Below, piece after piece: positions 1-63,559 of a DNA stretch of 63,559 nucleotides. Every line of letters begins with the position of its first letter. The first letter of the stretch is position 1. The translations under genes and the position numbers were made by a program. The DNA lies in the IMG/VR virus record IMGVR_UViG_3300036979_000143, positions 1-63,559 of that record. One strand, 5' to 3'. Source of the DNA: a virus. Below the pieces are notes generated by a model, which was given only the letters and a program-made list of their open reading frames with translations, was not told the DNA's origin and ran no database searches.

Positions 1-127
1 AAAGGTTGACTTATTGGGTCGCCACCAACTGAAAAATATCCTAATCCGCCATCGAGATTCGCTTTACTACTAAAGATCCCAACACTTCCGTATCCAGTAG
101 GTAGTAGTGTTCCTGCTAAATAAACAT
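1..127. repeat. 127-bp direct repeat of the contig end (copy 1)
   Basis: These 127 bases are identical to 63433-63559. An exact repeat of this size at both ends is what an assembler leaves on a circular or circularly permuted genome. The fibre-like gene crossing the joint stays in frame, which supports joining the ends. It is probably not a biological terminal repeat, though a short one cannot be excluded from sequence alone. Confidence 0.95.
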
Positions 128-761
128 TAAGATTTTGTAAAGTTGAAGTATTGGTTTGGCGGAATCCCGAAGCGAACACACCGTTGGAGGCTGTAATCCT
201 CATCATAAATGGTCTTGAGGTGCTAACAGTTCCAAATGGTACATTAAATGTCGTTTGACTTATATAACTATTGTTTTTATATGTATACCCCATTCGGAGT
301 CCACTAAACCACAAATCATCTTGACCAGTTGCTGCATTATTTAATTGATCTACTTGTATGTATTTTGTCGTCCCATCACCAATTAATCCTGTAAATTTAT
401 CATAATCGCCAGAAACATAATTAAAATTAACAGCTTGATTCCACGATATAGGGCCAATAACTGAGTAATTAAATCCATTGCCAACAAAAGGCACAAAGAT
501 TCCGTTTGTAAAATTCTCTTGACCCATTAGGAAGTATCCGACTCCAATGTGATCCCATAGTGAAGCCCCATTTCCTATTACTGAAGTAGATTTTAGAGAT
601 AAAAACGCTGTGTTAAAAGCGGTTTTGTTTGCTAGAGTGATTGTTCCACCTGTCGCCTCAACTCTTGCGAACCAATCGGAAGCATCAGGATCATACGAAG
701 GGCCACTTGGCCCACCGATAAACGGATAATTTACACTAGCCTTCAGAGAGAGGCTTGGCAT
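1..761 (-). CDS. Tail fibre-like / LamG-like structural protein (N-terminal part; continues at 63249-63559)
   Basis: The frame starts at ATG 759-761 and runs off the left edge. Joined to 63249-63559 (less the repeated 127 bp) it gives one 314-residue protein ending in TGA. The N-terminus contains a DPDASDWFARVE segment, a stretch I associate with phage structural proteins. The rest is Gly/Asn/Thr-rich predicted beta strand with no transmembrane segment, suggesting a LamG-like or fibre-tip domain. It begins 4 nt after the stop of the 766-1125 gene, with no clear SD, and lies between the head genes and the lysis cassette. The structural role is inferred from composition and position; the exact virion location is unknown. 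Confidence 0.75.
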   Translation of the reverse strand, partial: MPSLSLKASVNYPFIGGPSGPSYDPDASDWFARVEATGGTITLANKTAFNTAFLSLKSTSVIGNGASLWDHIGVGYFLMGQENFTNGIFVPFVGNGFNYSVIGPISWNQAVNFNYVSGDYDKFTGLIGDGTTKYIQVDQLNNAATGQDDLWFSGLRMGYTYKNNSYISQTTFNVPFGTVSTSRPFMMRITASNGVFASGFRQTNTSTLQNLNVYLAGTLLPTGYGSVGIFSSKANLDGGLGYFSVGGDPISQP

Positions 762-765
762 GGTG

Positions 766-1125
766 CTAGAAAGTGTAAGCAACCACGGAAGTTCCACTTC
801 CTGTAGTGAAGCTAGTAGTGTTGCCGTACAGCACAAACCCGGCAGGGAAAGTAACGCCTGTGACTGTTCCAGTAAGGTTCCCGGCATAAGCTGTGAGCGT
901 TCCGCTAGTTACAAACTGAAGCGCATACCAAGTGCCAGAGCCAGATGCGGTAGAAGCAGGGACAATTTTACCTCCGTTAGTTCCAGAGTTGTGGTCAATT
1001 ACAGAAATAGATGTAGGTGAATCTCCACCGCCACTTCCAGAACCAACAATGCTATAAAGTGCTTGAAGTGCTAGTTGGTAAAAACTGGACGTTGGGATTG
1101 TGGATGGGATTGGGGTAAGAGACAT
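766..1125 (-). CDS. Small Gly/Ser/Thr-rich structural protein
   Basis: This 119-residue protein is rich in Gly, Ser and Thr, including a GSGSGGG linker near residues 28-34. It is followed by a predicted beta-rich domain that ends on an aromatic residue, with no Cys and no membrane segment. It lies directly downstream of the major capsid gene, separated by a strong hairpin, and just upstream of the fibre-like gene. That position suggests a head-decoration or small virion protein, but no family is recognised and the role is inferred from context. Confidence 0.65.
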   Translation of the reverse strand: MSLTPIPSTIPTSSFYQLALQALYSIVGSGSGGGDSPTSISVIDHNSGTNGGKIVPASTASGSGTWYALQFVTSGTLTAYAGNLTGTVTGVTFPAGFVLYGNTTSFTTGSGTSVVAYTF

Positions 1126-1163
1126 AATATTATAAACTGGTTGTGTAATTTTTAAGCAGTTGA

Positions 1164-1199
1164 GGTAGCTGAAGCAAGTATTACCTCACTTCAGCTACC
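1164..1199 (-). terminator. Perfect 11-bp inverted repeat after the capsid gene
   Basis: Arms 1164-1174 and 1189-1199 are exact reverse complements (GGTAGCTGAAG), separated by a 14-base loop. The hairpin starts 16 nt after the stop codon of the major capsid gene in the direction of transcription. No U-tract follows, so it may be an attenuator, an mRNA-stabilising 3' structure or a Rho-assisted stop rather than a classic intrinsic terminator. It would let capsid mRNA outnumber the downstream message. Confidence 0.6.
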
Positions 1200-1215
1200 G
1201 ATAACTACTTACCTA

Positions 1216-2424
1216 TTACAGACCAGTCGAGCTAGTCGAGCAAGGAAGCGGATTGCCGCTGAAGGGGCAACGGCGGAACAGAACAGGAACCACGTTCTGC
1301 GGACGAATCGGCTGAATCGCGCGCTGAATCTGGTAGATGTGCTGACCGTAATCTCCGTAGAGGTTGCAGTCGTTGTCGCGGAAATAAGTCCACTCCAGTT
1401 CGCCCATAGCAAGCTGCGGTGCGAAGCGGAAAGTTCCCTCTCCAACGTAGTTTTCGGGGACGAGACGCTTGAACGAATCGCCAGCGATGACAAAGCCCAC
1501 CTCGTAAGGAGCGGAGACCCAAGCCGGGTTGCGGCGTTGAGCAAATCCGTTCGTCACGGCAGAGCTAACGATTGGGTTGACAAGGATCAGATTGCCGTTG
1601 ACATCGAACCCAGTAGCGCGAAGGGGCTGCTGGTCGATGCCAAATGCGAAACCACGATAACCTTGGAACTGATACCCGGCGATGCTGTCCTCACCGAGCT
1701 TGAAGCTACCAGCGGTCAGATAGAGGAGGTCTTCCTTAACGTCTGCATCGTTGCGGATGTTTTCGATGGCATCTGCACCAAGCATGACTTGGAAGAACTC
1801 GCCATCCTTGCTGGCGAAAGGCTCTGCAAGCATCTCCTCGCGAAGGAAGGTTCCAATGCGATAGAGAGTCTTGAAGTTGAGCGGGGCATCAGGAAGAACC
1901 TGTGCGAACTTCGTGTTGATCTGCTGCATGTCCCCGGTCAGGTTCTGCGTGAAGGAACGGGTCGAATTGACCACATACTTCACGCCGGACTGAATGAGGA
2001 ACTGGTAGCGGATGTCGGCGTTGATGATCTGGAGGATCGTCTTCTCAAGGCTGACTTGAGCCTGAAGATAGCTGCCCTTGAAGGCTGTACGAGCCTGCTT
2101 GACGCAGACGCGAGGGCCAGCACCACGGAGGGTCTGAAGGCTGAACTGATACTCCGTCGAGCCGACCTGATCGGGGGTGGCGCCAACTCCGCAAAGGGAG
2201 AGGTCATCCACGAACGTGGGAGCGGAGAGCGAAGCGGCAGGAACAGCCATTTCCTCAACGACCGAACGTACAACGTCCGAAACGCTAGGGAGGGTTCCGC
2301 CATCAATGGCATTAATATAGGGAGACTTACGGGCCAGCACTTTCGCGATCTGACCAACGATGCGATTAACATCCTTGGAGGCGAAGTTCTGAATCGTAGC
2401 CAATGGGATACAGGATTGAGACAT
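1216..2424 (-). CDS. Major capsid protein
   Basis: This is a 402-residue protein without signal peptide or membrane segments. Length and position (after portal and scaffold, before small structural genes) match a podovirus-type HK97-fold capsid protein. The N-terminus looks helical, and the C-terminal third carries many aromatic and Cys residues (e.g. RRCPFSGNPLPCST near the end), perhaps for inter-subunit contacts. An isolated 220-bp leader with several hairpins precedes it and a strong hairpin follows, as expected for a highly expressed gene. There is an AAGGA about 19 nt upstream of the ATG, too far for a normal SD. The call rests on synteny and general character. Confidence 0.85.
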   Translation of the reverse strand: MSQSCIPLATIQNFASKDVNRIVGQIAKVLARKSPYINAIDGGTLPSVSDVVRSVVEEMAVPAASLSAPTFVDDLSLCGVGATPDQVGSTEYQFSLQTLRGAGPRVCVKQARTAFKGSYLQAQVSLEKTILQIINADIRYQFLIQSGVKYVVNSTRSFTQNLTGDMQQINTKFAQVLPDAPLNFKTLYRIGTFLREEMLAEPFASKDGEFFQVMLGADAIENIRNDADVKEDLLYLTAGSFKLGEDSIAGYQFQGYRGFAFGIDQQPLRATGFDVNGNLILVNPIVSSAVTNGFAQRRNPAWVSAPYEVGFVIAGDSFKRLVPENYVGEGTFRFAPQLAMGELEWTYFRDNDCNLYGDYGQHIYQIQRAIQPIRPQNVVPVLFRRCPFSGNPLPCSTSSTGL

Positions 2425-2644
2425 AGTGTTTGTTTTGGTTGGTTCCTTGCAGCCATCTCAACCAATTTTGGGAGTGACAACCACAAGGCTGAACGGCAGT
2501 CGCGTGCGACTACGATTCGTAATTTGGTTTTGTGTCACTTCCCGGCACGCTGGAAGTTTTTGTTTGCGGCCTGATTTGATAGGTCTTGCGGTTCCTATCA
2601 GAACCACCGTCATACGGAGACGGCACACCGAGTTGCGTGAACTA
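2425..2644 (-). promoter_or_regulatory. Structured leader before the major capsid gene
   Basis: This 220-bp gap is the largest in the head module. It contains several inverted repeats: GCCGTC/GACGGC-like arms around 2606-2622, TGATAGG/CCTATCA around 2577-2600, and AGTCGC/GCGACT around 2497-2512. Such a leader could carry the late promoter, RNase processing sites or a translation control structure for capsid. A 51-codon frame (2458-2613) is also open on the minus strand, without an SD; a short 39-codon frame overlaps it. Neither is convincing as a gene. No clear -35/-10 pair was found. Confidence 0.45.
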
Positions 2645-3247
2645 TTAAGGATTATTTACACGTTCGTCAATAGTTTTTTTCAAAACAAATTCAATAAATG
2701 CTTCAACGGCATTTGCCCGGTCAAAAGTCTGATCCATTTGCGTTCCGATAGAATAGTTGTAGTTCGTGTCCACAAGCCTGCAAATCTCTGTCTTGTGTTC
2801 GCTAAAGTTGTTCAACAGCCAATCAGGGAAAAGCACATGATTAGGAGCAGGAGACCCTTTTTGCCACATAGAGAAAGTGCTTTTGTGATCTGGGTTATAC
2901 CGGGAAGGCCAAATCATTCCCTCATAAAGTTCCCAAGAGGGGATAGTCACGACTGCGTATCCTCCGGGCTTTAGGATCTTCATCCAAGATTTTAGAGCCT
3001 CCACTGGGTTGTGCATATGCTCTAGGCATTGCGAAGCATGGACATAATCGAAAGAGTTTGCTGGGAAATACTCATGAATCTTGTTGGCATCTCCATCCTG
3101 AACGTCGAACCCAACGACATCAGGAATCTTAATGAGGTCATCCCCGGCTCCAATATCAATGCCCTTCCCGACGAATACTTTTTCCCAAAAAGATTTCTCC
3201 TTCCCGGAAAGCCTGCGCTCCATTGCTTTTGATGATTCTTGGCACAT
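2645..3247 (-). CDS. Class I SAM-dependent methyltransferase
   Basis: This 200-residue protein has a Rossmann-type methyltransferase pattern: motif I IDIGAGDD (about residues 31-38), an acidic beta-2 end in GFDVQDGDAN, FDYVHASQCLEHMHNP (motif IV region, about 69-84) and KPGGYAVVTIP (motif VI, about 95-105). This is the Methyltransf_11 type that acts on small molecules, sugars or lipids rather than a DNA cytosine-5 enzyme, since it lacks the PC and ENV motifs. It is the last gene of a run with four glycosyltransferase-like genes, spaced 1 nt from its neighbour. It may O-methylate a sugar that those enzymes attach; the substrate is unknown. Confidence 0.85.
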   Translation of the reverse strand: MCQESSKAMERRLSGKEKSFWEKVFVGKGIDIGAGDDLIKIPDVVGFDVQDGDANKIHEYFPANSFDYVHASQCLEHMHNPVEALKSWMKILKPGGYAVVTIPSWELYEGMIWPSRYNPDHKSTFSMWQKGSPAPNHVLFPDWLLNNFSEHKTEICRLVDTNYNYSIGTQMDQTFDRANAVEAFIEFVLKKTIDERVNNP

Positions 3248-3248
3248 A

Positions 3249-3833
3249 TTATGGTTTGTTGGTGATTAGGTCTTGGTATTTGTCGCGGTGAAAAATAACA
3301 GCTTCAGAACACAGCATGTCGTTGTCGCGTGGGAATTGATGCGGTTCTGCCCTGCCCCATTTGTCGTAGATTCCATAGCTATGCTGGATCAGATTTGTGA
3401 AATGGATTCGGTGTGGTATTTTCAAAAGCATCCACATATCCCATCCTTTGCCATGAAAGTCTCCGTCTATGTCTTTGGGTATGATCTCATTGGTTTTTGG
3501 CCCATAAACACCGATTCCGCCAATCAAATCGTGTGGAGGGGTTGCGTTATGCGATAGCATAAACTCCTTTCCTGAAGCTACATACGCAGATTCAATAGTT
3601 TTTAGCCATCCAGATTTAATAGGAATTGCGTCTGGCTCTAGCCAAAAGAAAGCCTCGTCAGGAAACATATCAGCGGCCTGCCGCAGAGCGTAATTGTTGC
3701 GCTTTGGGTACTCTTTTACAGTTTCATCAGCCGGGATGATTACTACCTCTGTTCCGTCCAGTTGGTTGATATAATCCACAAGGATAGAAACCTCATCCTT
3801 TTGACGTTTTGCTGCGACGATTACAGATTTCAT
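3249..3833 (-). CDS. GT-A-like glycosyltransferase (small)
   Basis: This 194-residue protein starts with a short Rossmann-like strand (MKSVIVAAKRQKDE). It contains FFWLEPDAIPIKSGWL around residues 62-77, resembling the acidic metal/nucleotide-sugar site and following segment of GT-A enzymes, and a C-terminal region rich in His, Trp and Asp. It overlaps the upstream gene by 4 nt (ATGA) and is 1 nt from the methyltransferase, so it is part of the same translationally coupled sugar operon. The family is not certain; the context is the main support for a role in glycan transfer. Confidence 0.6.
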   Translation of the reverse strand: MKSVIVAAKRQKDEVSILVDYINQLDGTEVVIIPADETVKEYPKRNNYALRQAADMFPDEAFFWLEPDAIPIKSGWLKTIESAYVASGKEFMLSHNATPPHDLIGGIGVYGPKTNEIIPKDIDGDFHGKGWDMWMLLKIPHRIHFTNLIQHSYGIYDKWGRAEPHQFPRDNDMLCSEAVIFHRDKYQDLITNKP

Positions 3834-4567
3834 TTTGGCAGAGATGCAAAGTCTATGTTTCCGTCCATGCAGTATACTGCTCCGGGATATGGAATAATAC
3901 TATTGGGGGCAATCTCATAAACCTCCTGAATCAAAGGAACTCGCAGTCCTGCGGCGATCCAGTAGGCACTTGATTGATTTCCAATATACAGCTTGCACCC
4001 TGCTATTGCTCTAGCAACTTCTAGGCAATCCTTGGTCGGATAACGGGTGATTTTGCCGAATGATTGAACAAAATCATCATGCTCCTCGTCTGTTCCGATA
4101 AATACAGCATCTTTTCCATATTTATCCATGATTTTCTCCCAAGGAAATTTTTCGTTCCTGTACCTGTGCGACCGATTGATAATCACCAATCCCTTTAGGT
4201 TGTCGTTAGGTTCTACGCTCAACCAAGGCCCATTTATTTCCATGTGCCCGGTGTTCCTATCCACAACGTGAAGGTATCGTGCCATCGAATCCATGAGAGT
4301 TATGTGATCTTGATAGCACTCGCGCCAGTTTGTCGTGTCGTAATCGACGCTGGGGTTTTCAGGGTTCATGGTAGAAGGAATCCCTTGACTATCCAGCAAT
4401 GGTTTTAATGAATCGTATTTATACCCTGACATTGGCACGCCCCATGAGGCATCTGAAACAATAAGCCGTGTTGCGCCTAGCTTCCGATAGATAGGAATAA
4501 ATGCTATAATGTCACCAATATGTCCTTGGTGAAGAACAGTTATCTCTCTTGTGAAGGGAGACTTCAT
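3830..4567 (-). CDS. GT-B / GT9-like glycosyltransferase
   Basis: This 245-residue protein has the layout of a heptosyltransferase-like (GT9) GT-B fold. HQGHIGDIIAFIPIYRKL near the N-terminus resembles the GxGDxxxxxP motif of that family, and a second Rossmann-like half contains VFIGTDEEHDDF, CLEVARAIAGCKLYIGNQSS and AAGLRVP. It would transfer a nucleotide-activated sugar; acceptor unknown. It overlaps both neighbours by 4 nt, embedding it in the five-gene sugar cluster between scaffold and capsid. It is shorter than cellular GT9 enzymes (usually 320-350 residues), so it may be a reduced version. Confidence 0.7.
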   Translation of the reverse strand: MKSPFTREITVLHQGHIGDIIAFIPIYRKLGATRLIVSDASWGVPMSGYKYDSLKPLLDSQGIPSTMNPENPSVDYDTTNWRECYQDHITLMDSMARYLHVVDRNTGHMEINGPWLSVEPNDNLKGLVIINRSHRYRNEKFPWEKIMDKYGKDAVFIGTDEEHDDFVQSFGKITRYPTKDCLEVARAIAGCKLYIGNQSSAYWIAAGLRVPLIQEVYEIAPNSIIPYPGAVYCMDGNIDFASLPK

Positions 4568-5148
4568 TTTTTCATCAGATTCGCCATGATTTCAGACCTA
4601 GACGAATCATTTTGCGTCTTCGCGTGAATTACTTGTTTAGCAAATCCTTTAGTTGCAACTCCTATTCCTAGGAGTTTGTGTTCTGGCGCAACTGCATTGT
4701 CTTGAATGATGTCTGATCGCGATAGTTTCGTGATGGCTGCTGCGGCGTGTTCCTTTGTCGCGTAAAACAGGAATGCCGGGTCTCCGACAATCAACAGCGT
4801 ATCCTTTCCTTCTGATTTATCTGCTGTTTCTGGTTTGAATGACTTATTGAACACATCATAGTCACACATCCAGCCACCACCAGCGGCGTGCAAGGCGCAC
4901 CAACGAGCGAACCTAGCAGTAATCCAATGGAATCTTGTAGTTAGTTCTGGCGGCAGTCCCATAGCACAATTCATCATCCTTTGCTGTAGTTTGTTATAGA
5001 GATGACTTCCTTGGGCGTGACTCCTATTCAGCATCACGGGTTCCCATCCATTTTGCTCCCAGCTTGCTTTCCAATGGTTAGCGCAGGCAAATTCCTCTGG
5101 TTGGTTGGAAAGAGCAATAGACTCGTAATATGCGTATATTTTCTTCAT
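4564..5148 (-). CDS. GT32-type (DXD) glycosyltransferase
   Basis: I chose the ATG at 5146-5148 (MKKIYAYYES) because it follows the stop of the upstream gene by one base; a longer frame would overlap it. The 194-residue product carries ARFARWCALHAAGGGWMCDY followed by DVF around residues 83-105. This matches the R-x(2)-AL-x(4)-GG-x(3)-DxD signature of Gly_transf_sug (GT32) enzymes, with the DxD binding metal and nucleotide sugar. The acceptor is unknown. It overlaps the next gene by 4 nt. This is the clearest glycosyltransferase of the head-module cluster. Confidence 0.82.
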   Translation of the reverse strand: MKKIYAYYESIALSNQPEEFACANHWKASWEQNGWEPVMLNRSHAQGSHLYNKLQQRMMNCAMGLPPELTTRFHWITARFARWCALHAAGGGWMCDYDVFNKSFKPETADKSEGKDTLLIVGDPAFLFYATKEHAAAAITKLSRSDIIQDNAVAPEHKLLGIGVATKGFAKQVIHAKTQNDSSRSEIMANLMKK

Positions 5149-5149
5149 T

Positions 5150-6256
5150 CTAGTATGTTTTAGCTCCAACGTGGAAAATAGGGATTCCGAGGTCAATATG
5201 AGGTTGATGCCCGGCTTGTTTTGCCCTGATGCAGAACGATACATCTTCCCCTCTTGCGCTATCGAATGGTCGGAAGTAGTCGTACTCGTAATCAGGAACG
5301 TCGATTTTTAGGCTATCGCCAAACTTTTCGCGAATGCTTTGGAAAACCTTCCTGTGGATAAGGATAAACCCTGTTCCAATCCAATCCACCGGGACTACAG
5401 CATCTTCGTACTGCTTTGCCCGGTTGTATAGAGATGGGTCGCTGCACATCAGCGCACCATCCTCCTGCCTTCCGAAGTAGGCACCGCCAACCAATGTTTT
5501 GTTGGCACCAATCAGCCTGTGAATTCCATGCCTTTGCAACTGGTTATCTTGAAGATTCCTAGCTGCCTGCACCCAATACCTCATCCATGCAGGACGACCG
5601 ATGGACGGGATGATGTCGTCATCAATCATTAGCATCCATTTTGCGTCAGTTTCTAGGAACTTATGGGCGAGCCTGTTCCGAGAATGCTCAATCTTTGCGT
5701 CACCAATTGACATATCGAAACGGATCTTGTCCCTGCCAAAATCAAAAGCAAAAGCTACTTGTGTAGCGGCAGTTACAGGATTAGTTGCCTTGTACCAAGG
5801 CCAAGCAACAAAAATATCCCTGCCGCCGAACTCGCAACGATAGCTTGGCATCCCATCGCTGTTCCTGCTTTCGGTAATCGGATTATAAAAGCTCTCTTCC
5901 GCTTCAGGCAGAGAAATTGATCCTAGGATTTGCGGGTTTGCCTCTTCGCGAAGCAGTTCTGCAACGTCTTCAGGCATTGCTTCTGGTTCTTTTTCGGTTT
6001 TGTCTCGCGTGTCCTTAATTGGTTCTAAATCGCGTGTGGAACGCTGTGGAACATCACTTTTTGCTTCATATGAAGCATTTTCTGGATTTAACAGGGGTTC
6101 CGGGGTCGATTCTGCGACTGGTTCGCGTTCCTTGACGATTGGATTGCCATCCATTCGTTTCGGTTCTGGAATCGGAGTTGCGAAAGGATTTGCCGACTCA
6201 AGGGCACGAGCCGTTCGGTCGGTCATCGGTGTTCTGACCGGGTCTCTTGGTGCCAT
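5150..6256 (-). CDS. GT2-like glycosyltransferase with long disordered N-terminus
   Basis: In this 368-residue protein, residues 1 to about 130 are Pro/Glu/Arg-rich and look disordered. The rest resembles a GT-A enzyme: WMLMIDDDIIPSIG around residue 215 is the metal-binding acidic motif, GTGFILIHRKVF is a typical acceptor-side strand, and RGEDVSFCIRAKQAG and LGIPIFHVG supply the late ED and HxG motifs. A GGAG lies about 9 nt upstream of the ATG. It starts 2 nt after the scaffold gene. The disordered tail could tether the enzyme to a virion or DNA partner; that is inference. Confidence 0.78.
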   Translation of the reverse strand: MAPRDPVRTPMTDRTARALESANPFATPIPEPKRMDGNPIVKEREPVAESTPEPLLNPENASYEAKSDVPQRSTRDLEPIKDTRDKTEKEPEAMPEDVAELLREEANPQILGSISLPEAEESFYNPITESRNSDGMPSYRCEFGGRDIFVAWPWYKATNPVTAATQVAFAFDFGRDKIRFDMSIGDAKIEHSRNRLAHKFLETDAKWMLMIDDDIIPSIGRPAWMRYWVQAARNLQDNQLQRHGIHRLIGANKTLVGGAYFGRQEDGALMCSDPSLYNRAKQYEDAVVPVDWIGTGFILIHRKVFQSIREKFGDSLKIDVPDYEYDYFRPFDSARGEDVSFCIRAKQAGHQPHIDLGIPIFHVGAKTY

Positions 6257-6258
6257 AA

Positions 6259-7566
6259 TTATGCTCCAGCTTCGTCAAGCCCTAGGTCAATAGCATCAGA
6301 GGCATTCATCTTGATCCTACTATTTACATCTGACTTGGCTGGCGAGGGGGATGTTACGTTGGTTTTTGGAATCTTCCCGGCTCCCTTTAGGCGATTATTT
6401 TCGTCTGTTAGCCGTTTGATTTGTTCCATGACGCTTGTTCGGTGTGTTTGCTCAAGTCGCAGTTGGTCAGCAAGTTTGTGGCTCAATACTGCGGCGGCAG
6501 CTACAGAAGCACGCTCCTGCGCGTTTTGAGGCCACAAGGCAGTGTTGAACTTGTTGTGCAGATCAGAAACCATAGCATTGTGCTGTTGGATCTTTTCGAC
6601 CTGATCTTGCGTAGCGTTTTGAGGTGCTTGCTGATACCTAGCCCAAGGAATCTCTTTTGTGATATCGTCGATATGCTTTTGAATTCCTTCGCTTTCCTGT
6701 TTGTACCAGTTGATGCTTTTATTTTTCCTCTCCTCAAGGATTTGTTCAGCATTTTCAGCAGCGTGAGAAATCTCTTTCTCCTGCTGTTCTTTCAGGTCAG
6801 AAATGTCAAGAAGACCACGCTTTAGCTTTTCAGCATCAGTAAGCTGTAGCTTGTCGATTGCGTTGGTCTTCCACCAATTTTGATCTATCTTTTCCGGGCC
6901 TCCAGCCTTTTCGATGCTTTCAATCAGTTCATCGCTTGCCCCGTTTTTTCGCATAACGGAGTAGATACTCTGCTTTGCGTTTTCAAGCGGTTCCTCGTAC
7001 TTGCTCTTGAAAGACGGGTCATTCTTAATGTCGAAGATTGCCCGGAATTTCTTAAGCTCGTCGTAGTCCTCCGGGGTTGAAGCAGGCTTGGTTTCAGCTT
7101 CGGCTAGTCGTTGGCGGAGGATTTCGGCTTCTTCGGCTTGCTTTTTGTAGTGCGAGGCTGTTTCTTGGAGTTTCCGCCAGTTGTTTTGGTTTTTCTCCGA
7201 GAGGTTCCGGGGTTGCTCAATTTGTGCGATTTCGGGGTCGATTTCTGGTCGCTGGTCGGCAGTTCCCTGACCGTAATTTTGGCCGGGTAGAACCTGATTT
7301 TGAGGATCAGGCTCACCATAGGAATTGCCAGTTTGTCCTGCCACTTCATCGGCAGGAGGTGATACAGGTTCAGCAGAATGTTGGTTATCAGTGTCTTCAT
7401 TGTTTGTTATGGGTTCGGGTTGTGTTTGTTGCTCTGCTTCATCTAGCAGGGAATCTAAATGAGAGTGCAGATCCGAGGTAACAGGATCTGCGTCTAGTCG
7501 CTCTGCTCCCCCATCGGGGTTAGCGGCTGTGATTTCAGGCACTTCGTTGTCGATGTCGTTTTCCAT
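6259..7566 (-). CDS. Capsid assembly scaffolding protein
   Basis: This 435-residue protein has no Cys and is strongly acidic and Gln/Glu-rich, with a disordered first 130 residues and long helical, coiled-coil segments (about residues 130-190 and 250-400). It ends in a short basic/hydrophobic tail. These features and its place between portal and capsid genes are typical of phage scaffolding proteins, which guide procapsid assembly and then leave. Five sugar-modification genes separate it from the capsid gene, which is unusual. There is no sequence motif that proves the role. Confidence 0.8.
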   Translation of the reverse strand: MENDIDNEVPEITAANPDGGAERLDADPVTSDLHSHLDSLLDEAEQQTQPEPITNNEDTDNQHSAEPVSPPADEVAGQTGNSYGEPDPQNQVLPGQNYGQGTADQRPEIDPEIAQIEQPRNLSEKNQNNWRKLQETASHYKKQAEEAEILRQRLAEAETKPASTPEDYDELKKFRAIFDIKNDPSFKSKYEEPLENAKQSIYSVMRKNGASDELIESIEKAGGPEKIDQNWWKTNAIDKLQLTDAEKLKRGLLDISDLKEQQEKEISHAAENAEQILEERKNKSINWYKQESEGIQKHIDDITKEIPWARYQQAPQNATQDQVEKIQQHNAMVSDLHNKFNTALWPQNAQERASVAAAAVLSHKLADQLRLEQTHRTSVMEQIKRLTDENNRLKGAGKIPKTNVTSPSPAKSDVNSRIKMNASDAIDLGLDEAGA

Positions 7567-7574
7567 AACTCTTA

Positions 7575-7814
7575 TTACATTGATGTGAACGATGCCGACG
7601 AAGCATCATCCTCTTTGTTTACGTCTGTGATTATTTCTTCCAACCTTGAAATTATATCTTCAGCCCCTTGTTTGTATGCGGCTGAAAGGGCATACGCTTC
7701 AATATCGTCGCCTTCTGCCCGGTGAATGCAACTGCGTAGGAAAGAGATTAATTTTCCTCCTGTTTGGGTATTGTATTGGCGGAAACGCGAAGAGTCAGAT
7801 TTTTCCCAATTCAT
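7575..7814 (-). CDS. Hypothetical protein, head module
   Basis: This 79-residue soluble protein has a mostly helical prediction and an acidic, Ser-rich C-terminal tail. The TQTGGKLISFLRSCIHRAE segment and AYALSAAYKQGAEDIISRLE suggest a small helical bundle. It lies 8 nt before the scaffold gene. No family is recognised. A similar small gene often sits between portal and scaffold in short-tailed phages, but its function is not known. Confidence 0.6.
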   Translation of the reverse strand: MNWEKSDSSRFRQYNTQTGGKLISFLRSCIHRAEGDDIEAYALSAAYKQGAEDIISRLEEIITDVNKEDDASSASFTSM

Positions 7815-7841
7815 AATTTATTTTTTATTTGAATTATTTGT

Positions 7842-7866
7842 AAGCGGTCATTTTGCCGCTTTTTTG
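7842..7866 (+). terminator. Intrinsic-terminator-like hairpin reading on the plus strand
   Basis: AAGCGG (7842-7847), an 8-base loop, CCGCTT (7856-7861) and then a T-run make a textbook Rho-independent terminator on the plus strand. On the minus strand, where the genes lie, the hairpin is not followed by Ts. It sits in the 69-bp gap between two head-module genes and may block antisense transcription, or act only as a structured spacer. Confidence 0.5.
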
Positions 7867-7883
7867 TGTTGTGTCAATTAATA

Positions 7884-8108
7884 TTAAAGACCTTCATCAA
7901 TTGCATTCATTGACCTATCGGTTTCGCGAATCTTCTTGCCGAATGCGTTCTTCAGGTCGTTGTATGTACCAACCATTTCTTTCTTCAGTTCTCCCTGTGA
8001 TACTGCGCCCTGATCGGACATCCCTTGATTTTGGATGCGTTGTGCGTTTTGTTCTTCTGTAAGGTTTTGAGGAATTGAAGCCTGTTGAGGTAGGTTTGTG
8101 CCGCCCAT
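7884..8108 (-). CDS. Hypothetical protein, head module
   Basis: This 74-residue hydrophilic protein is Gln/Asn-rich in its first half, with a helical second half (ELKKEMVGTYNDLKNAFGKK). There are no Cys and no membrane segment. It is located between the portal and scaffold genes with an A/C-rich, SD-free leader. It may be a small virion or assembly factor; no family is recognised. Confidence 0.55.
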   Translation of the reverse strand: MGGTNLPQQASIPQNLTEEQNAQRIQNQGMSDQGAVSQGELKKEMVGTYNDLKNAFGKKIRETDRSMNAIDEGL

Positions 8109-8150
8109 ATTGGTGTTTTGTTTTTTTTGTTTGTGTTTTTTGGTGAATAC

Positions 8151-10562
8151 TTATGCGGCAGTAGGTGGTTTTGCCGGGTGAGATACGCTTTGAACAACAC
8201 CGCTTTGGCCTCCCATATTCATGAACGAATCGGGCTGTTGTCCGGGAGCAGGAGCAGGCTGACTAGGTGCTTGCCTGCCACCTCCTGAAGGAGATGCTGC
8301 CGCAGGAGCAAGCTCTGGCGGAGGAGGAACATTCTGCCCTGCCGTGATGTGTGTAACTGCCTGCTTATACAGATCCCTAAACTTGGCAACCTCTTCCTTG
8401 TTTGCTCCTTTGGCTTCTGCTTGCGCGATGTGACCAGCGAAATGCTTCATCGCTTCGATTAGCGGTGCAACTCCTTCGGGTGGCAACGATCCGTTGGGGA
8501 TGCTCTGGAAGACAGGCATTAGCTTCTGCGCCATCGTGGACAAGTGAACAACATCATTGTCGCGAGGAGACACAGGAACTTCCTGCCCGGCGATGATTGC
8601 TTGAAGCTCCAGCACCTGTTGCCGGGTAGCCTCAATCGCAATAGCCTCGATCTGATCCTTCGGAAGAATTACAGATTTCGCAATAGTGTCTCCCATCTTC
8701 TTGCTCCAATCCAGACGCATCAGTTCGTCCTGATTGACGTTCGGGTTTCCTGAGTACCGCTGGATCAGCGAATCCAGAATCATTACGTCCTGTTGAGCGG
8801 TGTCTTGGGTGAGTTGAGCAGCCGGGCTGTATGCCATGAGCATGATGTCGGATGGCGGAATATTCTGCTCAATCATAGACAGACAGCATGAGATTGCGTC
8901 CTCGTCCAAGTGAGGAGGAACTTCAAACGGAACTAGGAATGTCGGGAGTTCCATGAAGGATCTATCGAAAGCGCCCACCACTTCACGCTTTGCCCAAACG
9001 GCATCGGGAATCTGTTGGCGTTTGATGTCCAGCAGAGTTTTGAGTTCAGCCGCAGCTTTGACATGTTCCGGGTGACAGATCCCACGTTGCATGCGTTCGA
9101 CTGCTTTAGAAAATTGCCTGCTAAAACGCATCAGCACTCCTTCGCGAAGCTGGTTTTCAATAGCAGCAACACGATTAACTTCTGAAGCGGTTTTCCTAGA
9201 CTGTGTTTCTACGGGAGATCCGGGAAGGAATGTTCCAACCTGAATTTCAGCTAGGTTACTGGCAAACTGGTCTAGGCGAAGAAAATCATCTACGTCTGCC
9301 GGGACATTCTGCGGAACAACCTCGTATCCTTCCGACACGAAAGCCACAGGATGATGGACAGTCAAAGGAGGCACGCCAACCTTGGCATTCGGGCCTTTCT
9401 TCAGCAGGAGAAGTCCTTTCAAATAAGAGTTGTCAATGACCAGATTCCTCGCCTTTTCAATGGCAATGTGGGAGTTGTATAGGTCGCGCCCTGCTCCCCT
9501 GCTGGACATCAGGCTTCCTGATCCCACCTCTACCGCAAACAGGGCAATGCACTCGCTCATGTTGTTGTAGCGATCCAGTTGCGTGCAGATTTCTTTTCCA
9601 GATTTGTCGTCGAACAAGAATCGGCTGATTTTGCCATGAGGCTCCTTGATAAGAAGCTCTCCTAGCTCAACATATTTCGCATCGTTCTCGTAGCTGGCAC
9701 CATAGCTTCCTTCGCGAGTCCAATCCTCGTACCTTCTTGCGTCTTCGTCCGCATCAAGCGTCCTCCCGGCAGGAATCGCGTTGTTGATTGATTCCACAAG
9801 ATTGTTGATATGCCAGCCTGCGGCGGCAGAAATCTCCGGGTCTTCAAGAACAGGAAGGAGATCAGCAATCTGGTATCTGCGCTTCCTCGCCCAAATTGGT
9901 GTCTGATCTGCCACTTGAGGTGTTTCGATGCTGAAAAAAGTGTAGTCTTGCCTCAAGAACTCTGGTTTCCAATCGCGCATATCGTCCCAGCATAGAGCGC
10001 AATAACCAAAGGTAGTGTTTTCATGGACAACTTGAGCAAGAAGGTCATCAAACCCACTCCACCCACGAACGCATTTTGTAACCGCATCACGAAATACTTT
10101 TGTCTTTTGCTCTGCGTCAACGGACTCAATCGGATACTTGGCAAACGTGATCGTTGTGGCCTGCTCGACCACTTGACGGAAAGGAGGCTGAATACGGCTT
10201 ACCATCGTAGAAAGAAACCCGGTTGGGCGATTGCTGCGCCAGTTTTGCCCCATGCTTTCCAGCTTCTTATTCTGATAGGGTGGCTCCAGATTCAGCTTTT
10301 TTTGAATAAGCTGATTCTTTTTGTTGCGCTCTACGTTCTGCTGTTTGAGCCTGCGGTATGCGCTGTGCGCCTGTTCTGTGTCTCTGAATGTTCGCCTGAC
10401 TTGAAGAGTTTTCGGATTGACTGTTTCTGAATTGCCTGTGCTTGGATCAACTACCTCAAGATCCAGAATCCTTGGTTTGTCGTGCGAATCAGAAATCCTT
10501 GCAGACCTATTTGCAAACTCGTCTGTAATGATCGGGTCTAGCGGTTTTAGTATTGTAGCCAT
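8151..10562 (-). CDS. Portal protein
   Basis: This 803-residue protein is the large gene immediately after the terminase/tRNA/modification region and before scaffold, where portal proteins lie. The N-terminal 100 residues are basic and charged. The central region is alpha/beta with long helices, and SRKTASEVNRVAAIENQLRE near residues 455-475 is typical of the helical part of podovirus-type head-tail connectors. The C-terminus (from about residue 735) is Pro/Gln/Gly-rich and disordered. It would form the dodecameric DNA entry ring and dock TerL. The size is close to P22-like portals (about 725) and larger than T7 gp8 (536). Confidence 0.88.
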   Translation of the reverse strand: MATILKPLDPIITDEFANRSARISDSHDKPRILDLEVVDPSTGNSETVNPKTLQVRRTFRDTEQAHSAYRRLKQQNVERNKKNQLIQKKLNLEPPYQNKKLESMGQNWRSNRPTGFLSTMVSRIQPPFRQVVEQATTITFAKYPIESVDAEQKTKVFRDAVTKCVRGWSGFDDLLAQVVHENTTFGYCALCWDDMRDWKPEFLRQDYTFFSIETPQVADQTPIWARKRRYQIADLLPVLEDPEISAAAGWHINNLVESINNAIPAGRTLDADEDARRYEDWTREGSYGASYENDAKYVELGELLIKEPHGKISRFLFDDKSGKEICTQLDRYNNMSECIALFAVEVGSGSLMSSRGAGRDLYNSHIAIEKARNLVIDNSYLKGLLLLKKGPNAKVGVPPLTVHHPVAFVSEGYEVVPQNVPADVDDFLRLDQFASNLAEIQVGTFLPGSPVETQSRKTASEVNRVAAIENQLREGVLMRFSRQFSKAVERMQRGICHPEHVKAAAELKTLLDIKRQQIPDAVWAKREVVGAFDRSFMELPTFLVPFEVPPHLDEDAISCCLSMIEQNIPPSDIMLMAYSPAAQLTQDTAQQDVMILDSLIQRYSGNPNVNQDELMRLDWSKKMGDTIAKSVILPKDQIEAIAIEATRQQVLELQAIIAGQEVPVSPRDNDVVHLSTMAQKLMPVFQSIPNGSLPPEGVAPLIEAMKHFAGHIAQAEAKGANKEEVAKFRDLYKQAVTHITAGQNVPPPPELAPAAASPSGGGRQAPSQPAPAPGQQPDSFMNMGGQSGVVQSVSHPAKPPTAA

Positions 10563-10565
10563 ATA

Positions 10566-11144
10566 TTAGATATTCATCCAGCAGTTGTCGGGAAGAGAAG
10601 AAGACTTGTGAATGTGCTCTTTGTCAAAGAAAATAGCTGTCCTGTTGTCGTGACGCATCAAAGAGCAACCACCAAGTACCTGACTTGATGGCGTGTCTCT
10701 GCCCTGCCTGACACTCGCACAAATCCTGTCAGTCGCGTTGACACAGCTATTGCAACCAGACCTCCAGTTTACATTATTAGAGCATCCACGGCACGTTTTT
10801 GCGCGTTCTTCGGCAAGTTCATCGTTAACCAAAACGTGTTTCTGGTTGCTGTGCAGAATGTTCTTCGCCCACATCTGAATATCATTCAGCAATTCAGAAG
10901 AAGCTGTAGGAGCATTGATAGAAGTGATGGCAACCATGTCAACGCCATGGCAGAAAGTAGGCCAATTCGTGCAAATGAAAGAATTGACATCTCCTTCGAT
11001 GTCGCCTGCCGGGAGATTGTTTTCTGCGCGATAGGATTCAACTGCTTTGATTAGAGAATCATAGCTATGTCCAGTTATTTTTGCATCACCATCAATGTAA
11101 TGCCATCCACCGGGGGGAATCATTCCGATAATAGGTTTAGCCAT
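10566..11144 (-). CDS. Cys-rich putative zinc-binding protein next to portal
   Basis: This 192-residue protein carries a dense Cys array, CRGCSNNVNWRSGCNSC at about residues 118-134, followed by further Cys around 142 and 155. This looks like a zinc ribbon or treble-clef knuckle. The N-terminal half (GMIPPGGWHYIDGDAKITGH) has no recognised fold. It is 3 nt upstream of the portal gene and just downstream of the ParB-dioxygenase-glycosyltransferase cassette, so it may belong to either the modification cassette or the portal operon. Function unknown. Confidence 0.65.
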   Translation of the reverse strand: MAKPIIGMIPPGGWHYIDGDAKITGHSYDSLIKAVESYRAENNLPAGDIEGDVNSFICTNWPTFCHGVDMVAITSINAPTASSELLNDIQMWAKNILHSNQKHVLVNDELAEERAKTCRGCSNNVNWRSGCNSCVNATDRICASVRQGRDTPSSQVLGGCSLMRHDNRTAIFFDKEHIHKSSSLPDNCWMNI

Positions 11145-11186
11145 ATTTGGTAGGTATGTTATTTAGAATGTTGAAGCAAGTCGATT

Positions 11187-12152
11187 TTAACAGATTACGG
11201 AGCAAATCGTTTGCGAAACGCTCTTTGGCTCGTGATGTTTGAGGCATTCCCGTCCATTTTCTATCAATTTGGGATCTGGATCAGATTTCAAAACTTGAGC
11301 TAATTCAAACGAATCGAACACGGAAATGCAGTTAAATCCGTGTTTCATTTCTCCTTGATCGCCAAGTGTCCACTTCCTATTGAGAACCAAAGTTGCCCCA
11401 GCGTCCCATGCCTCAAGGAAAGTGTATTGCGATCCAGACCCGTCTTGTTTAATGGCCGACATATCTACTGCAAACTTCGCAGTAGCCGCTAGCTTTGCGC
11501 CAGCACCAGATTCTTTAGGGAATTTGCCAAAATATAGCTCTTTCCATCTCGGGAACTGATTGTCTAGTTTGTGGAAAGCATACATTCGGTTCTCTGCGCC
11601 GAAGACATGGCAACGCAAATCACTATCAAGCAATAGGTTAGCTCCACAAATCAGGTTAGTGTGCTTATCCCAATCAATTCTTGAGTACGCTACAGCATTC
11701 CTGATCTTTTTGGCAACAGGACGAACAGAGCAGTACGGATGAGGGAGATAATGCGCTTTCAGTCCTTTGCTTTCGATTACGGGAATCATGTTCCAGCGAA
11801 TTCCGAAAATATGTTTAGCCTTCTGGTAGAACGGCATACGTTCTGCTGTCAGTTCCGTGGGATCATGGATTACATATGTGAGTTTGTTGGGAATGCGCTT
11901 GAAAAGCTGGCTCGTCTTCTTATCAAGAGCCGTGATTACTTTTGCGCCGGGAAGTTCAGCTACGGCATCGGCGGTGATCTTCTGTGCATAGACATTGCCA
12001 GAATACAACTCCTTGATATTACCGAACTTATTACCTACGACGAATAGATGAACATTATTACCCTGCTGTGATAAGCAGTTGAAAAGATGCTCGGTGAAGC
12101 TGACCCATCCGCCAAACTTTGGTTCGGCAGCGTAGATGAGATTGATCCTCAC
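11187..12152 (-). CDS. GT-B glycosyltransferase of the DNA-modification cassette
   Basis: This 321-residue protein begins with MRINLIYAAEPKFGGWVSFT, the first strand and glycine loop of a GT4-like GT-B enzyme. It has a second-domain start VAYSRIDWDKHTNL (about 153-166) and a C-terminal nucleotide-sugar site YTFLEAWDAGATLVLN (about 244-259) with the conserved acidic residue. It overlaps the dioxygenase gene by 4 nt (ATGA), which couples their translation. The likely reaction is transfer of a sugar onto a hydroxymethylated base made by the upstream enzyme, by analogy with published TET/JBP-GT phage operons; the acceptor is inferred. Confidence 0.8.
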   Translation of the reverse strand: MRINLIYAAEPKFGGWVSFTEHLFNCLSQQGNNVHLFVVGNKFGNIKELYSGNVYAQKITADAVAELPGAKVITALDKKTSQLFKRIPNKLTYVIHDPTELTAERMPFYQKAKHIFGIRWNMIPVIESKGLKAHYLPHPYCSVRPVAKKIRNAVAYSRIDWDKHTNLICGANLLLDSDLRCHVFGAENRMYAFHKLDNQFPRWKELYFGKFPKESGAGAKLAATAKFAVDMSAIKQDGSGSQYTFLEAWDAGATLVLNRKWTLGDQGEMKHGFNCISVFDSFELAQVLKSDPDPKLIENGRECLKHHEPKSVSQTICSVIC

Positions 12153-12991
12153 GCTGTTGTCTCTGATTTGAGTTTTTCTTTAGCTTGGTCGGAACGCTTT
12201 CGCTCGTATTCCGTCCTGCGGTTGCGAAGAATCTCCAGTTCAGTTCCCGGAGTCTCGCAATTCCACATCTGCTGAAGGCTGTAATAGACAATCGTGTATC
12301 GCTTTGCGTCCGGGTGAGTCTTCCTGATTGGGGTAACGCCATGAAGAATGCCCTGTCCGTCGAAAAGAGATAGGGATTTGTCGCTGATCTTTAGATGAAT
12401 GTCGATCTCTGGCATGGCAAGGTATCCACCTTCGATGCCTTTCTTGAACCCGAACATGGCAGAATATACGCCTCGGTAGTTGCCTGCGTCAAAATGGTAT
12501 AACAGGGGATTGTTATCGTTGATGATGCCGCTAGTGAACATCGTGTCTCCCATGCGGTAGTTGCCGAGAACCTTTTCATCAGTCAGTTGTTGGTGCATAG
12601 CTGCCAACTCTGGATTGCCTGTGCGGTAGTATTTAGCCGCAACGGAAGCAGCTTTCATAATTGCTTTATGGTGTTCAGGTGCGTCGCCGGCAAGCGAGGT
12701 TGCCCGGCAAGGCGCATTACGAAGAACATTACGGGGAGCGTACCCGAAGATCCTTGAAGTCGTTACAAGACCACTGGTGCGCGTTGACTTGTCATAGCGG
12801 ATCTTGGTCAAAGCGTCATAGAACGCTGTCAAATCCTCTGGAACCCGGTCGATGTAAATGATCGCCAACTTCCCGTCGATGTAAATGAGCGCATCCTCGG
12901 CAACAATTTGAGAGCAATCCTTCTCGTCTGCCCTGCGGAAGCGGTATTGTTTTACGTCAATATCACGCCTTGTTGCGTGTATGATCTTCAT
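12149..12991 (-). CDS. TET/JBP-like 2-oxoglutarate/Fe(II) dioxygenase
   Basis: In this 280-residue protein, the core FTSGIINDNNPLLYHFDAGN holds the H-x-D iron site (H166, D168). DGQGILHGVTPI gives the distal His (H217) and RYTIVYYS the Arg that binds 2-oxoglutarate (R231). The GGYLAMPE strand between them is typical of the phage oxygenase domain grouped with TET and JBP (PF20515-like). These enzymes hydroxylate the methyl group of 5-methylcytosine or thymine in DNA. SD AGGA lies 8 nt before the ATG. It is 2 nt from the ParB gene and overlaps the GT gene. No cytosine-5 methyltransferase is visible in the genome, so thymine may be the substrate. Confidence 0.85.
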   Translation of the reverse strand: MKIIHATRRDIDVKQYRFRRADEKDCSQIVAEDALIYIDGKLAIIYIDRVPEDLTAFYDALTKIRYDKSTRTSGLVTTSRIFGYAPRNVLRNAPCRATSLAGDAPEHHKAIMKAASVAAKYYRTGNPELAAMHQQLTDEKVLGNYRMGDTMFTSGIINDNNPLLYHFDAGNYRGVYSAMFGFKKGIEGGYLAMPEIDIHLKISDKSLSLFDGQGILHGVTPIRKTHPDAKRYTIVYYSLQQMWNCETPGTELEILRNRRTEYERKRSDQAKEKLKSETTA

Positions 12992-12993
12992 GG

Positions 12994-13647
12994 TTATTCC
13001 TGCTTGGAATTGATGTCGTATCCGTTCGACTCAAGAATATGGCTGATTACCTCCGTATTATTGGAGAGGCCAAACTTCTCGGCATAGTCACCCATAGCGT
13101 CAACTACCTTGGCATACTCCTCAAGAGGGTAAACTAGGATAATCTGGCGAACGCTTGCGTCCTCAAGATTCCCGGCTTCGTCCTTGGGGGTGCGAGCATT
13201 GTCCTCATTGGTGATGGTTTCCATCTCTTGACCAATTTGCGTGAACATCTCTAGCTCTGCGGTGGAGAACCCAAGAATCTCTAGGTCGATCTCCGTCTCC
13301 TTCAGGTCAGCCAACTCTAGCTTCAACATCTCCTCGTCCCACCCGGCGTTGAGCGCGATGCGGTTGTCAGCAATGACGTAGGCTCGCTTCTGCGTGTCGG
13401 TAAGATGTTCAAGGCGAATGCAAGGAACTTTCTCAAGCTGAAGTTTCTGTGCGGCGAGAACTCTGCCGTGGCCGGCAATAATGTCATTGTCGAACCCGAC
13501 AAGGACAGGGTTATTGAAACCAAACTCACGGATACTTGCGGCGATCTGCGCAACTTGAGCCTCGTTGTGAGTGCGACTGTTCCTAGCGTAAGGGATCAGT
13601 TTATTCAGTTCAATTTGTTCGATTTGAGGAGATTGATTTTTCTTCAT
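12994..13647 (-). CDS. ParB/Srx-fold DNA-binding protein of the modification cassette
   Basis: This 217-residue protein has a ParB-like nuclease/Srx domain over residues 10-105: LIPYARNSRTHNEAQVAQIA, then VGFDNDIIAGHGRVLAAQKL, then VIADNRIALNAGWD. The C-terminal half is acidic and lacks the usual ParB dimerisation region. In phages, stand-alone ParB domains are repeatedly found beside DNA methyltransferases and TET/JBP enzymes, where they are thought to target modification or use nucleotides. Here the gene is first in an operon with the dioxygenase (2-nt gap) and glycosyltransferase. A role in chromosome partition is unlikely because no ParA is present. Confidence 0.88.
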   Translation of the reverse strand: MKKNQSPQIEQIELNKLIPYARNSRTHNEAQVAQIAASIREFGFNNPVLVGFDNDIIAGHGRVLAAQKLQLEKVPCIRLEHLTDTQKRAYVIADNRIALNAGWDEEMLKLELADLKETEIDLEILGFSTAELEMFTQIGQEMETITNEDNARTPKDEAGNLEDASVRQIILVYPLEEYAKVVDAMGDYAEKFGLSNNTEVISHILESNGYDINSKQE

Positions 13648-13773
13648 ATTGATTAGTGCTGGATTTTTAATTCACCTATGAGGGGAATGGCAAGGATTAT
13701 TTCAAACGCACAGAATGTATTCATGATTCATTTGATGCAGTCAAGATAAACCATGTTGTTGGCGTCAACAAAA
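13648..13773 (-). other. Spacer between tRNA-Met and ParB gene
   Basis: This 126-bp gap holds a long hairpin at 13751-13776 (CCAT/ATGG and TTGTTG/CAACAA arms) that begins at the CCA end of tRNA-Met and may direct 3' processing or termination. A 23-codon frame (13653-13724) could encode a hydrophobic peptide but has no SD. No clear promoter motif was found. Confidence 0.35.
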
Positions 13774-13849
13774 TGGTGGCAGAGGTTGGAATTGAATCAA
13801 CTATCTCTCACGTTATGAGCGTGGCGACTTACCGTTTGTCCTCTCTGCT
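13774..13849 (-). tRNA. tRNA with CAT anticodon (tRNA-Met, or tRNA-Ile2)
   Basis: This 76-nt cloverleaf has acceptor arms AGCAGAG/CTCTGCC with an A1-C72 mismatch and six good pairs, a short D stem (GAC/GTC), anticodon loop CTCATAA (anticodon CAT), T loop TTCAATT and an encoded CCA end. An unpaired position 1-72 is a feature of bacterial initiator tRNA (normally C1-A72), so initiator-like use is possible. CAT could also be tRNA-Ile with modified C34. It is the last of three tRNA genes between TerL and ParB. Confidence 0.75.
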
Positions 13850-13856
13850 ATGAAAT

Positions 13857-13932
13857 TGGCACAGCCCCTCCGAATTGAACGGAGCCAGCAAGATTTGGAG
13901 TCTCGCTCGCCAACCTTGGAACATTGGACTGC
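13857..13932 (-). tRNA. tRNA-Trp (CCA)
   Basis: In this 76-nt structure, acceptor arms GCAGTCC and GGGCTGT pair fully (two GU pairs), anticodon arm CGAGA/TCTTG has loop CTCCAAA (anticodon CCA), T arm CTCCG/CGGAG has loop TTCAATT, and the 3' end GCCA is encoded. The D arm is irregular: the usual four-base stem only forms if it borrows a base of the anticodon stem. It may be a diverged functional tRNA or a decaying one. Phage-encoded tRNA-Trp is less common than Met, Gln or Thr. Confidence 0.65.
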
Positions 13933-13984
13933 GTTACAAACCCTACACATCTTTGCAAATATGGCAAGGTTTTGTATAGAAATT

Positions 13985-14058
13985 TGGCTACCCCTCATGG
14001 ATTCGAACCATGAATCTCTCCTCCAAAGGGAGATGTGTTACCGTTACACCAAAGGGTA
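13985..14058 (-). tRNA. tRNA-Gln (TTG)
   Basis: This 74-nt canonical cloverleaf has acceptor TACCCTT/AGGGGTA, D arm GTGT..ACAC-like (GTGTAACGGTAACAC), anticodon arm TCTCC/GGAGA with loop CTTTGGA (anticodon TTG), T arm CATGG/CCATG with loop TTCGAAT, and encoded GCCA. It begins 5 nt after the TerL stop, so it is probably cut from the same transcript. Many of the ejection and fibre proteins of this phage are Gln-rich, which may explain keeping it. Confidence 0.92.
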
Positions 14059-14063
14059 TTGCG

Positions 14064-15944
14064 CTAGTCAGAGAAGTCCACGAATTCCATTCCGTCAACC
14101 ACGCTCTTAAGTTTCATGTCTGAATTATCCACCTGACGTTTTGTTTCAGTCATGGAGGCTGTTGATCCTGACCTTTGACGCATTAAATATACGAGAATAG
14201 ACAGGGAATCAAGAGCATCCGGGCTACTGGATCTGGTTCGTTTGCAGTATTCTCCTTTGCTTTCCACCCTGACCATGCCCTTGCCTTTTTGTTTGTAGCG
14301 ACGAGCAGTTGCTTGCCTGACAAGATCCTCGTTGCGGAAGCCGGGAGAAATCTTCAGGTATTCAAACTCTAGATATTTTGCTAGCCCGAATAGCAGTTCC
14401 GTAACTACTCCGTTGTATAGCTCGTTAGCCTTTTGGCTGTCTTCACCTAGGATGTGGGTATCGGAAGCTGCCCATGAATAGTTGATTCCCATGACTTCCG
14501 TGCCAAATAAAGTGCAAAGGCTATCGTGAATGCCTGACCCATTGCCTGTGCGGTCAACGGCTAGCCAGTTCGGTGCTATTCTCATCTGCTTGCAGAAGCG
14601 TATAATTGCTTGCGTTTGCTCTAGCGTGGCTCGCTTCGGGAATGGCATCTGCGAATCCAGTTGCAGAGCAATCCTAGGTTGCTTGAATTCGTGAAACGTC
14701 CCGGCTTGATCAGTCCATCCATCGCATAGGCCAAAGCGTCCGTAGCTACAAAGAACCTGATCGTTGCCTTCAAGAGCCAAATCGAATGCGGCAAGAGGAA
14801 CAACCGGGCCTACGAAACGAAGCATACCCATAGCGTTATTCATCATGGCCGGGGTGATGATCGACATGGCTTGCCCTTCCTCGGGGAACCAACCTCTCGC
14901 CATCGTCATTGCTTCTGCCGTGCGACCACGGGACATATATCCCATGAATCCTTGGTATGTCTGCAATCCTTGGTATACGATCTTGCGCTCAACTACGTTC
15001 TCGCACCGGGCAGCGTCTAGGCGAAGAACATGAAAGCCTTCCTTGGATTCCCACTCGAAATCCTCCTCGCAGTCGATTGATGACCAACCATCCCTTGGCT
15101 CACAGCGTTGACCGAAATCGCTAGTGCGATCCTTCGGGTTGCTGGCTCCGAAGATTTTGATATGTCCGGGAGAGCCTTCAATATCTGCCGTAGAGATAAT
15201 GTTGTTGATACCTTCCCACACGCCAGCCGGGACTTCCTCGGCTTCGTCTAGGATTACATGAGTACGGGATAAACGACCCCATCGTTTATGAGCAGAACCG
15301 AAACGTGGGGTGGGATGGAACCCGCGTAGTGTTCCGTGACCAGACTCGCCTTTCGGGATTGCGACCAGATGAATACCCTGTTTGGCATCGTCGCTGGCTT
15401 GGATCGAAGTAACTAGGTCTTCAGTCTTGTGGAACTCTGGACGAACAAGTGCCGTGCGATGGAAGTTCTTGATGCTGGCAAAGATATTGCGTTCGGCGTG
15501 TTCACGGGTCAAAGAGATGGTCTTGATATTGGTGTAGAAAGGGTCTCGGAACCAGTCGAGATAGAACCACGCGGCAGCACCGAAAGATTTGCCCATAGCT
15601 CCTGCGCCTTGGATTAGGAGAAGATCGTGATCGAACAGGCAACGCCAAGAGTCGCGAGAGGATTTAGGCCTCCAATCATAGACTTCCTGACCCCACAGGA
15701 TGGTTGCCCCGGCTTCGAAATGATCCTTGTCTAGTAGGTGCTGAACGAATTGAAGAGTGATTTGCTTTGCTAGTTTTATGTCTATCTCAAGTTCTTTGGG
15801 AGGATTTGCCGACCCCTCGCCTAGGATGATCTCTGCGGCGTGCAGGATGCCTCTCTCCTCGTCGGAATCGACAGCGGCACGGATCTTCTCGGCTATTTTG
15901 ATTGCAGACTCTACGGAACGAGTCGGTGCTTTTATTTGATTCAT
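14064..15944 (-). CDS. terL: Terminase large subunit (TerL)
   Basis: This 626-residue packaging motor has Walker A GAGAMGKS at 113-120 (a degenerate P-loop with Ala in place of Gly/Thr positions, as often in TerL) and Walker B VILDEAEE at 230-237 with catalytic Glu. The RNase H-like nuclease domain has acidic residues in AAFDLALEG (D388), LAVDRTG (D464) and SPDALDS (D576/D579). ATP hydrolysis drives DNA into the procapsid through the portal and the nuclease cuts concatemers. The gene follows TerS with a tRNA and an opposing small gene between, which is an unusual interruption. The first 80 residues are an extra helical region. Confidence 0.93.
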   Translation of the reverse strand: MNQIKAPTRSVESAIKIAEKIRAAVDSDEERGILHAAEIILGEGSANPPKELEIDIKLAKQITLQFVQHLLDKDHFEAGATILWGQEVYDWRPKSSRDSWRCLFDHDLLLIQGAGAMGKSFGAAAWFYLDWFRDPFYTNIKTISLTREHAERNIFASIKNFHRTALVRPEFHKTEDLVTSIQASDDAKQGIHLVAIPKGESGHGTLRGFHPTPRFGSAHKRWGRLSRTHVILDEAEEVPAGVWEGINNIISTADIEGSPGHIKIFGASNPKDRTSDFGQRCEPRDGWSSIDCEEDFEWESKEGFHVLRLDAARCENVVERKIVYQGLQTYQGFMGYMSRGRTAEAMTMARGWFPEEGQAMSIITPAMMNNAMGMLRFVGPVVPLAAFDLALEGNDQVLCSYGRFGLCDGWTDQAGTFHEFKQPRIALQLDSQMPFPKRATLEQTQAIIRFCKQMRIAPNWLAVDRTGNGSGIHDSLCTLFGTEVMGINYSWAASDTHILGEDSQKANELYNGVVTELLFGLAKYLEFEYLKISPGFRNEDLVRQATARRYKQKGKGMVRVESKGEYCKRTRSSSPDALDSLSILVYLMRQRSGSTASMTETKRQVDNSDMKLKSVVDGMEFVDFSD

Positions 15945-15974
15945 TTGTTGCTTTTTTAAGCTATGCGTTAATTA

Positions 15975-16223
15975 TTGGCAATCGACATAACTGGAATGAT
16001 GAACCAATACGAGCAGAATCAGAAGTTCATTTTCACGGAGGCTTGCAAACTGGCGTCTGGAGGCGAGGAGTTTTCCCATCTGCTGAAGATTATGACTCCT
16101 GAATTCGCTTTGAGGTTGAAGATATACGTTCAGGGATTGCCATTGGAGACTGCTAGGAAAACGATTTATGGTTCAGTAGTGACTGCTGGGATGCAGGAGA
16201 AGAAGAAAAGAAAGAGAGCCTAG
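15975..16223 (+). CDS. Lone plus-strand small protein between TerS and TerL
   Basis: This is the only convincing plus-strand gene of the window. The longest frame starts at TTG 15975 (82 residues), but ATG 15996 or 15999 (MNQYEQNQ...) is as likely. The protein is helical, with LASGGEEFSHLLKIMTPEFA and a basic KKKRKR tail. Its stop codon overlaps the 3' end of the oppositely oriented tRNA-Thr gene. No minus-strand frame competes here. It could be a small DNA/RNA-binding regulator; the role is unknown. No strong SD is visible. Confidence 0.6.
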   Translation: MAIDITGMMNQYEQNQKFIFTEACKLASGGEEFSHLLKIMTPEFALRLKIYVQGLPLETARKTIYGSVVTAGMQEKKKRKRA

Positions 16224-16287
16224 CCGCAGAATCGAACTGCGAACTGGAGATTACAAATCACCCGTTTTGCCATTAAACTAGCTAGGC
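16217..16287 (-). tRNA. tRNA-Thr (TGT)
   Basis: This 71-nt cloverleaf has acceptor GCCTAGC/GCTAGGC (7 perfect pairs), D arm GTTT/AAAC, anticodon arm GGTGA/TCTCC with one T-T mismatch and loop TTTGTAA (anticodon TGT), and T arm CGCAG/CTGCG with loop TTCGATT. CCA is not encoded, unlike the other three tRNAs, so it needs host CCA addition and may have another origin. Its 3' end overlaps the end of the plus-strand gene. A TTATCA/TGATAA hairpin abuts its 5' end. Confidence 0.88.
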
Positions 16288-16313
16288 TTATCAATAATGA
16301 TAAATACAGATTG

Positions 16314-16520
16314 TCAGTCTAGGTTGAGACCTATGTCCTGCATAATCTCGTTAAACTCCTCCATGATTTGCGGCATAATTTCGGGATGGTCGCCATCGTG
16401 ATTCAGCTTCCACAGATATTGATGCATTCTCCAAGCGAAAAGATACCAATCCGTTGCCCTGACAGCATGAAGATGCTCTTGGCTTTCTTCTGGCAGTTTG
16501 AATTCAAGAGTCGCTTTCAT
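16314..16520 (-). CDS. Small helical hypothetical protein
   Basis: This 68-residue protein begins MKATLEFKLPEE, a start I associate with small phage genes whose products continue as one helical domain (here through WYLFAWRMHQYLWKLNHDGD to an acidic end). It overlaps the upstream small gene by 17 nt and follows TerS. It may be a packaging-module accessory protein; function unknown. Confidence 0.6.
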   Translation of the reverse strand: MKATLEFKLPEESQEHLHAVRATDWYLFAWRMHQYLWKLNHDGDHPEIMPQIMEEFNEIMQDIGLNLD

Positions 16521-16689
16521 TGGAGTAGATAATTGCGTCTGCGAAATCGTGGATTTCTTTGGTTTTGCCTAGACTGTTGAGTCTTTGTATCAGTCTCAGG
16601 CAGGATACCAATTGGCTGTTTGGTTGTCGCATGGCACCTGCCAAGTCGATCATTTCTTTGGTCATGTATTTTTTCTCGTGTTTTCTCAT
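16504..16689 (-). CDS. Small hypothetical protein
   Basis: This 61-residue helical protein has a basic start (MRKHEKKYMTKEM) and an acidic end. It overlaps TerS by 4 nt (ATGA) and the next gene by 17 nt, which supports translation from the TerS message. No family is recognised. Confidence 0.55.
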   Translation of the reverse strand: MRKHEKKYMTKEMIDLAGAMRQPNSQLVSCLRLIQRLNSLGKTKEIHDFADAIIYSNESDS

Positions 16690-17255
16690 ATTGTGTTGAT
16701 TTGGTCTTGGTCTAAATCCATTGGTGCGTCCTCAAACTGCGTGAAGTCAACTTCAGGCGCAGCCGGGTCGGGTTGTGGCAAAGCGTGTTGTGGAGCATCG
16801 TCGATAATATCTGCTTCTATGACATCGCCATTTTCAGGCCGGGTGTTTCTTCCCTGAATCTTGAAGGTTAGCTTCAGGCTACTGGCAACTATCTCATGGC
16901 GTTCGGGAGCGAACTCCCCGGCTAGCTTGGCATCCATCTGCATAGCGGCAAGACGATCGAAGATTGCAACGATGCCTCCTGCCTTGTTGCGGATAACCTT
17001 GGTAGGGAATTGCCCTTCGACCATTTGGCGCAGGATTTCCCGTTTCCTGCTAATCGTCATTACCGACCGGGTGGCTACTTCCTCGCGTATTTCAGCGATT
17101 CGGCTTTTGACTTCCGGGCGATGGTAAACCTTGTGACCTAGAACGTGCGGAGCATTAACATGAGGCATGAGCTTCTTGTATGCTTCAGTTTGCGTCTCTC
17201 CTTCAGCGATCAACCAAGCGAATCTTTCATGCAATTTATTTTGTAGCGGCGGCAT
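16686..17255 (-). CDS. terS: Terminase small subunit (TerS)
   Basis: I chose the ATG at 17253-17255 (MPPLQNKLHERFAWLIAEGE) because it follows the stop of the small upstream gene; a 12-residue longer frame would overlap that gene. The 189-residue protein has an N-terminal helix-turn-helix-like segment (FAWLIAEGETQTEAYKKLMP, with HRPEVKSRIAEIREEV next), a middle helical oligomerisation region and an acidic Pro-rich tail. TerS recognises phage DNA and loads TerL. The assignment rests on the HTH layout and on being upstream of TerL. Confidence 0.78.
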   Translation of the reverse strand: MPPLQNKLHERFAWLIAEGETQTEAYKKLMPHVNAPHVLGHKVYHRPEVKSRIAEIREEVATRSVMTISRKREILRQMVEGQFPTKVIRNKAGGIVAIFDRLAAMQMDAKLAGEFAPERHEIVASSLKLTFKIQGRNTRPENGDVIEADIIDDAPQHALPQPDPAAPEVDFTQFEDAPMDLDQDQINTI

Positions 17256-17265
17256 GGCGTGGTTT

Positions 17266-17406
17266 TTAACTAGAGTAGTATTTAACCGCAAGCGGAATGT
17301 TGTTCATAAGAGAAGTGATGTCCGTTTTACTCTGTTCAAACAGAATCTTCTTGACGCTTAACCGTATTACCCCCCTTATGATCCCCCTTATTGAGTAACT
17401 TTTCAT
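17266..17406 (-). CDS. Small basic peptide upstream of TerS
   Basis: This is a 46-codon frame starting at ATG 17404-17406, one base after the stop of the 17408 gene, and ending 10 nt before the chosen TerS start. The product is basic at its N-terminus (MKSYSIRGIIRGVIRLSVKK) and helical after that. Two nearly identical ATAAGGGGG blocks lie in its first part and could equally be a regulatory element. Spacing favours a gene, but it is not certain. Confidence 0.45.
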   Translation of the reverse strand: MKSYSIRGIIRGVIRLSVKKILFEQSKTDITSLMNNIPLAVKYYSS

Positions 17407-17407
17407 A

Positions 17408-17611
17408 TTATCGGTCGAGTTTATTCAAAAGATTGGCTTCTCGTTTTTCATCGACCCACTCAAACACCCGTTTCCGGCATTCTTCGAGCGTATCTGCCCG
17501 AGCGATCAGTTCTCCTCCCTCCTCACTAGGTTCCAGAGAGTTCACGCGGTAGGCCCAGTAACTTCCATTCCACGGTCTATAATTGATGAATGTTGCTGAT
17601 GTTTTTTTCAT
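17408..17611 (-). CDS. Small hypothetical protein
   Basis: This 67-residue protein is aromatic-rich at the N-terminus (YRPWNGSYWAYRVN) followed by a charged helix. It looks like a small alpha/beta domain. It overlaps the preceding gene by 4 nt (ATGA). No family is recognised. Confidence 0.6.
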   Translation of the reverse strand: MKKTSATFINYRPWNGSYWAYRVNSLEPSEEGGELIARADTLEECRKRVFEWVDEKREANLLNKLDR

Positions 17612-17868
17612 TTTTCGATTCTATACAGGTGGAACCTGAGTGCTTTGGGCTCGTCGGGTTTTTCCATGAAGTAGACTTGGGCATTCTCCAACCCGAGTCC
17701 GGCATCCATCAAAAAGGTCTCTAGCTGACGAGCCAGCTCCATTCCTTCGTCGATCTTGATGTCGTTCCCGGTTAGCAGGTCTCGTGCGAATTTTCGTAGT
17801 TTGGGGTTGATGTTCATTCTAAGAAAAGTCCGCGATCTTTTATGTGGCGCTGATGGCTTGGTATTCAT
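17608..17868 (-). CDS. Small hypothetical protein
   Basis: The full frame gives 86 residues. An internal ATG at 17817 (MNINPKLRKF) would give 69 and may be the original start, because the DNA encoding the extra N-terminus contains a copy of the upstream repeat (17821-17837). The remainder is a helical region (KFARDLLTGNDIKIDEGMEL) and a C-terminal beta strand. Function unknown. Confidence 0.6.
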   Translation of the reverse strand: MNTKPSAPHKRSRTFLRMNINPKLRKFARDLLTGNDIKIDEGMELARQLETFLMDAGLGLENAQVYFMEKPDEPKALRFHLYRIEK

Positions 17869-17919
17869 AAGTATCTTAAAATGAACATGATGCTATTTAA
17901 CAAGAAAAAGTCCGCGATC
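17821..17919. repeat. Short direct repeat (two copies of AAGAAA(A)AGTCCGCGATC)
   Basis: The copies lie at 17821-17837 and 17902-17919, differing by one A. One is within the N-terminal coding region of the 17608-17868 gene, the other in the gap upstream. The 173-bp gap 17869-18041 otherwise holds the small membrane-peptide frame at 17974-18045. The duplication may be a slipped leader or a repeated operator. Confidence 0.6.
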
Positions 17920-17973
17920 GGCGATGATTTCGTTCGCGGGGTGTCGGTTTCGTGTGTCATTTGTCGGTAGGGT

Positions 17974-18045
17974 TTATTTGAATGTGAAGTGGAAGGTTAT
18001 AGCTCCAATCAGAACCCAAACTACAAACCAGTCTAGGAGGCTCAG
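17974..18045 (-). CDS. Possible tiny membrane peptide with CTG start
   Basis: A 24-codon frame starts at CTG 18043-18045, overlapping the TGA stop of the coiled-coil gene as CTGA, in the same way ATGA overlaps are used elsewhere here. The product would be one hydrophobic helix (LLDWFVVWVLIGAITFHF) with a Lys end. The layout, coiled-coil gene then tiny membrane peptide, repeats at 19015-19125. Translation from CTG is unproven. Confidence 0.35.
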   Translation of the reverse strand: MSLLDWFVVWVLIGAITFHFTFK

Positions 18046-18482
18046 TTATCTGATTGTTTAAGTGCTTTGCTTGCCAGCTTTTCACAAGCCTCTCTGCATC
18101 GGTTGTAAGTGCCGTCTGGTCGTTTAGGTGCGGCTATGAGTTTAAGGGCGGATCGAAGCCGCTCTACTTCAGCCTCTGCTTTCTTCCTTGCTTCCTGCTC
18201 TCGTTTGGCGCGGGTTCCGTAGTCCCAATCGGCAAGCTCCTTCTTAAGCCTCTCTACCTCGGCCTCTGATGCGGCGAGTTCTCGCTCTAGTTTTCGGCTC
18301 AAAGCACGAAGCATTTCACTTTCAATGGTAAGGCTGATGGGGCGTGGTTGAAATTGCACGGCATCGGTGCGCGGTGTGTCGGTGGTAGTTGTCATTTTGT
18401 TTGTTACCATTGGGCCACTGCCGTGCATCTCATAGCATTTCTGGCATCGGCATTTAGGGCCGCACATTGTTTTCGTGGTCAT
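18042..18482 (-). CDS. Coiled-coil protein of the TDTPRTDA family, with N-terminal Cys knuckle
   Basis: This 146-residue protein starts with a zinc-knuckle-like cluster (CGPKCRCQKCYEMHG), then the TTDTPRTDAV motif, then a long charged coiled coil (about residues 55-125) and a Cys-containing end. It overlaps the 18479 gene by 4 nt. It is a paralogue of the 18479 and 19122 genes through the TDTPRTDA motif and coiled coil. Proteins with this motif are, to my knowledge, common in environmental phages; function unknown. Confidence 0.7.
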   Translation of the reverse strand: MTTKTMCGPKCRCQKCYEMHGSGPMVTNKMTTTTDTPRTDAVQFQPRPISLTIESEMLRALSRKLERELAASEAEVERLKKELADWDYGTRAKREQEARKKAEAEVERLRSALKLIAAPKRPDGTYNRCREACEKLASKALKQSDN

Positions 18483-19012
18483 TTGTTGTCTTGGTTGATG
18501 GTTGCTTTGAGTTGGTTGAATTTATCGTTTGCGCTTTTGATAATTCTGCGCGGATCATTTTGCGGCTCAAATGCCCACCTTCCTGAAGCGGTAATAGCTT
18601 CAAGGGCAAAAACTCCTCCAAGAGAAAATTCCTCCGCGATCTCGATGGCGCGGCGGAGATTGGCCCGAAGCCTCTCGACCTCGGCCTTTGCTTTCTGACG
18701 GGCCTTGCGTTCGCGGCGAAGGTTGGCCTCTAGTTTTGCAAACTCATTATCCACCCCTTTGAAGGCTTCTTTGAGAATTGCGGCATCGGCTTGCATCTTT
18801 CGCATCAACCCTTCCTGACCGTCTATGATTTTCCAGAGCTTCATATTCTCGTCGATGTATTCGTTGAGTTCGCGTTCGATTTCAGCGCAAACCTCTGCGT
18901 GGACGTAGTTTTCATAAACTGGGCAATCTTTCTCGGAAAGATCGTGGTTTTTCTTGAGCGACATAGCGGCATCCGTTCTCGGTGTGTCGGTGCGTGGTGT
19001 GTCGGTTGTCAT
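18479..19012 (-). CDS. Coiled-coil protein of the TDTPRTDA family
   Basis: This 177-residue protein begins MTTDTPRTDTPRTDAAMS, where the motif is itself duplicated. Helical segments continue to about residue 125 and a C-terminal Trp/Arg patch (SGRWAFEPQNDPRRI) follows. It is a paralogue of its two neighbours and starts 2 nt after the stop of the membrane peptide at 19015. The DNA repeat GGTGTGTCGGT underlies the doubled motif. Role unknown. Confidence 0.7.
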   Translation of the reverse strand: MTTDTPRTDTPRTDAAMSLKKNHDLSEKDCPVYENYVHAEVCAEIERELNEYIDENMKLWKIIDGQEGLMRKMQADAAILKEAFKGVDNEFAKLEANLRRERKARQKAKAEVERLRANLRRAIEIAEEFSLGGVFALEAITASGRWAFEPQNDPRRIIKSANDKFNQLKATINQDNK

Positions 19013-19014
19013 TT

Positions 19015-19125
19015 TTAGTGTTTAAGCAGGTGCGCAATTAAACTACCGATGCCGAAGCAAACGCAGAATAGTAAGTAAGTGCATAACGCAATCCAGATTC
19101 GTTTTTTTATTTCAGTTTTTTTCAT
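19015..19125 (-). CDS. Tiny single-pass membrane protein
   Basis: The start is ATG 19123-19125 (MKKTEIKKRIWIALCTYLL), which overlaps the stop of the coiled-coil gene as ATGA; the longer frame has no support. The 36-residue product has a basic N-terminus, one transmembrane helix (about residues 10-30) and a His-Lys-His end. It may anchor the neighbouring coiled-coil proteins to the membrane or be a small lysis/superinfection factor. Function unknown. Confidence 0.65.
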   Translation of the reverse strand: MKKTEIKKRIWIALCTYLLFCVCFGIGSLIAHLLKH

Positions 19126-19514
19126 TTGTTTAATAGGTCGTAGTAGCGATTCATAATCTCTCTGACTTCCTGCTCGGTTGGGAAGTCGCGGCGCGACCAT
19201 TCATAAAACTCTTGGATGAGTTCTTGGAGGCAGACATTTTCAGTATGGAGTTTATCAATTTCAGCTTGAGCGTTTTTACAGGTTTCTAGGTGAGCCGTTC
19301 TTGCCTTCTTCCAGCCATCGTGAAGCCCTTTAATAAGGTCTTCTGCTTCTTTCATGCGTTGTGTAAGCCTCACGACCTCGGCCTTTGATGCGGCGAGTTC
19401 TCGCTCTAGTCCTTCGGCAAACTCTACTGGAACTGCTGACACCATAAATGGACGATCTCCGTAGAGTTCAATGGCGGCATCCGTTCGTGGTGTGTCGGTG
19501 TTTTCTTTATTCAT
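19122..19514 (-). CDS. Coiled-coil protein of the TDTPRTDA family
   Basis: This 130-residue protein starts MNKENTDTPRTDAAIELYGD, followed by a coiled coil with ERELAASKAEVVRLTQRMKE, very similar to ERELAASEAEVERLKKEL of the 18042 paralogue, and an acidic/aromatic C-terminus. It overlaps the DnaC-like gene by 4 nt and the membrane peptide by 4 nt, so it lies at the 3' end of the replication operon. Role unknown. Confidence 0.7.
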   Translation of the reverse strand: MNKENTDTPRTDAAIELYGDRPFMVSAVPVEFAEGLERELAASKAEVVRLTQRMKEAEDLIKGLHDGWKKARTAHLETCKNAQAEIDKLHTENVCLQELIQEFYEWSRRDFPTEQEVREIMNRYYDLLNK

Positions 19515-20194
19515 ATTGATATAATTTTAGTGAATTCTCCTAGTCTCCTCATGATTGCGTCTCCCCGGTCGCGAGACATCATATCGTGAAGTTGTTCTGC
19601 GGTGGCATTAGCAGTCCATATGACAGGCAATTGCCTTTCACTCCTTTTGTCCAGTATATCGTACAACATCTCCTCTGCTGTCGGAGATAGCCGACCTTTC
19701 CCGATGTCGTCGATTAGCAAGACTTGGGCAGTATGTGCGGATCGGATACCCCGGAGCGCATCATTTTGCACTTCCTTATCGTTGCTGAACTGTTGGGTTG
19801 CAAACCGGGATATGTCCGTTGCTTTGAGGAAATACACGGATTTGCCGAGCATTTTCATCCTATGCAACAGGGAAACTGCCGTTCTAGTTTTTTGTGAACC
19901 GCTCACTCCTCGGATGCCAAGACCCTGCGGAGAGTATTCCCACGTTAGTACCTGACGTGCAAGGATGGGGTTTAAACGGCTTATATCGGTTTCTCGGTAC
20001 AACGGGGGAACCGAAGACCAAAAATCCCTTTCAAGGGCATCCTTGCGCGTTTGTTCGGCAAGCTGTTGGGCCTCCCGGTTGCGCTTTTCGATGCAAGGTT
20101 CGCAAATGTCTGCGAAACAAAGATTCCGGCCATTGAAGACGATTTCCTCGACTTCAAACTTTTCCTGACAAGAAATGCAATTTTTGTATTTCAT
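19511..20194 (-). CDS. DnaC/IstB-like AAA+ helicase loader
   Basis: This 227-residue protein has an N-terminal zinc-ribbon-like region (C6, C9, C31, C34) followed by an AAA+ domain. The Walker A position reads GVSGSQKTRT (about 96-105), with Gln in place of the usual Gly before Lys, and Walker B is VLLIDDIGKG (about 158-167). Sensor-type TANAT and an Arg-finger-like RRLGEF lie near the end. It would load the host replicative helicase at the phage origin. It is 1 nt overlapped with the DUF1376 gene, the standard partner in such phages. Confidence 0.85.
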   Translation of the reverse strand: MKYKNCISCQEKFEVEEIVFNGRNLCFADICEPCIEKRNREAQQLAEQTRKDALERDFWSSVPPLYRETDISRLNPILARQVLTWEYSPQGLGIRGVSGSQKTRTAVSLLHRMKMLGKSVYFLKATDISRFATQQFSNDKEVQNDALRGIRSAHTAQVLLIDDIGKGRLSPTAEEMLYDILDKRSERQLPVIWTANATAEQLHDMMSRDRGDAIMRRLGEFTKIISI

Positions 20195-20859
20195 TAGAAA
20201 ATGTTCCTGTATTTTGATTCTTGCTCTGTTTTTTGCTTTTTAGCCTCCTGCTGATCGACAGGGAAGATTCCCTGCCAGCCATTGGCGATAGCGTTATTGA
20301 TTGCGTTTATAGCGTTCAAGGTACCCCATGCTTCCATCTGTTTCCACTTGGCAAGGAAGGATGTTGGGTATAGTGGTTTTTTCCGTTCTTTTCGATATTG
20401 GATGAATTTTATCCATGAATCCTTGAATTCAGGAGTATTCAGCGATTCGGGAAGTTCAGAAAAATCGACTTCGCTTTCTTTATTGGTAATTGGTAATTGG
20501 GTATTGGTAATTGGGAGGGTTGGCGGTGGGTAAGCGTTGGGTAAGCGGTGGGTTTGTTTGCCTCCTTTTCTTCCGTTTTGTTTCTGTTTGTGTATGAATT
20601 CCTGATGATTTTGAACCTCCTCAAAAACTCGCTTATTTATCCAGCCTTCTTCCGTAAGCGTGAAAAACTCGTTCAGCATCGATTCGATCAACGATTCCGT
20701 AGAGCGCAGTCGTCGTGCCATGAGAGCCGGGTCATTTGGAATTGGGCATTCTTTATCGTACTGATAATCTATCAATCTCTTGTAGGTTGCATCTTCTTCA
20801 AGCGTTAGGTGCGCTGTTGCGGTGCGGTAGTCTCCAATATGGTAGTTATAGTAGTTCAC
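20194..20859 (-). CDS. DUF1376 replication-initiation-like protein
   Basis: In this 221-residue protein, residues 1-85 match the DUF1376 pattern: MNYYNYHIGDYRTATAHLTL, then EEDATYKRLIDYQYDKE, and the IPNDPALMARRL segment. The middle is a basic linker (QKQNGRKGGKQ) and the C-terminal part (about 135-200) is a helical DnaD/helicase-loader-like region. DUF1376 proteins are linked to phage replication initiation and here it precedes the helicase loader. The origin might lie in or near this gene, but no iterons were seen. Confidence 0.82.
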   Translation of the reverse strand: MNYYNYHIGDYRTATAHLTLEEDATYKRLIDYQYDKECPIPNDPALMARRLRSTESLIESMLNEFFTLTEEGWINKRVFEEVQNHQEFIHKQKQNGRKGGKQTHRLPNAYPPPTLPITNTQLPITNKESEVDFSELPESLNTPEFKDSWIKFIQYRKERKKPLYPTSFLAKWKQMEAWGTLNAINAINNAIANGWQGIFPVDQQEAKKQKTEQESKYRNIF

Positions 20860-21040
20860 TATCCTTTGTTTTATTTATTAACCCTTGGGTTTCAAGATCG
20901 TCGTTGGTCGAATTAAAGCGGTTATACAGCGAAAGGAAAGCGTTTTGTAAAATTAAATTATATCGGCGTTCCAACTCTAACTGATCCCGGAGAAGGGCTA
21001 TTTCCTCCTCCGGGCTTTTGTTGTCATTTTCAGAACTCAC
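20846..21040 (-). CDS. Small coiled-coil hypothetical protein
   Basis: I chose GTG 21038-21040 as start because AAAGAGG lies 6 nt upstream and the longer frame would overlap the upstream gene by 74 nt. The 64-residue product has a central helix (EEEIALLRDQLELERRYNLI) typical of a short coiled coil. It overlaps the DUF1376 gene by 14 nt. Function unknown. Confidence 0.6.
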   Translation of the reverse strand: MSSENDNKSPEEEIALLRDQLELERRYNLILQNAFLSLYNRFNSTNDDLETQGLINKTKDSELL

Positions 21041-21368
21041 GAGCCTCTTTTTTTCGCAATAGAGCAACGTTTTGATAAGACGAATCGTTAAATGAAGGAA
21101 CATTATATGTTCCCATCAACTGGTTTTCTTTGATGATAACTTCGGCTTTGTAAACGCATATTGCTTGAACTACGGCGAATCCACGGGGATGCGTGGGGTG
21201 TTTTGAAGCTAGCCTTTTTGCTTCCTGAGATGCTTCTAAAACGCAGTCGTATCGCCTCGTTGGAGAAGCGTCCATTTGTTGCAACCCATCGCTACCTAGG
21301 CGCACAACCATGTAGAAAGGATTAACGCCTACGTCTTCCGAAATGTCTTTTTGTGAATTATTTTTCAT
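21030..21368 (-). CDS. Hypothetical protein
   Basis: This 112-residue soluble protein has a FYMVVRLGSDGLQQMDASPT segment, a strand-helix-strand region (EASQEAKRLASKHP, then GFAVVQAICVYKAEV) and a charged end. It resembles small alpha/beta proteins common in phage replication regions. It overlaps both neighbours by 11 nt. Function unknown. Confidence 0.65.
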   Translation of the reverse strand: MKNNSQKDISEDVGVNPFYMVVRLGSDGLQQMDASPTRRYDCVLEASQEAKRLASKHPTHPRGFAVVQAICVYKAEVIIKENQLMGTYNVPSFNDSSYQNVALLRKKEAREF

Positions 21369-21597
21369 TGTTTTGATTGTTGATGTTTTTAAGTGTTTCT
21401 ATGATTTCTGATAACGCTTTGTCGTGTTTTTTTAGCAATTCCTCATATCCTTTAATCAGATCTGAACCTAAGACTGCTTTCACTCCACCTACAAAGGCAA
21501 GCCATTGATAGTGTTCGTGCCAATGGTCTCCTTTCGGGACAATTCCCCTAATTCCTTCTGTTGAATACCAATTTTTGAACTCTTGTTGAATGTTCAT
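21358..21597 (-). CDS. Hypothetical protein
   Basis: The start at ATG 21595-21597 (MNIQQEFKNWY) overlaps the preceding TAA as TAATG; a longer in-frame start lies inside the preceding gene. It encodes 79 residues, with HEHYQWLAFVGGVKAVLGSD as an amphipathic helix and a helical Asn/Lys-rich C-terminus. No recognised family. Confidence 0.65.
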   Translation of the reverse strand: MNIQQEFKNWYSTEGIRGIVPKGDHWHEHYQWLAFVGGVKAVLGSDLIKGYEELLKKHDKALSEIIETLKNINNQNNEK

Positions 21598-21752
21598 TAG
21601 TTTTTTACCTCTCTTGCGTCCACTGTCATTTCTCCCCACTCCTTGCTGTGGACAAGCAATTTGTGGTTTCCTGCCTTGCCAATGATGTGCGCTTTGAAAC
21701 AGCGACCATCCTTGAGCTTGACACTACATTTTTTCTTTATGTTTGTTTTCAT
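21597..21752 (-). CDS. Small basic SH3-like protein
   Basis: This 51-residue frame starts at ATG 21750-21752, overlapping the upstream stop (ATGA). Sequence features are a basic start MKTNIKKKCSVKLKDGRCFK and beta-rich remainder (AHIIGKAGNHKLLVHS). Size and strand pattern suggest a small barrel (SH3/OB-like). Overlaps at both ends support it. Confidence 0.6.
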   Translation of the reverse strand: MKTNIKKKCSVKLKDGRCFKAHIIGKAGNHKLLVHSKEWGEMTVDAREVKN

Positions 21753-22093
21753 GATTCTGCGTCAAACGTGCTTTTGTTGAGTTTGAAAATCCCGTCTAGA
21801 TCGCGTTCCTGCTTCATGATGAGCCGGGCATAGCCAGCAGCGAAAGCATTGGGGAATTTGTATTCCTCTTCACTTTCTACACTCATAAAATAGTTCCAGC
21901 GAAGTACCTCAAACAGCATCTGGATTCCGATCACCCTTCCCGGCCTGTTCCTTCGGCAATCCCTAGCAAGTTTGACTAGGTTGCGATAAACTGATGGGTT
22001 GTTTTCATGGAACTTTTCAAACCTTTCTGCCAAGGAGTACTTGTCTGGCTCCGGGCAAATTGGATCAAAACACAACTCTAGAGTTTCGTTCAT
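21749..22093 (-). CDS. Hypothetical phage protein (winged-helix-like)
   Basis: In this 114-residue protein, RFEKFHENNPSVYRNLVKLA followed by RVIGIQMLFEVLRWNYF matches a recurrent phage family of the form FxxFHxxNPxVYxxF ... IRW; the fold looks like a winged helix. A transcription or recombination accessory role is possible. It overlaps neighbours by 4 nt on each side, in the recombination operon. Confidence 0.7.
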   Translation of the reverse strand: MNETLELCFDPICPEPDKYSLAERFEKFHENNPSVYRNLVKLARDCRRNRPGRVIGIQMLFEVLRWNYFMSVESEEEYKFPNAFAAGYARLIMKQERDLDGIFKLNKSTFDAES

Positions 22094-22434
22094 ATTCTTT
22101 GGATTGCGGTGGATTCGGGATAGCCCATAGCCAAAAGGACATGGAAAATCTCATTTCCATCTGGCTCTTTGACCAGTTCAGGATTTGCCCTTTCCCACAT
22201 CAACTGCGAATAGGGAACATTCAAAAACTCATCCAAGTGAGGCCACCTATCGGGAACTGGTCGATTTGCGAACCAATCCCACCAAATCAGCCTTGCTACA
22301 TACGCTCGGATGTCTCCGGGAACTTGAAGTACCAATTTGCGCCATTCTTCAGGGGATCTCTGGCGAAGCTGATCCGACATTTTCTTGTTGTTGTTTAGTC
22401 TTTCTCTCTCTTCTAGTGATTTATTCTTTTTCAT
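22090..22434 (-). CDS. Hypothetical protein
   Basis: This 114-residue helical protein has a basic first 40 residues and a Trp-rich middle (LIWWDWFANRPVPDRWPHLD). An alternative start at ATG 22380 is possible, but the longer form overlaps the RusA gene by 14 nt as other pairs do. It may be a small partner of the recombination proteins. No family recognised. Confidence 0.6.
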   Translation of the reverse strand: MKKNKSLEERERLNNNKKMSDQLRQRSPEEWRKLVLQVPGDIRAYVARLIWWDWFANRPVPDRWPHLDEFLNVPYSQLMWERANPELVKEPDGNEIFHVLLAMGYPESTAIQRI

Positions 22435-22867
22435 TATTATTATTTGGCAATTTATTCATTTGAACATCTATCCAAGGATGTGAGCCAGCCGGGGCATAGA
22501 ATTTACGAAGCGTAAGCGCAACAATCTGCGAGTCGTTCAACCAAAATCCTCTGAAAGCATCTTGCGTTCCTTTCTGAAGATTATCTAGGTCAGGACGTTT
22601 CGGGTGGTATTGCGCGCACGACCCATATTTTTTAGCGTTTAGTCGGGCAGGACGCTCAAGATAATAGTCAACTTTCAAGTGTATCGGGCATTCCCAAGGA
22701 GTATTCGGGCGATACTTGCTTGCGTATAGACGGATTATTTTTTGATAGTCGCTGGCTTTCTGCGTTTTAAAAAATATGGGCCTTCCGTGGCGGATTATCA
22801 ACTGTTTGCCCGACACTTGCAAAGATATCGGGCAAACAGGGATGATGAATTTAATCAAATCAGTCAT
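22421..22867 (-). CDS. rusA: RusA-like Holliday junction resolvase
   Basis: This 148-residue protein has the RusA core: a hydrophobic first strand, DYYLERPARLNAKKYGS, then KRPDLDNLQKGTQDAFRG (about 90-107) containing the conserved Asp residues that bind magnesium, and WLNDSQIVALTLRK. The enzyme resolves four-way junctions made during recombination-dependent replication and packaging. It sits with SSB-like, nuclease and RecT-like genes, which forms a full recombination set. The C-terminus is Asn-rich and probably flexible. Confidence 0.88.
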   Translation of the reverse strand: MTDLIKFIIPVCPISLQVSGKQLIIRHGRPIFFKTQKASDYQKIIRLYASKYRPNTPWECPIHLKVDYYLERPARLNAKKYGSCAQYHPKRPDLDNLQKGTQDAFRGFWLNDSQIVALTLRKFYAPAGSHPWIDVQMNKLPNNNNEKE

Positions 22868-23075
22868 TTATTCCGTCCGCAAAAGCGTCGATCCTTTCCT
22901 CTTGGCAGAGGTGGCAACGAAATACGGAGTTGTGAGGATTGCTTTTATCTGCTCTCACGATGAACAGATCAATATCTCTATTGATGATTTCTGCTCCCGA
23001 GTAATCAGTATCGCAGTCCGGGCAATGAAACACTTGATCGGGTTTTACCCCTTTACTAGATAGAATCGCTGCCAT
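22860..23075 (-). CDS. Small zinc-ribbon protein
   Basis: The start at ATG 23073-23075 (MAAILSSKGVKPDQVFHCPD) is preferred, overlapping the upstream gene by 20 nt. It encodes 71 residues with two CxxC pairs: CPDC and CHLC, a classic zinc ribbon (about residues 18-55). It may contact DNA or a recombination protein. The upstream longer frame is basic and unlikely. Confidence 0.65.
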   Translation of the reverse strand: MAAILSSKGVKPDQVFHCPDCDTDYSGAEIINRDIDLFIVRADKSNPHNSVFRCHLCQEERIDAFADGIND

Positions 23076-23421
23076 CTTCGTTAAACATATCTGGTTGAGC
23101 CGGGTTTTTGACGAAACATTCGGCCTCATCCGTGTTTTTGACGGAGTATCCTAGCTTCGCTTTTACCGACCGGGCATCAGGCGACAGATGCTTCAACGTA
23201 ATGTTGATGGAAACAGATGCTTTGCCTTCTGCGCTATCGTAGATGGTTTTTTGGATTCCGTGCCAGTTTGCTTCAAGCAAACCGACGATTAGGTTTCCAG
23301 TTCTATCTAGTTCCAGCTTGCCGAACTCAAGGGGATCGTAATCGCCAGAGAATACTTGCGTAACATCCGGGGTGAGGACGATTGACCCGTCATTGTTGGG
23401 GATTTCCTTTAGGGATTTCAT
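23056..23421 (-). CDS. Hypothetical beta-rich protein of the recombination operon
   Basis: The start at ATG 23419-23421 (MKSLKEIPNNDGSIVL) lies immediately after the SSB-like stop. It encodes 121 residues with alternating strands (KASVSINITLKHLSP) and an acidic tail (MFNEDGSDSI). It resembles small phage proteins found between SSB and RusA genes; function unknown. Confidence 0.65.
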   Translation of the reverse strand: MKSLKEIPNNDGSIVLTPDVTQVFSGDYDPLEFGKLELDRTGNLIVGLLEANWHGIQKTIYDSAEGKASVSINITLKHLSPDARSVKAKLGYSVKNTDEAECFVKNPAQPDMFNEDGSDSI

Positions 23422-23422
23422 G

Positions 23423-23956
23423 TTAGAATGGGATGTCATCGTCAGCTTCAGGCTTGGACTTCTCGGAAGGGGTTGGTGCCCAAACTCCCTCGTCGGAGTC
23501 TTCAAGAGCAGTTTTAGCAACTGATTTTGCTTTTTTGGTTAGCTGGGCAATTGCCTTCAGCTTGTTTTTGTCCAGAGCTGGGCCAGAAGGTTGAGCCGAG
23601 TTGAGCCAACGCACTTTAATGATCGTTTTCCCATCGTATTCTTCTTCCTCGCACACAACCTGACACTCTTTCCCGGTGAAAGGGTCAACTTTCCCCTCCG
23701 TGACCGCTTCGATGTCTCCGTCCCATCCGAATGCTTTGGTGAGCGTCTTGATGGTGTTGTCAAATGCACCGGGGGTTAGGTATCCGCGCCAAACGATCTC
23801 GCGACCAGTTTGCTCGCCTCCCTGCTTGATTTTGACAGGTATTCTGATGAAGGGGGAAGCCTTGGCTCCTGCCTCACCGAACCATCCGTTTCCGGGTGAC
23901 TTGACTACGGCAAGATACTTTCCTGCCTCTGTTACATATCTATTTTCTTCTGACAT
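23423..23956 (-). CDS. SSB-like single-strand DNA-binding protein
   Basis: The start at ATG 23954-23956 (MSEENRYVTEAGKY) removes an unlikely basic extension. The 177-residue protein has a beta-rich N-terminal domain (to about residue 115) of the DUF669/OB-fold type, a basic middle and a terminal acidic tip EADDDIPF. That tip is the hallmark of SSB proteins that recruit partners through the last Phe. It lies between the Cas4-like nuclease and RusA genes. I infer it protects single-stranded DNA during replication and annealing. Confidence 0.8.
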   Translation of the reverse strand: MSEENRYVTEAGKYLAVVKSPGNGWFGEAGAKASPFIRIPVKIKQGGEQTGREIVWRGYLTPGAFDNTIKTLTKAFGWDGDIEAVTEGKVDPFTGKECQVVCEEEEYDGKTIIKVRWLNSAQPSGPALDKNKLKAIAQLTKKAKSVAKTALEDSDEGVWAPTPSEKSKPEADDDIPF

Positions 23957-23975
23957 GGTGTTGTTTTGTTTTGGT

Positions 23976-25031
23976 TTACTTTTTGCGAGACATGACAGGC
24001 TCGCCCTGTTTGTTTGCAAGAACATTGCCGAGCAATTCTGCCAGCTTGTCCTTGCCTTCTTTTGCTTTCAGTTGCAATTTAGCGACAACAGCTTTTTCAA
24101 GCTGGGATACGCTGACTTTGCAACATTGGGCAAATTCTGATGGGTCTAAAACTGAAGACAAAGCACCATAGGCTTCATCCGCATTTTCAACTGAACGGGT
24201 CGTGCGTCCCGGCTTCAGTTCCCACCCCCTAATTAGCGATCCTGCATTAAGGCGACGCCTCGTTTCAGATCGAATTGCTTCAATAACGGATTCGGCAACA
24301 TCTGCCGCATCGTTATACTCTGCTAGTTGGGCATCTCCAAGCTCAAGGATGCTCAAGGGGGAAGTTTTAGCAACCTCGTGAACCTTTGCCCCGGCTTCAG
24401 GACAGATGCTCTTTGCCTTGCAATATTTGCAGGCATTGGGCGAAGGAATCCTATTCGCATTGGGAGCGTAAGCCCTAGTCACTAAAACAGATATTTCGCT
24501 TCTAGCCTCTAGCAAAGAATCCTCATCATATTCTGCAATCGTGTAAGGCGTATCCGTCATCGGCTGAATGATAGAAACGTATATCTTTTTCAGTTTAGGA
24601 AGATTCGCTTTTACCAACACCGCATAGGCGCGAAGTTGGAAATTAGATTCTGCCGCACCTTGGGACATTCTCCCTGTTTTGTAATCGCTCACGATGGCAA
24701 TTTCATCGCCAATGTGGTCGATTCTATCTATCTGACCAGAGAACAAATCGCTGAACCATAGGCGTTTCTCCGTAGTTACATAAGTAACTTCGCCTGCTTT
24801 GATGGTTTCAACCACCTCCTTATGGTAGTGGATGCACCATTCAGCGATGTTTTTCTCTTCCGAGGTCAGGTCTCCTTTCCCGGTGGCAATCCATTCGTGG
24901 ATTCTTGTTCCTTTCTCTGCGGCTTCACTCGTCTCGCGAGGCATGGTTGCCTCCAAGGAGAATGATCCGGGACAGAGCGCAATGCGGTTCATTCCGCTTG
25001 CGCTGATCTTTCCTTCGCGTTCGTCGCTCAT
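23976..25031 (-). CDS. Cas4/DUF2800-type PD-(D/E)XK exonuclease with iron-sulfur Cys set
   Basis: In this 351-residue protein, GTRIHEWI (H45), FSGQIDRI (D102) and IVSDYKTG (D116, K118) form the nuclease site. C20 with C201, C204 and C210 (CKYCKAKSIC) match the one-plus-three Cys layout that holds a 4Fe-4S cluster in AddB/Cas4 enzymes. It would resect DNA ends to give single strands for the RecT-like annealase; it overlaps the annealase gene by 1 nt. The C-terminal 120 residues are a helical extension. Confidence 0.85.
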   Translation of the reverse strand: MSDEREGKISASGMNRIALCPGSFSLEATMPRETSEAAEKGTRIHEWIATGKGDLTSEEKNIAEWCIHYHKEVVETIKAGEVTYVTTEKRLWFSDLFSGQIDRIDHIGDEIAIVSDYKTGRMSQGAAESNFQLRAYAVLVKANLPKLKKIYVSIIQPMTDTPYTIAEYDEDSLLEARSEISVLVTRAYAPNANRIPSPNACKYCKAKSICPEAGAKVHEVAKTSPLSILELGDAQLAEYNDAADVAESVIEAIRSETRRRLNAGSLIRGWELKPGRTTRSVENADEAYGALSSVLDPSEFAQCCKVSVSQLEKAVVAKLQLKAKEGKDKLAELLGNVLANKQGEPVMSRKK

Positions 25032-25819
25032 CAGTTTTTCAGGGAGAAAGCGATGATTTCGCTGAACACATTCACGAGGCGTTCCTTGAGCTTGTCGCTG
25101 AAGTCAGCAACAAACTCTGGAACATCCTTCATTCCTTTGGACAGGCAGAAAGAACGAACGTCTTCCTCGGAAACCTTGTTCTCGTCCATAAGGCGGAAAA
25201 GGTCATCGTGAGGATTAACTTGAGACTTCACCTCGTCCTTGAGGATTTGCGCCTCAATGACTTCAGGATCTTCAACAGGCACAGGCTTGGAGAATACAGG
25301 CTTGGCTATTGCTGGCTTGGCAGAGGATTCAGCCGGGGTAAAGTCTTGGACTTCCTCCGGGGTATAAAGACCGCTGACAACGCTTGGGTAAACTGCCCTA
25401 ACCCCTTCGCTAATGACGCGAGCAGAAAGCATTTGGCGAGGATATTTCTTCCAGTTGTCGCCATTGGCTAACCCTGCTCTCTTTGCGTCTTCGATAGTCC
25501 AAGTGATAGGAACCTTTCCTCCTTGGGGATGCGAGAACGTGGCCGAAACCTTAACATCCGTGCGCTCGTCCCAAGTGATTGAGCCTCCTGCCTGTTGGAA
25601 ACGTGCCAGCATTGCATCAGCCTTCAAACTAGGCCGTCCTTTGATGATATGGTATTCCTTTGCGGCAGACGCAGGATGGCGTCCTTCGCTTTGGGCTACG
25701 AGCATCAACGCAAGAGCCTGATCGGGGGTATTAACCCCGAAAAGGCCACTCTTGGCAACTGCTACGGCCATCCTCTCAACATCGCTGACGGGAATGAGCA
25801 CTGCAAGTTGGTTTGACAT
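25031..25819 (-). CDS. RecT-like single-strand annealing protein
   Basis: The start at ATG 25817-25819 (MSNQLAVLIPVSDVERMA) follows the preceding gene. It encodes 262 residues. The region AQSEGRHPASAAKEYHIIKG through WTIEDAKRAGLANGDNW to PRQMLSARVISEGVRAVYP (about 40-155) is the conserved core of the RecT superfamily. The C-terminal 100 residues are an acidic linker and helical tail that may bind the SSB-like protein. With the adjacent nuclease it makes a complete exonuclease/annealase pair. The upstream extension of the frame is Pro/Ser/Arg-rich and lies over a neighbouring gene. Confidence 0.85.
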   Translation of the reverse strand: MSNQLAVLIPVSDVERMAVAVAKSGLFGVNTPDQALALMLVAQSEGRHPASAAKEYHIIKGRPSLKADAMLARFQQAGGSITWDERTDVKVSATFSHPQGGKVPITWTIEDAKRAGLANGDNWKKYPRQMLSARVISEGVRAVYPSVVSGLYTPEEVQDFTPAESSAKPAIAKPVFSKPVPVEDPEVIEAQILKDEVKSQVNPHDDLFRLMDENKVSEEDVRSFCLSKGMKDVPEFVADFSDKLKERLVNVFSEIIAFSLKN

Positions 25820-25823
25820 CGTA

Positions 25824-26018
25824 TTAGGCGGTAGCGGTTTCGGCTTCGATGGGTTGGGCCATCTGTTCCTTGGCGGAAGCCATTCGGGACTGCATTGCGC
25901 CGACGAGAAACTTGCGGAGAGTTTCCCGGTTCTTCTTGCCTCCGATTGCGGAGACTGCTGCTTGGATCTCGTCATCACCATAAGGGATGCGTAGGGTCAG
26001 GGATTTATTCTGATTCAT
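25824..26018 (-). CDS. Small ribbon-helix-like hypothetical protein
   Basis: The start at ATG 26016-26018 (MNQNKSLTLRIPYGDDEIQA) encodes 64 residues. A strand followed by two helices (ETLRKFLVGAMQSRM) resembles a ribbon-helix-helix DNA-binding layout. It is 4 nt upstream of the RecT-like gene and its start lies inside the end of the 26005 gene. It could be an autoregulator of the recombination operon; inferred. Confidence 0.6.
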   Translation of the reverse strand: MNQNKSLTLRIPYGDDEIQAAVSAIGGKKNRETLRKFLVGAMQSRMASAKEQMAQPIEAETATA

Positions 26019-26163
26019 TTTTGTTGTTGTTGTTTGTTTGGTTATTCCCACGATTTTCGAGGGAAAGTTTCAGCCTATTGTATGCGCGGATCTGTTTATC
26101 GCGTTTGTTGCGGATTTCACGGACATCACGGCTGGTAAAAGAATATGGAGGTCGATAGCTCAT
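26005..26163 (-). CDS. Small basic hypothetical protein
   Basis: The 52-residue frame starts at ATG 26161-26163, overlapping the upstream stop (ATGA). Basic and Arg-rich (TSRDVREIRNKRDKQIRAYN), with an Asn-rich end produced by an AAC repeat that also forms the SD-free leader of the next gene. It may be nucleic-acid binding. Overlap on both sides supports it. Confidence 0.55.
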   Translation of the reverse strand: MSYRPPYSFTSRDVREIRNKRDKQIRAYNRLKLSLENRGNNQTNNNNKNESE

Positions 26164-26381
26164 TTTCGGACAAAGGCTAGGTATTGGCTGTTGCTTGCTT
26201 TTTGAACCTTATACCCTGCGCTCTTGAAGAGTTTCTTGGATTCATCTTGGTCATTGAAAAACGCGAGGCAATCGCGACCGAAGGAAACTGCTCCGTTGTC
26301 GTGGAGGACTAGGGATCGGTTAGGGTATTGCTCGCGATAGTTTTCCCATAAGGCGAGGTCGGTATTGTATAGCGGTGTCAT
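26160..26381 (-). CDS. Small hypothetical protein behind leader element C
   Basis: This 73-residue alpha/beta protein (NRSLVLHDNGAVSFGRDCLA is the central strand pair). It is the first gene after the conserved hairpin leader at 26379-26470 and starts after AATAAATAAA. Function unknown. Confidence 0.6.
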   Translation of the reverse strand: MTPLYNTDLALWENYREQYPNRSLVLHDNGAVSFGRDCLAFFNDQDESKKLFKSAGYKVQKASNSQYLAFVRK

Positions 26382-26470
26382 TTTATTTATTGGGTTTAGG
26401 TTATTTATTGGATTTAACTAACAACATCATCATGGCTCCGATGATTGCGAATGGAAAGCAAAAAAGTAGG
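26379..26470 (-). promoter_or_regulatory. Conserved 5'-leader hairpin element, copy C
   Basis: The leader of the 26160-26381 gene shares with copies A and B, in transcription order, a T-rich block, CTTTCC, a hairpin (26426-26445) with GGAG on the 5' side of its loop, a GTTAGTT/AATCCAATAAATAA stretch and AATAAATAAA before ATG. Stem arms are ATCATC/GATGAT instead of ACAATC/GATTGT, two compensatory pair changes. Likely an RNA control element. Confidence 0.6.
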
Positions 26471-26475
26471 CTATT

Positions 26476-26931
26476 TTACTCTTTTGGGATACTTTTTTCG
26501 GAATAGATGGCGAGTTTTGAAGGCCAAATATAAGGCAAATCGTCAGGAATCTCATCACCGAAAATGGGCCTGTAATGCTCTGGCATTTTGCGCAAGAGGT
26601 TGCTCTGGTGAGACAAACAAAGTTCCGTCTCGCTGATCCATAGAGGCTCAAGGCAATAGGGCAAAGTAGCTTGTGCTTCGCGCATATTCTCAAGCATCGT
26701 GTCTTTGTATCCCCGGCCTAGCCATTCTTCGCAACAAGCCATGCCGTATTGGAGCAGTTGCCACTCATATCCAGCCCACATTTTTGCGGCAGGGTGGTTG
26801 CGCCAACCCTTCGTGATGCCAGCTAATGCGCGATATATTTGCCAAACTTCGACTCGCTGTTTCCCTAGGCGTCTATTATCAAGACAAGCGGCAGATGTTT
26901 TGTAGGATTCGTATGGTAGGAATGTTTGCAT
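26476..26931 (-). CDS. Pyrimidine dimer DNA glycosylase-like protein (MSMEG_6728 family)
   Basis: This 151-residue protein has an N-terminus MQTFLPYESYKTSAACLDNR followed by RLGKQRVEVWQI, WRNHPAAKMWAGYEWQL and CCEEWLGRGYKDT, a pattern recognised in Pyr_excise (PF03013)/MSMEG_6728-type proteins. The family includes T4 endonuclease V-like repair enzymes that nick at UV dimers, though activity of this branch is not proven. It may also act on modified bases, which would suit a phage with a hypermodification cassette; that link is inference. Confidence 0.78.
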   Translation of the reverse strand: MQTFLPYESYKTSAACLDNRRLGKQRVEVWQIYRALAGITKGWRNHPAAKMWAGYEWQLLQYGMACCEEWLGRGYKDTMLENMREAQATLPYCLEPLWISETELCLSHQSNLLRKMPEHYRPIFGDEIPDDLPYIWPSKLAIYSEKSIPKE

Positions 26932-26955
26932 ATTTATTTATTGATTGGATTTGAA

Positions 26956-27105
26956 TCAAACCCGTTTTTTGGATTTAGGCAAAGGCTTTTTTTTGCTAAA
27001 AATAGCATCCCAATTTTCCCGGTATTTTGCCCGATCTACAGGACGCTCGGCGTCACCTTTCCCGGCTCCTGTTCCAAACTGATTTTTAGGAATTGGTTGG
27101 CTCAT
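26956..27105 (-). CDS. Small Lys/Arg-rich hypothetical protein
   Basis: This 49-residue frame overlaps the upstream stop as TAATG. A GTGAGKGDAERPVDRAKYRE core resembles a GKGDxxRxxDxxxFxxNWD pattern recurring in small phage proteins, and the tail is basic. Function unknown. Confidence 0.6.
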   Translation of the reverse strand: MSQPIPKNQFGTGAGKGDAERPVDRAKYRENWDAIFSKKKPLPKSKKRV

Positions 27106-28553
27106 TATAGAAGGGGGATTACTGAAGCCTGCACGTCACTCTTGGTCAAGGTAGAACGGGTAGAGATTGCGACATCCAGATTGTCTAGATTGGATGCCCT
27201 TGTTGTCGTTAGCCCCTGCGATGTGAGAGCAGTCTGCACGTTTGCGGAAGTTAAAACGGCAGTTCCAGTAGTTGCATCAACTGGCACACCAAGGGCAACT
27301 GATCCAACTGGAGGAACAGCAAGTGTCCCCGTCAAGTTTCCAAAATTGTATGTTGTTCCGCTACGGACGTTTGATGTGGCTGGAAAGTCTGCAACAGCCG
27401 CATCATCAATCAATGTCTTCGTTCCGCCAGTAGATGTGTAAAAAATGGCTACATTCGATAATGATGGAAGAAGGCGGATAGGGACTGCTCCGATAGGACT
27501 CATCCCTAACGGCCCAAACTCAAGCTCACGAACAATATTGATAGAACCAATGTTGCTGGATGACAATCCAGTGGCGGCAAGGATGCCTACTGATCCTAAT
27601 CCGAAACCATTCCCTTTTGCTCTAGTAACAGACAATGTTCCAGTAGACTGATTAAAAGCTGCAATTCCGCCATTTGAACCTCCTGTAGCGGTTCCGTTAA
27701 TATTTACTGTTCCAGTAGAATTGTTTTGGACGGCAAACGAACCACTTGCGCCACCCGTGCAATTGCCAGTTATATTAACTATTGCCGTAGAGTTATGATT
27801 TATACAAGGAGTGCTTGCAATACTAGTGTTTGCTTGGACTGTTCCGACAAAATTAACTATTCCCGTGGTAGAGTTGACTGTTGCCATAGTTTGATTAATC
27901 GCTGCTGGAGCAATCAAATCGGCATTGATAGTTGTCGTTCCTGTGTTGGATATAATTATTGGTGCATTTGTTGCACCTGTGACAAAATTAACAGTTCCAG
28001 TAAATGTTATTGTTCCTGTTCCTCCAAATGATAATGCAGAGCTATTTCTTCCATATACATTTCCTGTTATTGTCACATTGCTTGTTGCATTGGTAGTTGT
28101 TCCAATTCCAGAACCAGAAAGGGTTGCAACTGTTCCACTATTTATGTTTACGGCATTTATTAAACACGTTCCAATTCCATTATAGTTTATACCAACTTGT
28201 CCTACTACGACAGAACTACCATTTATGTTTCCTGTAGATGTAATATTTAATGCAAGGTTTGTGTTTAATACAGATAAACAAGATGTAGTCCCTGCGGTGA
28301 TATCAACAACAGTTATATTAGCCACCAAGTTTCCAGCAGTAAATGTTCCTCCAGCATTTGAGCTAGTGCTTCCGCCGTTAAATGGAATTCCTGTTACTGC
28401 CGTTGTATTAAGTGAAGTTACATTGATGTCTTGATTTATCGTGACATTGAAATTATTAGCCCAAACAGAATCTCCAGCAACAGGAACAACTCCACCAGCC
28501 CAAGTAGCCGTGGCACTCCAGTTTCCGTTAGCCTGTGCTTTAATGTTTGGCAT
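27105..28553 (-). CDS. Repetitive beta-helix adhesin or fibre protein in the early region
   Basis: This 482-residue protein begins GNWSATATWAGGVVPVAGDS, a G8-like start followed by strand-turn repeats. From about 60 to 330 it is a Thr/Asn/Gly/Ser-rich series of short repeats around V-NI-G and TVN-GT, typical of a right-handed beta helix. The C-terminal 150 residues are a separate alpha/beta end (TTRASNLDNLDVAISTRS). Such proteins bind surfaces as spikes or fibres. It stands apart from the tail genes, inside the early/accessory region. Confidence 0.7.
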   Translation of the reverse strand: MPNIKAQANGNWSATATWAGGVVPVAGDSVWANNFNVTINQDINVTSLNTTAVTGIPFNGGSTSSNAGGTFTAGNLVANITVVDITAGTTSCLSVLNTNLALNITSTGNINGSSVVVGQVGINYNGIGTCLINAVNINSGTVATLSGSGIGTTTNATSNVTITGNVYGRNSSALSFGGTGTITFTGTVNFVTGATNAPIIISNTGTTTINADLIAPAAINQTMATVNSTTGIVNFVGTVQANTSIASTPCINHNSTAIVNITGNCTGGASGSFAVQNNSTGTVNINGTATGGSNGGIAAFNQSTGTLSVTRAKGNGFGLGSVGILAATGLSSSNIGSINIVRELEFGPLGMSPIGAVPIRLLPSLSNVAIFYTSTGGTKTLIDDAAVADFPATSNVRSGTTYNFGNLTGTLAVPPVGSVALGVPVDATTGTAVLTSANVQTALTSQGLTTTRASNLDNLDVAISTRSTLTKSDVQASVIPLL

Positions 28554-28771
28554 TATATTCCCTTAATTTCGCGAAACTTGGCAACAGCTTCGTTAATTGC
28601 GTTCACAAACTCCGATTCCGCAATTCCATCAACATTGTGATTGCCAACCATAGCACTTTTCATTTGATCTAGTGCAAACTGACCATCTATGAATGGCATA
28701 ACGCTTAAACATGCGGTTTTGCTCCCATCGGGAAGGTTTGTGAATGACAATGATACTTGCTCTTGGTTCAT
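28553..28771 (-). CDS. Small hypothetical companion of the adhesin gene
   Basis: This 72-residue soluble alpha/beta protein overlaps the adhesin gene by one base (stop/start). It has one Cys and an acidic/helical C-terminus (EFVNAINEAVAKFREIKG). Possibly an assembly partner or small virion protein of the same cassette. Confidence 0.55.
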   Translation of the reverse strand: MNQEQVSLSFTNLPDGSKTACLSVMPFIDGQFALDQMKSAMVGNHNVDGIAESEFVNAINEAVAKFREIKGI

Positions 28772-28775
28772 AGTG

Positions 28776-29087
28776 TTAAGGAATTGTAAGTGTGTCCGTA
28801 GCGATTGATCCTGCGCTATATGTCAGATCCCTGTGAGCAACCTGTGTCGCGCCATTGAAGTAGTTGATTTGCGTAATGTTCCCGTCAGTAGAAACAAATG
28901 TCCTTCGCGTGAATACAGGCAAAGAATAAGATGAAGACCTTTGCTCTGGGAAATTTGTTACAGAAACAGATCCAGACACAGGCAACGTGCCGTCAATCGT
29001 TACAGAAAACGGCTTTAGAAGCCTCTCGTAGATACACGAAAGCCATCTAGGTGTTGTCCAATGTCTGCAATCTTCAGATAGACTCAT
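28776..29087 (-). CDS. Small beta-rich structural-like protein
   Basis: This 103-residue protein has a VTIDGTLPVSGSVSVTNFPE segment, a phrase-like repeat seen in many phage virion proteins, followed by beta strands. It overlaps the DUF3310 gene by 14 nt. With the beta-helix gene it makes a small structural island within the early region; possibly a horizontally acquired fibre module. Confidence 0.6.
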   Translation of the reverse strand: MSLSEDCRHWTTPRWLSCIYERLLKPFSVTIDGTLPVSGSVSVTNFPEQRSSSYSLPVFTRRTFVSTDGNITQINYFNGATQVAHRDLTYSAGSIATDTLTIP

Positions 29088-29313
29088 TTGTGTTAATTCT
29101 TTGAATTTCGCGACGAATATAAAAGATAGCTTTTTCTAGGTCTTCCGTAGGGTCTTTCGATTTTAGCCCTGCCCTCCAAATATATTTGATGGCATTGCCA
29201 AGGCAGAAATTAAAATGCTCCGTAACCTGAATACACTCCACGCCAGACGGGTGTGCTGTGTAGTGGGAAGGGTGATTAACTGCGTCAGGAAAATTGATGT
29301 CTGTATTATTCAT
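29074..29313 (-). CDS. DUF3310 family protein
   Basis: This 79-residue protein shows the DUF3310 (PF11753) pattern: VNHPSHYTAHPSGVECIQVT, then NFCLGNAIKYIWRAGLKS and DLEKAIFYIRREI. These small proteins are common in tailed phages and are sometimes annotated as SaV-like or nucleotide-kinase-related, though the biochemical role is unproven. SD AGGA 8 nt before the start. Confidence 0.85.
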   Translation of the reverse strand: MNNTDINFPDAVNHPSHYTAHPSGVECIQVTEHFNFCLGNAIKYIWRAGLKSKDPTEDLEKAIFYIRREIQRINTNESI

Positions 29314-29482
29314 TGTTATTCCTGCTACTTAATTCATATCTTCGCATGATGTCCATGCGTTGAGGGTTGTTTGCCTTGGTGGCCGGGGTAGCCTTTTTCA
29401 TGGCGTGCATTCGGGCTTTTACAGCAACTTCAGCCCCAGCGATTGGGCTTGCTACACGTTTGAATTGGCTTGTCTTTTTCAC
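29306..29482 (-). CDS. Small basic protein with GTG start
   Basis: GTG 29480-29482 overlaps the stop of the membrane gene as GTGA, giving 58 residues. Lys/Arg/Ala-rich and hydrophilic, without Cys, it looks like a small nucleic-acid binding protein. It overlaps DUF3310 by 8 nt. The longer frame upstream is unlikely because it overlaps the membrane gene. Confidence 0.5.
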   Translation of the reverse strand: MKKTSQFKRVASPIAGAEVAVKARMHAMKKATPATKANNPQRMDIMRRYELSSRNNNE

Positions 29483-29664
29483 GGCACAAGGAACGCGATA
29501 ATAGCGCAGATTAGCATTATGACAGCTAGGATCGCCAACGGAATCCACAACGGAGACAAAACCCACCACCATGACCATGCGATAACACCGCACAACTTGA
29601 GTGTGATGAAGACCATAAGCAGGACAGTTCCTGCGGACATTCCAGATGTATTTGAATTGCTCAT
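29479..29664 (-). CDS. Small two-helix membrane protein (TMEM185-like motif)
   Basis: This 61-residue protein has two hydrophobic helices joined by WSWWWVLSPLWIP; the LKLCGVIAWSWWWV phrase is the typical motif of Tmemb_185A-like small phage proteins. It would lie in the host inner membrane. It starts with ATGA overlapping the upstream small gene. Function unknown; could be a superinfection or host-takeover factor. Confidence 0.75.
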   Translation of the reverse strand: MSNSNTSGMSAGTVLLMVFITLKLCGVIAWSWWWVLSPLWIPLAILAVIMLICAIIAFLVP

Positions 29665-29789
29665 TTTATTTTTGGTTTGGATTTATTGTTTGCTGGTGAT
29701 TTCAAAACCTCGCTGGCTGGACGAACACCCTGCTTTCGCAAGGTGTCGTCAGCCGGGGGAAAGCTCTTTGTGATCGGCTTTTTAGGCAT
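29661..29789 (-). CDS. Very small basic protein
   Basis: This 42-residue frame has its start overlapping the upstream stop (TAATG) and its stop overlapping the next start (ATGA). Lys/Pro-rich with no hydrophobic segment (MPKKPITKSFPPADDTLRKQ). The tight overlaps on both sides are the main evidence. Function unknown. Confidence 0.55.
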   Translation of the reverse strand: MPKKPITKSFPPADDTLRKQGVRPASEVLKSPANNKSKPKIK

Positions 29790-30124
29790 TAGCTTACAGC
29801 CTGATCCTCTGGTGCCGCTTCAGTAGCCTCTTCGCTGCGGTCTTTGATAATCAGTTTCTCAAGCAGGGCTGCTGCGATAAGAAGATTAAAGGCGAACAGC
29901 TTGCTCTTGTTGATAAGGTCAACAAAGATGTCGTCTTTGGTGATCGTGTTCAGGTCAACATTCTCAATTACCTTTTGAATGTGATCGGCCTCCCCGGTTG
30001 TCTCTTCAGCGGTTGGTTCGGCAGCAGGGGTCTCGGAAACATCCGATGCAGGCGGTTGGTTTTCCTGCGTAGGAAGCTGGACGATATTTGATTTGCTCTC
30101 TTCTGTTGTTGTATTCTGTTCCAT
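29789..30124 (-). CDS. Acidic hypothetical protein with one hydrophobic helix
   Basis: This 111-residue protein has a first half (1-48) acidic, Pro/Thr/Glu-rich and probably disordered, and a second half with a conserved-looking helical segment (LINKSKLFAFNLLIAAALLE) that is hydrophobic enough to pack or associate with membrane. It may be an acidic DNA mimic or a small structural partner; no family is recognised. Confidence 0.55.
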   Translation of the reverse strand: MEQNTTTEESKSNIVQLPTQENQPPASDVSETPAAEPTAEETTGEADHIQKVIENVDLNTITKDDIFVDLINKSKLFAFNLLIAAALLEKLIIKDRSEEATEAAPEDQAVS

Positions 30125-30151
30125 TGTTTTTATTTGGTTGGTTGTTTTCTG

Positions 30152-30313
30152 CTACATTTTTGCACGTTTCGGCATCTTGATTAGACGTTTCTTGTCTTTC
30201 GGCATCTCCGACTTTTTCGACTTCGATTCCATCGGAATGTTTTTTTTAGCCGCTGTCAACCCGACTCGGATTTCCGGGGTTCCAACTTTGAGGTATGTAG
30301 AATTGTTGTTCAT
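30152..30313 (-). CDS. Small Lys-rich protein
   Basis: This 53-residue frame lies between two genes with 1-27 nt gaps. It is very basic toward the C-terminus (KSKKSEMPKDKKRLIKMPKR), with a short beta-like start (STYLKVGTPEIRVG). It is probably a nucleic-acid-binding peptide. Confidence 0.55.
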   Translation of the reverse strand: MNNNSTYLKVGTPEIRVGLTAAKKNIPMESKSKKSEMPKDKKRLIKMPKRAKM

Positions 30314-30314
30314 A

Positions 30315-30545
30315 TTATTCCGTGACATATTGCATCATTGCGTCAGCAAGGTCAAAAGCCAACTTTGCTGCTTTTTCTGGTTCAGTCCCGTCTTCCGTGG
30401 TGGCAATCCCGGCTAGGGCAGAACTGGCAAAGTATGCCCTCATGCTCATTCCTGTATTACTCTTAATGGGTGGATTGTTTCTGTCTCCTTGGTATGGGGC
30501 AACCGGGAAGGCTGGAAAATTGAACTTTTTATTAATTCGATTCAT
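30315..30545 (-). CDS. Small hypothetical protein
   Basis: This 76-residue protein has GMSMRAYFASSALAGIATTE and a C-terminal helix KLAFDLADAMMQYVTE, which is reminiscent of small phage proteins with an MTLRDYFA-like core. Soluble and helical. It overlaps the 30532 gene by 14 nt. Confidence 0.65.
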   Translation of the reverse strand: MNRINKKFNFPAFPVAPYQGDRNNPPIKSNTGMSMRAYFASSALAGIATTEDGTEPEKAAKLAFDLADAMMQYVTE

Positions 30546-30693
30546 TTGGTGTTTTGATTAGTTTTTTTGCCCGTTGCGGGCAAGTGAGGCGATACTTTTT
30601 TTCTAATTTGCCAAGCCTGTCAAGAAATATCCACACAAAAGGAATGCACGGATTATACATCGTGGCTTGTTTGTATTCGTTTAATGACATCAT
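30532..30693 (-). CDS. Small hypothetical protein
   Basis: ATG 30691-30693 (MMSLNEYKQATMYNPCIPFV) gives 53 residues and starts 5 nt after the preceding gene stop; a longer frame would overlap it by 98 nt. It is hydrophobic in the middle and basic at the end. Function unknown. Confidence 0.5.
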   Translation of the reverse strand: MMSLNEYKQATMYNPCIPFVWIFLDRLGKLEKKYRLTCPQRAKKLIKTPNESN

Positions 30694-30697
30694 GGAT

Positions 30698-31066
30698 TTA
30701 TTTGGTTGGGGGGTGGCAACATCCGTCGCACCCGTGGATTGCTTCGTATGGATTTTTTGTTTTCGGGTCATCCGGGTCAGGGTGTCCGATGCCATGAGGA
30801 CAGATACGCTCCATGATTCCCCGGTCGCCTCGCCAGTTTTGCGGCCAATCGCGCATATGGTGTTCGCTGGGATTGTGGATACAGCAATATTCGCCTTGGC
30901 ATTTTGACCTACTATGGACGAGTAGAACCCGATCAGACCCTACTAGCTTGTATCGCTCTTGCCCGACATAGGCGACATGGGAGGCCAATTCCTGTTTCTT
31001 TTGTAGCCTTTCTTTTTGTGCTTTCCAGTTAAAAAGTGCTTTTATCAGATTTGTGTATTTATTCAT
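30698..31066 (-). CDS. Cys/His-rich putative metal-binding protein
   Basis: This 122-residue protein has a basic N-terminal region, then a conserved-looking block with several Cys and His: CQGEYCCIHNPSEHHMRDWP, IMERICPHGIGHPDPDD and IHGCDGCCHPP. This resembles a multi-metal binding domain found in phage accessory genes. No catalytic role is known. Confidence 0.65.
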   Translation of the reverse strand: MNKYTNLIKALFNWKAQKERLQKKQELASHVAYVGQERYKLVGSDRVLLVHSRSKCQGEYCCIHNPSEHHMRDWPQNWRGDRGIMERICPHGIGHPDPDDPKTKNPYEAIHGCDGCCHPPTK

Positions 31067-31277
31067 CTTGAGAAGGCTCTTTATTTTTTTCCATTTCGTT
31101 TGCCTGATCCTCTCGGATGTCGAGAATCATATTTTTTATCAGTATCGTTACGTCTGATTCTTTCCCCCACCACTTGCGTAGGTAACAATAGTATTGTTCG
31201 TAAATGAAGGAGATGATTTCCTCCCGTGCGATATGCTTTCCTTCGGCATATCCTTTATTGTATTCATTGGTGTTCAT
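31059..31277 (-). CDS. Small hypothetical protein
   Basis: This 72-residue protein has an aromatic helix (IYEQYYCYLRKWWGKES) and an acidic Lys/Glu end. It overlaps the Cys/His-rich gene by 8 nt. No family recognised. Confidence 0.55.
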   Translation of the reverse strand: MNTNEYNKGYAEGKHIAREEIISFIYEQYYCYLRKWWGKESDVTILIKNMILDIREDQANEMEKNKEPSQDE

Positions 31278-31298
31278 GACATTGCCCGTATGAGCTAG

Positions 31299-31724
31299 TT
31301 ATTCCTTTTCGTCAAGAGGATTTTTCATTTTTTCTGCATCTTCTTTCTCTTCTTTATAGGTATCGAAAATATCCTCTGCGTTATTGCTGTACCACTCGCA
31401 AACCTCTTGATGAATGTAGTAGTAAATAGCGGCCATCCCGTCATTCTCGCGTGGATTATCACCAACGCCAGCATTGAAGTAAGCTCGCTCAAGCTCCCGG
31501 CTGTGTAGATACCAAGCAGTTTCTATTTCATGGGTATAGATTGGAACTGATGAATCTACGATTTCGTGGATTGCTCCAGAGTAGTCTAGGTCATTGCTCA
31601 AGCAAGGAACCTCGTCAGGCTCGTTCTCGTTTAGATACTTGATGAGTTCTTCTTTGACTTCATCAATGGCTACCTCAACCCGGTCGGGAAGAGAATCTTC
31701 GATTTCTATATTTATTTTAGACAT
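31299..31724 (-). CDS. Acidic hypothetical protein
   Basis: This 141-residue, strongly acidic, helical protein has AWYLHSRELERAYFNAGVGD followed by AAIYYYIHQEVCEW. The charge and fold suggest a phage protein that binds a basic host or phage partner, perhaps a DNA mimic; this is speculation from composition. Its stop is 21 nt after the previous gene start. Confidence 0.6.
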   Translation of the reverse strand: MSKINIEIEDSLPDRVEVAIDEVKEELIKYLNENEPDEVPCLSNDLDYSGAIHEIVDSSVPIYTHEIETAWYLHSRELERAYFNAGVGDNPRENDGMAAIYYYIHQEVCEWYSNNAEDIFDTYKEEKEDAEKMKNPLDEKE

Positions 31725-31739
31725 AAGTTTTTTGTTGTT

Positions 31740-31943
31740 TTACGAGTGAGCGTGTCCGTCTATCTCAATACCGATGAAGATATTGCGAAACTTTACGCCG
31801 ATTGCGCCATCTCCGCACAGGATATACGAGACGCTTTCTGGTTGCTCGTTGTATCGCTCGCATAGGCGGTCAAAACTACGCTTCTGTTCTGATGACACAG
31901 CGAAAGTATCGCTGCCTAGGGTTATGATTTCTGATCTATTCAT
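31740..31943 (-). CDS. Small hypothetical protein
   Basis: This 67-residue alpha/beta protein has SYILCGDGAIGVKFRNIFIG as a strand-turn-strand core. It overlaps the upstream gene by 8 nt. Function unknown. Confidence 0.55.
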   Translation of the reverse strand: MNRSEIITLGSDTFAVSSEQKRSFDRLCERYNEQPESVSYILCGDGAIGVKFRNIFIGIEIDGHAHS

Positions 31944-32265
31944 TTATTATGTTTATTAGTGTTTCGTCTTGTTCTTGCACCATCGTTTCGATGGCTTTGG
32001 TGAGTTCCCACGCCAAATTCTCGCTAATATCTGCGTCCGTAAACGAGACATCAATATCGTAGGGAATTTCCCCGTAAATTTCTTCAGTAGCGTGAGATGA
32101 CCATTCAGAATTAGGAGCGTAGTCGCGGAATCCGACTGAACCTTGTTCTGTTGAAATATCAAGATCAACTTCAAGATCGCCTAGGTTCTCTATTTGATGT
32201 TTCGCCTCAAGATGAGTGAGGAACTTTTTGCTGAAAAGGCGGGATAGTTGTATTGTGATTTCCAT
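31936..32265 (-). CDS. Hypothetical protein
   Basis: ATG 32263-32265 (MEITIQLSRLFSKKF) gives 109 residues and leaves a 1-nt gap to the upstream stop; an ATG six codons earlier would overlap it. It is acidic, with mixed strands and helices; no Cys and no membrane segment. No recognised family. Confidence 0.6.
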   Translation of the reverse strand: MEITIQLSRLFSKKFLTHLEAKHQIENLGDLEVDLDISTEQGSVGFRDYAPNSEWSSHATEEIYGEIPYDIDVSFTDADISENLAWELTKAIETMVQEQDETLINIINE

Positions 32266-32266
32266 A

Positions 32267-32440
32267 TTATTTAACAAGTTCAATCATGTCGGCACTCACG
32301 AGTTCAGTAGGACGGATTCCTCCGTGTTCCCAAACCAAAGGTTCGATAAAGCCTCGGTAGCCATTCCACTCGACTACTAGGTATTCTTCATCTCCACCTT
32401 CCCATTCGGGACGGATTTTAACGATACATCCTGCGTGCAT
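32267..32440 (-). CDS. Small SH3-like hypothetical protein
   Basis: This 57-residue frame, flanked by 1-nt gaps, has beta-rich sequence (VKIRPEWEGGDEEYLVVEWN) similar in style to small barrel proteins of phages. SD-free, following the 32442 gene by one base. Confidence 0.6.
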   Translation of the reverse strand: MHAGCIVKIRPEWEGGDEEYLVVEWNGYRGFIEPLVWEHGGIRPTELVSADMIELVK

Positions 32441-32441
32441 A

Positions 32442-32624
32442 TTATTTAAGGAAAGCAGGGATTTCTTTTTTGGCGTTACGAGCGACAGCCTTGTGGAAGC
32501 CAGCCACTAGGTCTAAAGCGTACTGAAGGGAGTCGCAGTTGATATTATCTTCAACGTCATTGTTGAAGAAATGAACGAGGTACTTTCCGTTTGGTTTAGC
32601 GGAGATTGTCGTTTGAGGATTCAT
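32442..32624 (-). CDS. Small hypothetical protein behind leader element A
   Basis: This 60-residue alpha/beta protein (GKYLVHFFNNDVEDNINCDS) is the first gene after the conserved hairpin leader A and starts after AATAAATAAA. Function unknown. Confidence 0.6.
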   Translation of the reverse strand: MNPQTTISAKPNGKYLVHFFNNDVEDNINCDSLQYALDLVAGFHKAVARNAKKEIPAFLK

Positions 32625-32725
32625 TTTATTTATTAGGATTTATTTATTGGATTCAACTAACACAATCAGTTTCGCTCCGATTGTCCTACATGGAAAGCAA
32701 AATCGTACTTAAAAAATACTTTTTT
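32622..32725 (-). promoter_or_regulatory. Conserved 5'-leader hairpin element, copy A
   Basis: This region precedes the 32442-32624 gene. The hairpin at 32662-32684 has arms ACAATC/GATTGT with GGAG on the 5' side of the loop. Upstream TTTGCTTTCCATGTAGGACA is nearly identical to copy B and partly to copy C; downstream GTTAGTTGAATCCAATAAAT matches copy C. A possible 21-codon frame (MRKKVFFKYDFAFHVGQSER) also crosses it and has a relative in copy B. The rest of the 161-bp gap (to 32785) shows nothing clear. Confidence 0.65.
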
Positions 32726-32785
32726 TCTCATCTAGGGATCAGTTTAAAATGCTTTCGATTTCTGGTGAGGACAACGTCTAGGCGG

Positions 32786-33088
32786 TCAAATAAAAACTCC
32801 GAATGCAGGATTCTTGGACTCTAAAACAGGGTCATTGAACCGCTTTAGTAGCTTTTGGCGGTCTTGTTCGGTAATCTGAACGGAAAACCAATATAGTGCT
32901 TTTTTAGCCCTGCGGCATCCCGGCTCTGCTCGGAGAATCGCGATTCGCAAAAGGTTGGGAAAATCGGGGTGATCGCCATCGACGAAAAATTTGTCCTTGG
33001 TGCTATGCACTCCTGATTGCGGAGGTATCGGATGCCCGGTTGCCTCTGCGTCTTGGTAGAAATCAACATTCAGTAGTATTGCGTTCAT
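32786..33088 (-). CDS. Hypothetical protein
   Basis: This 100-residue protein is soluble alpha/beta, with FPNLLRIAILRAEPGCRRAK as a basic helix and LYWFSVQITEQDRQKLLKRF near the end. The stop is 3 nt before the region holding leader A. No family recognised. Confidence 0.6.
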   Translation of the reverse strand: MNAILLNVDFYQDAEATGHPIPPQSGVHSTKDKFFVDGDHPDFPNLLRIAILRAEPGCRRAKKALYWFSVQITEQDRQKLLKRFNDPVLESKNPAFGVFI

Positions 33089-33090
33089 GT

Positions 33091-33285
33091 TTATTCGTCG
33101 TATCCACAGCAGTTGTAACCTTCATAACCATAATCTTCATCGGTTCCGAACCCGGCTGAAGCTAGTGCCTCGGCATCGTCGGAATAGTCGTCAGGCATCC
33201 TTCCTGTTGCTTGCGTTTCAGGATCATCTAGAACTGCTTTTTCTGATGCGTCCTCGGGGATTGGTTCGTTGTATATATTAGTCAT
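33091..33285 (-). CDS. Acidic small protein with Tyr/Cys tail
   Basis: This 64-residue, very acidic protein (DDPETQATGRMPDDYSDDAE) ends in a Tyr/Gly/Cys tail (YGYEGYNCCGYDE). Composition suggests a disordered, possibly DNA-mimic or decoy peptide. It follows an AT-rich leader related in layout to the conserved elements. Confidence 0.55.
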   Translation of the reverse strand: MTNIYNEPIPEDASEKAVLDDPETQATGRMPDDYSDDAEALASAGFGTDEDYGYEGYNCCGYDE

Positions 33286-33387
33286 TTTTTTATTTATTTA
33301 TGTTTACCGACAACGTCAATGAAAGCGTGGATTGTTAAAAAAACAAAGCCATTTTTTTAACTGTTTTACTCTTTCAAATCATGTTTT
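33286..33387 (-). promoter_or_regulatory. AT-rich leader (possible degenerate copy D)
   Basis: This 102-bp gap has the same order as the conserved leaders: GAGTAAAA, an A/T run, GCTTTC and AATAAATAAA before the ATG, but the hairpin is weak (CAAT/ATTG) and GGAG is missing. It may be a diverged relative or just an AT-rich spacer with a promoter. Confidence 0.35.
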
Positions 33388-33609
33388 TCAAATAGCTGAA
33401 TATATATGAACATGGAAGCACGTTCCTGTTTCTCCTGCGTTCGTTGCTTCCAGTTCGGCGCAATATGGGTAGCAAACGTAGGTTGCCTTGCTGATTTTGT
33501 GTTTCTTTAATCTCGGAAAATCAGAAATCACAAAATCTCTGAAATCTGTAACAGATACTATTTCAGGGACATCCGGTGGGTCAGAGTCTTTGTCGCAAAT
33601 AATTATCAT
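33388..33609 (-). CDS. Small hypothetical protein
   Basis: This 73-residue alpha/beta protein, with ISDFPRLKKHKISKATYVCY in the middle, overlaps the 33606 gene by 4 nt (ATGA). Function unknown. Confidence 0.55.
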   Translation of the reverse strand: MIIICDKDSDPPDVPEIVSVTDFRDFVISDFPRLKKHKISKATYVCYPYCAELEATNAGETGTCFHVHIYSAI

Positions 33610-34061
33610 AATTCTTTGATTATTTTGATTGCGGACTGGAGTTCAAGGATAACGCGATTCCTTTCTCCGTTGATGGAGTGCATGATGCATTCTTTCTGAT
33701 TCCGCAATGCTACAATTTCGTCCTGTAGGCGTTTTTTAATTATCTCGTCGGGGTTTTCCTCAAGAATCTCCATAAGCATCCACACGGACTGTTTAGAGAA
33801 TCCTCCAACGTGCCAATCGGTGATGTTTTGAACATCTTCCCCTTCGTTTCCGCAGTAGTTCTTTCCGTTCTTCCAGTTGTAGATGGTAGCAATAGTGCCG
33901 TCTTCAAATTTAATGATCCATTCTGCGTCGATTTTGTAAGCGTCTCCCTCGCAAGGCTCACCAAACAAGGAGACTAATTTATCGTAGTCACATTTTATGT
34001 AACCCTGAAGGCAAGATCCGTTGATATTAATTTTCCTGTCGTTGTGTGTTTTGTATTTCAT
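33606..34061 (-). CDS. Hypothetical protein with recurrent phage domain
   Basis: In this 151-residue protein, residues 20-85 (IKCDYDKLVSLFGEPCEGDA, then WIIKFEDGTIATIYNWKNGK, then ITDWHVGGFSK) form a domain of the F-G-P-x-E-xD-K / W-xF-xDGT-x-ATIYNWK type that I associate with many phages and large DNA viruses. The C-terminal half is a coiled coil (KKRLQDEIVALRNQKECIMH). No enzymatic role known. Confidence 0.7.
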   Translation of the reverse strand: MKYKTHNDRKININGSCLQGYIKCDYDKLVSLFGEPCEGDAYKIDAEWIIKFEDGTIATIYNWKNGKNYCGNEGEDVQNITDWHVGGFSKQSVWMLMEILEENPDEIIKKRLQDEIVALRNQKECIMHSINGERNRVILELQSAIKIIKEL

Positions 34062-34065
34062 AGGT

Positions 34066-34233
34066 TTACTCGCGATAGTCTTGAATCGTAGTAACTAGGC
34101 CGTCGAAATCTTCTTCAGGGCCAAACAAGTCAGCCGCAGCATAAACGATTTCCAGCGGCACTCCGTAATCTTCAGCAAGGCTATCTAGGTAGTCTTTGCG
34201 GTTTTTGTATCCGTTTTCAGTATATACACTCAT
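34066..34233 (-). CDS. Small acidic hypothetical protein
   Basis: ATG 34231-34233 (MSVYTENGYKNRKDYLDSLA) follows AATAAATAAA and gives 55 residues; the longer frame would overlap the upstream gene. Helical and acidic (AADLFGPEEDFDGLVTTIQD). Similar short proteins are common in phage accessory regions. Confidence 0.6.
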   Translation of the reverse strand: MSVYTENGYKNRKDYLDSLAEDYGVPLEIVYAAADLFGPEEDFDGLVTTIQDYRE

Positions 34234-34238
34234 TTTAT

Positions 34239-34379
34239 TTATTTTTGTTTGGCCCATGCTTTCTGATAAATGGCAAACACACGCTTGCCATATTCAGAGT
34301 GTTTACTAGCAGGGATTCTATGCTGTTTGCACCACGCAACAAAATCTTTGCGGCACATCATTTGTTGAACCATATTCAT
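34239..34379 (-). CDS. Small basic Cys-containing peptide
   Basis: The 46-residue frame overlaps the upstream stop as TAATG. Basic and helical (CRKDFVAWCKQHRIPASKHS), it resembles a very small DNA-binding domain. Overlap on one side and AATAAATAAA spacing on the other support translation. Confidence 0.55.
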   Translation of the reverse strand: MNMVQQMMCRKDFVAWCKQHRIPASKHSEYGKRVFAIYQKAWAKQK

Positions 34380-34465
34380 TAGTTCCAGATTATGCAGAGG
34401 ATGATGAAGGAGATGAACGCTTCAACTAACAGGATCTGAAGCACGTTTGCAAAAAGGTCTTTCAT
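34379..34465 (-). CDS. Tiny membrane peptide
   Basis: This 28-codon frame after AATAAATAAA encodes one hydrophobic helix (VLQILLVEAFISFIILCIIW) with an acidic/basic start. The stop overlaps the next start (TAATG). It may be a small membrane effector; function unknown. Confidence 0.5.
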   Translation of the reverse strand: MKDLFANVLQILLVEAFISFIILCIIWN

Positions 34466-34470
34466 TTTAT

Positions 34471-34611
34471 TTATTTGTGGCAGGGACGCTTGGTGCCAAG
34501 ATAGACATGGATAACGCCACGAACCCTTTCACCGATAATTTGCCCTTTGGAATTAACCAGAGTTTTGAATTTTTTGGAGGCAAGGAATTCGTCACGATTT
34601 GCAGTTGTCAT
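34471..34611 (-). CDS. Small basic protein behind leader element B
   Basis: This 46-residue basic alpha/beta peptide (FLASKKFKTLVNSKGQIIGE) is the first gene after leader B and starts after AATAAATAAA. It may bind nucleic acid. Function unknown. Confidence 0.55.
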   Translation of the reverse strand: MTTANRDEFLASKKFKTLVNSKGQIIGERVRGVIHVYLGTKRPCHK

Positions 34612-34710
34612 TTTATTTATTTTTGTTTGGGTTTCTTAACGCAGTCAATCAAACCTCCGATTGTCCTACAAGGAAAGAAAAAAAATGCACTTTTTTCATT
34701 CTAAAGAGTA
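34609..34710 (-). promoter_or_regulatory. Conserved 5'-leader hairpin element, copy B
   Basis: The hairpin at 34646-34663 has arms CAATC/GATTG with GGAG in the loop; upstream TTTCCTTGTAGGACAATCGG is nearly identical to copy A. A 16-codon frame (MKKVHFFSFLVGQSEV) crosses it, related to the frame in copy A. It precedes the 34471 gene. An AAAAAA/TTTTTT stem with GTGC loop just upstream looks like a weak terminator of the Erv1-like gene. Confidence 0.65.
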
Positions 34711-34717
34711 AAAAACT

Positions 34718-35410
34718 TTAAAAAGAACGCTTTTCCCATGCCTCGCGAGCGTGTTCCACGGAAATCGTCGGCTTCCCGATGCGATCGTTCACATCGTTAT
34801 GGAGATGAACGCTCCACGCAAACAAATCTTGCCAAACCGGGGGATTCTCCGAAACGTATTTTCGGAAATGTTCAGCGCATGGGCAGTCTCCAAAATTGAG
34901 TGCAGAAGCCCATTGCTCAAACCATATCGTATCATCTGTTCCTTTGTGGCGTAGTGCAAATAGATGCAACTCTGCCCAATAGCGAGAAATATTCAAGGGA
35001 GTGATTTGATCGGATGGTTTTGTTGCGTGAGCGCGATCAACTTCATTGGCTGAGTTTTCCACCCAACGCTGATGCCTATCCCAATCTATTCCCAAGTGCT
35101 TGCATACTTCCATTTCAATCCTCATCGCGAGAGCGTGTTCCCGGCGATATGGTGCGTTCTTATTGTCTCCCGGCTCGTCTAGTTCTGGGTTGGCAATATC
35201 CCAAGCAGAAACTTCTTCCTCGGTGATCCCTGCTTTTTTGCAGGCCCACGCCTCCACCATTTCGTGCAATGCTACTAGGAAGGCACTATCGTCCTGACCG
35301 CCATATTCAGGCACAAAGACTTGAAGTGTCCCGTCAGGAAGGAACCTCCAGTCTCCGCAAGTGCTGTATCGAATGGCGAACGGATCAACCGATTTAATCT
35401 CAATCTTCAT
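34718..35410 (-). CDS. HExxE metal-site / Erv1-Alr-like sulfhydryl oxidase fusion
   Basis: This 230-residue protein seems to have two parts. Residues 1-110 contain LVALHEMVEAW (H49, E50, E53) and a later H92, like a metal site. Residues 140-222 resemble Erv1/Alr: RYWAELHLFALR, WFEQWASALNFGDCPCAEHF and WSVHLHNDVNDRIGKP, the last being the HNxVN FAD-binding motif. The active site reads CPC (C176, C178), a CxC rather than the normal CxxC. It might oxidise thiols or be a non-catalytic relative. It overlaps the ATP-grasp gene by 11 nt, so the two probably act together. Confidence 0.7.
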   Translation of the reverse strand: MKIEIKSVDPFAIRYSTCGDWRFLPDGTLQVFVPEYGGQDDSAFLVALHEMVEAWACKKAGITEEEVSAWDIANPELDEPGDNKNAPYRREHALAMRIEMEVCKHLGIDWDRHQRWVENSANEVDRAHATKPSDQITPLNISRYWAELHLFALRHKGTDDTIWFEQWASALNFGDCPCAEHFRKYVSENPPVWQDLFAWSVHLHNDVNDRIGKPTISVEHAREAWEKRSF

Positions 35411-36716
35411 CTGAAGGGGATTCTTCGTACATATTCAACCCTAGTTCTTCCAGTTTGCTGATCTGCTCTTTGATGTTTTCGATCGCGCCAAGTTTCGCCT
35501 CCAGATAATACCCGGTCACTTGCTCGGCATTGTCAACGGCATTATCTAACGCCTCTTCCATGGTATTCCCAAGCCCAATGACAGCACCGCATTCAGGAAG
35601 CCCAACGGCTTGAGGAATAGCATAATATGTATCATTGATCTTGGTTGCGTTGCGCAGCTTCACCATATCGCGGATTTCGTCCGGGAACTCAATCGGTTGC
35701 CACCCCTTATCTGCCCATGAGCTATGCAACATGATCTCGGCACCGAATTTAGCAGTAGCTTCAGGCTCAACCACGATGCCATTTGCTCCGTACCAAATGC
35801 AGTCAGCAAGGTTAGCGTATTGCTCTTGATAAAGCTCGTTGGGAGGCGAGGGAGCGCGAGCGCAAAGGTCGATCATGTAAGGCTCCATGTCCTTGCCAAC
35901 GCGAACCTCCGTACTGACGAATCCACGCCAGTTGTAGGCCGCAAAAACGGGTTTCATTCGCTCGTTGAAGCGAGTCACGACCTCGGGAAGCTCGTCGTAG
36001 CGTTTGAAAATGGAGGCAAACCCTACGTCTTTGATTTCGATGCCGCTGATAAGGTGTTCAGGATATTTGCACTCGCCTTCTGGAGTAGTGATTGCCCAGC
36101 AGTCAGTTCCTACCTCGACGCGATCGGGCAGCGCAGCTTCTACGCAAAATTCAATGATATGTTTGAATGCCCCTAGTTGGCTTTCAACCTCATCCAGCTT
36201 CGGCTCAACAGACTTATAGTTAGGGCTGTGGAACGTCTCAAAAGTGCCACGATACTTGTCAATCTTGACATAGACGTTCTCGTTTTCTTTCAAAAATGCA
36301 CGTAGGTTAGCCATGCCTTTGATGTGCCAGTATTTCCCTACTGGCATATCTAAAGCCTTCAAAATATCTTTCATTCCCTCGCGTTGAAGCTCAAGGCACT
36401 CTCCAACCCGGCTTCCCCATACAACTTTGCCCATTTTCTCAAGCATGGTTTGTTCCCATCCCATGTAGATGTCAGGAAAGCAGAAAAGGTCAACCTCATC
36501 GAAATGAGGCCCATAAATACTATCTACTACGAATAGGTTCTGATCCTCAAAACCATGCCCGATGTAGGCTAGGTTCATTTTGGCGAACGCCGACTCCCAA
36601 GGAACGTAGTAGTAAACTTTCTTGTATGTTTTGGCGAGTTTTAGGGCAAGTTCGATAAACAATCCGTTATCGACTACTAGCGCGACTACATCTTTTGGGT
36701 CTTTTGGTTCAGGCAT
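35400..36716 (-). CDS. ATP-grasp ligase
   Basis: This 438-residue protein has a pre-ATP-grasp N-terminal domain (VVALVVDNGLFIELALKLAK) up to about residue 120. The ATP-grasp fold follows: NENVYVKIDKYRGTFETFHS (Lys binding ATP, about 165-185), VEVGTDCWAI, and metal/ATP residues in YNWRGFVSTEVRV and PYMIDLCARAPSPPNELYQE. The end is helical and acidic. Relatives include PurD and peptide/amide ligases; the substrate is unknown. It stands just after the giant polyvalent gene and before the Erv1-like gene, possibly at the head of the early operon. TACATTTG lies 3 nt before the ATG. Confidence 0.82.
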   Translation of the reverse strand: MPEPKDPKDVVALVVDNGLFIELALKLAKTYKKVYYYVPWESAFAKMNLAYIGHGFEDQNLFVVDSIYGPHFDEVDLFCFPDIYMGWEQTMLEKMGKVVWGSRVGECLELQREGMKDILKALDMPVGKYWHIKGMANLRAFLKENENVYVKIDKYRGTFETFHSPNYKSVEPKLDEVESQLGAFKHIIEFCVEAALPDRVEVGTDCWAITTPEGECKYPEHLISGIEIKDVGFASIFKRYDELPEVVTRFNERMKPVFAAYNWRGFVSTEVRVGKDMEPYMIDLCARAPSPPNELYQEQYANLADCIWYGANGIVVEPEATAKFGAEIMLHSSWADKGWQPIEFPDEIRDMVKLRNATKINDTYYAIPQAVGLPECGAVIGLGNTMEEALDNAVDNAEQVTGYYLEAKLGAIENIKEQISKLEELGLNMYEESPSDED

Positions 36717-36760
36717 AACAAATGTACAGTTATTGAGTGAAATTATTTTTGCAAGTCAGT

Positions 36761-39700
36761 TTAGGCTGTTTGAGTGTTTTGTTGCTGCGTTGTCATCGCT
36801 TGAGGTTGTCCTTTTTCAAGGATTGTTTTGCGCATTTCAGGAGTGATCTTAACTTTCCAGATTTTGCTTTGCTTCCCTGCTTCGCCACCAGAATTGATAT
36901 GATCCCAAGCAAGATCAGTTGCAAGCTCCTGAACCCTATTGAAGAATTCCATTTCATTTGCATCCTCATCTAACCCTTCTTGTTTAGCTTTTTCTTCGGC
37001 TTGCTCCATGAATAAATCCTGCAAGTGTTGAGGAAGATCAACTGGTTCCATGTGTTTGTGTGTTGAGGCAGAAGTAGTTTTTGATTGTTCGACTTTTCCT
37101 CCCCATTTTTTCACATACTTTTCAACTTCTTTTGGCAATATTTGGTCGTAGAATCCTTTCATTCCCTCGCCTCCTACCTTGATGTCTTGTCCCTCAAGAA
37201 CCTTGTCGGAAACTCCTTTTGGTGTTGGTTTTCCCCAATCCTGTTCAAGAAGTTTTTTTGCAGTCTCTTTACCGATGTAATCTTCTATTTCAGATTCATC
37301 TTTAATGTCTTTGTCCATTACTCTTCCGCCAGATTTACCCCAAGCAGAAAGTTGCAAAGATCCGTCTCCTTTCTTCAGCAAAACAATCTGTTCAACTTCT
37401 TTGCTCAAATCATAGCGTTCAGCTTGAACTTCTCCGCTTGTCCAACCGATCCAATCTTTTCCTTGGTCAACTGCATCACGCAAGGCTCTTTTGAAAAGCT
37501 GAATATTCCAATCCTTTCGGAAGGGTGCATCGGGAACGCTATTTGGCTTATCTTTATGTAGCTGGACAACTCTTTGAATTGCTTCTTCTGCTGATTTTGA
37601 TTTTGTATCGCCTGTCAAAAGAGCAACATTGTTTGCATCTCTTACTTGCCACGCTTGTCCGTCAATACCGGACGGACGCAATGTTGCAGTCCATCCTGTT
37701 GTGTCGATTGGTTTTTCCTCTCCTTTATACCCTTGTTTCCTTCCTGCTTGATGCCTGTCAGACTGAAGTTCCTCAATGAAAAGACCATTCCCATCTGCAT
37801 CAGAACGCTCATTCAGCCTCATGTGGGCTACATAGTTCGGGATGTCGGTAAAATGAGGGGACTTATATTTCGGTTTTGCACCTCCTGATGAAACTGAGTT
37901 GTTGGCGTGTCTTGCGTGGCCCTCTGCTATTTCTTGCGATCCATATGCTCCAACAATATCGCCATTAGAACCAATAACTTGCCACCCTTCACCTACGGGA
38001 TAAACAGCGTATTTCACGTTTGATAAATCAACATTATCGCTAGGCATCGTCATAACTACCTCGCGATAGTTTTTCCCTTCTGGCATCGTGTATTTTTGGA
38101 ATTTTGGATCTAGGTACAAGTTTCTACTTTCCTCTTTAAGTTTTAGGATTTCATCAGAACGATCAAAAAGCCTTTTATATTCTTCCTCATATTTTTTGGC
38201 GGCATCATAATTTCCGTCTTTACTTGCTTGTGATGATTTTTCTGACAATTCAGTTCTTTTCTTCATGTTTTCGATGCCTTCCAATCTCAAAGCCTCATAC
38301 TCATCCCTAGCTTTTCTCGCAGAAGCCTCGCCTCGCTCAACATCCTTGAACTGAATCTGGCCTTCACTCTTCAAATAATCAAGAACCTCTTGTTTCGTGA
38401 CATTTTTCTTGCCTTCTAGGAATCCTTCAAGATTAGACCATTTTATCTCATCCGGCTTCACTCCTGATCCTTTAGCGGGATCAACAATAGCCATGATTTG
38501 CTGAACTGATGCTTTATTAGGCATCTTTTCGTCTATGGTTTTTTGCAACTGCGAGTAGAATCCAGCTTCCGAAGTAGGATATTTTTGAGCAAATTCAGGA
38601 GAGAAATTTGCCCTCATCGGTTGTAATTCACCAATAGGAGGGAATGGGGAACTGATGCTTGTATCTGAAACTAACTGTTTCCATTTTCCATTTTTGTCTT
38701 TATATTCCAACAAATTAGGAGGGATGTTCCCTCTTCCTTGAAGTAAAACTTCCCCTGTTCCTTCATCAAACTGAATTCCTTGTTCATTTTCAGGATATTT
38801 TCCAAACAAATCTATAAGTTTTTGCTTATTTATTCTAAAAAGATTTCCAGAGTCTAGTGAAGAATAGTATTCTGTATTTTCAGGAGTATTTCCCATATAA
38901 ACCCCTTCTCCAGAATAACCTTCTTCAGAAGGTCTAATTCCTTCCTTTATGAAATCTTTTGGATTTGCGTCTGTTAAATGATAAACATAAGGGTCCGTTG
39001 TCCCAAATGTTTGTTTTTCTCCTGTTTTTAACACTTCTATCTGATTAGTATCAAAAACCAAATAAGAATCATTTCCTTCATTTTCAATTTGGTTTTTGTA
39101 AATTAAACCATCGTACCCTTCTTTTTTGGCTTTTGAAATTTCTTCTTTCCAATCGTTGATTACATCACGAACACGTTTGAAGTTTCCTACAAGATTCGCT
39201 TTTGTATAATTGCCTATACTTTCAATTTTTTCAGTAGAATCAATTCCGTATTGTTTGTTTATTGTTTGATTTGCGTTTAGTTCTGCCTGTTTTTTTGTCC
39301 GAAACCCGGAATCTGTAAAATCTCTGCTTTCTTGGGTTTCTGTTGCCCAATGCCAATTTCCTGAATCATCTTTATATGTTTCATACTCTGTTTTTGCTTT
39401 TTTTCTTTCTTCTGCGGATGTTTTTGTTCCAAAATGAATTCCTCCTTCAGTGTTTGCCGGTTTTTGAACATTTGCATCATACGAACCATAATGCCAAACT
39501 GGTCCTATTTTCAGTTTGTTGCCATCAACAATCTCAACTGATACAGGAGCTTCAGGGGTGAATTGCGCTCCAAATGACTGTTTTTCTCCGCTGGGAGCGA
39601 AAGACGACCCCATCTGACCGGAATCCTTGCCTTGAATGGCATTTATTCCTCTCAGGATAGGGCTAGAAATCGTCGGAGCGGTTTCCCTTGAAGGTTTTGC

Positions 39701-42700
39701 TGGTTTCATCTCCAAAGCAGCCTCCGGGTCGATTTGGGCCTCTGGCATGGCATTGAAAATGGATTTGCCGTATTCAAAAGGATACTTTGTTCCGTTGCTT
39801 TGCTCGTAATGAGAATATGCGTCAAGCCTCCTACTGCGGATCAAAGACATCGGATCACTACTACGGAAATCGGCTTTCTCGTCCTTTGTCATCTGCGAAC
39901 GCTTGATTTTAGGAAGCGTTATGACAACCGGGTTGAAGTTCATCGGCCTAGCCTCGTCTTTCGGTGGCTTTACGTTCAAAAATGCGTCATAAACATAACG
40001 CATCTGCATCGCCTTGTTGAAATCCTCATCAAGATTGCGATGGCGAGTCTGCGCGGCTTGCTCGGAAAGAGGGTCCATCTCGGCAGGATCATTCTTCCAG
40101 TTCTCCATGTATTTGCTTAAACCTTTAAGGAACTCATTCGGATCGTAGCTCCATGGTTTCAACACTTCTGGCTGATACTTAAGAATCAGGTTAGCTTTGT
40201 CCCTTGCTCCGGTTACGTTGAACTCATTAACCAAGAAATGACCATCTTTGCTGAATGACAAAGAGATAGGTTTGCTTTGAACGATCTTCGGTGAGAACGG
40301 CTTATATTTTCCAGTAGAAGAAAGCCTGCTTGCGTACATTCCGATCGTTGGCGTTCCATCTCCACGATCTATAATGTCGCGAGCCATAGCGATTTTCTCT
40401 TTAATAGAAAGGGGAACGATGCTTTCTGGCAGATTTAGAATCTCTGTTATCTGATTTTGCGTAAGTTTCCCTCGGAGGCTTAAATTGTCCGCAGAGAATG
40501 GCCGCATCGCTTCAGGATTGTCCTGATCGTGCTTCAGGATGGCATCACGAATCATCTGCGACCTAGCCTGAATCAACGCTTTGTATGCGTTTTTATCCCT
40601 TTCTACTGGCTTGCCTTTCTCGTCATAAACGATTTGTGAAACAACCCTCATCGACCCGCCTTCAGGGATCATTTGAGTCGTTAGCTCCTCTGGCATCTGG
40701 CCGTAGCCTTTAACGCGAACAGGCTTGCGCTCTGCATCGTCACTAGATTTCCATTCGCCTTCAGCGGCTTCCGGGTTGGTAATCAGGTGGCGATAGACAA
40801 CATTTCCGTCTGCATCAACCACTTCACCGATCTTGGTTGTTTTGAACTTCCCGTCATCTTTGGCAAACTCTTCAGCCAATGCCCGGTTGTTTTTGATGTC
40901 GTTCGGCTTGATTTCAGGAGCAATGTCAGATCCGTCATGCGGCGTCAGAACTCCGTTGAACTCGTTTAGGGCGATGTTGTTCCTGCGAACATGAGCAAGC
41001 ATTTCTGGCGTAAATGTCGCGCCAGTAAGAGCAGAAGTGATAAATGGATCTTTGACTCCCAAGAACGATCCTTTTTTGATTACTTTTGCGAGTCGGTTGT
41101 TTTCATTGCTGACCAATGCCCAATCAATGATGTTTTGCAATGGGCTATTGAGCCTAGCCATACCTTTGCCTCCAACTTGATTCGCGCCAAGCCCAGCGGC
41201 ATTTGCCTCGGCAAGAATTTCTTCCTGCATATACGAAGCTATTTTCAAGGGATCGTAATCTTGTTTCTGGTAGTCCCAAAGATTGTTGTTTTTCGCGAAC
41301 TCCTCTTTTTCTGGTGCGGTAATTCTAGTTTTAAGATAGTTTTTTAGGAACATCTCGTTAAGCATCTCCGTGGAGTACGCTCCTTCACTTCCGGGAACAA
41401 CGCTTCCATCTGGAAGATAAACCTTTTTACCGAAAAGTTTCTCTCTCAATGGTTGGGTAACATCTCTGTATTCTTTGAAGCCTTGTGCAACATGATCTAT
41501 TTCATGGGTGAGAACCCATGCCAAAGGCCTGCCAGTAACGGACTGCTTATTGCGGATTTTGTCCATGTTGATGACGGCTGTATCGCGCATCGGGTCAAAT
41601 ATGACTCCTTGCGCTTTCGGGCCTGCCATTTCTCCGCTTGGGAGTTTAACCTGACCGCTTGCGGAGTATCTGGCTCCTGCATTGTTGGCAAAGAACTGAG
41701 CAGTTGCCTTATCCATACCGGGATTCACATCCATTAGTTTTTGAGTAATCTCATCTTTACTCATCAAGCGAATGTTAAAATTCCTGCCGGGAGAAATAGG
41801 CCCATTGATGCGCCGATCAGCACTGGAAAGCACACCAATCACCTGACGGGTGTATTCCTGACGAGTGGCAACGGATGCCCTCTGGTTCATTTCGTAAATG
41901 CCTTTGTTTTTGGTAACTTCGTCTGCCGCTTTCAGGGTTTCTGGCGATTCGGGATTCTTGCTGTGCAATTCAGCGTAATTTTGCGTTGATTCGTCTAATT
42001 TTGCTTTTGAATCAGCAATTACTTCATCCCAACTTGCGGCAGATTCTAGTTTTGCCCTGTCTCCTTCAGGCAAACGGCTCATTAGCTTGTAATTCTCGTA
42101 ATCCTTCTGTTTGCGGTAACGCTGTGCCTCATATGGGCTTTTGCCAGTAGCTTTAGTGATTGCTCCGTGCGAGTAAGCAAAAATTGCTCCGTTTGCCAAA
42201 GTTTCGCCAACTCCTTCTGCGTCTTGATCGTTATACACTCCCAAAGCGATTCCAAGTGGAACTGTTTCAGCACCAGTCCTTATGAAATCTTTGATGTTAT
42301 TAGCAGTCCAGTTGATTACTGACTCATTCAGGAATGGCAACTTGCGAGACGGGAAATAGCTTATTGCTTTCGTGGCAAGCGAAGATTCAGGAGTTGCCAT
42401 CGCAACCGAGAACATGTCCCCCGGTGCGCCAGCCAGCGTTCTCCTAGCCTTTGCCAGATCAGCAACTACACGAGGAGCATACAGCGTAGATGCAAGCCCA
42501 ATTCCTTTGAGAATGCCACCAACCCTGTCCTCTGGTTCGGCAAGAGCACCAACACCAGCACCTCCTAGCTCCAAACTGGCAAGCGGAAGGTATGCTTTTA
42601 CCATCGGCCTGTAAAACTCTGGAACAGATTCAAGAGCCTGTTCTAGTTTTTGACCACCTTTGCTGATAGAATCAGCAACAATTTGCGCGTATTTTTCAAC

Positions 42701-43891
42701 AGGGCCAATGTCTCCTTTCTTTTTGGCTCTATCTGCGAATGCTAGTGCTTCCTTTGATTGTGTTGCCGCATTGGCAGCGGACTCCTCTGCGGCTGTTGGT
42801 GCCTTGAACCCTTTGCCTGCAAATTTAATAACTTTTCCTGCTCCCTCAAATGCTTTAATCGCCATCGAGAACTCATTACCAGCAGGCACGACCAACCCTG
42901 TCGCGAACAATTCCTCTTCAGTAGGAGCAGTTTTATTCTGATAAGCTATAGCTCGGTTGATGTAGTCTTGAGAAAGATGTTCGTCTTGCTGGTTTTTATA
43001 TTGAACAGCCTGCTCCCTATTCCAATCCGGGTGTTTGGCTAGGATTTGATCTACGCTTGCAGACAAATTACTCACTATGGCTCGTAAAGCGTTCTGCGTC
43101 ACAGGCCTGCTTGCGTCTATAGCCCTAGCGGCAACATCTGGATTCTCCTCGTCGTATTGAGCGTTGTGTGTGTTGAAATACTCGCGATCACGAAAGTTCT
43201 TCTTCGCCTCCTCCTCCGTTTTTAGTCCCATAGACACAAGGGCTTGGTCAGCGGAAGTCAACCCTCGCTCTGCGATGTTTTTGCCTTGCCTCCACAAATG
43301 TTCAAACGTATTGGCAACTGATTCAGGGAATGCTTTGATTGCCCTGATAGCTTTCTCTTCGCCACCCGGTGCCGCAGTCATTCTGGCAGGATTTACGGAC
43401 GCAACATCGGAAATTATTTGACCAAATCCAGTGGCGATAGATCCGACCATCGCTGGCGCACCTCCAACGGCAGACTCTATTGCTTTGCTGGCAGCTTCGT
43501 TTAATGATTGATTTTTTCTGTGAGCATAAAGGTAATCAATTTGCTCTGGCGTTTTCTCAAACCATTGGGGAAATTTCTTGATCTCTTCAGGGTCAGTTTC
43601 TGATTTAGCAACATTCGCTAGTTCTTCGGAAACATTTTGAAACCCTGACTGCTGAAGCGTCTCGCCAATAGAAGGTGGTTTCTTTTCGGCTACCTCTGGA
43701 GTGCCTTTTTGTGCAGATTGAATGAGTTGATCCATCGCCTGCAAATCAGGGTCATTCACTTGGCTTAATTCTGAAGCTGGTTTTACAATCGGTTCTTTTT
43801 TTGTTCCAGTTGCAGAAGATGCAGACGACAAAAGTTGATCCATGAAAGCAAGATCATCTTCCTTTTGTGGGTTATTAATTCCTAGAGCCAT
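36761..43891 (-). CDS. Giant polyvalent virion-type protein: HExxH peptidase plus two ADP-ribosyltransferase-like domains
   Basis: This 2,376-residue protein has an N-terminal 500 residues that are helical and hydrophilic with Ala/Gly-rich hydrophobic stretches. VLTHEIDHVAQGF at about 793-805 is a zinc-peptidase motif (H796, E797, H800). From about 1455 to 1625 lies an ART-like domain (VWHYGSYDAN ... GYDGLIYKNQIENEGNDSY LVFD-type end). A second follows at about 1635-1730 (YVYHLTDANPKDFIKEGIRP, GEGVYMGNTPE). After that come large polyvalent protein-associated domains (NLEGFLEGKKNVTKQEVLDY; IEELQSDRHQAGRKQGY). Such proteins are thought to enter the cell with phage DNA and modify host targets. 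It is the last gene of the ejection block. Confidence 0.82.
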   Translation of the reverse strand: MALGINNPQKEDDLAFMDQLLSSASSATGTKKEPIVKPASELSQVNDPDLQAMDQLIQSAQKGTPEVAEKKPPSIGETLQQSGFQNVSEELANVAKSETDPEEIKKFPQWFEKTPEQIDYLYAHRKNQSLNEAASKAIESAVGGAPAMVGSIATGFGQIISDVASVNPARMTAAPGGEEKAIRAIKAFPESVANTFEHLWRQGKNIAERGLTSADQALVSMGLKTEEEAKKNFRDREYFNTHNAQYDEENPDVAARAIDASRPVTQNALRAIVSNLSASVDQILAKHPDWNREQAVQYKNQQDEHLSQDYINRAIAYQNKTAPTEEELFATGLVVPAGNEFSMAIKAFEGAGKVIKFAGKGFKAPTAAEESAANAATQSKEALAFADRAKKKGDIGPVEKYAQIVADSISKGGQKLEQALESVPEFYRPMVKAYLPLASLELGGAGVGALAEPEDRVGGILKGIGLASTLYAPRVVADLAKARRTLAGAPGDMFSVAMATPESSLATKAISYFPSRKLPFLNESVINWTANNIKDFIRTGAETVPLGIALGVYNDQDAEGVGETLANGAIFAYSHGAITKATGKSPYEAQRYRKQKDYENYKLMSRLPEGDRAKLESAASWDEVIADSKAKLDESTQNYAELHSKNPESPETLKAADEVTKNKGIYEMNQRASVATRQEYTRQVIGVLSSADRRINGPISPGRNFNIRLMSKDEITQKLMDVNPGMDKATAQFFANNAGARYSASGQVKLPSGEMAGPKAQGVIFDPMRDTAVINMDKIRNKQSVTGRPLAWVLTHEIDHVAQGFKEYRDVTQPLREKLFGKKVYLPDGSVVPGSEGAYSTEMLNEMFLKNYLKTRITAPEKEEFAKNNNLWDYQKQDYDPLKIASYMQEEILAEANAAGLGANQVGGKGMARLNSPLQNIIDWALVSNENNRLAKVIKKGSFLGVKDPFITSALTGATFTPEMLAHVRRNNIALNEFNGVLTPHDGSDIAPEIKPNDIKNNRALAEEFAKDDGKFKTTKIGEVVDADGNVVYRHLITNPEAAEGEWKSSDDAERKPVRVKGYGQMPEELTTQMIPEGGSMRVVSQIVYDEKGKPVERDKNAYKALIQARSQMIRDAILKHDQDNPEAMRPFSADNLSLRGKLTQNQITEILNLPESIVPLSIKEKIAMARDIIDRGDGTPTIGMYASRLSSTGKYKPFSPKIVQSKPISLSFSKDGHFLVNEFNVTGARDKANLILKYQPEVLKPWSYDPNEFLKGLSKYMENWKNDPAEMDPLSEQAAQTRHRNLDEDFNKAMQMRYVYDAFLNVKPPKDEARPMNFNPVVITLPKIKRSQMTKDEKADFRSSDPMSLIRSRRLDAYSHYEQSNGTKYPFEYGKSIFNAMPEAQIDPEAALEMKPAKPSRETAPTISSPILRGINAIQGKDSGQMGSSFAPSGEKQSFGAQFTPEAPVSVEIVDGNKLKIGPVWHYGSYDANVQKPANTEGGIHFGTKTSAEERKKAKTEYETYKDDSGNWHWATETQESRDFTDSGFRTKKQAELNANQTINKQYGIDSTEKIESIGNYTKANLVGNFKRVRDVINDWKEEISKAKKEGYDGLIYKNQIENEGNDSYLVFDTNQIEVLKTGEKQTFGTTDPYVYHLTDANPKDFIKEGIRPSEEGYSGEGVYMGNTPENTEYYSSLDSGNLFRINKQKLIDLFGKYPENEQGIQFDEGTGEVLLQGRGNIPPNLLEYKDKNGKWKQLVSDTSISSPFPPIGELQPMRANFSPEFAQKYPTSEAGFYSQLQKTIDEKMPNKASVQQIMAIVDPAKGSGVKPDEIKWSNLEGFLEGKKNVTKQEVLDYLKSEGQIQFKDVERGEASARKARDEYEALRLEGIENMKKRTELSEKSSQASKDGNYDAAKKYEEEYKRLFDRSDEILKLKEESRNLYLDPKFQKYTMPEGKNYREVVMTMPSDNVDLSNVKYAVYPVGEGWQVIGSNGDIVGAYGSQEIAEGHARHANNSVSSGGAKPKYKSPHFTDIPNYVAHMRLNERSDADGNGLFIEELQSDRHQAGRKQGYKGEEKPIDTTGWTATLRPSGIDGQAWQVRDANNVALLTGDTKSKSAEEAIQRVVQLHKDKPNSVPDAPFRKDWNIQLFKRALRDAVDQGKDWIGWTSGEVQAERYDLSKEVEQIVLLKKGDGSLQLSAWGKSGGRVMDKDIKDESEIEDYIGKETAKKLLEQDWGKPTPKGVSDKVLEGQDIKVGGEGMKGFYDQILPKEVEKYVKKWGGKVEQSKTTSASTHKHMEPVDLPQHLQDLFMEQAEEKAKQEGLDEDANEMEFFNRVQELATDLAWDHINSGGEAGKQSKIWKVKITPEMRKTILEKGQPQAMTTQQQNTQTA

Positions 43892-43896
43892 GCTAA

Positions 43897-45768
43897 TTAT
43901 CTCGGAACCAATTCAAATTGCGCGGAATCTCCTCCACCAAATCCCTCTGGAATGTTGATGTCGCGAATTTTTTTCATTCCAAGTAACGAACTATCTACAT
44001 CAGCCTCGTCCAAAAGTCTATCATGATATATTTTAGCTCTTTCTTTCAACGCCTGAATTTTTTTGTCTATAATATCAATTTCTTCAGGGCTGGATTGTGA
44101 TTTTTGAGCAATTAAAGCTGCCATTTCTTCCCTGCTTGATTTGATCCTTTCAAGAGCATCAGATTTTAGCATTACTTCAGTTTCTGGCGCGTGCCCTCCT
44201 GTGAAGTAATAAACTCCTGCTTTCTCCTCTGGAATTCCGGAAGACTTGAGGCGTTGTTTCGTAGCGGTTACTACCTTGTTCGCTGAATCAGCACCAATGT
44301 TGTAGTTTTCCGTCAACTCGCGAAGCATTTGATCGCGAACTGATTGCGGCAAGAATCCTCCACCCTCAATTTTTCCTCTGGTTTTTGTAAGGTACTTGTC
44401 TTTCAGGCTCATTGCATTCTCAATAAGATGAGCCTGTGAAACTGTGATTCTGCCACCGCTTTCGGCGCGACCGAAAGAGTCCAACATACTGACATCTGCG
44501 GCTCCTGACGCCTCGGGATGCAGTTTTGCGCTCTCGTAAGCAGAAAGGAACGGGGGAAGAAGGTCTTTCACTCCTCCCTTGCTCAAGAAATTGGCAACTG
44601 GTTTTTGCAACCCAAAAGCCCTAGCCTCCCTTAAAATAGCATTCTCAGTTCTGCTTTCAGCTTGTGATTTGGCGGTCATTTCCCTTGTTTTCTGCGCCTC
44701 CTCTCTCGTTTTTTGGGCTTCTTCCTTTGCGGCGCGCGCGGCAGGGTCGCTTTGCTTCCAAGGAATGATAAAAAGGCCAGATTTGTCAGGCTTCGGAGTG
44801 CCTTCCGCATACCAAATAGGATTACCCGACTGAGACTCAATATATTTCCTAGCTTCCTCGTATGAACGGAAAGCAGCTTTAGGAACACCGAATTTTGTTG
44901 GTTCGGCAGCAGGAGCAGAAACTGGAGGAATAGACTTCAAGGGCATCTCTGCCAATTGCTGTTGGATTTGAGTCATTTGCTCATTTGAAACGCCACCCAA
45001 CGTAGAAAGTGAAGCCGGGGGCTTTGCTTTTGCGAAACTTGGAATCGTTGCAGGAATGTCAATCGGTGAGGCTCCAGCAGATGTGCTTGATCCTAGATTT
45101 GCACGAACGCTCGACCAATCGACATTTGCCAGAGCATTTACAGCATTCTGGCCTAGCGGAGTTGGCGCAGTTTCCAAAGGAACAGGATAATTCAGATCCC
45201 CAAGAATCCTGTCTGTCTGGATCAGGTTGCTATCATTATTCAAATCTTCTGGAAGATTGATAGTTTCAAACGTATTTCCACCAACAGGAGCGTGACGCTC
45301 GTACCTATCTTGTGTTGGAAGCGTAGAGCTTGGTGTTTTAAGCGGTTGCGTAGCGGACAATGGCTGCTCCGTGTCCGTTGTTTCAGATGAGTCTCCACCC
45401 CAATTGGCAGGGATGACATTCTTTATCCTCTCCTGCGACAACCTTTCCAACTCCTTGTGGTGGCGCATCGTTTCAACCAATGTAGCATTCTTCTCCTCTT
45501 TAGCGGCTTTTAGTTTAATTACCTCTTTGGCAAGATCCCTCTGATCTTTCAGGTCTTGAAGTTTCTGCTCCCTAGCGGCTTTTACGCCAGTAAGAATGCC
45601 AGAAGCAATGTCTTTTGTTCCTGAAGCAATCCCTTGAGCCACATATTCCGGGTGCGTGTTCGCAACCACAAAAGGCGAGATCGGCCTAATTTGCGAAACA
45701 TCCAGCCCGCCAAGGGAAATTGGCTGAACACTAGCAAGCGGAGAAAATGGTTGGAATGAGAATGCCAT
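43897..45768 (-). CDS. Internal virion / ejection protein
   Basis: This 623-residue protein has an N-terminus (FSFQPFSPLASVQPISLGGL) that is hydrophobic-Pro/Ser-rich, then a Lys/Glu coiled coil (about 65-120), a long disordered Pro/Thr/Ser region, another charged coiled coil (AKEEAQKTREEAQKTREMTA) and a helical domain at the end. No enzymatic motif. Lying between the giant polyvalent gene and other Gln-rich proteins, it fits a podovirus ejection protein. Its exact role is inferred from position. Confidence 0.65.
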   Translation of the reverse strand: MAFSFQPFSPLASVQPISLGGLDVSQIRPISPFVVANTHPEYVAQGIASGTKDIASGILTGVKAAREQKLQDLKDQRDLAKEVIKLKAAKEEKNATLVETMRHHKELERLSQERIKNVIPANWGGDSSETTDTEQPLSATQPLKTPSSTLPTQDRYERHAPVGGNTFETINLPEDLNNDSNLIQTDRILGDLNYPVPLETAPTPLGQNAVNALANVDWSSVRANLGSSTSAGASPIDIPATIPSFAKAKPPASLSTLGGVSNEQMTQIQQQLAEMPLKSIPPVSAPAAEPTKFGVPKAAFRSYEEARKYIESQSGNPIWYAEGTPKPDKSGLFIIPWKQSDPAARAAKEEAQKTREEAQKTREMTAKSQAESRTENAILREARAFGLQKPVANFLSKGGVKDLLPPFLSAYESAKLHPEASGAADVSMLDSFGRAESGGRITVSQAHLIENAMSLKDKYLTKTRGKIEGGGFLPQSVRDQMLRELTENYNIGADSANKVVTATKQRLKSSGIPEEKAGVYYFTGGHAPETEVMLKSDALERIKSSREEMAALIAQKSQSSPEEIDIIDKKIQALKERAKIYHDRLLDEADVDSSLLGMKKIRDINIPEGFGGGDSAQFELVPR

Positions 45769-45771
45769 GTG

Positions 45772-47619
45772 TTAGTTGCCGCCAAATTGTAATCCATCTA
45801 CCTTTGGAGGCAAGAAAGAAGAAGTTACCTTGTTTGCTGGTTCAATTGGTTCAGGAGTCTGCGGTTTCGCCATCGCTGGAGCCTTAATTGCGGCAGGAGC
45901 AGCAGGAGTTTTTTGAATCGCTTTTTCTGCAAATCCGCCAGCATACCCAGTAGGATTTCCTCTTTTTGCCCTCATTTGAGCCAACCTTTCAGCATCCATT
46001 GTTTTCTGCCTGCTTTCGTGGGCAGCAAATTGCCTCCTAGCCAAAGAGTTATTCCCTGAAGCAGCTTTCAATGCAGCTTCGATAGCCGCATCATATTCAA
46101 ATTGCTGTGAAGCGCGAAGTCTTGCTTCTGCGGCAGCTTTTGCATCTGCTATTCTTTTGGCTTCTATTTCAGCATTGGTTTTCGTTTGCTTATCTAGTTG
46201 CCATTGGTTTTGTTTTCTTTGTTTTTCTAGTTCCTCTTCGGCATTTTTATTTTGAACTTCCAAAGCTAGATCACCTTGTCTTTCTGCTTCTTTTAGTACC
46301 TTTGTGTATGCGTATTTTTGCCGTTCTAAATCCTGTGTTACTTTTTTGTCTATGTTCTCTTGAGTAATTGGAACCAATGGGGTGATCTCTTTAATATCAT
46401 TCTGATATACACGCAAATCAGGCCCAATTTGATTATCAATAGTATACTCTGGTCTTGTTGTTTGAGATGCCATCCCAGAATAGATGTTTCTCACCAGCGA
46501 CCCAGTAATTAACTCCTGAACTTGTTTTGCTTGATCTGCAAGATTTTGATTTATTATTGATGAATTAGTAATAAAAGATGGGGATGTATTATAATTTACA
46601 ATCGGAGTAATATTCGTCGCGTTGTCTGAAGTCCTAGTTCCTCCTGTTTGTGTTGCGACAGAAATCTTTGGGCCTTGTTGGGTGCTTTCAACGAAATATG
46701 ATCCAACATCATTAGTGATAACTGTTTTTGTTCCGCCTACATCTTGCCCCGGAGCAAGAGCTTTGATTATTGTAGGCTTGCTATATGCAGCATCAGGGTC
46801 TGTGATTCCATATTTTTCTTTAACGTATGAATTGGCTGCTATTGCATGCTGTGTTTCTGCTTTTCTGGTAGCTTCCGCATCTGCTGGCGCATAATATGCT
46901 GATGATTGAGATTTTATCTCATCAGCTAACTTTTGTTGATAATTTCTGTCTGAATCTTTTACGCTGACTAATGCGGATTGCCTTCTTTCTGGTGTTGACA
47001 GTGCGTAAGATACTGCATTTTGAACTTGTGTTTGTTGTGTTGGTTTTAGCGAAAAATACGCTTGCGCCGACTCATACTGCAACTTGGGCAATCCAGATTG
47101 ACTTCGATATGTTTTTCCAGTTTCTACGTCACGATAATATTTTTCAGCAGCTTTTTGCTGATCTGGTGTCATCATTGCAAAATTCAATGCCTCCTGCGGC
47201 ACTGGTACTGCTTTTGTTAAATTTCCCTGTGAATCTCTCTCCATACGCAGAGTCGGCATCACCTCATCTGGGATCGAAATTGAAGAATAGGTAAAGGGAT
47301 TGCTGGTATTGCGAGTGTCTCTTATTTTTAAGAATAGGTCATTGCGTAATCTTTCTTGCTCCCAATCCTGAAATGCGTTTGACCCTAGAATTTTTCCTGA
47401 ATTTTGGTTTTGTTGTTGTCGTTGGGCTTTGCGTGCAGCAGCTTCAGCATCAAGTTTTTGTTGTTCCTGTTGTTGCCTCTGTTCAATTTCTTCAGGAGAT
47501 GCATTAGCATAGAAAGCCTGTTCTTCTTCAAACTGCTTTTCTAGCAATGCGTTTTCTTCATTCAAAAGTCGTTCAAGTTCCGCCTCTTGTTCAGCAGATA
47601 TTTTAGATGAGTTAATCAT
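45772..47619 (-). CDS. Internal virion / ejection protein (Gln/Ala-rich coiled coil)
   Basis: This 615-residue protein has a Glu/Gln-rich coiled coil at 1-75, a mixed domain in the middle and a long basic coiled coil (about 435-520, e.g. EEELEKQRKQNQWQLDKQTK). The final residues PPKVDGLQFGGN closely match the C-terminus of the next upstream protein (SPKVDDLKFGGL), suggesting a shared docking or packaging signal. Part of the ejection block. Confidence 0.65.
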   Translation of the reverse strand: MINSSKISAEQEAELERLLNEENALLEKQFEEEQAFYANASPEEIEQRQQQEQQKLDAEAAARKAQRQQQNQNSGKILGSNAFQDWEQERLRNDLFLKIRDTRNTSNPFTYSSISIPDEVMPTLRMERDSQGNLTKAVPVPQEALNFAMMTPDQQKAAEKYYRDVETGKTYRSQSGLPKLQYESAQAYFSLKPTQQTQVQNAVSYALSTPERRQSALVSVKDSDRNYQQKLADEIKSQSSAYYAPADAEATRKAETQHAIAANSYVKEKYGITDPDAAYSKPTIIKALAPGQDVGGTKTVITNDVGSYFVESTQQGPKISVATQTGGTRTSDNATNITPIVNYNTSPSFITNSSIINQNLADQAKQVQELITGSLVRNIYSGMASQTTRPEYTIDNQIGPDLRVYQNDIKEITPLVPITQENIDKKVTQDLERQKYAYTKVLKEAERQGDLALEVQNKNAEEELEKQRKQNQWQLDKQTKTNAEIEAKRIADAKAAAEARLRASQQFEYDAAIEAALKAASGNNSLARRQFAAHESRQKTMDAERLAQMRAKRGNPTGYAGGFAEKAIQKTPAAPAAIKAPAMAKPQTPEPIEPANKVTSSFLPPKVDGLQFGGN

Positions 47620-47639
47620 ATGATGAATTCGACAATCTT

Positions 47640-48380
47640 TTAAAGACCACCAAACTTCAAATCATCAACTTTCGGTGAAGTGAATTGTTGTTGCGTGTTT
47701 CCCAACTGGTTCAACAGGGCTTGTTGCGCTGACGCAGATTTCATGGCAGGGTTTTGCTGTTGCATCGCCTGATTGTAAGCAGATGGAGACATACCTGAAG
47801 ATGCCGCACGAAGATTTTGATTTTTCTGCTGCTCTGCTTGTCCGATGTCAAACGTAGGCCCAGTGTAACTCTTCCCTGCCGCTGCTGACTCTTTAGCATA
47901 TTGGTTTGCAGAAGCGGCATCCATCGCTTTTTGCATTGCATCGGAAGAATACATTTGCTGTTGAGCAGCTTGCTCGCTTTGCGTTGCGGCTTGCCCGGCT
48001 TGTTTTACCGCAGATTGATACGCTGCTTGATCTTGAGCAAGTTTTGTTGCCGCAGCACGATCAGCCGCAGCTTGAATTTCGCGTTCTTGCTGTTTTGTTG
48101 AATAATCTTGCGACAGTTTTAATTGCTTGGTTGTAAATTCGTCTTGGAATTTCCTTTGCAATTCAGCTTGGGCTGCTTGAAAAGCCTGTTGCTGTTCAGC
48201 GGCACGCTGATTGTATGCAAGTTGAGCAGCAGCTTGTTCTTTGCCGTATGCAAGTGCCCTGTCTTGATATGATGATTGCGCCTGCATCATCGCTGCGTTT
48301 TGAGCGTTAATTGCGGCGATCAGTTGAGAAGAGTTATCCCTAGGTGCAGGGGAACTCATGATAGTCGGGCTTCCTCCCAT
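47640..48380 (-). CDS. Gln/Ala-rich ejection protein
   Basis: This 246-residue protein is almost entirely Ala/Gln-rich helix, with start MGGSPTIMSS (like MGSSPTYVPS of the upstream protein) and C-terminal SPKVDDLKFGGL, shared with the downstream protein. It is likely a coiled-coil internal virion protein, comparable in place to T7 gp14/gp15. Not supported by motif beyond composition. Confidence 0.65.
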   Translation of the reverse strand: MGGSPTIMSSPAPRDNSSQLIAAINAQNAAMMQAQSSYQDRALAYGKEQAAAQLAYNQRAAEQQQAFQAAQAELQRKFQDEFTTKQLKLSQDYSTKQQEREIQAAADRAAATKLAQDQAAYQSAVKQAGQAATQSEQAAQQQMYSSDAMQKAMDAASANQYAKESAAAGKSYTGPTFDIGQAEQQKNQNLRAASSGMSPSAYNQAMQQQNPAMKSASAQQALLNQLGNTQQQFTSPKVDDLKFGGL

Positions 48381-48422
48381 AATAATAGTGTGTTAGTTGT
48401 TTGTGTTGTTGTTGTTTAATTT

Positions 48423-49784
48423 TTAACCGCCAAATAAGCCTCGTAATGCTCCGGGTTTAGATGCACCGCCAGCTAATCCTCCGCCAGCGGCTGCTCCTGC
48501 TGCGGTTCCAACTCCGGGCATAAGCATACTTCCAAGTGCAGCACCTCCAATTGTTCCTGCCGCGCCGAGCAACGCTCCTGTGGTCGCATTTTGGTTGGCA
48601 GCGTTTTGTGCGGAGATTTGCGAGAGCGCATTTTGGTAGTCTCTCCATTCTTGCCTGTTTGCCTGATTCAGTGAAAGTGCGCCACTCATAGAGCGGTTCA
48701 GGAAATCAGACATTGATTGAAAGTTTCCTGTTTGCTGGCCTGAAAGCGAATTGATATTACCCATTTGCGTTTGACCAAGTGCGTTCAGAGAACCAAGAAC
48801 ATCTTCCCTCATCCTATTGGCTCCTGCAAATTGCAGATTTCCGAAATTAGACATATTTTGGGCCTGTTGAGCAGAAAGGCCAGCAAGGTTCTGATTTTGC
48901 ATTTGCGAGAGTTCCCCAACATTAGCCAACCCAACTCTGCCTACATTTTCACCAAGACCTCTTGCGGCTTGCAGGATTCCCTGTTGCCATTGATTCATTC
49001 TGTTTAGGTTCTGCTGTTCAACTTGCTGTTGCTGTGCAATTAGGGCTTGAGGATCTAGCGTTGTGATCTGCGGAGTGAGTTTCAGGTACTGCTCCCGGAG
49101 AGACAGATTCTCTAGGTCTCTTTTGCGTTTTTGCTCCAAAGACTGATCCGCGAACGAGGCTTCAGACAAAGTGCCTGAACCAAGGCCAGATTGAAGATTG
49201 CGGACGATTCCAGACTTAATAAGTTGGTTCATCCATTCCTTGTCATAATCTGCGCTAGTGTATTTATCTACATCGGAAGCCAATTCCCTCCTCATTTTAG
49301 CGGCTTCCGGGTTCAGAATTTCTTCAGCCTCGCGTTGCCTTTGAACATTCCCGATGGAGAACTTTTTTGCTTCCTCTGCGGCTTTATTCGCGTCGAAACG
49401 CTCCATAGTTGGAGCAAATTGAGCCTCTCGGAGTAGTTGCTGATTTTGTAGGTCTAGCAGGCTAGATTGAACAGCGTCCCTAGTTTTAAGTTGACCTGAT
49501 TGGATTGCCCCCTGTGTATCTAAAAATCCCAACTGGCCTTTAGCTAGGCTTTGCAAATACCCCGTCTCAATGTCCGACTGAGTTTTTTGAAGCCCTGTTA
49601 GGGCATCACTATATGCTTTAAATAGGTCTGTTTCTATGGCTCCTCTGCCCTGTTGAAACGCAAGATCACTCTTTAGTTTTTGTTGGTAAAGATTACCTTG
49701 AGCTAAAATATTAGCTGCTTGGGCATCGTAGGCTGCTTGGTTCCCATCAGGGGCAGAAGGGACATATGTAGGTGAACTTCCCAT
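48423..49784 (-). CDS. Ejection protein with hydrophobic Gly/Ala C-terminus
   Basis: This 453-residue Gln-rich helical protein has repeats such as QGAIQSGQLKTRDAVQSSLL in the first 120 residues and Asn/Gln-rich segments later. The end is a Gly/Ala hydrophobic stretch (GALLGAAGTIGGAALGSML, then GTAAGAAAGGGLAGG), which could insert in a membrane to form an ejection channel. It shares the MGxSPT start with its neighbour. Likely internal core protein. Confidence 0.7.
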   Translation of the reverse strand: MGSSPTYVPSAPDGNQAAYDAQAANILAQGNLYQQKLKSDLAFQQGRGAIETDLFKAYSDALTGLQKTQSDIETGYLQSLAKGQLGFLDTQGAIQSGQLKTRDAVQSSLLDLQNQQLLREAQFAPTMERFDANKAAEEAKKFSIGNVQRQREAEEILNPEAAKMRRELASDVDKYTSADYDKEWMNQLIKSGIVRNLQSGLGSGTLSEASFADQSLEQKRKRDLENLSLREQYLKLTPQITTLDPQALIAQQQQVEQQNLNRMNQWQQGILQAARGLGENVGRVGLANVGELSQMQNQNLAGLSAQQAQNMSNFGNLQFAGANRMREDVLGSLNALGQTQMGNINSLSGQQTGNFQSMSDFLNRSMSGALSLNQANRQEWRDYQNALSQISAQNAANQNATTGALLGAAGTIGGAALGSMLMPGVGTAAGAAAGGGLAGGASKPGALRGLFGG

Positions 49785-49787
49785 AAA

Positions 49788-50165
49788 TTACGAAGGATAA
49801 TATAATTCTCTGTTTAGTTTTACAAGTCCAAGTTTTTCCATCGTTGATTCTGGAAAATTAGGACGAAGATTCGTTGTCGGAACACCAATATATCCAAGTG
49901 TTCCATTAATTTGTGAGTAATGACTCCAATCAGTCATTACCTGAATCACATCCCTTGGTTTGGTAAATTCCGGGTGAAATGCCGGGTAAACAACAGGGAA
50001 AGAACAATGGTCACTGTATCCGAACAACTGTTCATTCCTGTAATGAGCAAAAACATTGATCGAAGGGTGTTCTACGATTGTGTGGTCGAATGATTTAGCA
50101 AATTCTTGCATCTGCTTAAATTCTACTGTGTTTTTTGGGATGTATTTGTATTGGTATTTGTTCAT
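49788..50165 (-). CDS. GNAT-like / phage tail-region hypothetical protein
   Basis: This 125-residue protein has FPVVYPAFHPEFTKPRDVIQ and TMEKLGLVKLNRELYY, which match a small acetyltransferase-like family often next to tail tubular genes in short-tailed aquatic phages. An acetyl-CoA site is not clear, so the enzyme role is uncertain. It lies between the tail tubular protein and ejection genes. Confidence 0.6.
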   Translation of the reverse strand: MNKYQYKYIPKNTVEFKQMQEFAKSFDHTIVEHPSINVFAHYRNEQLFGYSDHCSFPVVYPAFHPEFTKPRDVIQVMTDWSHYSQINGTLGYIGVPTTNLRPNFPESTMEKLGLVKLNRELYYPS

Positions 50166-50169
50166 TTTA

Positions 50170-50415
50170 TTAGGTTAGGGTCGTAACAACCCCGGTTTGT
50201 TGATTAGTTCTGTATCCAATTGCTTGTTCAGAATTGATTTCTGCCCTAGTTGAGGATGTTCCACAAACTACACACGGCAGGCAAGTAGAGTTTGAAGGAA
50301 TATTGTAAATAGGGATGCTTGAATACAATGGGATCACGCCATCGTTCCCGTAGGGGCTGATGTATTTATTTGGGAATTCTGTGACAGGAGTTGCCGCTGT
50401 TAGAATAGAAGGCAT
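50170..50415 (-). CDS. Small structural-like protein
   Basis: This 81-residue protein is Pro/Ser/Thr-rich with two nearby Cys (CLPCVVCG) and a C-terminal GYRTNQQTGVVTTLT. It is probably a small beta-rich virion component or assembly factor; located 2 nt from the tail tubular B gene. Confidence 0.55.
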   Translation of the reverse strand: MPSILTAATPVTEFPNKYISPYGNDGVIPLYSSIPIYNIPSNSTCLPCVVCGTSSTRAEINSEQAIGYRTNQQTGVVTTLT

Positions 50416-50417
50416 AT

Positions 50418-52556
50418 TTAGCAGGGGTTTGTTTTCCTGTAGAGGTTGGCGGCAGTTGTGGCTTCTTGCGTAGCTATCAGTGACGCTTGCGTAACCGCAT
50501 CACTCTCCGAAACGTAACTTATGTAGCTTGCCGTTGCCGTGGAAGAAACAGCAGGGACAGTTGAGCCTGCATTGCAACGAAGCGTGACTGTCCTTGTCTG
50601 CGTGCTTTTCCAAGAGTTTACGCCTTCAGGTGCTTTTTCTACAGGAGCAGTTTGTAGGTTGAATGTTTTAGAATCCCCATTCTCACCAACCGCGCAATAT
50701 ACTGTTTCGTTTTCACTCTTTCTGCCAATAGATTTATCGGGCCAAGGATCTAGATACATCCTTACTGAATCGACTCCCAAAGCACCGCACCACTCAACGA
50801 GAAAACTGAAGCACTTATCTACATCATTTGAGTCATCTGATTCGCATGAGGATATGTCATTTTTACCTCCGATGTTTTCAGTAATAAGCCTGCGAGCCTG
50901 CGTCTGAAGGATGCCTAAATCTTCTATTTCGCCCTGCGCTAAAGTATTTTCATACTGGTACTTTTCTGTAACCGCCAAAATCCTTTTATCCAGTATGCTT
51001 TGGTATTTTCCCTTTGTCCCCCGGAAAGATACTTTTACATCCACTGTGCCAGCAATTTGACTGCAATCGACTTCCCCGTAAACGAGTTGCTTCAAATCCA
51101 TCGTGTCACCTAAAAGGCCAGTCTCAAATTGGCAGTAAATCCTATTTACTCGCTCTGTTGTGCTGCCGTCTTGGTTAATCTCAAAATACTTGTCCTCCCT
51201 TTCTGGAGTGAATGCTTCCCAAAGGTGATTGTAAGATCCATCTGAAGATGGCGAGTAATCGACTGAAAACGCAAATAGCTTTGGTTGATTCTCAATCATT
51301 CCAGTAGCCCACTCTACTGGACGGATGCCAGTCCAAACACCAGACCAAGCTGGTATTTTGTTTTGGTTCCACTCGGATGCTACTGCGTAATCCAAAACCA
51401 TCGTTACGCTGTTCAGTTTTTCAAGATATGGGATTGAATACAGGATGTAGTTCTCAAAAGAAGTAGCGCATATGCCAGTGTAATCAGACGGCATTAGCCT
51501 TTTAGCTTTCGCCATCTCAATGTCCTTGAAAAGGATCTGGCTAGACAAGTATGAGGCAGATGCAACGTCAACGCTTACTAATCCTCCTTGCGAGTACCAC
51601 CACATCTGCCCAGCTTGAAACGCGATGCTTTTCCCGGCAACGCAGCCAATATGAGGGAAAATATTGCTCTGGAAATTTGCAGTATTTGCCCATGCGTTTC
51701 GGTCTAGAATGCCGCTGGCAATAGAATACGTCGATTGATCGGTAAAAACATAAAGGCTAGTCTCGTTGTTTTGACCCACATAATCCTGAAGCGCAGTGAT
51801 TTTTCTAGGAACGCTGAAATCACCCCTTCCGCTTCCTGTTTTTCTTTCCTCCCAGCCAATAGGGTTAGCCAAATCAGATGCAGAAATAATGTTCCCGTTT
51901 GCTACCCAAAGCCTGTTTCCAGAATATGCCATCCAGTAACCGATTGGCATGTTTTCTGCCAAGTTCCCGGTGTCGTTTGACCCGTCCCAATAGCAAGGCG
52001 TGTTAGACCCGTCTTGGATGATAATTAGCCTGTGTGAAGGGGTTACAGCAACTCCTCCGCCAGTGCTGATTGTAGCAGACCTAGTAGCTATAACAAAATT
52101 GATTTTATCTGCGTCCGGGTTCATTTCGATCCCGGTCAACCGATGATCTTCCCATGACGTAGGTTGAACTAATGGGAATGGGAGGAAATATACTTTCCCG
52201 TCCACAGCAAAAACAACATAGGGAAGCTCTGCGGCTTCTACTGCGTTTCCATTGTAATCGTAAATTGTGTTTCGGTAAGTCTCTCCTGAACCACCATACC
52301 CAGTAATTACCAAAGATGATTGCGCTTGCTTATTTGCGTTAAAAACAACTCCACCTTGGAAATTGCCAGAAGGCAAAGACAACTTCATTGTGTACCCCGG
52401 CCTTGTTTGAACCATTCCGCCACGACAAGTTACGTTGACACCCCATTTATATTGATTTTCAGGCAAAGCCCAAGGGTTGCGAACGCTGTTTGCCCCCATG
52501 AACCACGCAGCGGATGTTTTTTCCTGCCTGCCTGAAGTGATGTTTGGGCTTTTCAT
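50418..52556 (-). CDS. Tail tubular protein B-like (nozzle, beta-propeller) with DUF5977-like tail
   Basis: In this 712-residue protein, residues 1-430 show repeated Trp/Gly-rich blades (NVTCRGGMVQTRPGYTMKLS; LWVANGNIISASDLANPIGW) of the type in T7 gp12-like tail nozzle proteins. Residues 440-560 are further beta strands. The end (ASYISYVSESDAVTQASLIA ... AN) is an Ala/Ser-rich DUF5977-like segment, often seen in Bacteroidota proteins. It would form the distal tail tube. It pairs with the upstream adaptor, separated by 1 nt. Confidence 0.8.
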   Translation of the reverse strand: MKSPNITSGRQEKTSAAWFMGANSVRNPWALPENQYKWGVNVTCRGGMVQTRPGYTMKLSLPSGNFQGGVVFNANKQAQSSLVITGYGGSGETYRNTIYDYNGNAVEAAELPYVVFAVDGKVYFLPFPLVQPTSWEDHRLTGIEMNPDADKINFVIATRSATISTGGGVAVTPSHRLIIIQDGSNTPCYWDGSNDTGNLAENMPIGYWMAYSGNRLWVANGNIISASDLANPIGWEERKTGSGRGDFSVPRKITALQDYVGQNNETSLYVFTDQSTYSIASGILDRNAWANTANFQSNIFPHIGCVAGKSIAFQAGQMWWYSQGGLVSVDVASASYLSSQILFKDIEMAKAKRLMPSDYTGICATSFENYILYSIPYLEKLNSVTMVLDYAVASEWNQNKIPAWSGVWTGIRPVEWATGMIENQPKLFAFSVDYSPSSDGSYNHLWEAFTPEREDKYFEINQDGSTTERVNRIYCQFETGLLGDTMDLKQLVYGEVDCSQIAGTVDVKVSFRGTKGKYQSILDKRILAVTEKYQYENTLAQGEIEDLGILQTQARRLITENIGGKNDISSCESDDSNDVDKCFSFLVEWCGALGVDSVRMYLDPWPDKSIGRKSENETVYCAVGENGDSKTFNLQTAPVEKAPEGVNSWKSTQTRTVTLRCNAGSTVPAVSSTATASYISYVSESDAVTQASLIATQEATTAANLYRKTNPC

Positions 52557-52557
52557 T

Positions 52558-55500
52558 TTAGAACATCACTTCGTCAGTGTGATCACCATAAGTGATATTA
52601 TTGATTTGCGGAGGTTGCATGGCGTGCCCTTCCATGCTGTCGTTCTGATTACGCAGATACCCGTATGCAACAGCCCAATACTTTTGAGACTGGTCAAAAA
52701 AATCTTTGTCTTCCAGATCCACGGCATGTAGAGCAGCTAGGATTGCGCGTTGGTTTTCAACAGGGATATAATCATATTCGCTGGATATTTGAGGTGCTTT
52801 AACCCGGTAAATAACCCTAGCCCAAGAACACTGCTTTCCGATCCTGATCCTGCGGTATTTGGGATTGGTTTCTTTCGGGTGATACTGCCCTATTAGAGCC
52901 ATATCGTTGCTTCTTCCGTTATCGAATGCATACAAACTGACATATCCCAATGTTTCTGGTTTTTCGATGTGGTAAATGCTTTTAATTAAAATGGGTGGCA
53001 AAATTACATCAGTAAAGAACGTACTGCTTACTGAATTGCCAATATCATAAAATTCAATTCTTCCAGTTGTTGAAGAAATATTATTAGCGTTGCTGGCTGT
53101 GTCGTATATTTCAATTAGGTTGTTGCTAACAGACCTAGCGTAATAATAGACAGGAGTTTGCAATGTGCTTTGTTGAAGACCATATGGAAGAGAATCATTT
53201 TGATTGGGCCTGACTGTTAGTTGATCTCCTGTATTAAATAGGCTATTTTCAACTTGTATGGCAGTAGATGGTAAAATTGTGAAATCTCTTTGAATTAAAA
53301 GATTCAATTCTCCGATTTGTAGAGCAGGAATCCCGTTGTTTTCAAAAACAACTGGAGTATCATTTGTGTTTTTGATTGATAGGTATTCTCTTTGCGGACT
53401 AACAAAATAATCCGTATTAGCAGTCAACGGAAAAGGAAGTGTTCCTGTAGTAGAAAACCTAACTTTTGTGTTTGCGTTGATATATTGATTATATTCGACA
53501 AACAAAAGATTGTTGTACGCTTTTGCATAGGCAGGAGTCCTAACAGCGTAATATGTTTGCCCTGTTCCAAGTTGGCTGATAGCAATAAGACCCTGCGTGC
53601 TTGTTGTGGCACTAGCGTTTGCTGCACTATTATACAACTGTGATGACGTATTGTTCAGTTTTCTAATATAATACAGGACATTGCTGCTTACTCCTGTTGG
53701 AAGCAAGTAATCAGAATCCATATAAACACTCTGCCCGGTAGCCATTCCTGAAAAATCTCCGTTCCAGATGTAGTTAAATCCAACAGTAAAAGACCTAGAA
53801 AGTGCTAGGTAAAAATTGCCTGTTGGCGCACTCGTTATGTTGATAGAGTTGCCTTGTGTAGTTTTTACTGTGAAATTACCAGTCGTTGTGTTGAGAGGAG
53901 GCTCCGCAGTATAAGCTACACCAGCTTCCAACGGAGCAGGAAGTGTTCCCGTAGATACAAACTCCACGAACACACCAGAAGACGCAGTTATTGTAACAGT
54001 AGGCACAGAGGTGTAACCAGTTCCTTCCGTAATAATGTTGACTCCTGTAACAGTGTTGCTATTTGGGTCAACAACAGCGGTTGCAGTAGCTCCAGTTCCG
54101 CCACCCCCTGTAATTTTAACAATCGGAGTGTCTGTGTAACCAGATCCACCATTTGTTACTATGAACGTTGATACAAGCGATGTCTGTATGGTCGCAGACG
54201 CAGAAGCATTGCCTGTTGAAAAAGTAATAGTTGGGGGAGATGAGTATCCAGAACCAGCGTTTGTAAGAACGATGCTGCCAACCTTGTTTGTTGTGCTTCC
54301 CGGTGCATCTGGAACCATAATTGCATACCCTGTTGCTGGGCTTGCAACTTGACCAGACCCCTCTGGAGGACTCGGAGGCGAACTAAAAGTGACGCTTGGA
54401 ACAGTGCTTTCGTATCCGCTTCCAGCATTTGTTAGGTTTACTTGAATAACCGATCCTACTGTTACAGCAGTAGCTGCCGCTCCTGAACCAGAAGGAGCAG
54501 AAACAGGGAATCCGGGAGCAGTAATTTGCGACTGTGTTCCGATTGTAGATGTTGCAGGAATTAATTTAACTAGCGCATTAACTCCAGTTCCAGCATCAGT
54601 TAAAACAACCGGGTTTACCAATGAATTTGCTGTAGAAGAGTTTGCATCCGCCAGATTTGTGTGCAAAGAAATGGTAAAAGTATCTATAACATTTACAAAA
54701 TACTTTTGACCGGGGATCAAGGGAGCAGGAAGCGTTCCTCCAGACGTAAATGCTTGCACTTCGTCTCCGTTAGAATAGTAGTGCTTTACATTAAATTTTA
54801 ATGTTGTTTGAGGATTAATAGGTTTTTTGATGTCTACATTAAACTTCCCACTATTTCCAGACATCAAAACTGGATTTGCTTTGTTTTGTGCATCTGCAAA
54901 AGAACTATATATTAGAAGATTGTCTGTGTCTTGAGGGTTAGCGTAGTAAGTAGCTCCTGCAATGAGAGGAGTTGGAAGTCGTGTAGCAAACCCTGATCCT
55001 GTTCCAGTAGTGAATGACACGGAGTTTGGTGCGTCAATCGCAACAGTCGGGCTAGAAACAAAATTAACAGAGGTTAGCAAACTTGATTTCCTGCTGTCTG
55101 TTAGTCGTACTGTTCCAGAATCTATAATGCTCTGTAGATTTATTTTGTTATTTTTATATTGAGCGTCCAGAGAGCTATTATACAGAGAAATTTTATTATC
55201 ATCATCTACGCCAATGTAGTAAGTCTTTCCTGCGACAAGAACTTTCGGAGCATCCCCGGAAACAACAGAAAACACGGCAGATTGGCCTGAAGAAAGCTGA
55301 TGCGCGGAAGCAGAAATGAATTGCGAAATAGCAGAAACAGAAACTTTCCTTGTGTCTATCTGAATGCCGTCTGGAATAATAGTTCCATATGGGAAATCTC
55401 CTTGAGAGTGAACATCCACAAGTACCCCGTCGATAGTTTGACCATCAGGAAGTTGCGTCCGAAGTTCTCTATTGTTAGAATCTGTTCCAAGAAGCCTAAT

Positions 55501-55893
55501 TTGCTTCCCTGCGTCAGAATTGTGTTCTGCGATGGCAAGAATCTGACTTGGTTGCCGTATGTCCATGATTGTGCTGACGAAACCACGATCATCCCACGCC
55601 CAATCGACCGGGTTATACATCCCCCCTTTATTTACATGGTACTGGAAAAGCCTTCCCCTGAAATACGTTGGAGAACCGTCCACATTAACACCAAGAGGGA
55701 CTTCAACTCCCCTTGGAAGAGTTATGGTTTGTCCGTCCCATCCCGTGCAAACATCAACTTCCGCATTTGTATGCAGATAATGACCAGACTCCATAAGAAT
55801 CTGGACTGCCTGCGTTAGCTTCCGAAATACTTTCTCCCGGTCAGTTGTAGCAAGTATTTCGGAAGCCTCGTCGATGATTTGCGAGACGAACAT
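52558..55893 (-). CDS. Tail tubular protein A-like adaptor with large beta-module insert
   Basis: This 1,111-residue protein has a first 60 residues (EASEILATTDREKVFRKLTQ) and last 130 (ARVIYRVKAPQISSEYDYIP; FDQSQKYWAVAYGYLRNQ) that are helical and look like a gp11-type gatekeeper/adaptor split in two. Between them lies roughly 800 residues of beta modules, with several copies of a TYYxxPxDxDNLxIYxSxADA phrase and of NAGSGYxSxPxVTFxxG (about 480-630). T7 gp11 is only 196 residues, so the insert is exceptional and likely decorates the tail neck, perhaps binding receptors or sugars. Confidence 0.75.
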   Translation of the reverse strand: MFVSQIIDEASEILATTDREKVFRKLTQAVQILMESGHYLHTNAEVDVCTGWDGQTITLPRGVEVPLGVNVDGSPTYFRGRLFQYHVNKGGMYNPVDWAWDDRGFVSTIMDIRQPSQILAIAEHNSDAGKQIRLLGTDSNNRELRTQLPDGQTIDGVLVDVHSQGDFPYGTIIPDGIQIDTRKVSVSAISQFISASAHQLSSGQSAVFSVVSGDAPKVLVAGKTYYIGVDDDNKISLYNSSLDAQYKNNKINLQSIIDSGTVRLTDSRKSSLLTSVNFVSSPTVAIDAPNSVSFTTGTGSGFATRLPTPLIAGATYYANPQDTDNLLIYSSFADAQNKANPVLMSGNSGKFNVDIKKPINPQTTLKFNVKHYYSNGDEVQAFTSGGTLPAPLIPGQKYFVNVIDTFTISLHTNLADANSSTANSLVNPVVLTDAGTGVNALVKLIPATSTIGTQSQITAPGFPVSAPSGSGAAATAVTVGSVIQVNLTNAGSGYESTVPSVTFSSPPSPPEGSGQVASPATGYAIMVPDAPGSTTNKVGSIVLTNAGSGYSSPPTITFSTGNASASATIQTSLVSTFIVTNGGSGYTDTPIVKITGGGGTGATATAVVDPNSNTVTGVNIITEGTGYTSVPTVTITASSGVFVEFVSTGTLPAPLEAGVAYTAEPPLNTTTGNFTVKTTQGNSINITSAPTGNFYLALSRSFTVGFNYIWNGDFSGMATGQSVYMDSDYLLPTGVSSNVLYYIRKLNNTSSQLYNSAANASATTSTQGLIAISQLGTGQTYYAVRTPAYAKAYNNLLFVEYNQYINANTKVRFSTTGTLPFPLTANTDYFVSPQREYLSIKNTNDTPVVFENNGIPALQIGELNLLIQRDFTILPSTAIQVENSLFNTGDQLTVRPNQNDSLPYGLQQSTLQTPVYYYARSVSNNLIEIYDTASNANNISSTTGRIEFYDIGNSVSSTFFTDVILPPILIKSIYHIEKPETLGYVSLYAFDNGRSNDMALIGQYHPKETNPKYRRIRIGKQCSWARVIYRVKAPQISSEYDYIPVENQRAILAALHAVDLEDKDFFDQSQKYWAVAYGYLRNQNDSMEGHAMQPPQINNITYGDHTDEVMF

Positions 55894-55901
55894 GTTTTAT
55901 A

Positions 55902-56204
55902 TTATCTTCCAGCACTAGCCTCTTCTGCCATGCTTGCCAGAAATTCTTCGTCCTCTCCGGGAGCCATTGGAGCCGCAGGAGCAGCAACAGGTGGTTGGCC
56001 CTCCGCTGGAGCGGTTTGTTGCTCAACGGATTGAGCAAGTTGGTCAAGGCCCATAGCCAGTTGGGAAACGATTTCGCGCATAGCGTTGAAAGCATCCCGT
56101 GGCATGGAAATCATAACAGAGCCTCCGTCCTGTGGCATGGGGGGGGCAACAGGGGCTTCAGGCATTGGCATTTCAGCAGGGGGCATTTGGTCTTCTTCGG
56201 GCAT
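55902..56204 (-). CDS. Pro/Ala/Met-rich acidic hypothetical protein
   Basis: This 100-residue protein has Pro-rich disordered ends and a central helix (RDAFNAMREIVSQLAMGLDQ). It lies between the adaptor and capsid-staple-like genes, which suggests a small virion or chaperone role; nothing more is visible. Confidence 0.55.
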   Translation of the reverse strand: MPEEDQMPPAEMPMPEAPVAPPMPQDGGSVMISMPRDAFNAMREIVSQLAMGLDQLAQSVEQQTAPAEGQPPVAAPAAPMAPGEDEEFLASMAEEASAGR

Positions 56205-56221
56205 AGTATTAGTTTTTTTGG

Positions 56222-56719
56222 TTAGCTTTCGTTTTCTTCTTCCGAATCGTCTTCAGATTCATCTTCAGATTCATCTTCCGATTCACCTTCAGTTGAAACT
56301 TGTTTTGACGCTTCTTTAAGTCCTTGCTCAATAGCATCCTCGTCATCAGCTTCTACAGGCTTTGTCTCGTATGTTGCGTCCTCTTCGGACGGCTTGATTC
56401 CGTGAATTTCTAGCTCCACGCAGTAGTTGGAAATGGTTTTCCCGTCCCTTTCTACCTTTTCCTCTCGCTCCATAACTTTTTTGTAATGGATTAAGGCAGT
56501 TCCTTCTTTCTTTAGCTTGCTCATGCCCTCCGGGGCATTGGAAAAATACAGAGAAGGATAGTGAATGTTGTCTTGAGCTTCTTGTTTTTCTGCCGTTTTT
56601 TCTGCGGCTTCAATAAGCGGGTGAGGAATAATTTTTTCCCCAAGGTCAAAGAAACCTTCAGGCAAAGATTGTTTTTGCATGCTCATGTCGTTTTTTGGAA
56701 TTCCTATAGAGATAATCAT
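56222..56719 (-). CDS. Capsid staple-like / decoration protein with acidic repeat tail
   Basis: In this 165-residue protein, the core HYPSLYFSNAPEGMSKLKKE followed by GTALIHYKKVMEREEKVERD and VELEIHGIKP fits the small beta-barrel form of phage capsid-staple proteins. The last 20 residues are a Ser/Glu/Asp repeat from a tandem DNA repeat (CTTCAGATTCAT-type units at 56242-56288). The acidic tail may vary in length by slippage. Placement outside the head gene block is unusual. Confidence 0.7.
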   Translation of the reverse strand: MIISIGIPKNDMSMQKQSLPEGFFDLGEKIIPHPLIEAAEKTAEKQEAQDNIHYPSLYFSNAPEGMSKLKKEGTALIHYKKVMEREEKVERDGKTISNYCVELEIHGIKPSEEDATYETKPVEADDEDAIEQGLKEASKQVSTEGESEDESEDESEDDSEEENES

Positions 56720-56743
56720 GGTTTTCAGGTTTAGACAATGAAA

Positions 56744-57982
56744 TTATCTCATCCTCCTTGCACATATAGTTCCTTTTCCATTAATTGAGCTTAATCCTCC
56801 GTTTGCAAATCCAACTAGATAAACAGTCGTGGTTGTTGCTAGAGATACACGAACTACTGGCGTAGCGAACGATTGAGTCTGCGAAGCTGTTGACCCAGCA
56901 TGAACCATGAGTTGTGAATATGTGTCCTGCGACCCTAGCGTTGATGCTGTAGTGCTGATTCCCCCTTGCAATGTGAAAGTGGTGCTGTTTGTCGTAGTGT
57001 ATGCTAACATTACACTTCCATGAACATCCCAATCACCAGCAGTTAAAGAGATTGATGTGATATTTGTAACTGTATTTTGAGTAAAAGCAACATTTGTCGT
57101 AATTTGACTGGCTACATATTCCCCAACAAAACCAATGGAAGCGTTGGAAGTTGTTGACGTTCCCCTGTGATCTGTTGACCAAGTTGGTGCGCCATTTGCA
57201 ACAGCAGTAAATATTGCTCCTGTGGTTGCTGTATTTGGCAGCATTGCTGTCGTGCCAGCGGCAGATTGATAAGGAATTGAACCAACTTGACCGCCCTGCA
57301 AATTGGTGGCATTAGAAGCAATTCCAGTTAGATTTGCTGAAATAATGTTGGCCGAGAAATTTCCAGACCCGTCCCGAAGAACAATAGCATTGGCAGCGTT
57401 TGATGAAGTTGGGTTTCCAGCCAGTTTGCTGTTTGCAATACCGGCAGAATTATTAATATCTGCGTTCGTTATTGCTCCGTCAGCAATGACCCCAGCACCA
57501 ATACTATTAAGCGGAAGAACAACATCACCAGTGACCGTCATCCCTGTTGTTGTAAGCATTCCACTGCTATTCCAAGATGGCGCACCAGTCGAAAGAAAAG
57601 AAGGGATTAAAGAACCATTAGGAAATGCAACAGAACCAGTTGCAACTAGGTTGAATACTGAAGGGTTGTTGATTGCTGGCGCAGTAAGTGTTTTATTTGT
57701 TAATGTCTCAACTCCGTTCAAAGTAACAGTAGCCGGGAGGTTGCTGTTAAACGCTCTAATTATATAACACAGCAATCCTTCTCCGGGGTTCCTAGGAAGC
57801 CAACTAATTTGAGCGGTGTTGTTTGGGTCGCAAGGTATATTCCAAATAACCTGACGATTAACAACAGTTTTGGTGACGTTCGTTCCATAAAGAGCGTCAA
57901 CCAAATTGTTAATAAGGCTTGGAACTGATTCACTGCTAACAGAAGGATATGGAATATCTTTTCTACATGTTTCGTTGTTCAT
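56744..57982 (-). CDS. Tail fibre protein 1 (shared N-terminal anchor)
   Basis: In this 412-residue protein, residues 1-90 (PYPSVSSESVPSLINNLVDA, then IWNIPCDPNNTAQISW, then GEGLLCYIIRAF) are homologous to the N-terminus of the 59724-60503 fibre, so this is probably a virion-attachment domain. The middle is a repetitive collagen/beta-helix-like region with fibre phrases (DGAITNADINNSAGIANSKL), and the C-terminal 130 residues are a beta domain (C1q/TNF-like by composition) likely to bind receptor. It is an outer fibre candidate. Confidence 0.75.
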   Translation of the reverse strand: MNNETCRKDIPYPSVSSESVPSLINNLVDALYGTNVTKTVVNRQVIWNIPCDPNNTAQISWLPRNPGEGLLCYIIRAFNSNLPATVTLNGVETLTNKTLTAPAINNPSVFNLVATGSVAFPNGSLIPSFLSTGAPSWNSSGMLTTTGMTVTGDVVLPLNSIGAGVIADGAITNADINNSAGIANSKLAGNPTSSNAANAIVLRDGSGNFSANIISANLTGIASNATNLQGGQVGSIPYQSAAGTTAMLPNTATTGAIFTAVANGAPTWSTDHRGTSTTSNASIGFVGEYVASQITTNVAFTQNTVTNITSISLTAGDWDVHGSVMLAYTTTNSTTFTLQGGISTTASTLGSQDTYSQLMVHAGSTASQTQSFATPVVRVSLATTTTVYLVGFANGGLSSINGKGTICARRMR

Positions 57983-57990
57983 ATTACTAT

Positions 57991-58104
57991 TTGGAATCCT
58001 TTTAGGGTTGCGATAGCTATTTCGTTTGGAGTTAATGTTAAGAAACTATTACTTGGAATCCTTTTAGGGTTGCGATAGCTATTTCGTTTGGAGTTAATGT
58101 TAAG
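57991..58104. repeat. 52-bp direct repeat at the 3' end of the LRR protein gene
   Basis: The two identical copies are 57991-58042 and 58053-58104, 10 bp apart. Copy 2 encodes LTLTPNEIAIATLKGFQ near the C-terminus of the LRR protein; the stop codon of that gene is inside copy 1, and the same frame in copy 1 would encode the same residues with a different ending. It looks like the scar of a domain-swap or slippage at the fibre gene end. Confidence 0.8.
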
Positions 58105-59201
58105 GCACTTGGGCAATTCCGTAGATCTACAGCAGCTCCGGGATTTGCCGTTCCAAGGTTATAAAAAAGTTCAACTAATTGAGATCTACCAATTATAGAA
58201 TTAGGAGAAAAACTTATACTGTTTCGCATCCCTGTTGCTTTTACGGCTCTTATTTGTCTTGCAAATGTCACATTACTAGATTCGCTTAAATCTACAGCAG
58301 GATATATTAGTAGGGATTGACAATTTTGAAGAAAGTTTCCAGAACCAACTCGGCCTTGAATATCGATTGAACGCAAAGAATTGCATGGAGAAAAAGCATT
58401 TATGGTAGTAACACTGTAATCGAAAACTGTTGGAGGAAAATAAACCATAGCATTGCAGTTTTGACACATAGAGGATATATTAGTAGCAAGAGAAAGATCT
58501 AATTCTGGAAAAGCAATCAAAGATCGGCAATTCGAAAACATACTGCTGAAATATTGTAAATTGCTTGTATTAAAAGGAGTTACATATTGCAGTGCCTCAT
58601 TATTGGCTAAGAATTGATTTAGTTCTGATTTAATTGATGCCACATTTTCGTCAAATTCTATATATTTTAACGCATTATTTTGAATATTACCACTAACCCT
58701 GCAAAGAAGTTTTGCCGACTCTAAATTACGATTGTTAAGGATTTCTGAAACAACAAGATATGGGCCACAAGCTATAATATCAAGGAATGAAGTAGCTGAA
58801 ATGCTGCCTATTTGCGTTAAATTGTTTCCTGCTTGAGGAGTCACTTTTATAATTGCTTGCCTGTAACCAAATGGAGTGCCTGTGGAGGATGGTATTTGCC
58901 AGTATGAATAGTTATGTGTAGCGGTATATGACAGCCCTCCCGCCGCACCGAAGTTTTCTACAATCCCGTCTCCCCAATCTACAATAAATGCCCCTTGCAC
59001 GCTGATAGACGCAGTATTATAATTTGTATTAGTTACGGGAAACAAAGCATAAAAAACCTGATCTGAACTAACCACATTAGGAAAATCCAACCAAGATTCT
59101 GGCCTGTCCCAGTTGTATTTGTCAGAAGGTTGTATTTTTTTTATGTATTTATAAACCGCCAAAGAATCAGTATTTCCGCAATTGATTTCTATATTACGCA
59201 T
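58038..59201 (-). CDS. BspA-like leucine-rich-repeat receptor-binding candidate
   Basis: ATG 59199-59201 (MRNIEINCGNTDSLAV) follows the stop of the upstream gene; a frame nine codons longer overlaps it. The 387-residue product has an N-terminal PKD/beta-type part (VQGAFIVDWGDGIVENFGAA) and from about 140 a series of repeats of the form SSMFSNCRSLIAFPELDLS, typical of BspA-like (LRR_5 / surface protein) domains. LRR proteins of phages are candidate host-binding tips. Its 3' end is duplicated. Confidence 0.72.
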   Translation of the reverse strand: MRNIEINCGNTDSLAVYKYIKKIQPSDKYNWDRPESWLDFPNVVSSDQVFYALFPVTNTNYNTASISVQGAFIVDWGDGIVENFGAAGGLSYTATHNYSYWQIPSSTGTPFGYRQAIIKVTPQAGNNLTQIGSISATSFLDIIACGPYLVVSEILNNRNLESAKLLCRVSGNIQNNALKYIEFDENVASIKSELNQFLANNEALQYVTPFNTSNLQYFSSMFSNCRSLIAFPELDLSLATNISSMCQNCNAMVYFPPTVFDYSVTTINAFSPCNSLRSIDIQGRVGSGNFLQNCQSLLIYPAVDLSESSNVTFARQIRAVKATGMRNSISFSPNSIIGRSQLVELFYNLGTANPGAAVDLRNCPSALTLTPNEIAIATLKGFQVIVS

Positions 59202-59208
59202 AAATATG

Positions 59209-59724
59209 TTAAGAAATTTCAGTAACATTAAGAAACCCTGCCCCTGTCGTCATCCCTTGAAACGCAAACAAAGCACCAGAGATTGATGCTGTGTCTCCTG
59301 CTTCCAACGCTATAGAATAATTGCTAGCCGAAGCGATTCCTGAACCGAACAGGATGTAATAGGTTGATCCGTCAATACTGTTCGCAAACAATACCGCTTT
59401 TCTATTTTGGTTTGAGGACAAGATTTGCGCGGATGCGTTTACCGAAGAGAAAGTTGTTACAGATGCCGCTGATGCAGAATTCGGCAGTCCATCCTCATAA
59501 TAAATAGTCAGCTTGTCGCTTGCTCCGGGCGCAGTAGCAAGAGTGATAACAGAGTTTGCAGCTTGCGTGTAGGCGGTTGGCGCAGGGCCAGAAATCGAAT
59601 AATGAACAACTCCAGTTGTGGCGTTTGCAACTAGGAGTATTTGACTTAATTGGACGTTCACCCCAGTTAGCGTTACCGCTGCCCCTGCGATGGAAATGTT
59701 GCTAGGTTTGACGAGTTGTTTCAT
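59209..59724 (-). CDS. Structural, beta-rich protein
   Basis: This 171-residue beta-rich protein is Ser/Ala/Thr-rich and has no Cys (LTGVNVQLSQILLVANATTG; DKLTIYYEDGLPN). Overlaps the fibre anchor gene by one base. It could be a fibre chaperone or a short fibre segment; the sequence style resembles tail fibre domains. Function inferred from location in the fibre cluster. Confidence 0.6.
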   Translation of the reverse strand: MKQLVKPSNISIAGAAVTLTGVNVQLSQILLVANATTGVVHYSISGPAPTAYTQAANSVITLATAPGASDKLTIYYEDGLPNSASAASVTTFSSVNASAQILSSNQNRKAVLFANSIDGSTYYILFGSGIASASNYSIALEAGDTASISGALFAFQGMTTGAGFLNVTEIS

Positions 59725-60503
59725 TAGGATAGTGCGATTGCAAATGCGATTGCCTGTTGTGGTGTTGCTGCTCCTAGTGTTGATGCAGTGATTGTTTTCC
59801 AGCTAGGAGCAGACGAGTTGTTGCTTCCTAAAAACTGTCCGCTAGTTCCATTGGGAATGAACCCAGTTGTATTTAGCGCAGTTTGATATGGAATCTGGCT
59901 TGCGGCACCACCAAGAAGATTATTTACAGAAGTTGCTGTAGATGTGTTTGTAATCCAAGACAATCCTCCACTTCCGTTTGGTGAAAGCACCTGACCAACA
60001 GATCCAACAGGCAAAAATGTGGTCACTCCTGATCCAGTCTGATATGGTAGAGATCCAGCAGTCCCTGAAGCTAGGTTGTTTGCTCTGCCTGCAACAATAG
60101 AGGTGAAATTTCCACCAGAAGCTACCGCAGATCCAAAATTGATTGTTCCGCTAAAACTGGTATTGGAAAGTGTTTTATTGGAGATCGTCTGCGGGGTACT
60201 TGAATCAATAAAGTTTGAAAGTGGGAATGATTGAAATACACGCAAGATATAACACAATAACCCCTCGCCTGCATTTCTTGTTACCCCGGAAACCGATGCT
60301 GTATTGTTCGGGTCGCATGGAATAGTCCAAACTATTTTTCCGTTAGAAACATCTTTTTGTATAAGTCCGTAGAGTGAAAAAACAAGATTGTCTATCAGGC
60401 TTGGGACAGACTCATGGGAAATAATTGGATATGGGGTATCGGTGTCGCAAACACCATTATACCCGTCACTTGAGCCGTAATCTGATCCGCATCCACAAGA
60501 CAT
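59724..60503 (-). CDS. Tail fibre protein 2 (shared N-terminal anchor)
   Basis: This 259-residue protein starts with a Cys/Gly/Ser head (MSCGCGSDYGSSDGYNG) followed by an anchor closely matching the 56744 fibre: PYPIISHESVPSLIDNLV, VWTIPCDPNNTASVSG and GEGLLCYILRVF. The rest has fibre repeats (IPYQTALNTTGFIPNGTSGQ) and is shorter, lacking the C-terminal beta domain. Probably two fibres compete for or occupy the same attachment site. Confidence 0.75.
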   Translation of the reverse strand: MSCGCGSDYGSSDGYNGVCDTDTPYPIISHESVPSLIDNLVFSLYGLIQKDVSNGKIVWTIPCDPNNTASVSGVTRNAGEGLLCYILRVFQSFPLSNFIDSSTPQTISNKTLSNTSFSGTINFGSAVASGGNFTSIVAGRANNLASGTAGSLPYQTGSGVTTFLPVGSVGQVLSPNGSGGLSWITNTSTATSVNNLLGGAASQIPYQTALNTTGFIPNGTSGQFLGSNNSSAPSWKTITASTLGAATPQQAIAFAIALS

Positions 60504-60545
60504 AATAGGCAGTTTTGTTTAGAGGTTGATTTTTGTAAAGGGAAA

Positions 60546-60806
60546 TCAGCTTTTTGTGTAGTGCCAGACAGGTCGGACTCCACCACCTTTTGTGTCTATC
60601 CTGAATTTCTTCTTTTTCATTATTTTCAGAGTTGTTGCTCTTGACACAAGTGACTCGGCTTCTCCTAGGGACAAACCAAGTTCTTCCATCATTTGCTTCA
60701 TCGTCAAATACCCTTCAGGAACTACGTCAATTTTGCACCCAACTTCGTTCGCTATATCCTTTAGCCATTGATTTGCGCTTTTTTTTACCAGTTTGGTTGA
60801 TGCCAT
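60546..60806 (-). CDS. Small helical, possible HTH protein
   Basis: This 86-residue basic protein has LTMKQMMEELGLSLGEAESL, like a helix-turn-helix, followed by a Lys-rich basic tail. It overlaps the phosphoesterase gene by 22 nt. It could regulate late expression or bind DNA during packaging. Function unknown. Confidence 0.55.
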   Translation of the reverse strand: MASTKLVKKSANQWLKDIANEVGCKIDVVPEGYLTMKQMMEELGLSLGEAESLVSRATTLKIMKKKKFRIDTKGGGVRPVWHYTKS

Positions 60807-61543
60807 ATTTCGTCATGGTTGCGTTGCGTAATATACACAACGGATTGGTTGAGTTTTTCGTTGTAGTAGCCCCAAGCCCATGCCTGAGTCCACGCTAGGG
60901 TTGCTCTACGCCCCTTGGCGTAGTCCAAGGCTCCGCGCCGGGACAACGTGCCTATATTGTACCCGACTGCGCTGGTGAGGTTCCTTGCGCTCTGGATGGC
61001 CGTTTTATGGGTATGCACGAAGATGGCTTTTCGCCTAGTTCCGTTGGTACACAGATATTCTGCTGTATCCCTAGCGGCCATCTCATTATAAAGTACTCCG
61101 TGCTGGAAAACGATGTCGGCAAGATCGTAAGTTTGAAACACTCCTGAATACGGAATAGTGCGACATTTGATCTTTTGACACGTTTGGTCAATCTGTTGGC
61201 AGATTTTCTCCGCAGCATAGCCAATCGTAGGGCTTTTGCTGTTTCTCAATTTGAATGCTCTGTCTTCGTGATTCCCCATTACGAAAACGGATGGTCGCAG
61301 TTCCCTTAAATGCACTAGACCAGTATCAACATCAGGTTCAAGGTCGTCCCCGGTTGAACCAGATCCAATCCCGTTCCCCATTAGCCCGGTCATGTCGATT
61401 GCATCTCCTAGATGAGCTAGGAAATTAGGCTTAAATGCCTCCCGGAAGGTCATAAAAGCGTTCCACGCTTCTTTGTCCACGAACCGGGCGTGCGTGCAGC
61501 CCAAAGCAGCGAACCTCTTCCATTTGTTTACGATATTTGCCAT
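60785..61543 (-). CDS. Calcineurin-like metallophosphoesterase
   Basis: This 252-residue protein has motifs AALGCTHAR (C16, H18), HLGDAID (D47), MGNHEDR (N91, H92) and FVHTH near the C-terminal third. The first motif is normally GDxH; here Asp is replaced by Cys, so the first metal site may be altered. Such enzymes cleave phosphodiesters or phosphomonoesters. It stands between lysozyme and fibre genes, where a role in host nucleotide or cell-wall metabolism would be speculation. Confidence 0.8.
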   Translation of the reverse strand: MANIVNKWKRFAALGCTHARFVDKEAWNAFMTFREAFKPNFLAHLGDAIDMTGLMGNGIGSGSTGDDLEPDVDTGLVHLRELRPSVFVMGNHEDRAFKLRNSKSPTIGYAAEKICQQIDQTCQKIKCRTIPYSGVFQTYDLADIVFQHGVLYNEMAARDTAEYLCTNGTRRKAIFVHTHKTAIQSARNLTSAVGYNIGTLSRRGALDYAKGRRATLAWTQAWAWGYYNEKLNQSVVYITQRNHDEIWHQPNW

Positions 61544-62163
61544 TAGGGTTGTTGTAGGCAGCTTTCAACAGCCGCAGCTTCTGCTTCTCTGCGGCGAACA
61601 AGACCATCCAGACCCTTGTTTTGCCACAATCTTTTCATTTTCCTGATTTGTTCAGCAATTCCTGCGTAGTCTTTATCTGGTATCAAATCTTTGATTTTCC
61701 TCATCTCTTCCCTAGATTCACCTTTTAGGCTAGATCCCCGGTTAAAAACTAGGCTAACGATTGCTCCGTATGCGTCACCGCAAAGATCCTCGAGTTCCGG
61801 GAAAGTAGATTCCGCTAGATTTGCAAATTTCTTCCAAGTGGTGAACATGAATATCTTTTCTGCAAGGTTCCAAGGCATCTCTATTTTTGCCGCAGACAAG
61901 GTTTTTGTGTATTCTTCGCCACCCTTGCCTTTCTTGCCGCTGGCGTTTTCTACAAGCTGCCTCTGCTTTACTGGGAGGTAAGAAAATATCTCTCCCAGTT
62001 CTTCTTTTGGGTAATAGGCAGTGTCAATCCCTATTCCTATGGTCGGGCCTGATGCGCCTCCCGGCCAAGTAAAACGCTTTAAATATTTGTTGTAGTAACT
62101 TTCACCGCCTCCGACTTCATACGCATAGATCAGTTTTAGTGTGTTTTTAGATGGAGGTTTCAT
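61543..62163 (-). CDS. Endolysin (T4 lysozyme/pesticin-like muramidase)
   Basis: ATG 62161-62163 lies 7 nt after a perfect AAAGGAGG, so it is preferred over the six-codon longer frame. The 206-residue product has E16 in YAYEVGGGES and GPTIGIGIDTAYYP with T41 and D47, resembling the Glu-Asp-Thr set of lysozyme/pesticin-type (GH24-like) enzymes. YGAIVSLVFNRGSSL fits the lysozyme fold further along. It cuts peptidoglycan at lysis. Upstream overlapping holin-like and spanin-like genes complete a lysis cassette. Confidence 0.85.
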   Translation of the reverse strand: MKPPSKNTLKLIYAYEVGGGESYYNKYLKRFTWPGGASGPTIGIGIDTAYYPKEELGEIFSYLPVKQRQLVENASGKKGKGGEEYTKTLSAAKIEMPWNLAEKIFMFTTWKKFANLAESTFPELEDLCGDAYGAIVSLVFNRGSSLKGESREEMRKIKDLIPDKDYAGIAEQIRKMKRLWQNKGLDGLVRRREAEAAAVESCLQQP

Positions 62164-62461
62164 AGTCGTCCTCCTTTGCATTTTGAGTCAAAACTTGAGT
62201 GATTTTTTCCACGCGAGATGCGACTTCCTGAACCTGATTTGTTCCCATCTTCCACTCGTAGATTAATTTTCCTGTAACCATGAAGATCACTATTGCACCG
62301 ATGACATAAAACGAGTTGGTCGTGATTGTCACAAATCCAGCCAACGCTTCTGAAGGCAACGTATATAGATGGCAAACAGCCCAACGCCAGCTAATCTGAA
62401 TCAGGATAATTCCCAAAACAGAAAGTGACAACCTTTGCCAAGTTGCTGGGAGATTTGTCAT
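62147..62461 (-). CDS. Small two-helix membrane protein, holin or antiholin candidate
   Basis: ATG 62459-62461 overlaps the spanin stop (TAATG) and gives 104 residues. Two hydrophobic segments (about 14-32 and 45-68) are followed by a charged helical tail (YEWKMGTNQVQEVASRVEKI). The stop lies within the lysozyme start region. Topology and neighbours fit a holin or antiholin; which of the two candidates is the holin cannot be told from sequence. Confidence 0.6.
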   Translation of the reverse strand: MTNLPATWQRLSLSVLGIILIQISWRWAVCHLYTLPSEALAGFVTITTNSFYVIGAIVIFMVTGKLIYEWKMGTNQVQEVASRVEKITQVLTQNAKEDDYETSI

Positions 62462-62817
62462 TAGAATTTCATCTTGATAGCCAACCAAGTTGCTACAGCA
62501 AGAAGTTGCAATCCGAAAAAAACTCTCCAAGACCACAATTCTTTTAGGCTCTTGCGTTGTTTATCTTTCCAATAAACTGCATCATTCTGCGCTTTGGCTA
62601 AATCTTTTGATTGCTGATTAACTTGAGCCTCGTATGTATCGACTGCTGCAACAAGATCCTTGATAACGGCATTGCCTTCCGAACTGGAAATGTGTGGCTT
62701 TAGCCTTTCGATCCCAGTTTTTACAGCTACAACAGATGGAGCGGTGTACGGGGAAGGCTCTTTTGAAGCACAACCAATAAGAAACAAAGAAGCGCAAACA
62801 AGAATAATATTTTTCAT
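62461..62817 (-). CDS. Unimolecular spanin candidate (lipoprotein with C-terminal TM helix)
   Basis: This 118-residue protein has a signal peptide with lipobox FLIGC (Cys16) for outer-membrane lipidation, a periplasmic coiled coil (about 60-95, QSKDLAKAQNDAVYWKDKQR) and a C-terminal transmembrane helix (FFGLQLLAVATWLAIKM). This N-lipid plus C-TM layout is that of u-spanins such as T1 gp11, which fuse inner and outer membranes at lysis. It implies a host with an outer membrane. Overlaps both neighbours at stop/start codons. Confidence 0.82.
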   Translation of the reverse strand: MKNIILVCASLFLIGCASKEPSPYTAPSVVAVKTGIERLKPHISSSEGNAVIKDLVAAVDTYEAQVNQQSKDLAKAQNDAVYWKDKQRKSLKELWSWRVFFGLQLLAVATWLAIKMKF

Positions 62818-63017
62818 TATTGAAATTGTTTTTTAGTCCAAACAATCAGTTTAATTATTGCTGCAATGATTGCTATTGTTCCTGCCAGCAGGGAAACAAT
62901 AAGAGTTAGATTTTGAAGCCAAATGTGTGTGGAACCAAAAAATGATACAATCAAAGAGAACAAAGAAACAATTGCACTCGTTGGGCCAATTTCAGTTATC
63001 GTTGTGTTTTCACTCAT
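62817..63017 (-). CDS. Holin candidate
   Basis: This 66-residue protein has two hydrophobic helices (about 15-32 IVSLFSLIVSFFG and 36-60 LTLIVSLLAGTIAIIAAIIK) with a short turn and a basic end (KKQF). This is a typical small class II-like holin. It overlaps the spanin gene by one base and is the second membrane gene of the lysis cassette. Confidence 0.72.
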   Translation of the reverse strand: MSENTTITEIGPTSAIVSLFSLIVSFFGSTHIWLQNLTLIVSLLAGTIAIIAAIIKLIVWTKKQFQ

Positions 63018-63252
63018 TTTCGTTTATGTCAATTCCTTCCTCTTCTACAGGCCAGACAGGAGTTCCATTAAATGGAATAAGAGATTTTAGCCAATTATGC
63101 CAATCTGCCCAATAAGCGTCCGTTAGTTTATCGGAAGATGTTACCAAGATTCCATCTACTGTTTCAACTGGTTCGCACTTTTGAGTTGGGTGAGCAGCGT
63201 TAATAGAATCCAACTCTGCTTTCTGATCTATTGATATTGTCAGCCATTTCAT
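63010..63252 (-). CDS. Small conserved-type hypothetical protein
   Basis: This 80-residue protein begins MKWLTISIDQKAELDSINAA and includes TSSDKLTDAYWADWHNWLKS, a pattern that in my recollection recurs in aquatic phages next to fibre or lysis genes. It starts at ATG 63250-63252, overlapping the fibre-like stop as ATGA, and overlaps the holin gene by 8 nt. Function unknown. Confidence 0.65.
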   Translation of the reverse strand: MKWLTISIDQKAELDSINAAHPTQKCEPVETVDGILVTSSDKLTDAYWADWHNWLKSLIPFNGTPVWPVEEEGIDINENE

Positions 63253-63559
63253 ATCAGTGAAGTTCGCAGAGTTTCCATAATTATGTTTAGGCTTTTGAAA
63301 TCATTATTTTGTGCGTCTTGATTCTCCCCAAATCCTTTGCCGAAAATGGCGCAGGCTGTTCTTTGCTGGTCGTAGAAAGTTGCATTTCTCCCAATTAACA
63401 TAGGGCCAGATGCGCCAGTTCCCGGTAAAGCTAAAGGTTGACTTATTGGGTCGCCACCAACTGAAAAATATCCTAATCCGCCATCGAGATTCGCTTTACT
63501 ACTAAAGATCCCAACACTTCCGTATCCAGTAGGTAGTAGTGTTCCTGCTAAATAAACAT
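63249..63559 (-). CDS. Fibre-like protein, C-terminal part (joins 1-761 across the contig ends)
   Basis: Frame enters from the right edge, in phase with the gene that runs through 1-761, and ends with TGA 63249-63251. The C-terminal 90 residues include GASGPMLIGRNATFYDQQRT and AIFGKGFGENQD, reminiscent of C-terminal LamG-like domains of phage structural proteins. 127 bp of it (63433-63559) are the repeated end. The stop overlaps the next gene's ATG (ATGA). Confidence 0.75.
   Translation of the reverse strand, partial: VYLAGTLLPTGYGSVGIFSSKANLDGGLGYFSVGGDPISQPLALPGTGASGPMLIGRNATFYDQQRTACAIFGKGFGENQDAQNNDFKSLNIIMETLRTSLI
63433..63559. repeat. 127-bp direct repeat of the contig start (copy 2)
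   Basis: Identical to 1-127; see there. It marks the point at which the circular or permuted sequence closes. Confidence 0.95.

What the first reader, a model, noticed from the sequence alone, without database searches (positions are those of the whole stretch)
11187..13647. ParB - TET/JBP-like dioxygenase - glycosyltransferase cassette: likely DNA hypermodification without a cytosine methyltransferase
Three consecutive genes (2-nt gap, then ATGA overlap) encode a ParB-fold protein, a 2OG/Fe(II) dioxygenase with HxD, distal His and Arg of the TET/JBP branch, and a GT-B glycosyltransferase. TET/JBP-GT operons in phages are known to make hydroxymethylated and glycosylated bases, usually 5-methylcytosine supplied by a C5 methyltransferase. 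I see none here (the only SAM enzyme at 2645-3247 lacks PC/ENV motifs), so the substrate may be thymine (J-like) or a host-made 5mC. A Cys-rich protein sits downstream.
Basis: partly seen in the sequence, partly recalled or inferred. Interest (0 to 1): 0.85.

Follow-up and report, generated by a model that had tools for sequence, protein, structure and literature searches.

The report
Phage DNA-base oxidation and sugar-tagging cassette
An uncultured phage carries a three-gene cassette that most likely oxidises thymines in its own DNA and then attaches a sugar; in close relatives of the phage the sugar-adding gene has been swapped for unrelated tagging enzymes in exactly the same slot, which suggests that phages exchange chemical disguises for their DNA as modules.

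Summary
Window 11187-13647 (minus strand) encodes ParB, a TET/JBP dioxygenase (Pfam PF12851 above cut-off) and a glycosyltransferase, tightly packed. The third gene hits no family model, but its AlphaFold model (pLDDT 92.7) is a clear GT-B/GT4-type glycosyltransferase.

About 100 related loci show that ParB-TET beside the terminase genes is a widespread phage cassette with an interchangeable "decorator": this GT-B, the GT-A enzyme TAGT, or a P-loop kinase plus amino-acid:DNA-transferase-like protein. Sister phages with the same terminase, portal and Cys-rich gene carry one decorator type each, directly after a TET 75-84% identical to this one. The type changes at least 17 times on the TET tree.

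The window has no C5-cytosine methyltransferase and no thymidylate-synthase-type hydroxymethylase; 43 of 49 related contigs also lack the methyltransferase. One sister pairs a similar TET with a kinase family known from 5hmdU-modified phages.

Best reading: TET hydroxylates thymine in replicated DNA to 5hmU and the GT-B glycosylates it, giving a J-like, probably alpha-linked base. Chemistry is untested. The Cys-rich gene belongs to the phage backbone. The system type was predicted before; the GT-B family, absent from 50,697 phage records, and the clean three-way swap appear new.

The parts
12994..13647 (-). ParB_N-domain protein (217 aa), first gene of the cassette; proposed DNA-binding/targeting partner
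   Evidence: PF02195 29.2 bits vs cut-off 26.3; PHROG ParB-like partition proteins and ParB-MTase fusions, E about 1e-53; a ParB lies within 1.7 kb of TET in 92 of 102 TET ORFs
12149..12991 (-). TET/JBP-family 2OG/Fe(II) dioxygenase (280 aa); proposed thymine hydroxylase acting on DNA
   Evidence: PF12851 38.3 bits vs cut-off 34.9; H166, D168, H217, R231 invariant in 72/72 relatives; relatives in mycobacteriophages and Rhodococcus phage Tonitrus
11187..12152 (-). GT-B-fold (GT4-like) glycosyltransferase (321 aa, GTG start); the decorator gene
   Evidence: AlphaFold pLDDT 92.7; leading Foldseek PDB hits are GT-B/GT4 enzymes, including T4 alpha-glucosyltransferase with HMU-DNA 1y8z E 2.9e-9; 19 of 23 loci found by GT alone have TET adjacent
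10566..11144 (-). Cys-rich 192-aa protein; flanks the cassette, judged part of the phage backbone rather than of the system
   Evidence: 60-75% identical in sisters that carry different decorators; DNA homology resumes at 11149/11146 just before it
14064..15944 (-). Terminase large subunit, landmark upstream of the cassette
   Evidence: 81-90% identical in sisters L004/L005/L007/L009; no relative among isolated phages

Best explanation
The cassette makes a glycosylated 5-hydroxymethylpyrimidine in phage DNA after replication. ParB binds phage DNA and helps load or target the modification enzymes (inferred). The TET/JBP enzyme hydroxylates the 5-methyl group of thymine in DNA to 5-hydroxymethyluracil (family shown, substrate inferred). 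The GT-B enzyme then transfers a sugar from a host nucleotide-sugar to that hydroxyl, giving a base-J-like nucleotide (fold shown, acceptor inferred from the gene swap). The likely linkage is alpha, because GT4-type GT-B enzymes are retaining, unlike beta-linked base J (inferred). The purpose is most likely protection of the DNA from host nucleases. The decorator is modular: relatives keep ParB-TET and exchange the third gene.
For: TET membership and catalytic residues. GT-B/GT4 fold of the third protein. Same-slot replacement in sisters: TAGT in L004/L005 (25.1 bits, just under the curated cut-off), Ploopntkinase3 (over cut-off) plus an ADDT-like protein in L007/L009. DNA homology to L005 stops inside the last 20 nt of the TET gene and resumes 5 nt before the Cys-rich gene. 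Maximum-likelihood tree: ((window, L004) 100/98, L007) 100/97; at least 17 decorator changes overall. Independent direction: 19 of 23 loci found with GT alone have TET within 600 bp on the same strand, and 2 of the 4 exceptions are cut by a contig end. No C5-MTase in the window and none in 43 of 49 contigs. No thymidylate-synthase-type hydroxymethylase in the window and 13 related contigs. The kinase in a sister points to 5hmdU: 5hmdU DNA kinase acts on 5hmdU in M6/ViI-type phages (PMC6449724), and Rhodococcus phage Tonitrus with ParB-TET-ADDT-kinase was annotated as thymidine hypermodification (PMC11955845).
Against: No biochemistry or mass spectrometry was found for any member seen here. The kinase argument for thymine is indirect. 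Three related contigs do carry a strong C5-MTase (L022, L025, L105), so some members could act on 5mC, and host-made 5mC is not excluded here. N171 of the HxDxxN motif (68 of 72) is compatible with either base in my view. TAGT in L004 is slightly below Pfam's cut-off, and the ADDT label for L007 rests on my own iterated profile, not on a Pfam hit. ParB's role is a guess.
Confidence: 0.67

Rival explanations
1. Same enzymes and same logic, but the TET acts on 5-methylcytosine made by a host (or undetected) C5-methyltransferase, giving glycosylated 5hmC at a limited set of host-methylated sites.
For: Several TET-family enzymes, including phage ones, act on 5mC (established knowledge; Burke et al. 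2021, from memory). Three related contigs carry a strong C5-MTase. The best PDB sequence match is the 5mC-modifying enzyme CMD1, though weak (E 0.04).
Against: No C5-MTase in the window, in the 58.6-kb sister contig or in most relatives. A sister TET is paired with a P-loop kinase of the 5hmdU type. Depending on host 5mC would be fragile and the marks sparse.
Confidence: 0.2
2. The GT-B enzyme does not act on DNA: it is a capsid-, lipid- or cell-surface-glycan-modifying enzyme that lies next to ParB-TET by chance, and ParB-TET alone make 5hmU.
For: The phage has a separate cluster of GT-like and methyltransferase genes at 2645-6256 that is conserved in sisters, so it may glycosylate something else too. 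L008 and L010 have ParB-TET with no recognised decorator nearby.
Against: The GT slot is replaced exactly by TAGT or by kinase plus ADDT-like genes. 19 of 23 GT-family loci sit beside TET across divergent phages.
Confidence: 0.1
3. The cassette modifies RNA (tRNA or mRNA) rather than DNA; mycobacteriophage relatives of the TET are annotated as queuine tRNA-ribosyltransferase.
For: Record annotations and the label of phrog_6059.
Against: The protein matches Tet_JBP, not tRNA-guanine transglycosylase. Its partners are DNA-type (ParB; kinase; ADDT; terminase next door). The annotation looks like a propagated error.
Confidence: 0.03

Closest known systems
Actinobacteriophage ParB-TET-ADDT-kinase clusters (Rhodococcus phage Tonitrus, mycobacteriophages such as Prince)
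   Same: ParB followed by a TET/JBP gene near the terminase, no C5-MTase gene annotated in the stretch read; predicted thymidine hypermodification
   Different: Decorator is kinase plus amino-acid:DNA transferase, not a glycosyltransferase; TET about 30-38% identical
TET-associated glycosyltransferase (TAGT, PF20691) systems
   Same: TET plus glycosyltransferase logic; TAGT occupies the same slot in sister phages L004/L005
   Different: The window's GT is GT-B, unrelated in fold to the GT-A TAGT (fold statement PMC13216743)
Base J pathway of kinetoplastids (JBP1/2 + JGT)
   Same: TET/JBP thymine hydroxylase followed by glycosylation of 5hmU in DNA
   Different: Phage operon with ParB; GT-B instead of the JGT type; linkage probably alpha rather than beta; [quoted passage not shown]
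T4 alpha-glucosyltransferase pathway
   Same: GT-B DNA glycosyltransferase fold (1y8z match)
   Different: T4 puts hydroxymethyl in at the nucleotide level (dCMP hydroxymethylase); none here; no sequence-level match to the T4 enzyme families in Pfam
M6/ViI/phiW-14 thymidine hypermodification
   Same: 5hmdU as common handle; kinase-type decorator in sister L007
   Different: There 5hmdU enters through the dNTP pool (PMC6449724); here it would be made in DNA by TET

Membership tests
TET/JBP dioxygenases (PF12851) | Pfam match above curated cut-off | tested here: met
   38.3 vs 34.9 bits
TET/JBP dioxygenases (PF12851) | HxD...H metal triad and distal Arg for 2-oxoglutarate | tested here: met
   H166, D168, H217, R231, invariant in 72/72
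TET/JBP dioxygenases (PF12851) | Oxidises the 5-methyl group of T or 5mC in nucleic acid | not testable with these tools
   needs enzyme assay
Phage 5mC-TET systems | C5-cytosine methyltransferase in the same phage | tested here: not met
   PF00145: none in window; 6 of 49 related contigs match, 3 of them strongly
Pool-level hydroxymethyl systems (T4, M6/ViI) | Thymidylate-synthase-family hydroxymethylase (PF00303) | tested here: not met
   0 of 14 records including the window; records may be incomplete
TAGT (PF20691) glycosyltransferases | Pfam match / GT-A fold | tested here: not met
   No hit for the window GT; its model is GT-B
GT-B, GT4-like glycosyltransferases | Two Rossmann domains matching solved GT-B/GT4 enzymes | tested here: met
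   pLDDT 92.7; top PDB matches GT4 enzymes E 1e-9 to 1e-11, TM about 0.7
GT-B, GT4-like glycosyltransferases | Transfers sugar to hydroxymethylated DNA | not testable with these tools
   Inferred from slot swap only
Base J synthesis | Beta-D-glucosyl-5hmU in DNA made by a JBP-type enzyme and JGT | not testable with these tools
   Sugar and linkage unknown; the GT differs in fold from the TAGT class
ParB_N domain proteins | PF02195 match above cut-off | tested here: met
   29.2 vs 26.3 bits

The most novel reading that the evidence does not exclude
An uncultured phage lineage makes a new J-like base, an alpha-glycosyloxymethyluracil, by post-replicative TET oxidation of thymine steered by ParB. 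The cassette is a general 'handle plus exchangeable decorator' platform in which sister phages swap a GT-B sugar transferase, a GT-A TAGT, or a kinase/amino-acid transferase pair (and perhaps O-methyltransferases), changing the chemical identity of their DNA in one recombination step to escape host defences.
Probability: 0.4. Interest if true: 0.8.

Novelty: new variant of a known kind. Interest (0 to 1): 0.62.

Why it matters
If true, it would be a bacterial-virus counterpart of base J, made by direct oxidation of thymine in DNA; [quoted passage not shown] The three-way decorator swap between sister phages is a natural experiment: a 75-84% identical TET feeding three unrelated transferase systems makes the roles of the enzymes testable by mix-and-match expression. 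It also adds a DNA-glycosyltransferase candidate family with no dedicated Pfam or PHROG model and no relative in 50,697 phage records, and supports ParB proteins as shared accessories of phage DNA modification. An open function for ParB next to DNA-modifying enzymes was noted independently for the CmoX system (PMC12783734).

Tried and rejected
1) First AlphaFold job on a 2-sequence GT alignment gave pLDDT 43 and was not used; a 26-sequence alignment fixed it. 2) Profile search of the GT against PDB sequences found nothing real; only fold comparison worked. 3) tblastn of two divergent GT members and of TerL against isolated phages: no match, so host and lineage stay unknown; genome contigs gave only four distant TET relatives. 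4) The idea that the other GT/methyltransferase cluster (2645-6256) belongs to the DNA system: its genes are largely kept in sisters with different decorators, so it was set aside. 5) The Cys-rich gene as a cassette member: rejected, as it tracks the portal. 6) RNA-modification reading from the 'queuine tRNA-ribosyltransferase' labels: rejected on the Pfam result. 7) Iyer 2013, Lee 2018/2022 and Burke 2021 are not in the paper library, so what I say of them is from memory or from citing papers.

Full report
WHAT IS THERE. On the minus strand, between the terminase large subunit (14064-15944; tRNA-Gln and tRNA-Trp lie between) and a Cys-rich gene plus portal (10566-11144, 8151-10562), three genes are packed head to tail: ParB 12994-13647, TET 12149-12991, glycosyltransferase 11187-12152. 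The ParB/TET gap is 2 nt; TET stop and GT start overlap as GTGA. ParB_N and Tet_JBP are both above Pfam's curated cut-offs. The GT has no significant Pfam or PHROG match of its own; single relatives weakly match Glyco_trans_1_2. With a 26-sequence alignment AlphaFold gives pLDDT 92.7 and pTM 0.91, and Foldseek's best solved structures are GT-B/GT4 enzymes, with T4 alpha-glucosyltransferase bound to HMU-containing DNA among them at E 2.9e-9. GT4-like hits are generic, so this shows fold and not substrate. The closest viral model is an unnamed uncultured-phage protein (TM 0.87).

RELATIVES. A TET alignment found 410 encoding stretches in IMG/VR, of which 80 loci were kept; a GT alignment found 23. 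Catalytic H166, D168, H217 and R231 are invariant in 72 of 72 non-redundant TETs. A ParB gene lies within 1.7 kb of 92 of 102 TET ORFs, and upstream in 61 of 68 with at least 2.5 kb of upstream sequence. Searching with GT alone, 19 of 23 loci have TET within 600 bp on the same strand; two of the four exceptions are cut off by a contig end. The ParB-TET-GT association is therefore real and spread over divergent phages. Among isolated phages, relatives of the TET sit beside ParB at the terminase end of mycobacteriophage, Rhodococcus and Arthrobacter genomes, where Tonitrus was annotated as a thymidine hypermodification system (PMC11955845). The GT family and the terminase of this phage have no relative in 50,697 phage records.

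THE SWAP. Sister contigs share TerL (81-90% identical), portal, the Cys-rich protein (60-75%), ParB (60-82%) and TET (75-84%). In L004/L005 the GT slot holds a protein matching TAGT (PF20691, 25.1 bits, just under the 27.5 cut-off, E 2e-5). In L007/L009 it holds a P-loop kinase (Ploopntkinase3, over cut-off) and a 377-aa protein related to ADDT by iterated profile but without a Pfam hit. DNA homology between window and L005 runs to 12167, inside the TET tail, and resumes at 11149, just before the Cys-rich gene, so the decorator gene alone was exchanged. The replacing genes have lower GC than their neighbours in L004 and L007. On the maximum-likelihood TET tree ((window GT-B, L004 TAGT) 100/98, L007 kinase/ADDT) 100/97, and at least 17 changes among the three decorator types are needed (16 without the longest branches). 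This is the main new result. It argues that TET makes a common hydroxymethyl handle and that the third gene decorates it, and it argues against a chance neighbour.

SUBSTRATE. The window has no C5-MTase (PF00145), no thymidylate-synthase-type hydroxymethylase (PF00303) and no N6/N4-MTase of PF01555. Of 49 related contigs 43 have no PF00145 match; three have a strong one. The phage's replication genes are of the host-dependent kind (DnaC-like loader, RecT, exonuclease, SSB, RusA), which fits modification after replication. The kinase in the sister cassette is of the type that phosphorylates 5hmdU in DNA in thymidine-hypermodified phages (PMC6449724; family link through Tonitrus). Thymine is thus favoured; host-made 5mC is not excluded.

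MECHANISM. Shown: gene content, catalytic residues, fold of the GT, module exchange. Inferred: TET converts T to 5hmU in DNA; the GT adds a sugar from a host nucleotide-sugar, probably with retention (alpha), since GT4-type GT-B enzymes and T4 AGT retain configuration (established knowledge); ParB targets or loads the enzymes on DNA; the result protects against restriction or other nucleases. ParB-domain proteins also accompany phage DNA carboxymethyltransferases and MTases, with unknown function (PMC12783734), and ParB of this window matches PHROGs of ParB-MTase fusions, which fits a shared accessory role.

NOVELTY. TET/JBP phage modification systems, TAGT and ParB-TET clusters were predicted before (Iyer et al. 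2013 from memory; PMC11955845; PMC13216743). New here: a GT-B decorator family without its own model in Pfam or PHROGs and absent from sequenced isolates, and the clean three-way decorator swap in sister phages. [quoted passage not shown] Verdict: a new variant of a known kind, of solid interest, with biochemistry as the deciding step.

Noticed in passing
window 2645-6256, minus strand: Five-gene cluster (class I methyltransferase and four genes that look like glycosyltransferases, most without family hits) next to the major capsid gene. All five are kept in sister L116 and three in L117, whatever the DNA decorator; perhaps capsid or surface glycosylation.
   Followed up: partly
window 34718-35410, minus strand: Erv1/Alr-type sulfhydryl oxidase domain (PF04777, over cut-off) in a phage genome; no match in the stretches of the sister contigs that were searched.
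   Followed up: no
window 26476-26931, minus strand: Pyrimidine dimer DNA glycosylase (PF03013, T4 DenV type), a DNA repair gene in a phage that probably modifies its thymines.
   Followed up: no
L018:635-1318 and L070:7385-8161: FkbM-type methyltransferase (PF05050, over cut-off) beside TET in two phages with no recognised sugar or kinase decorator; could O-methylate the hydroxymethyl group, a further decorator type.
   Followed up: partly
L099:3417-7029: ParB, then a 597-aa radical-SAM protein (PF04055), then this GT-B family, with no TET: a possible different chemistry for making the handle.
   Followed up: no
L102:1211-3709: TAGT-like, GT-B and TAGT-like genes in a row without a TET nearby; possible oligosaccharide on another handle.
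   Followed up: no
L066:5105-6004 (also L068): Another GT-B-like gene (weak Glyco_trans_1_2 match) between ParB and TET, outside the window's GT family.
   Followed up: no
L019 and L025/L026: Two ParB-TET pairs in tandem in one phage, possibly with different specificities.
   Followed up: no
PHROG 6059 and mycobacteriophage records such as NC_022328: TET/JBP proteins are labelled 'queuine tRNA-ribosyltransferase' in many records, apparently a propagated misannotation.
   Followed up: no
L009:4278-5101: The TET frame is split in this contig (89 and 163 aa pieces) whereas near-identical L007 has an intact frame; sequencing error or decay.
   Followed up: no
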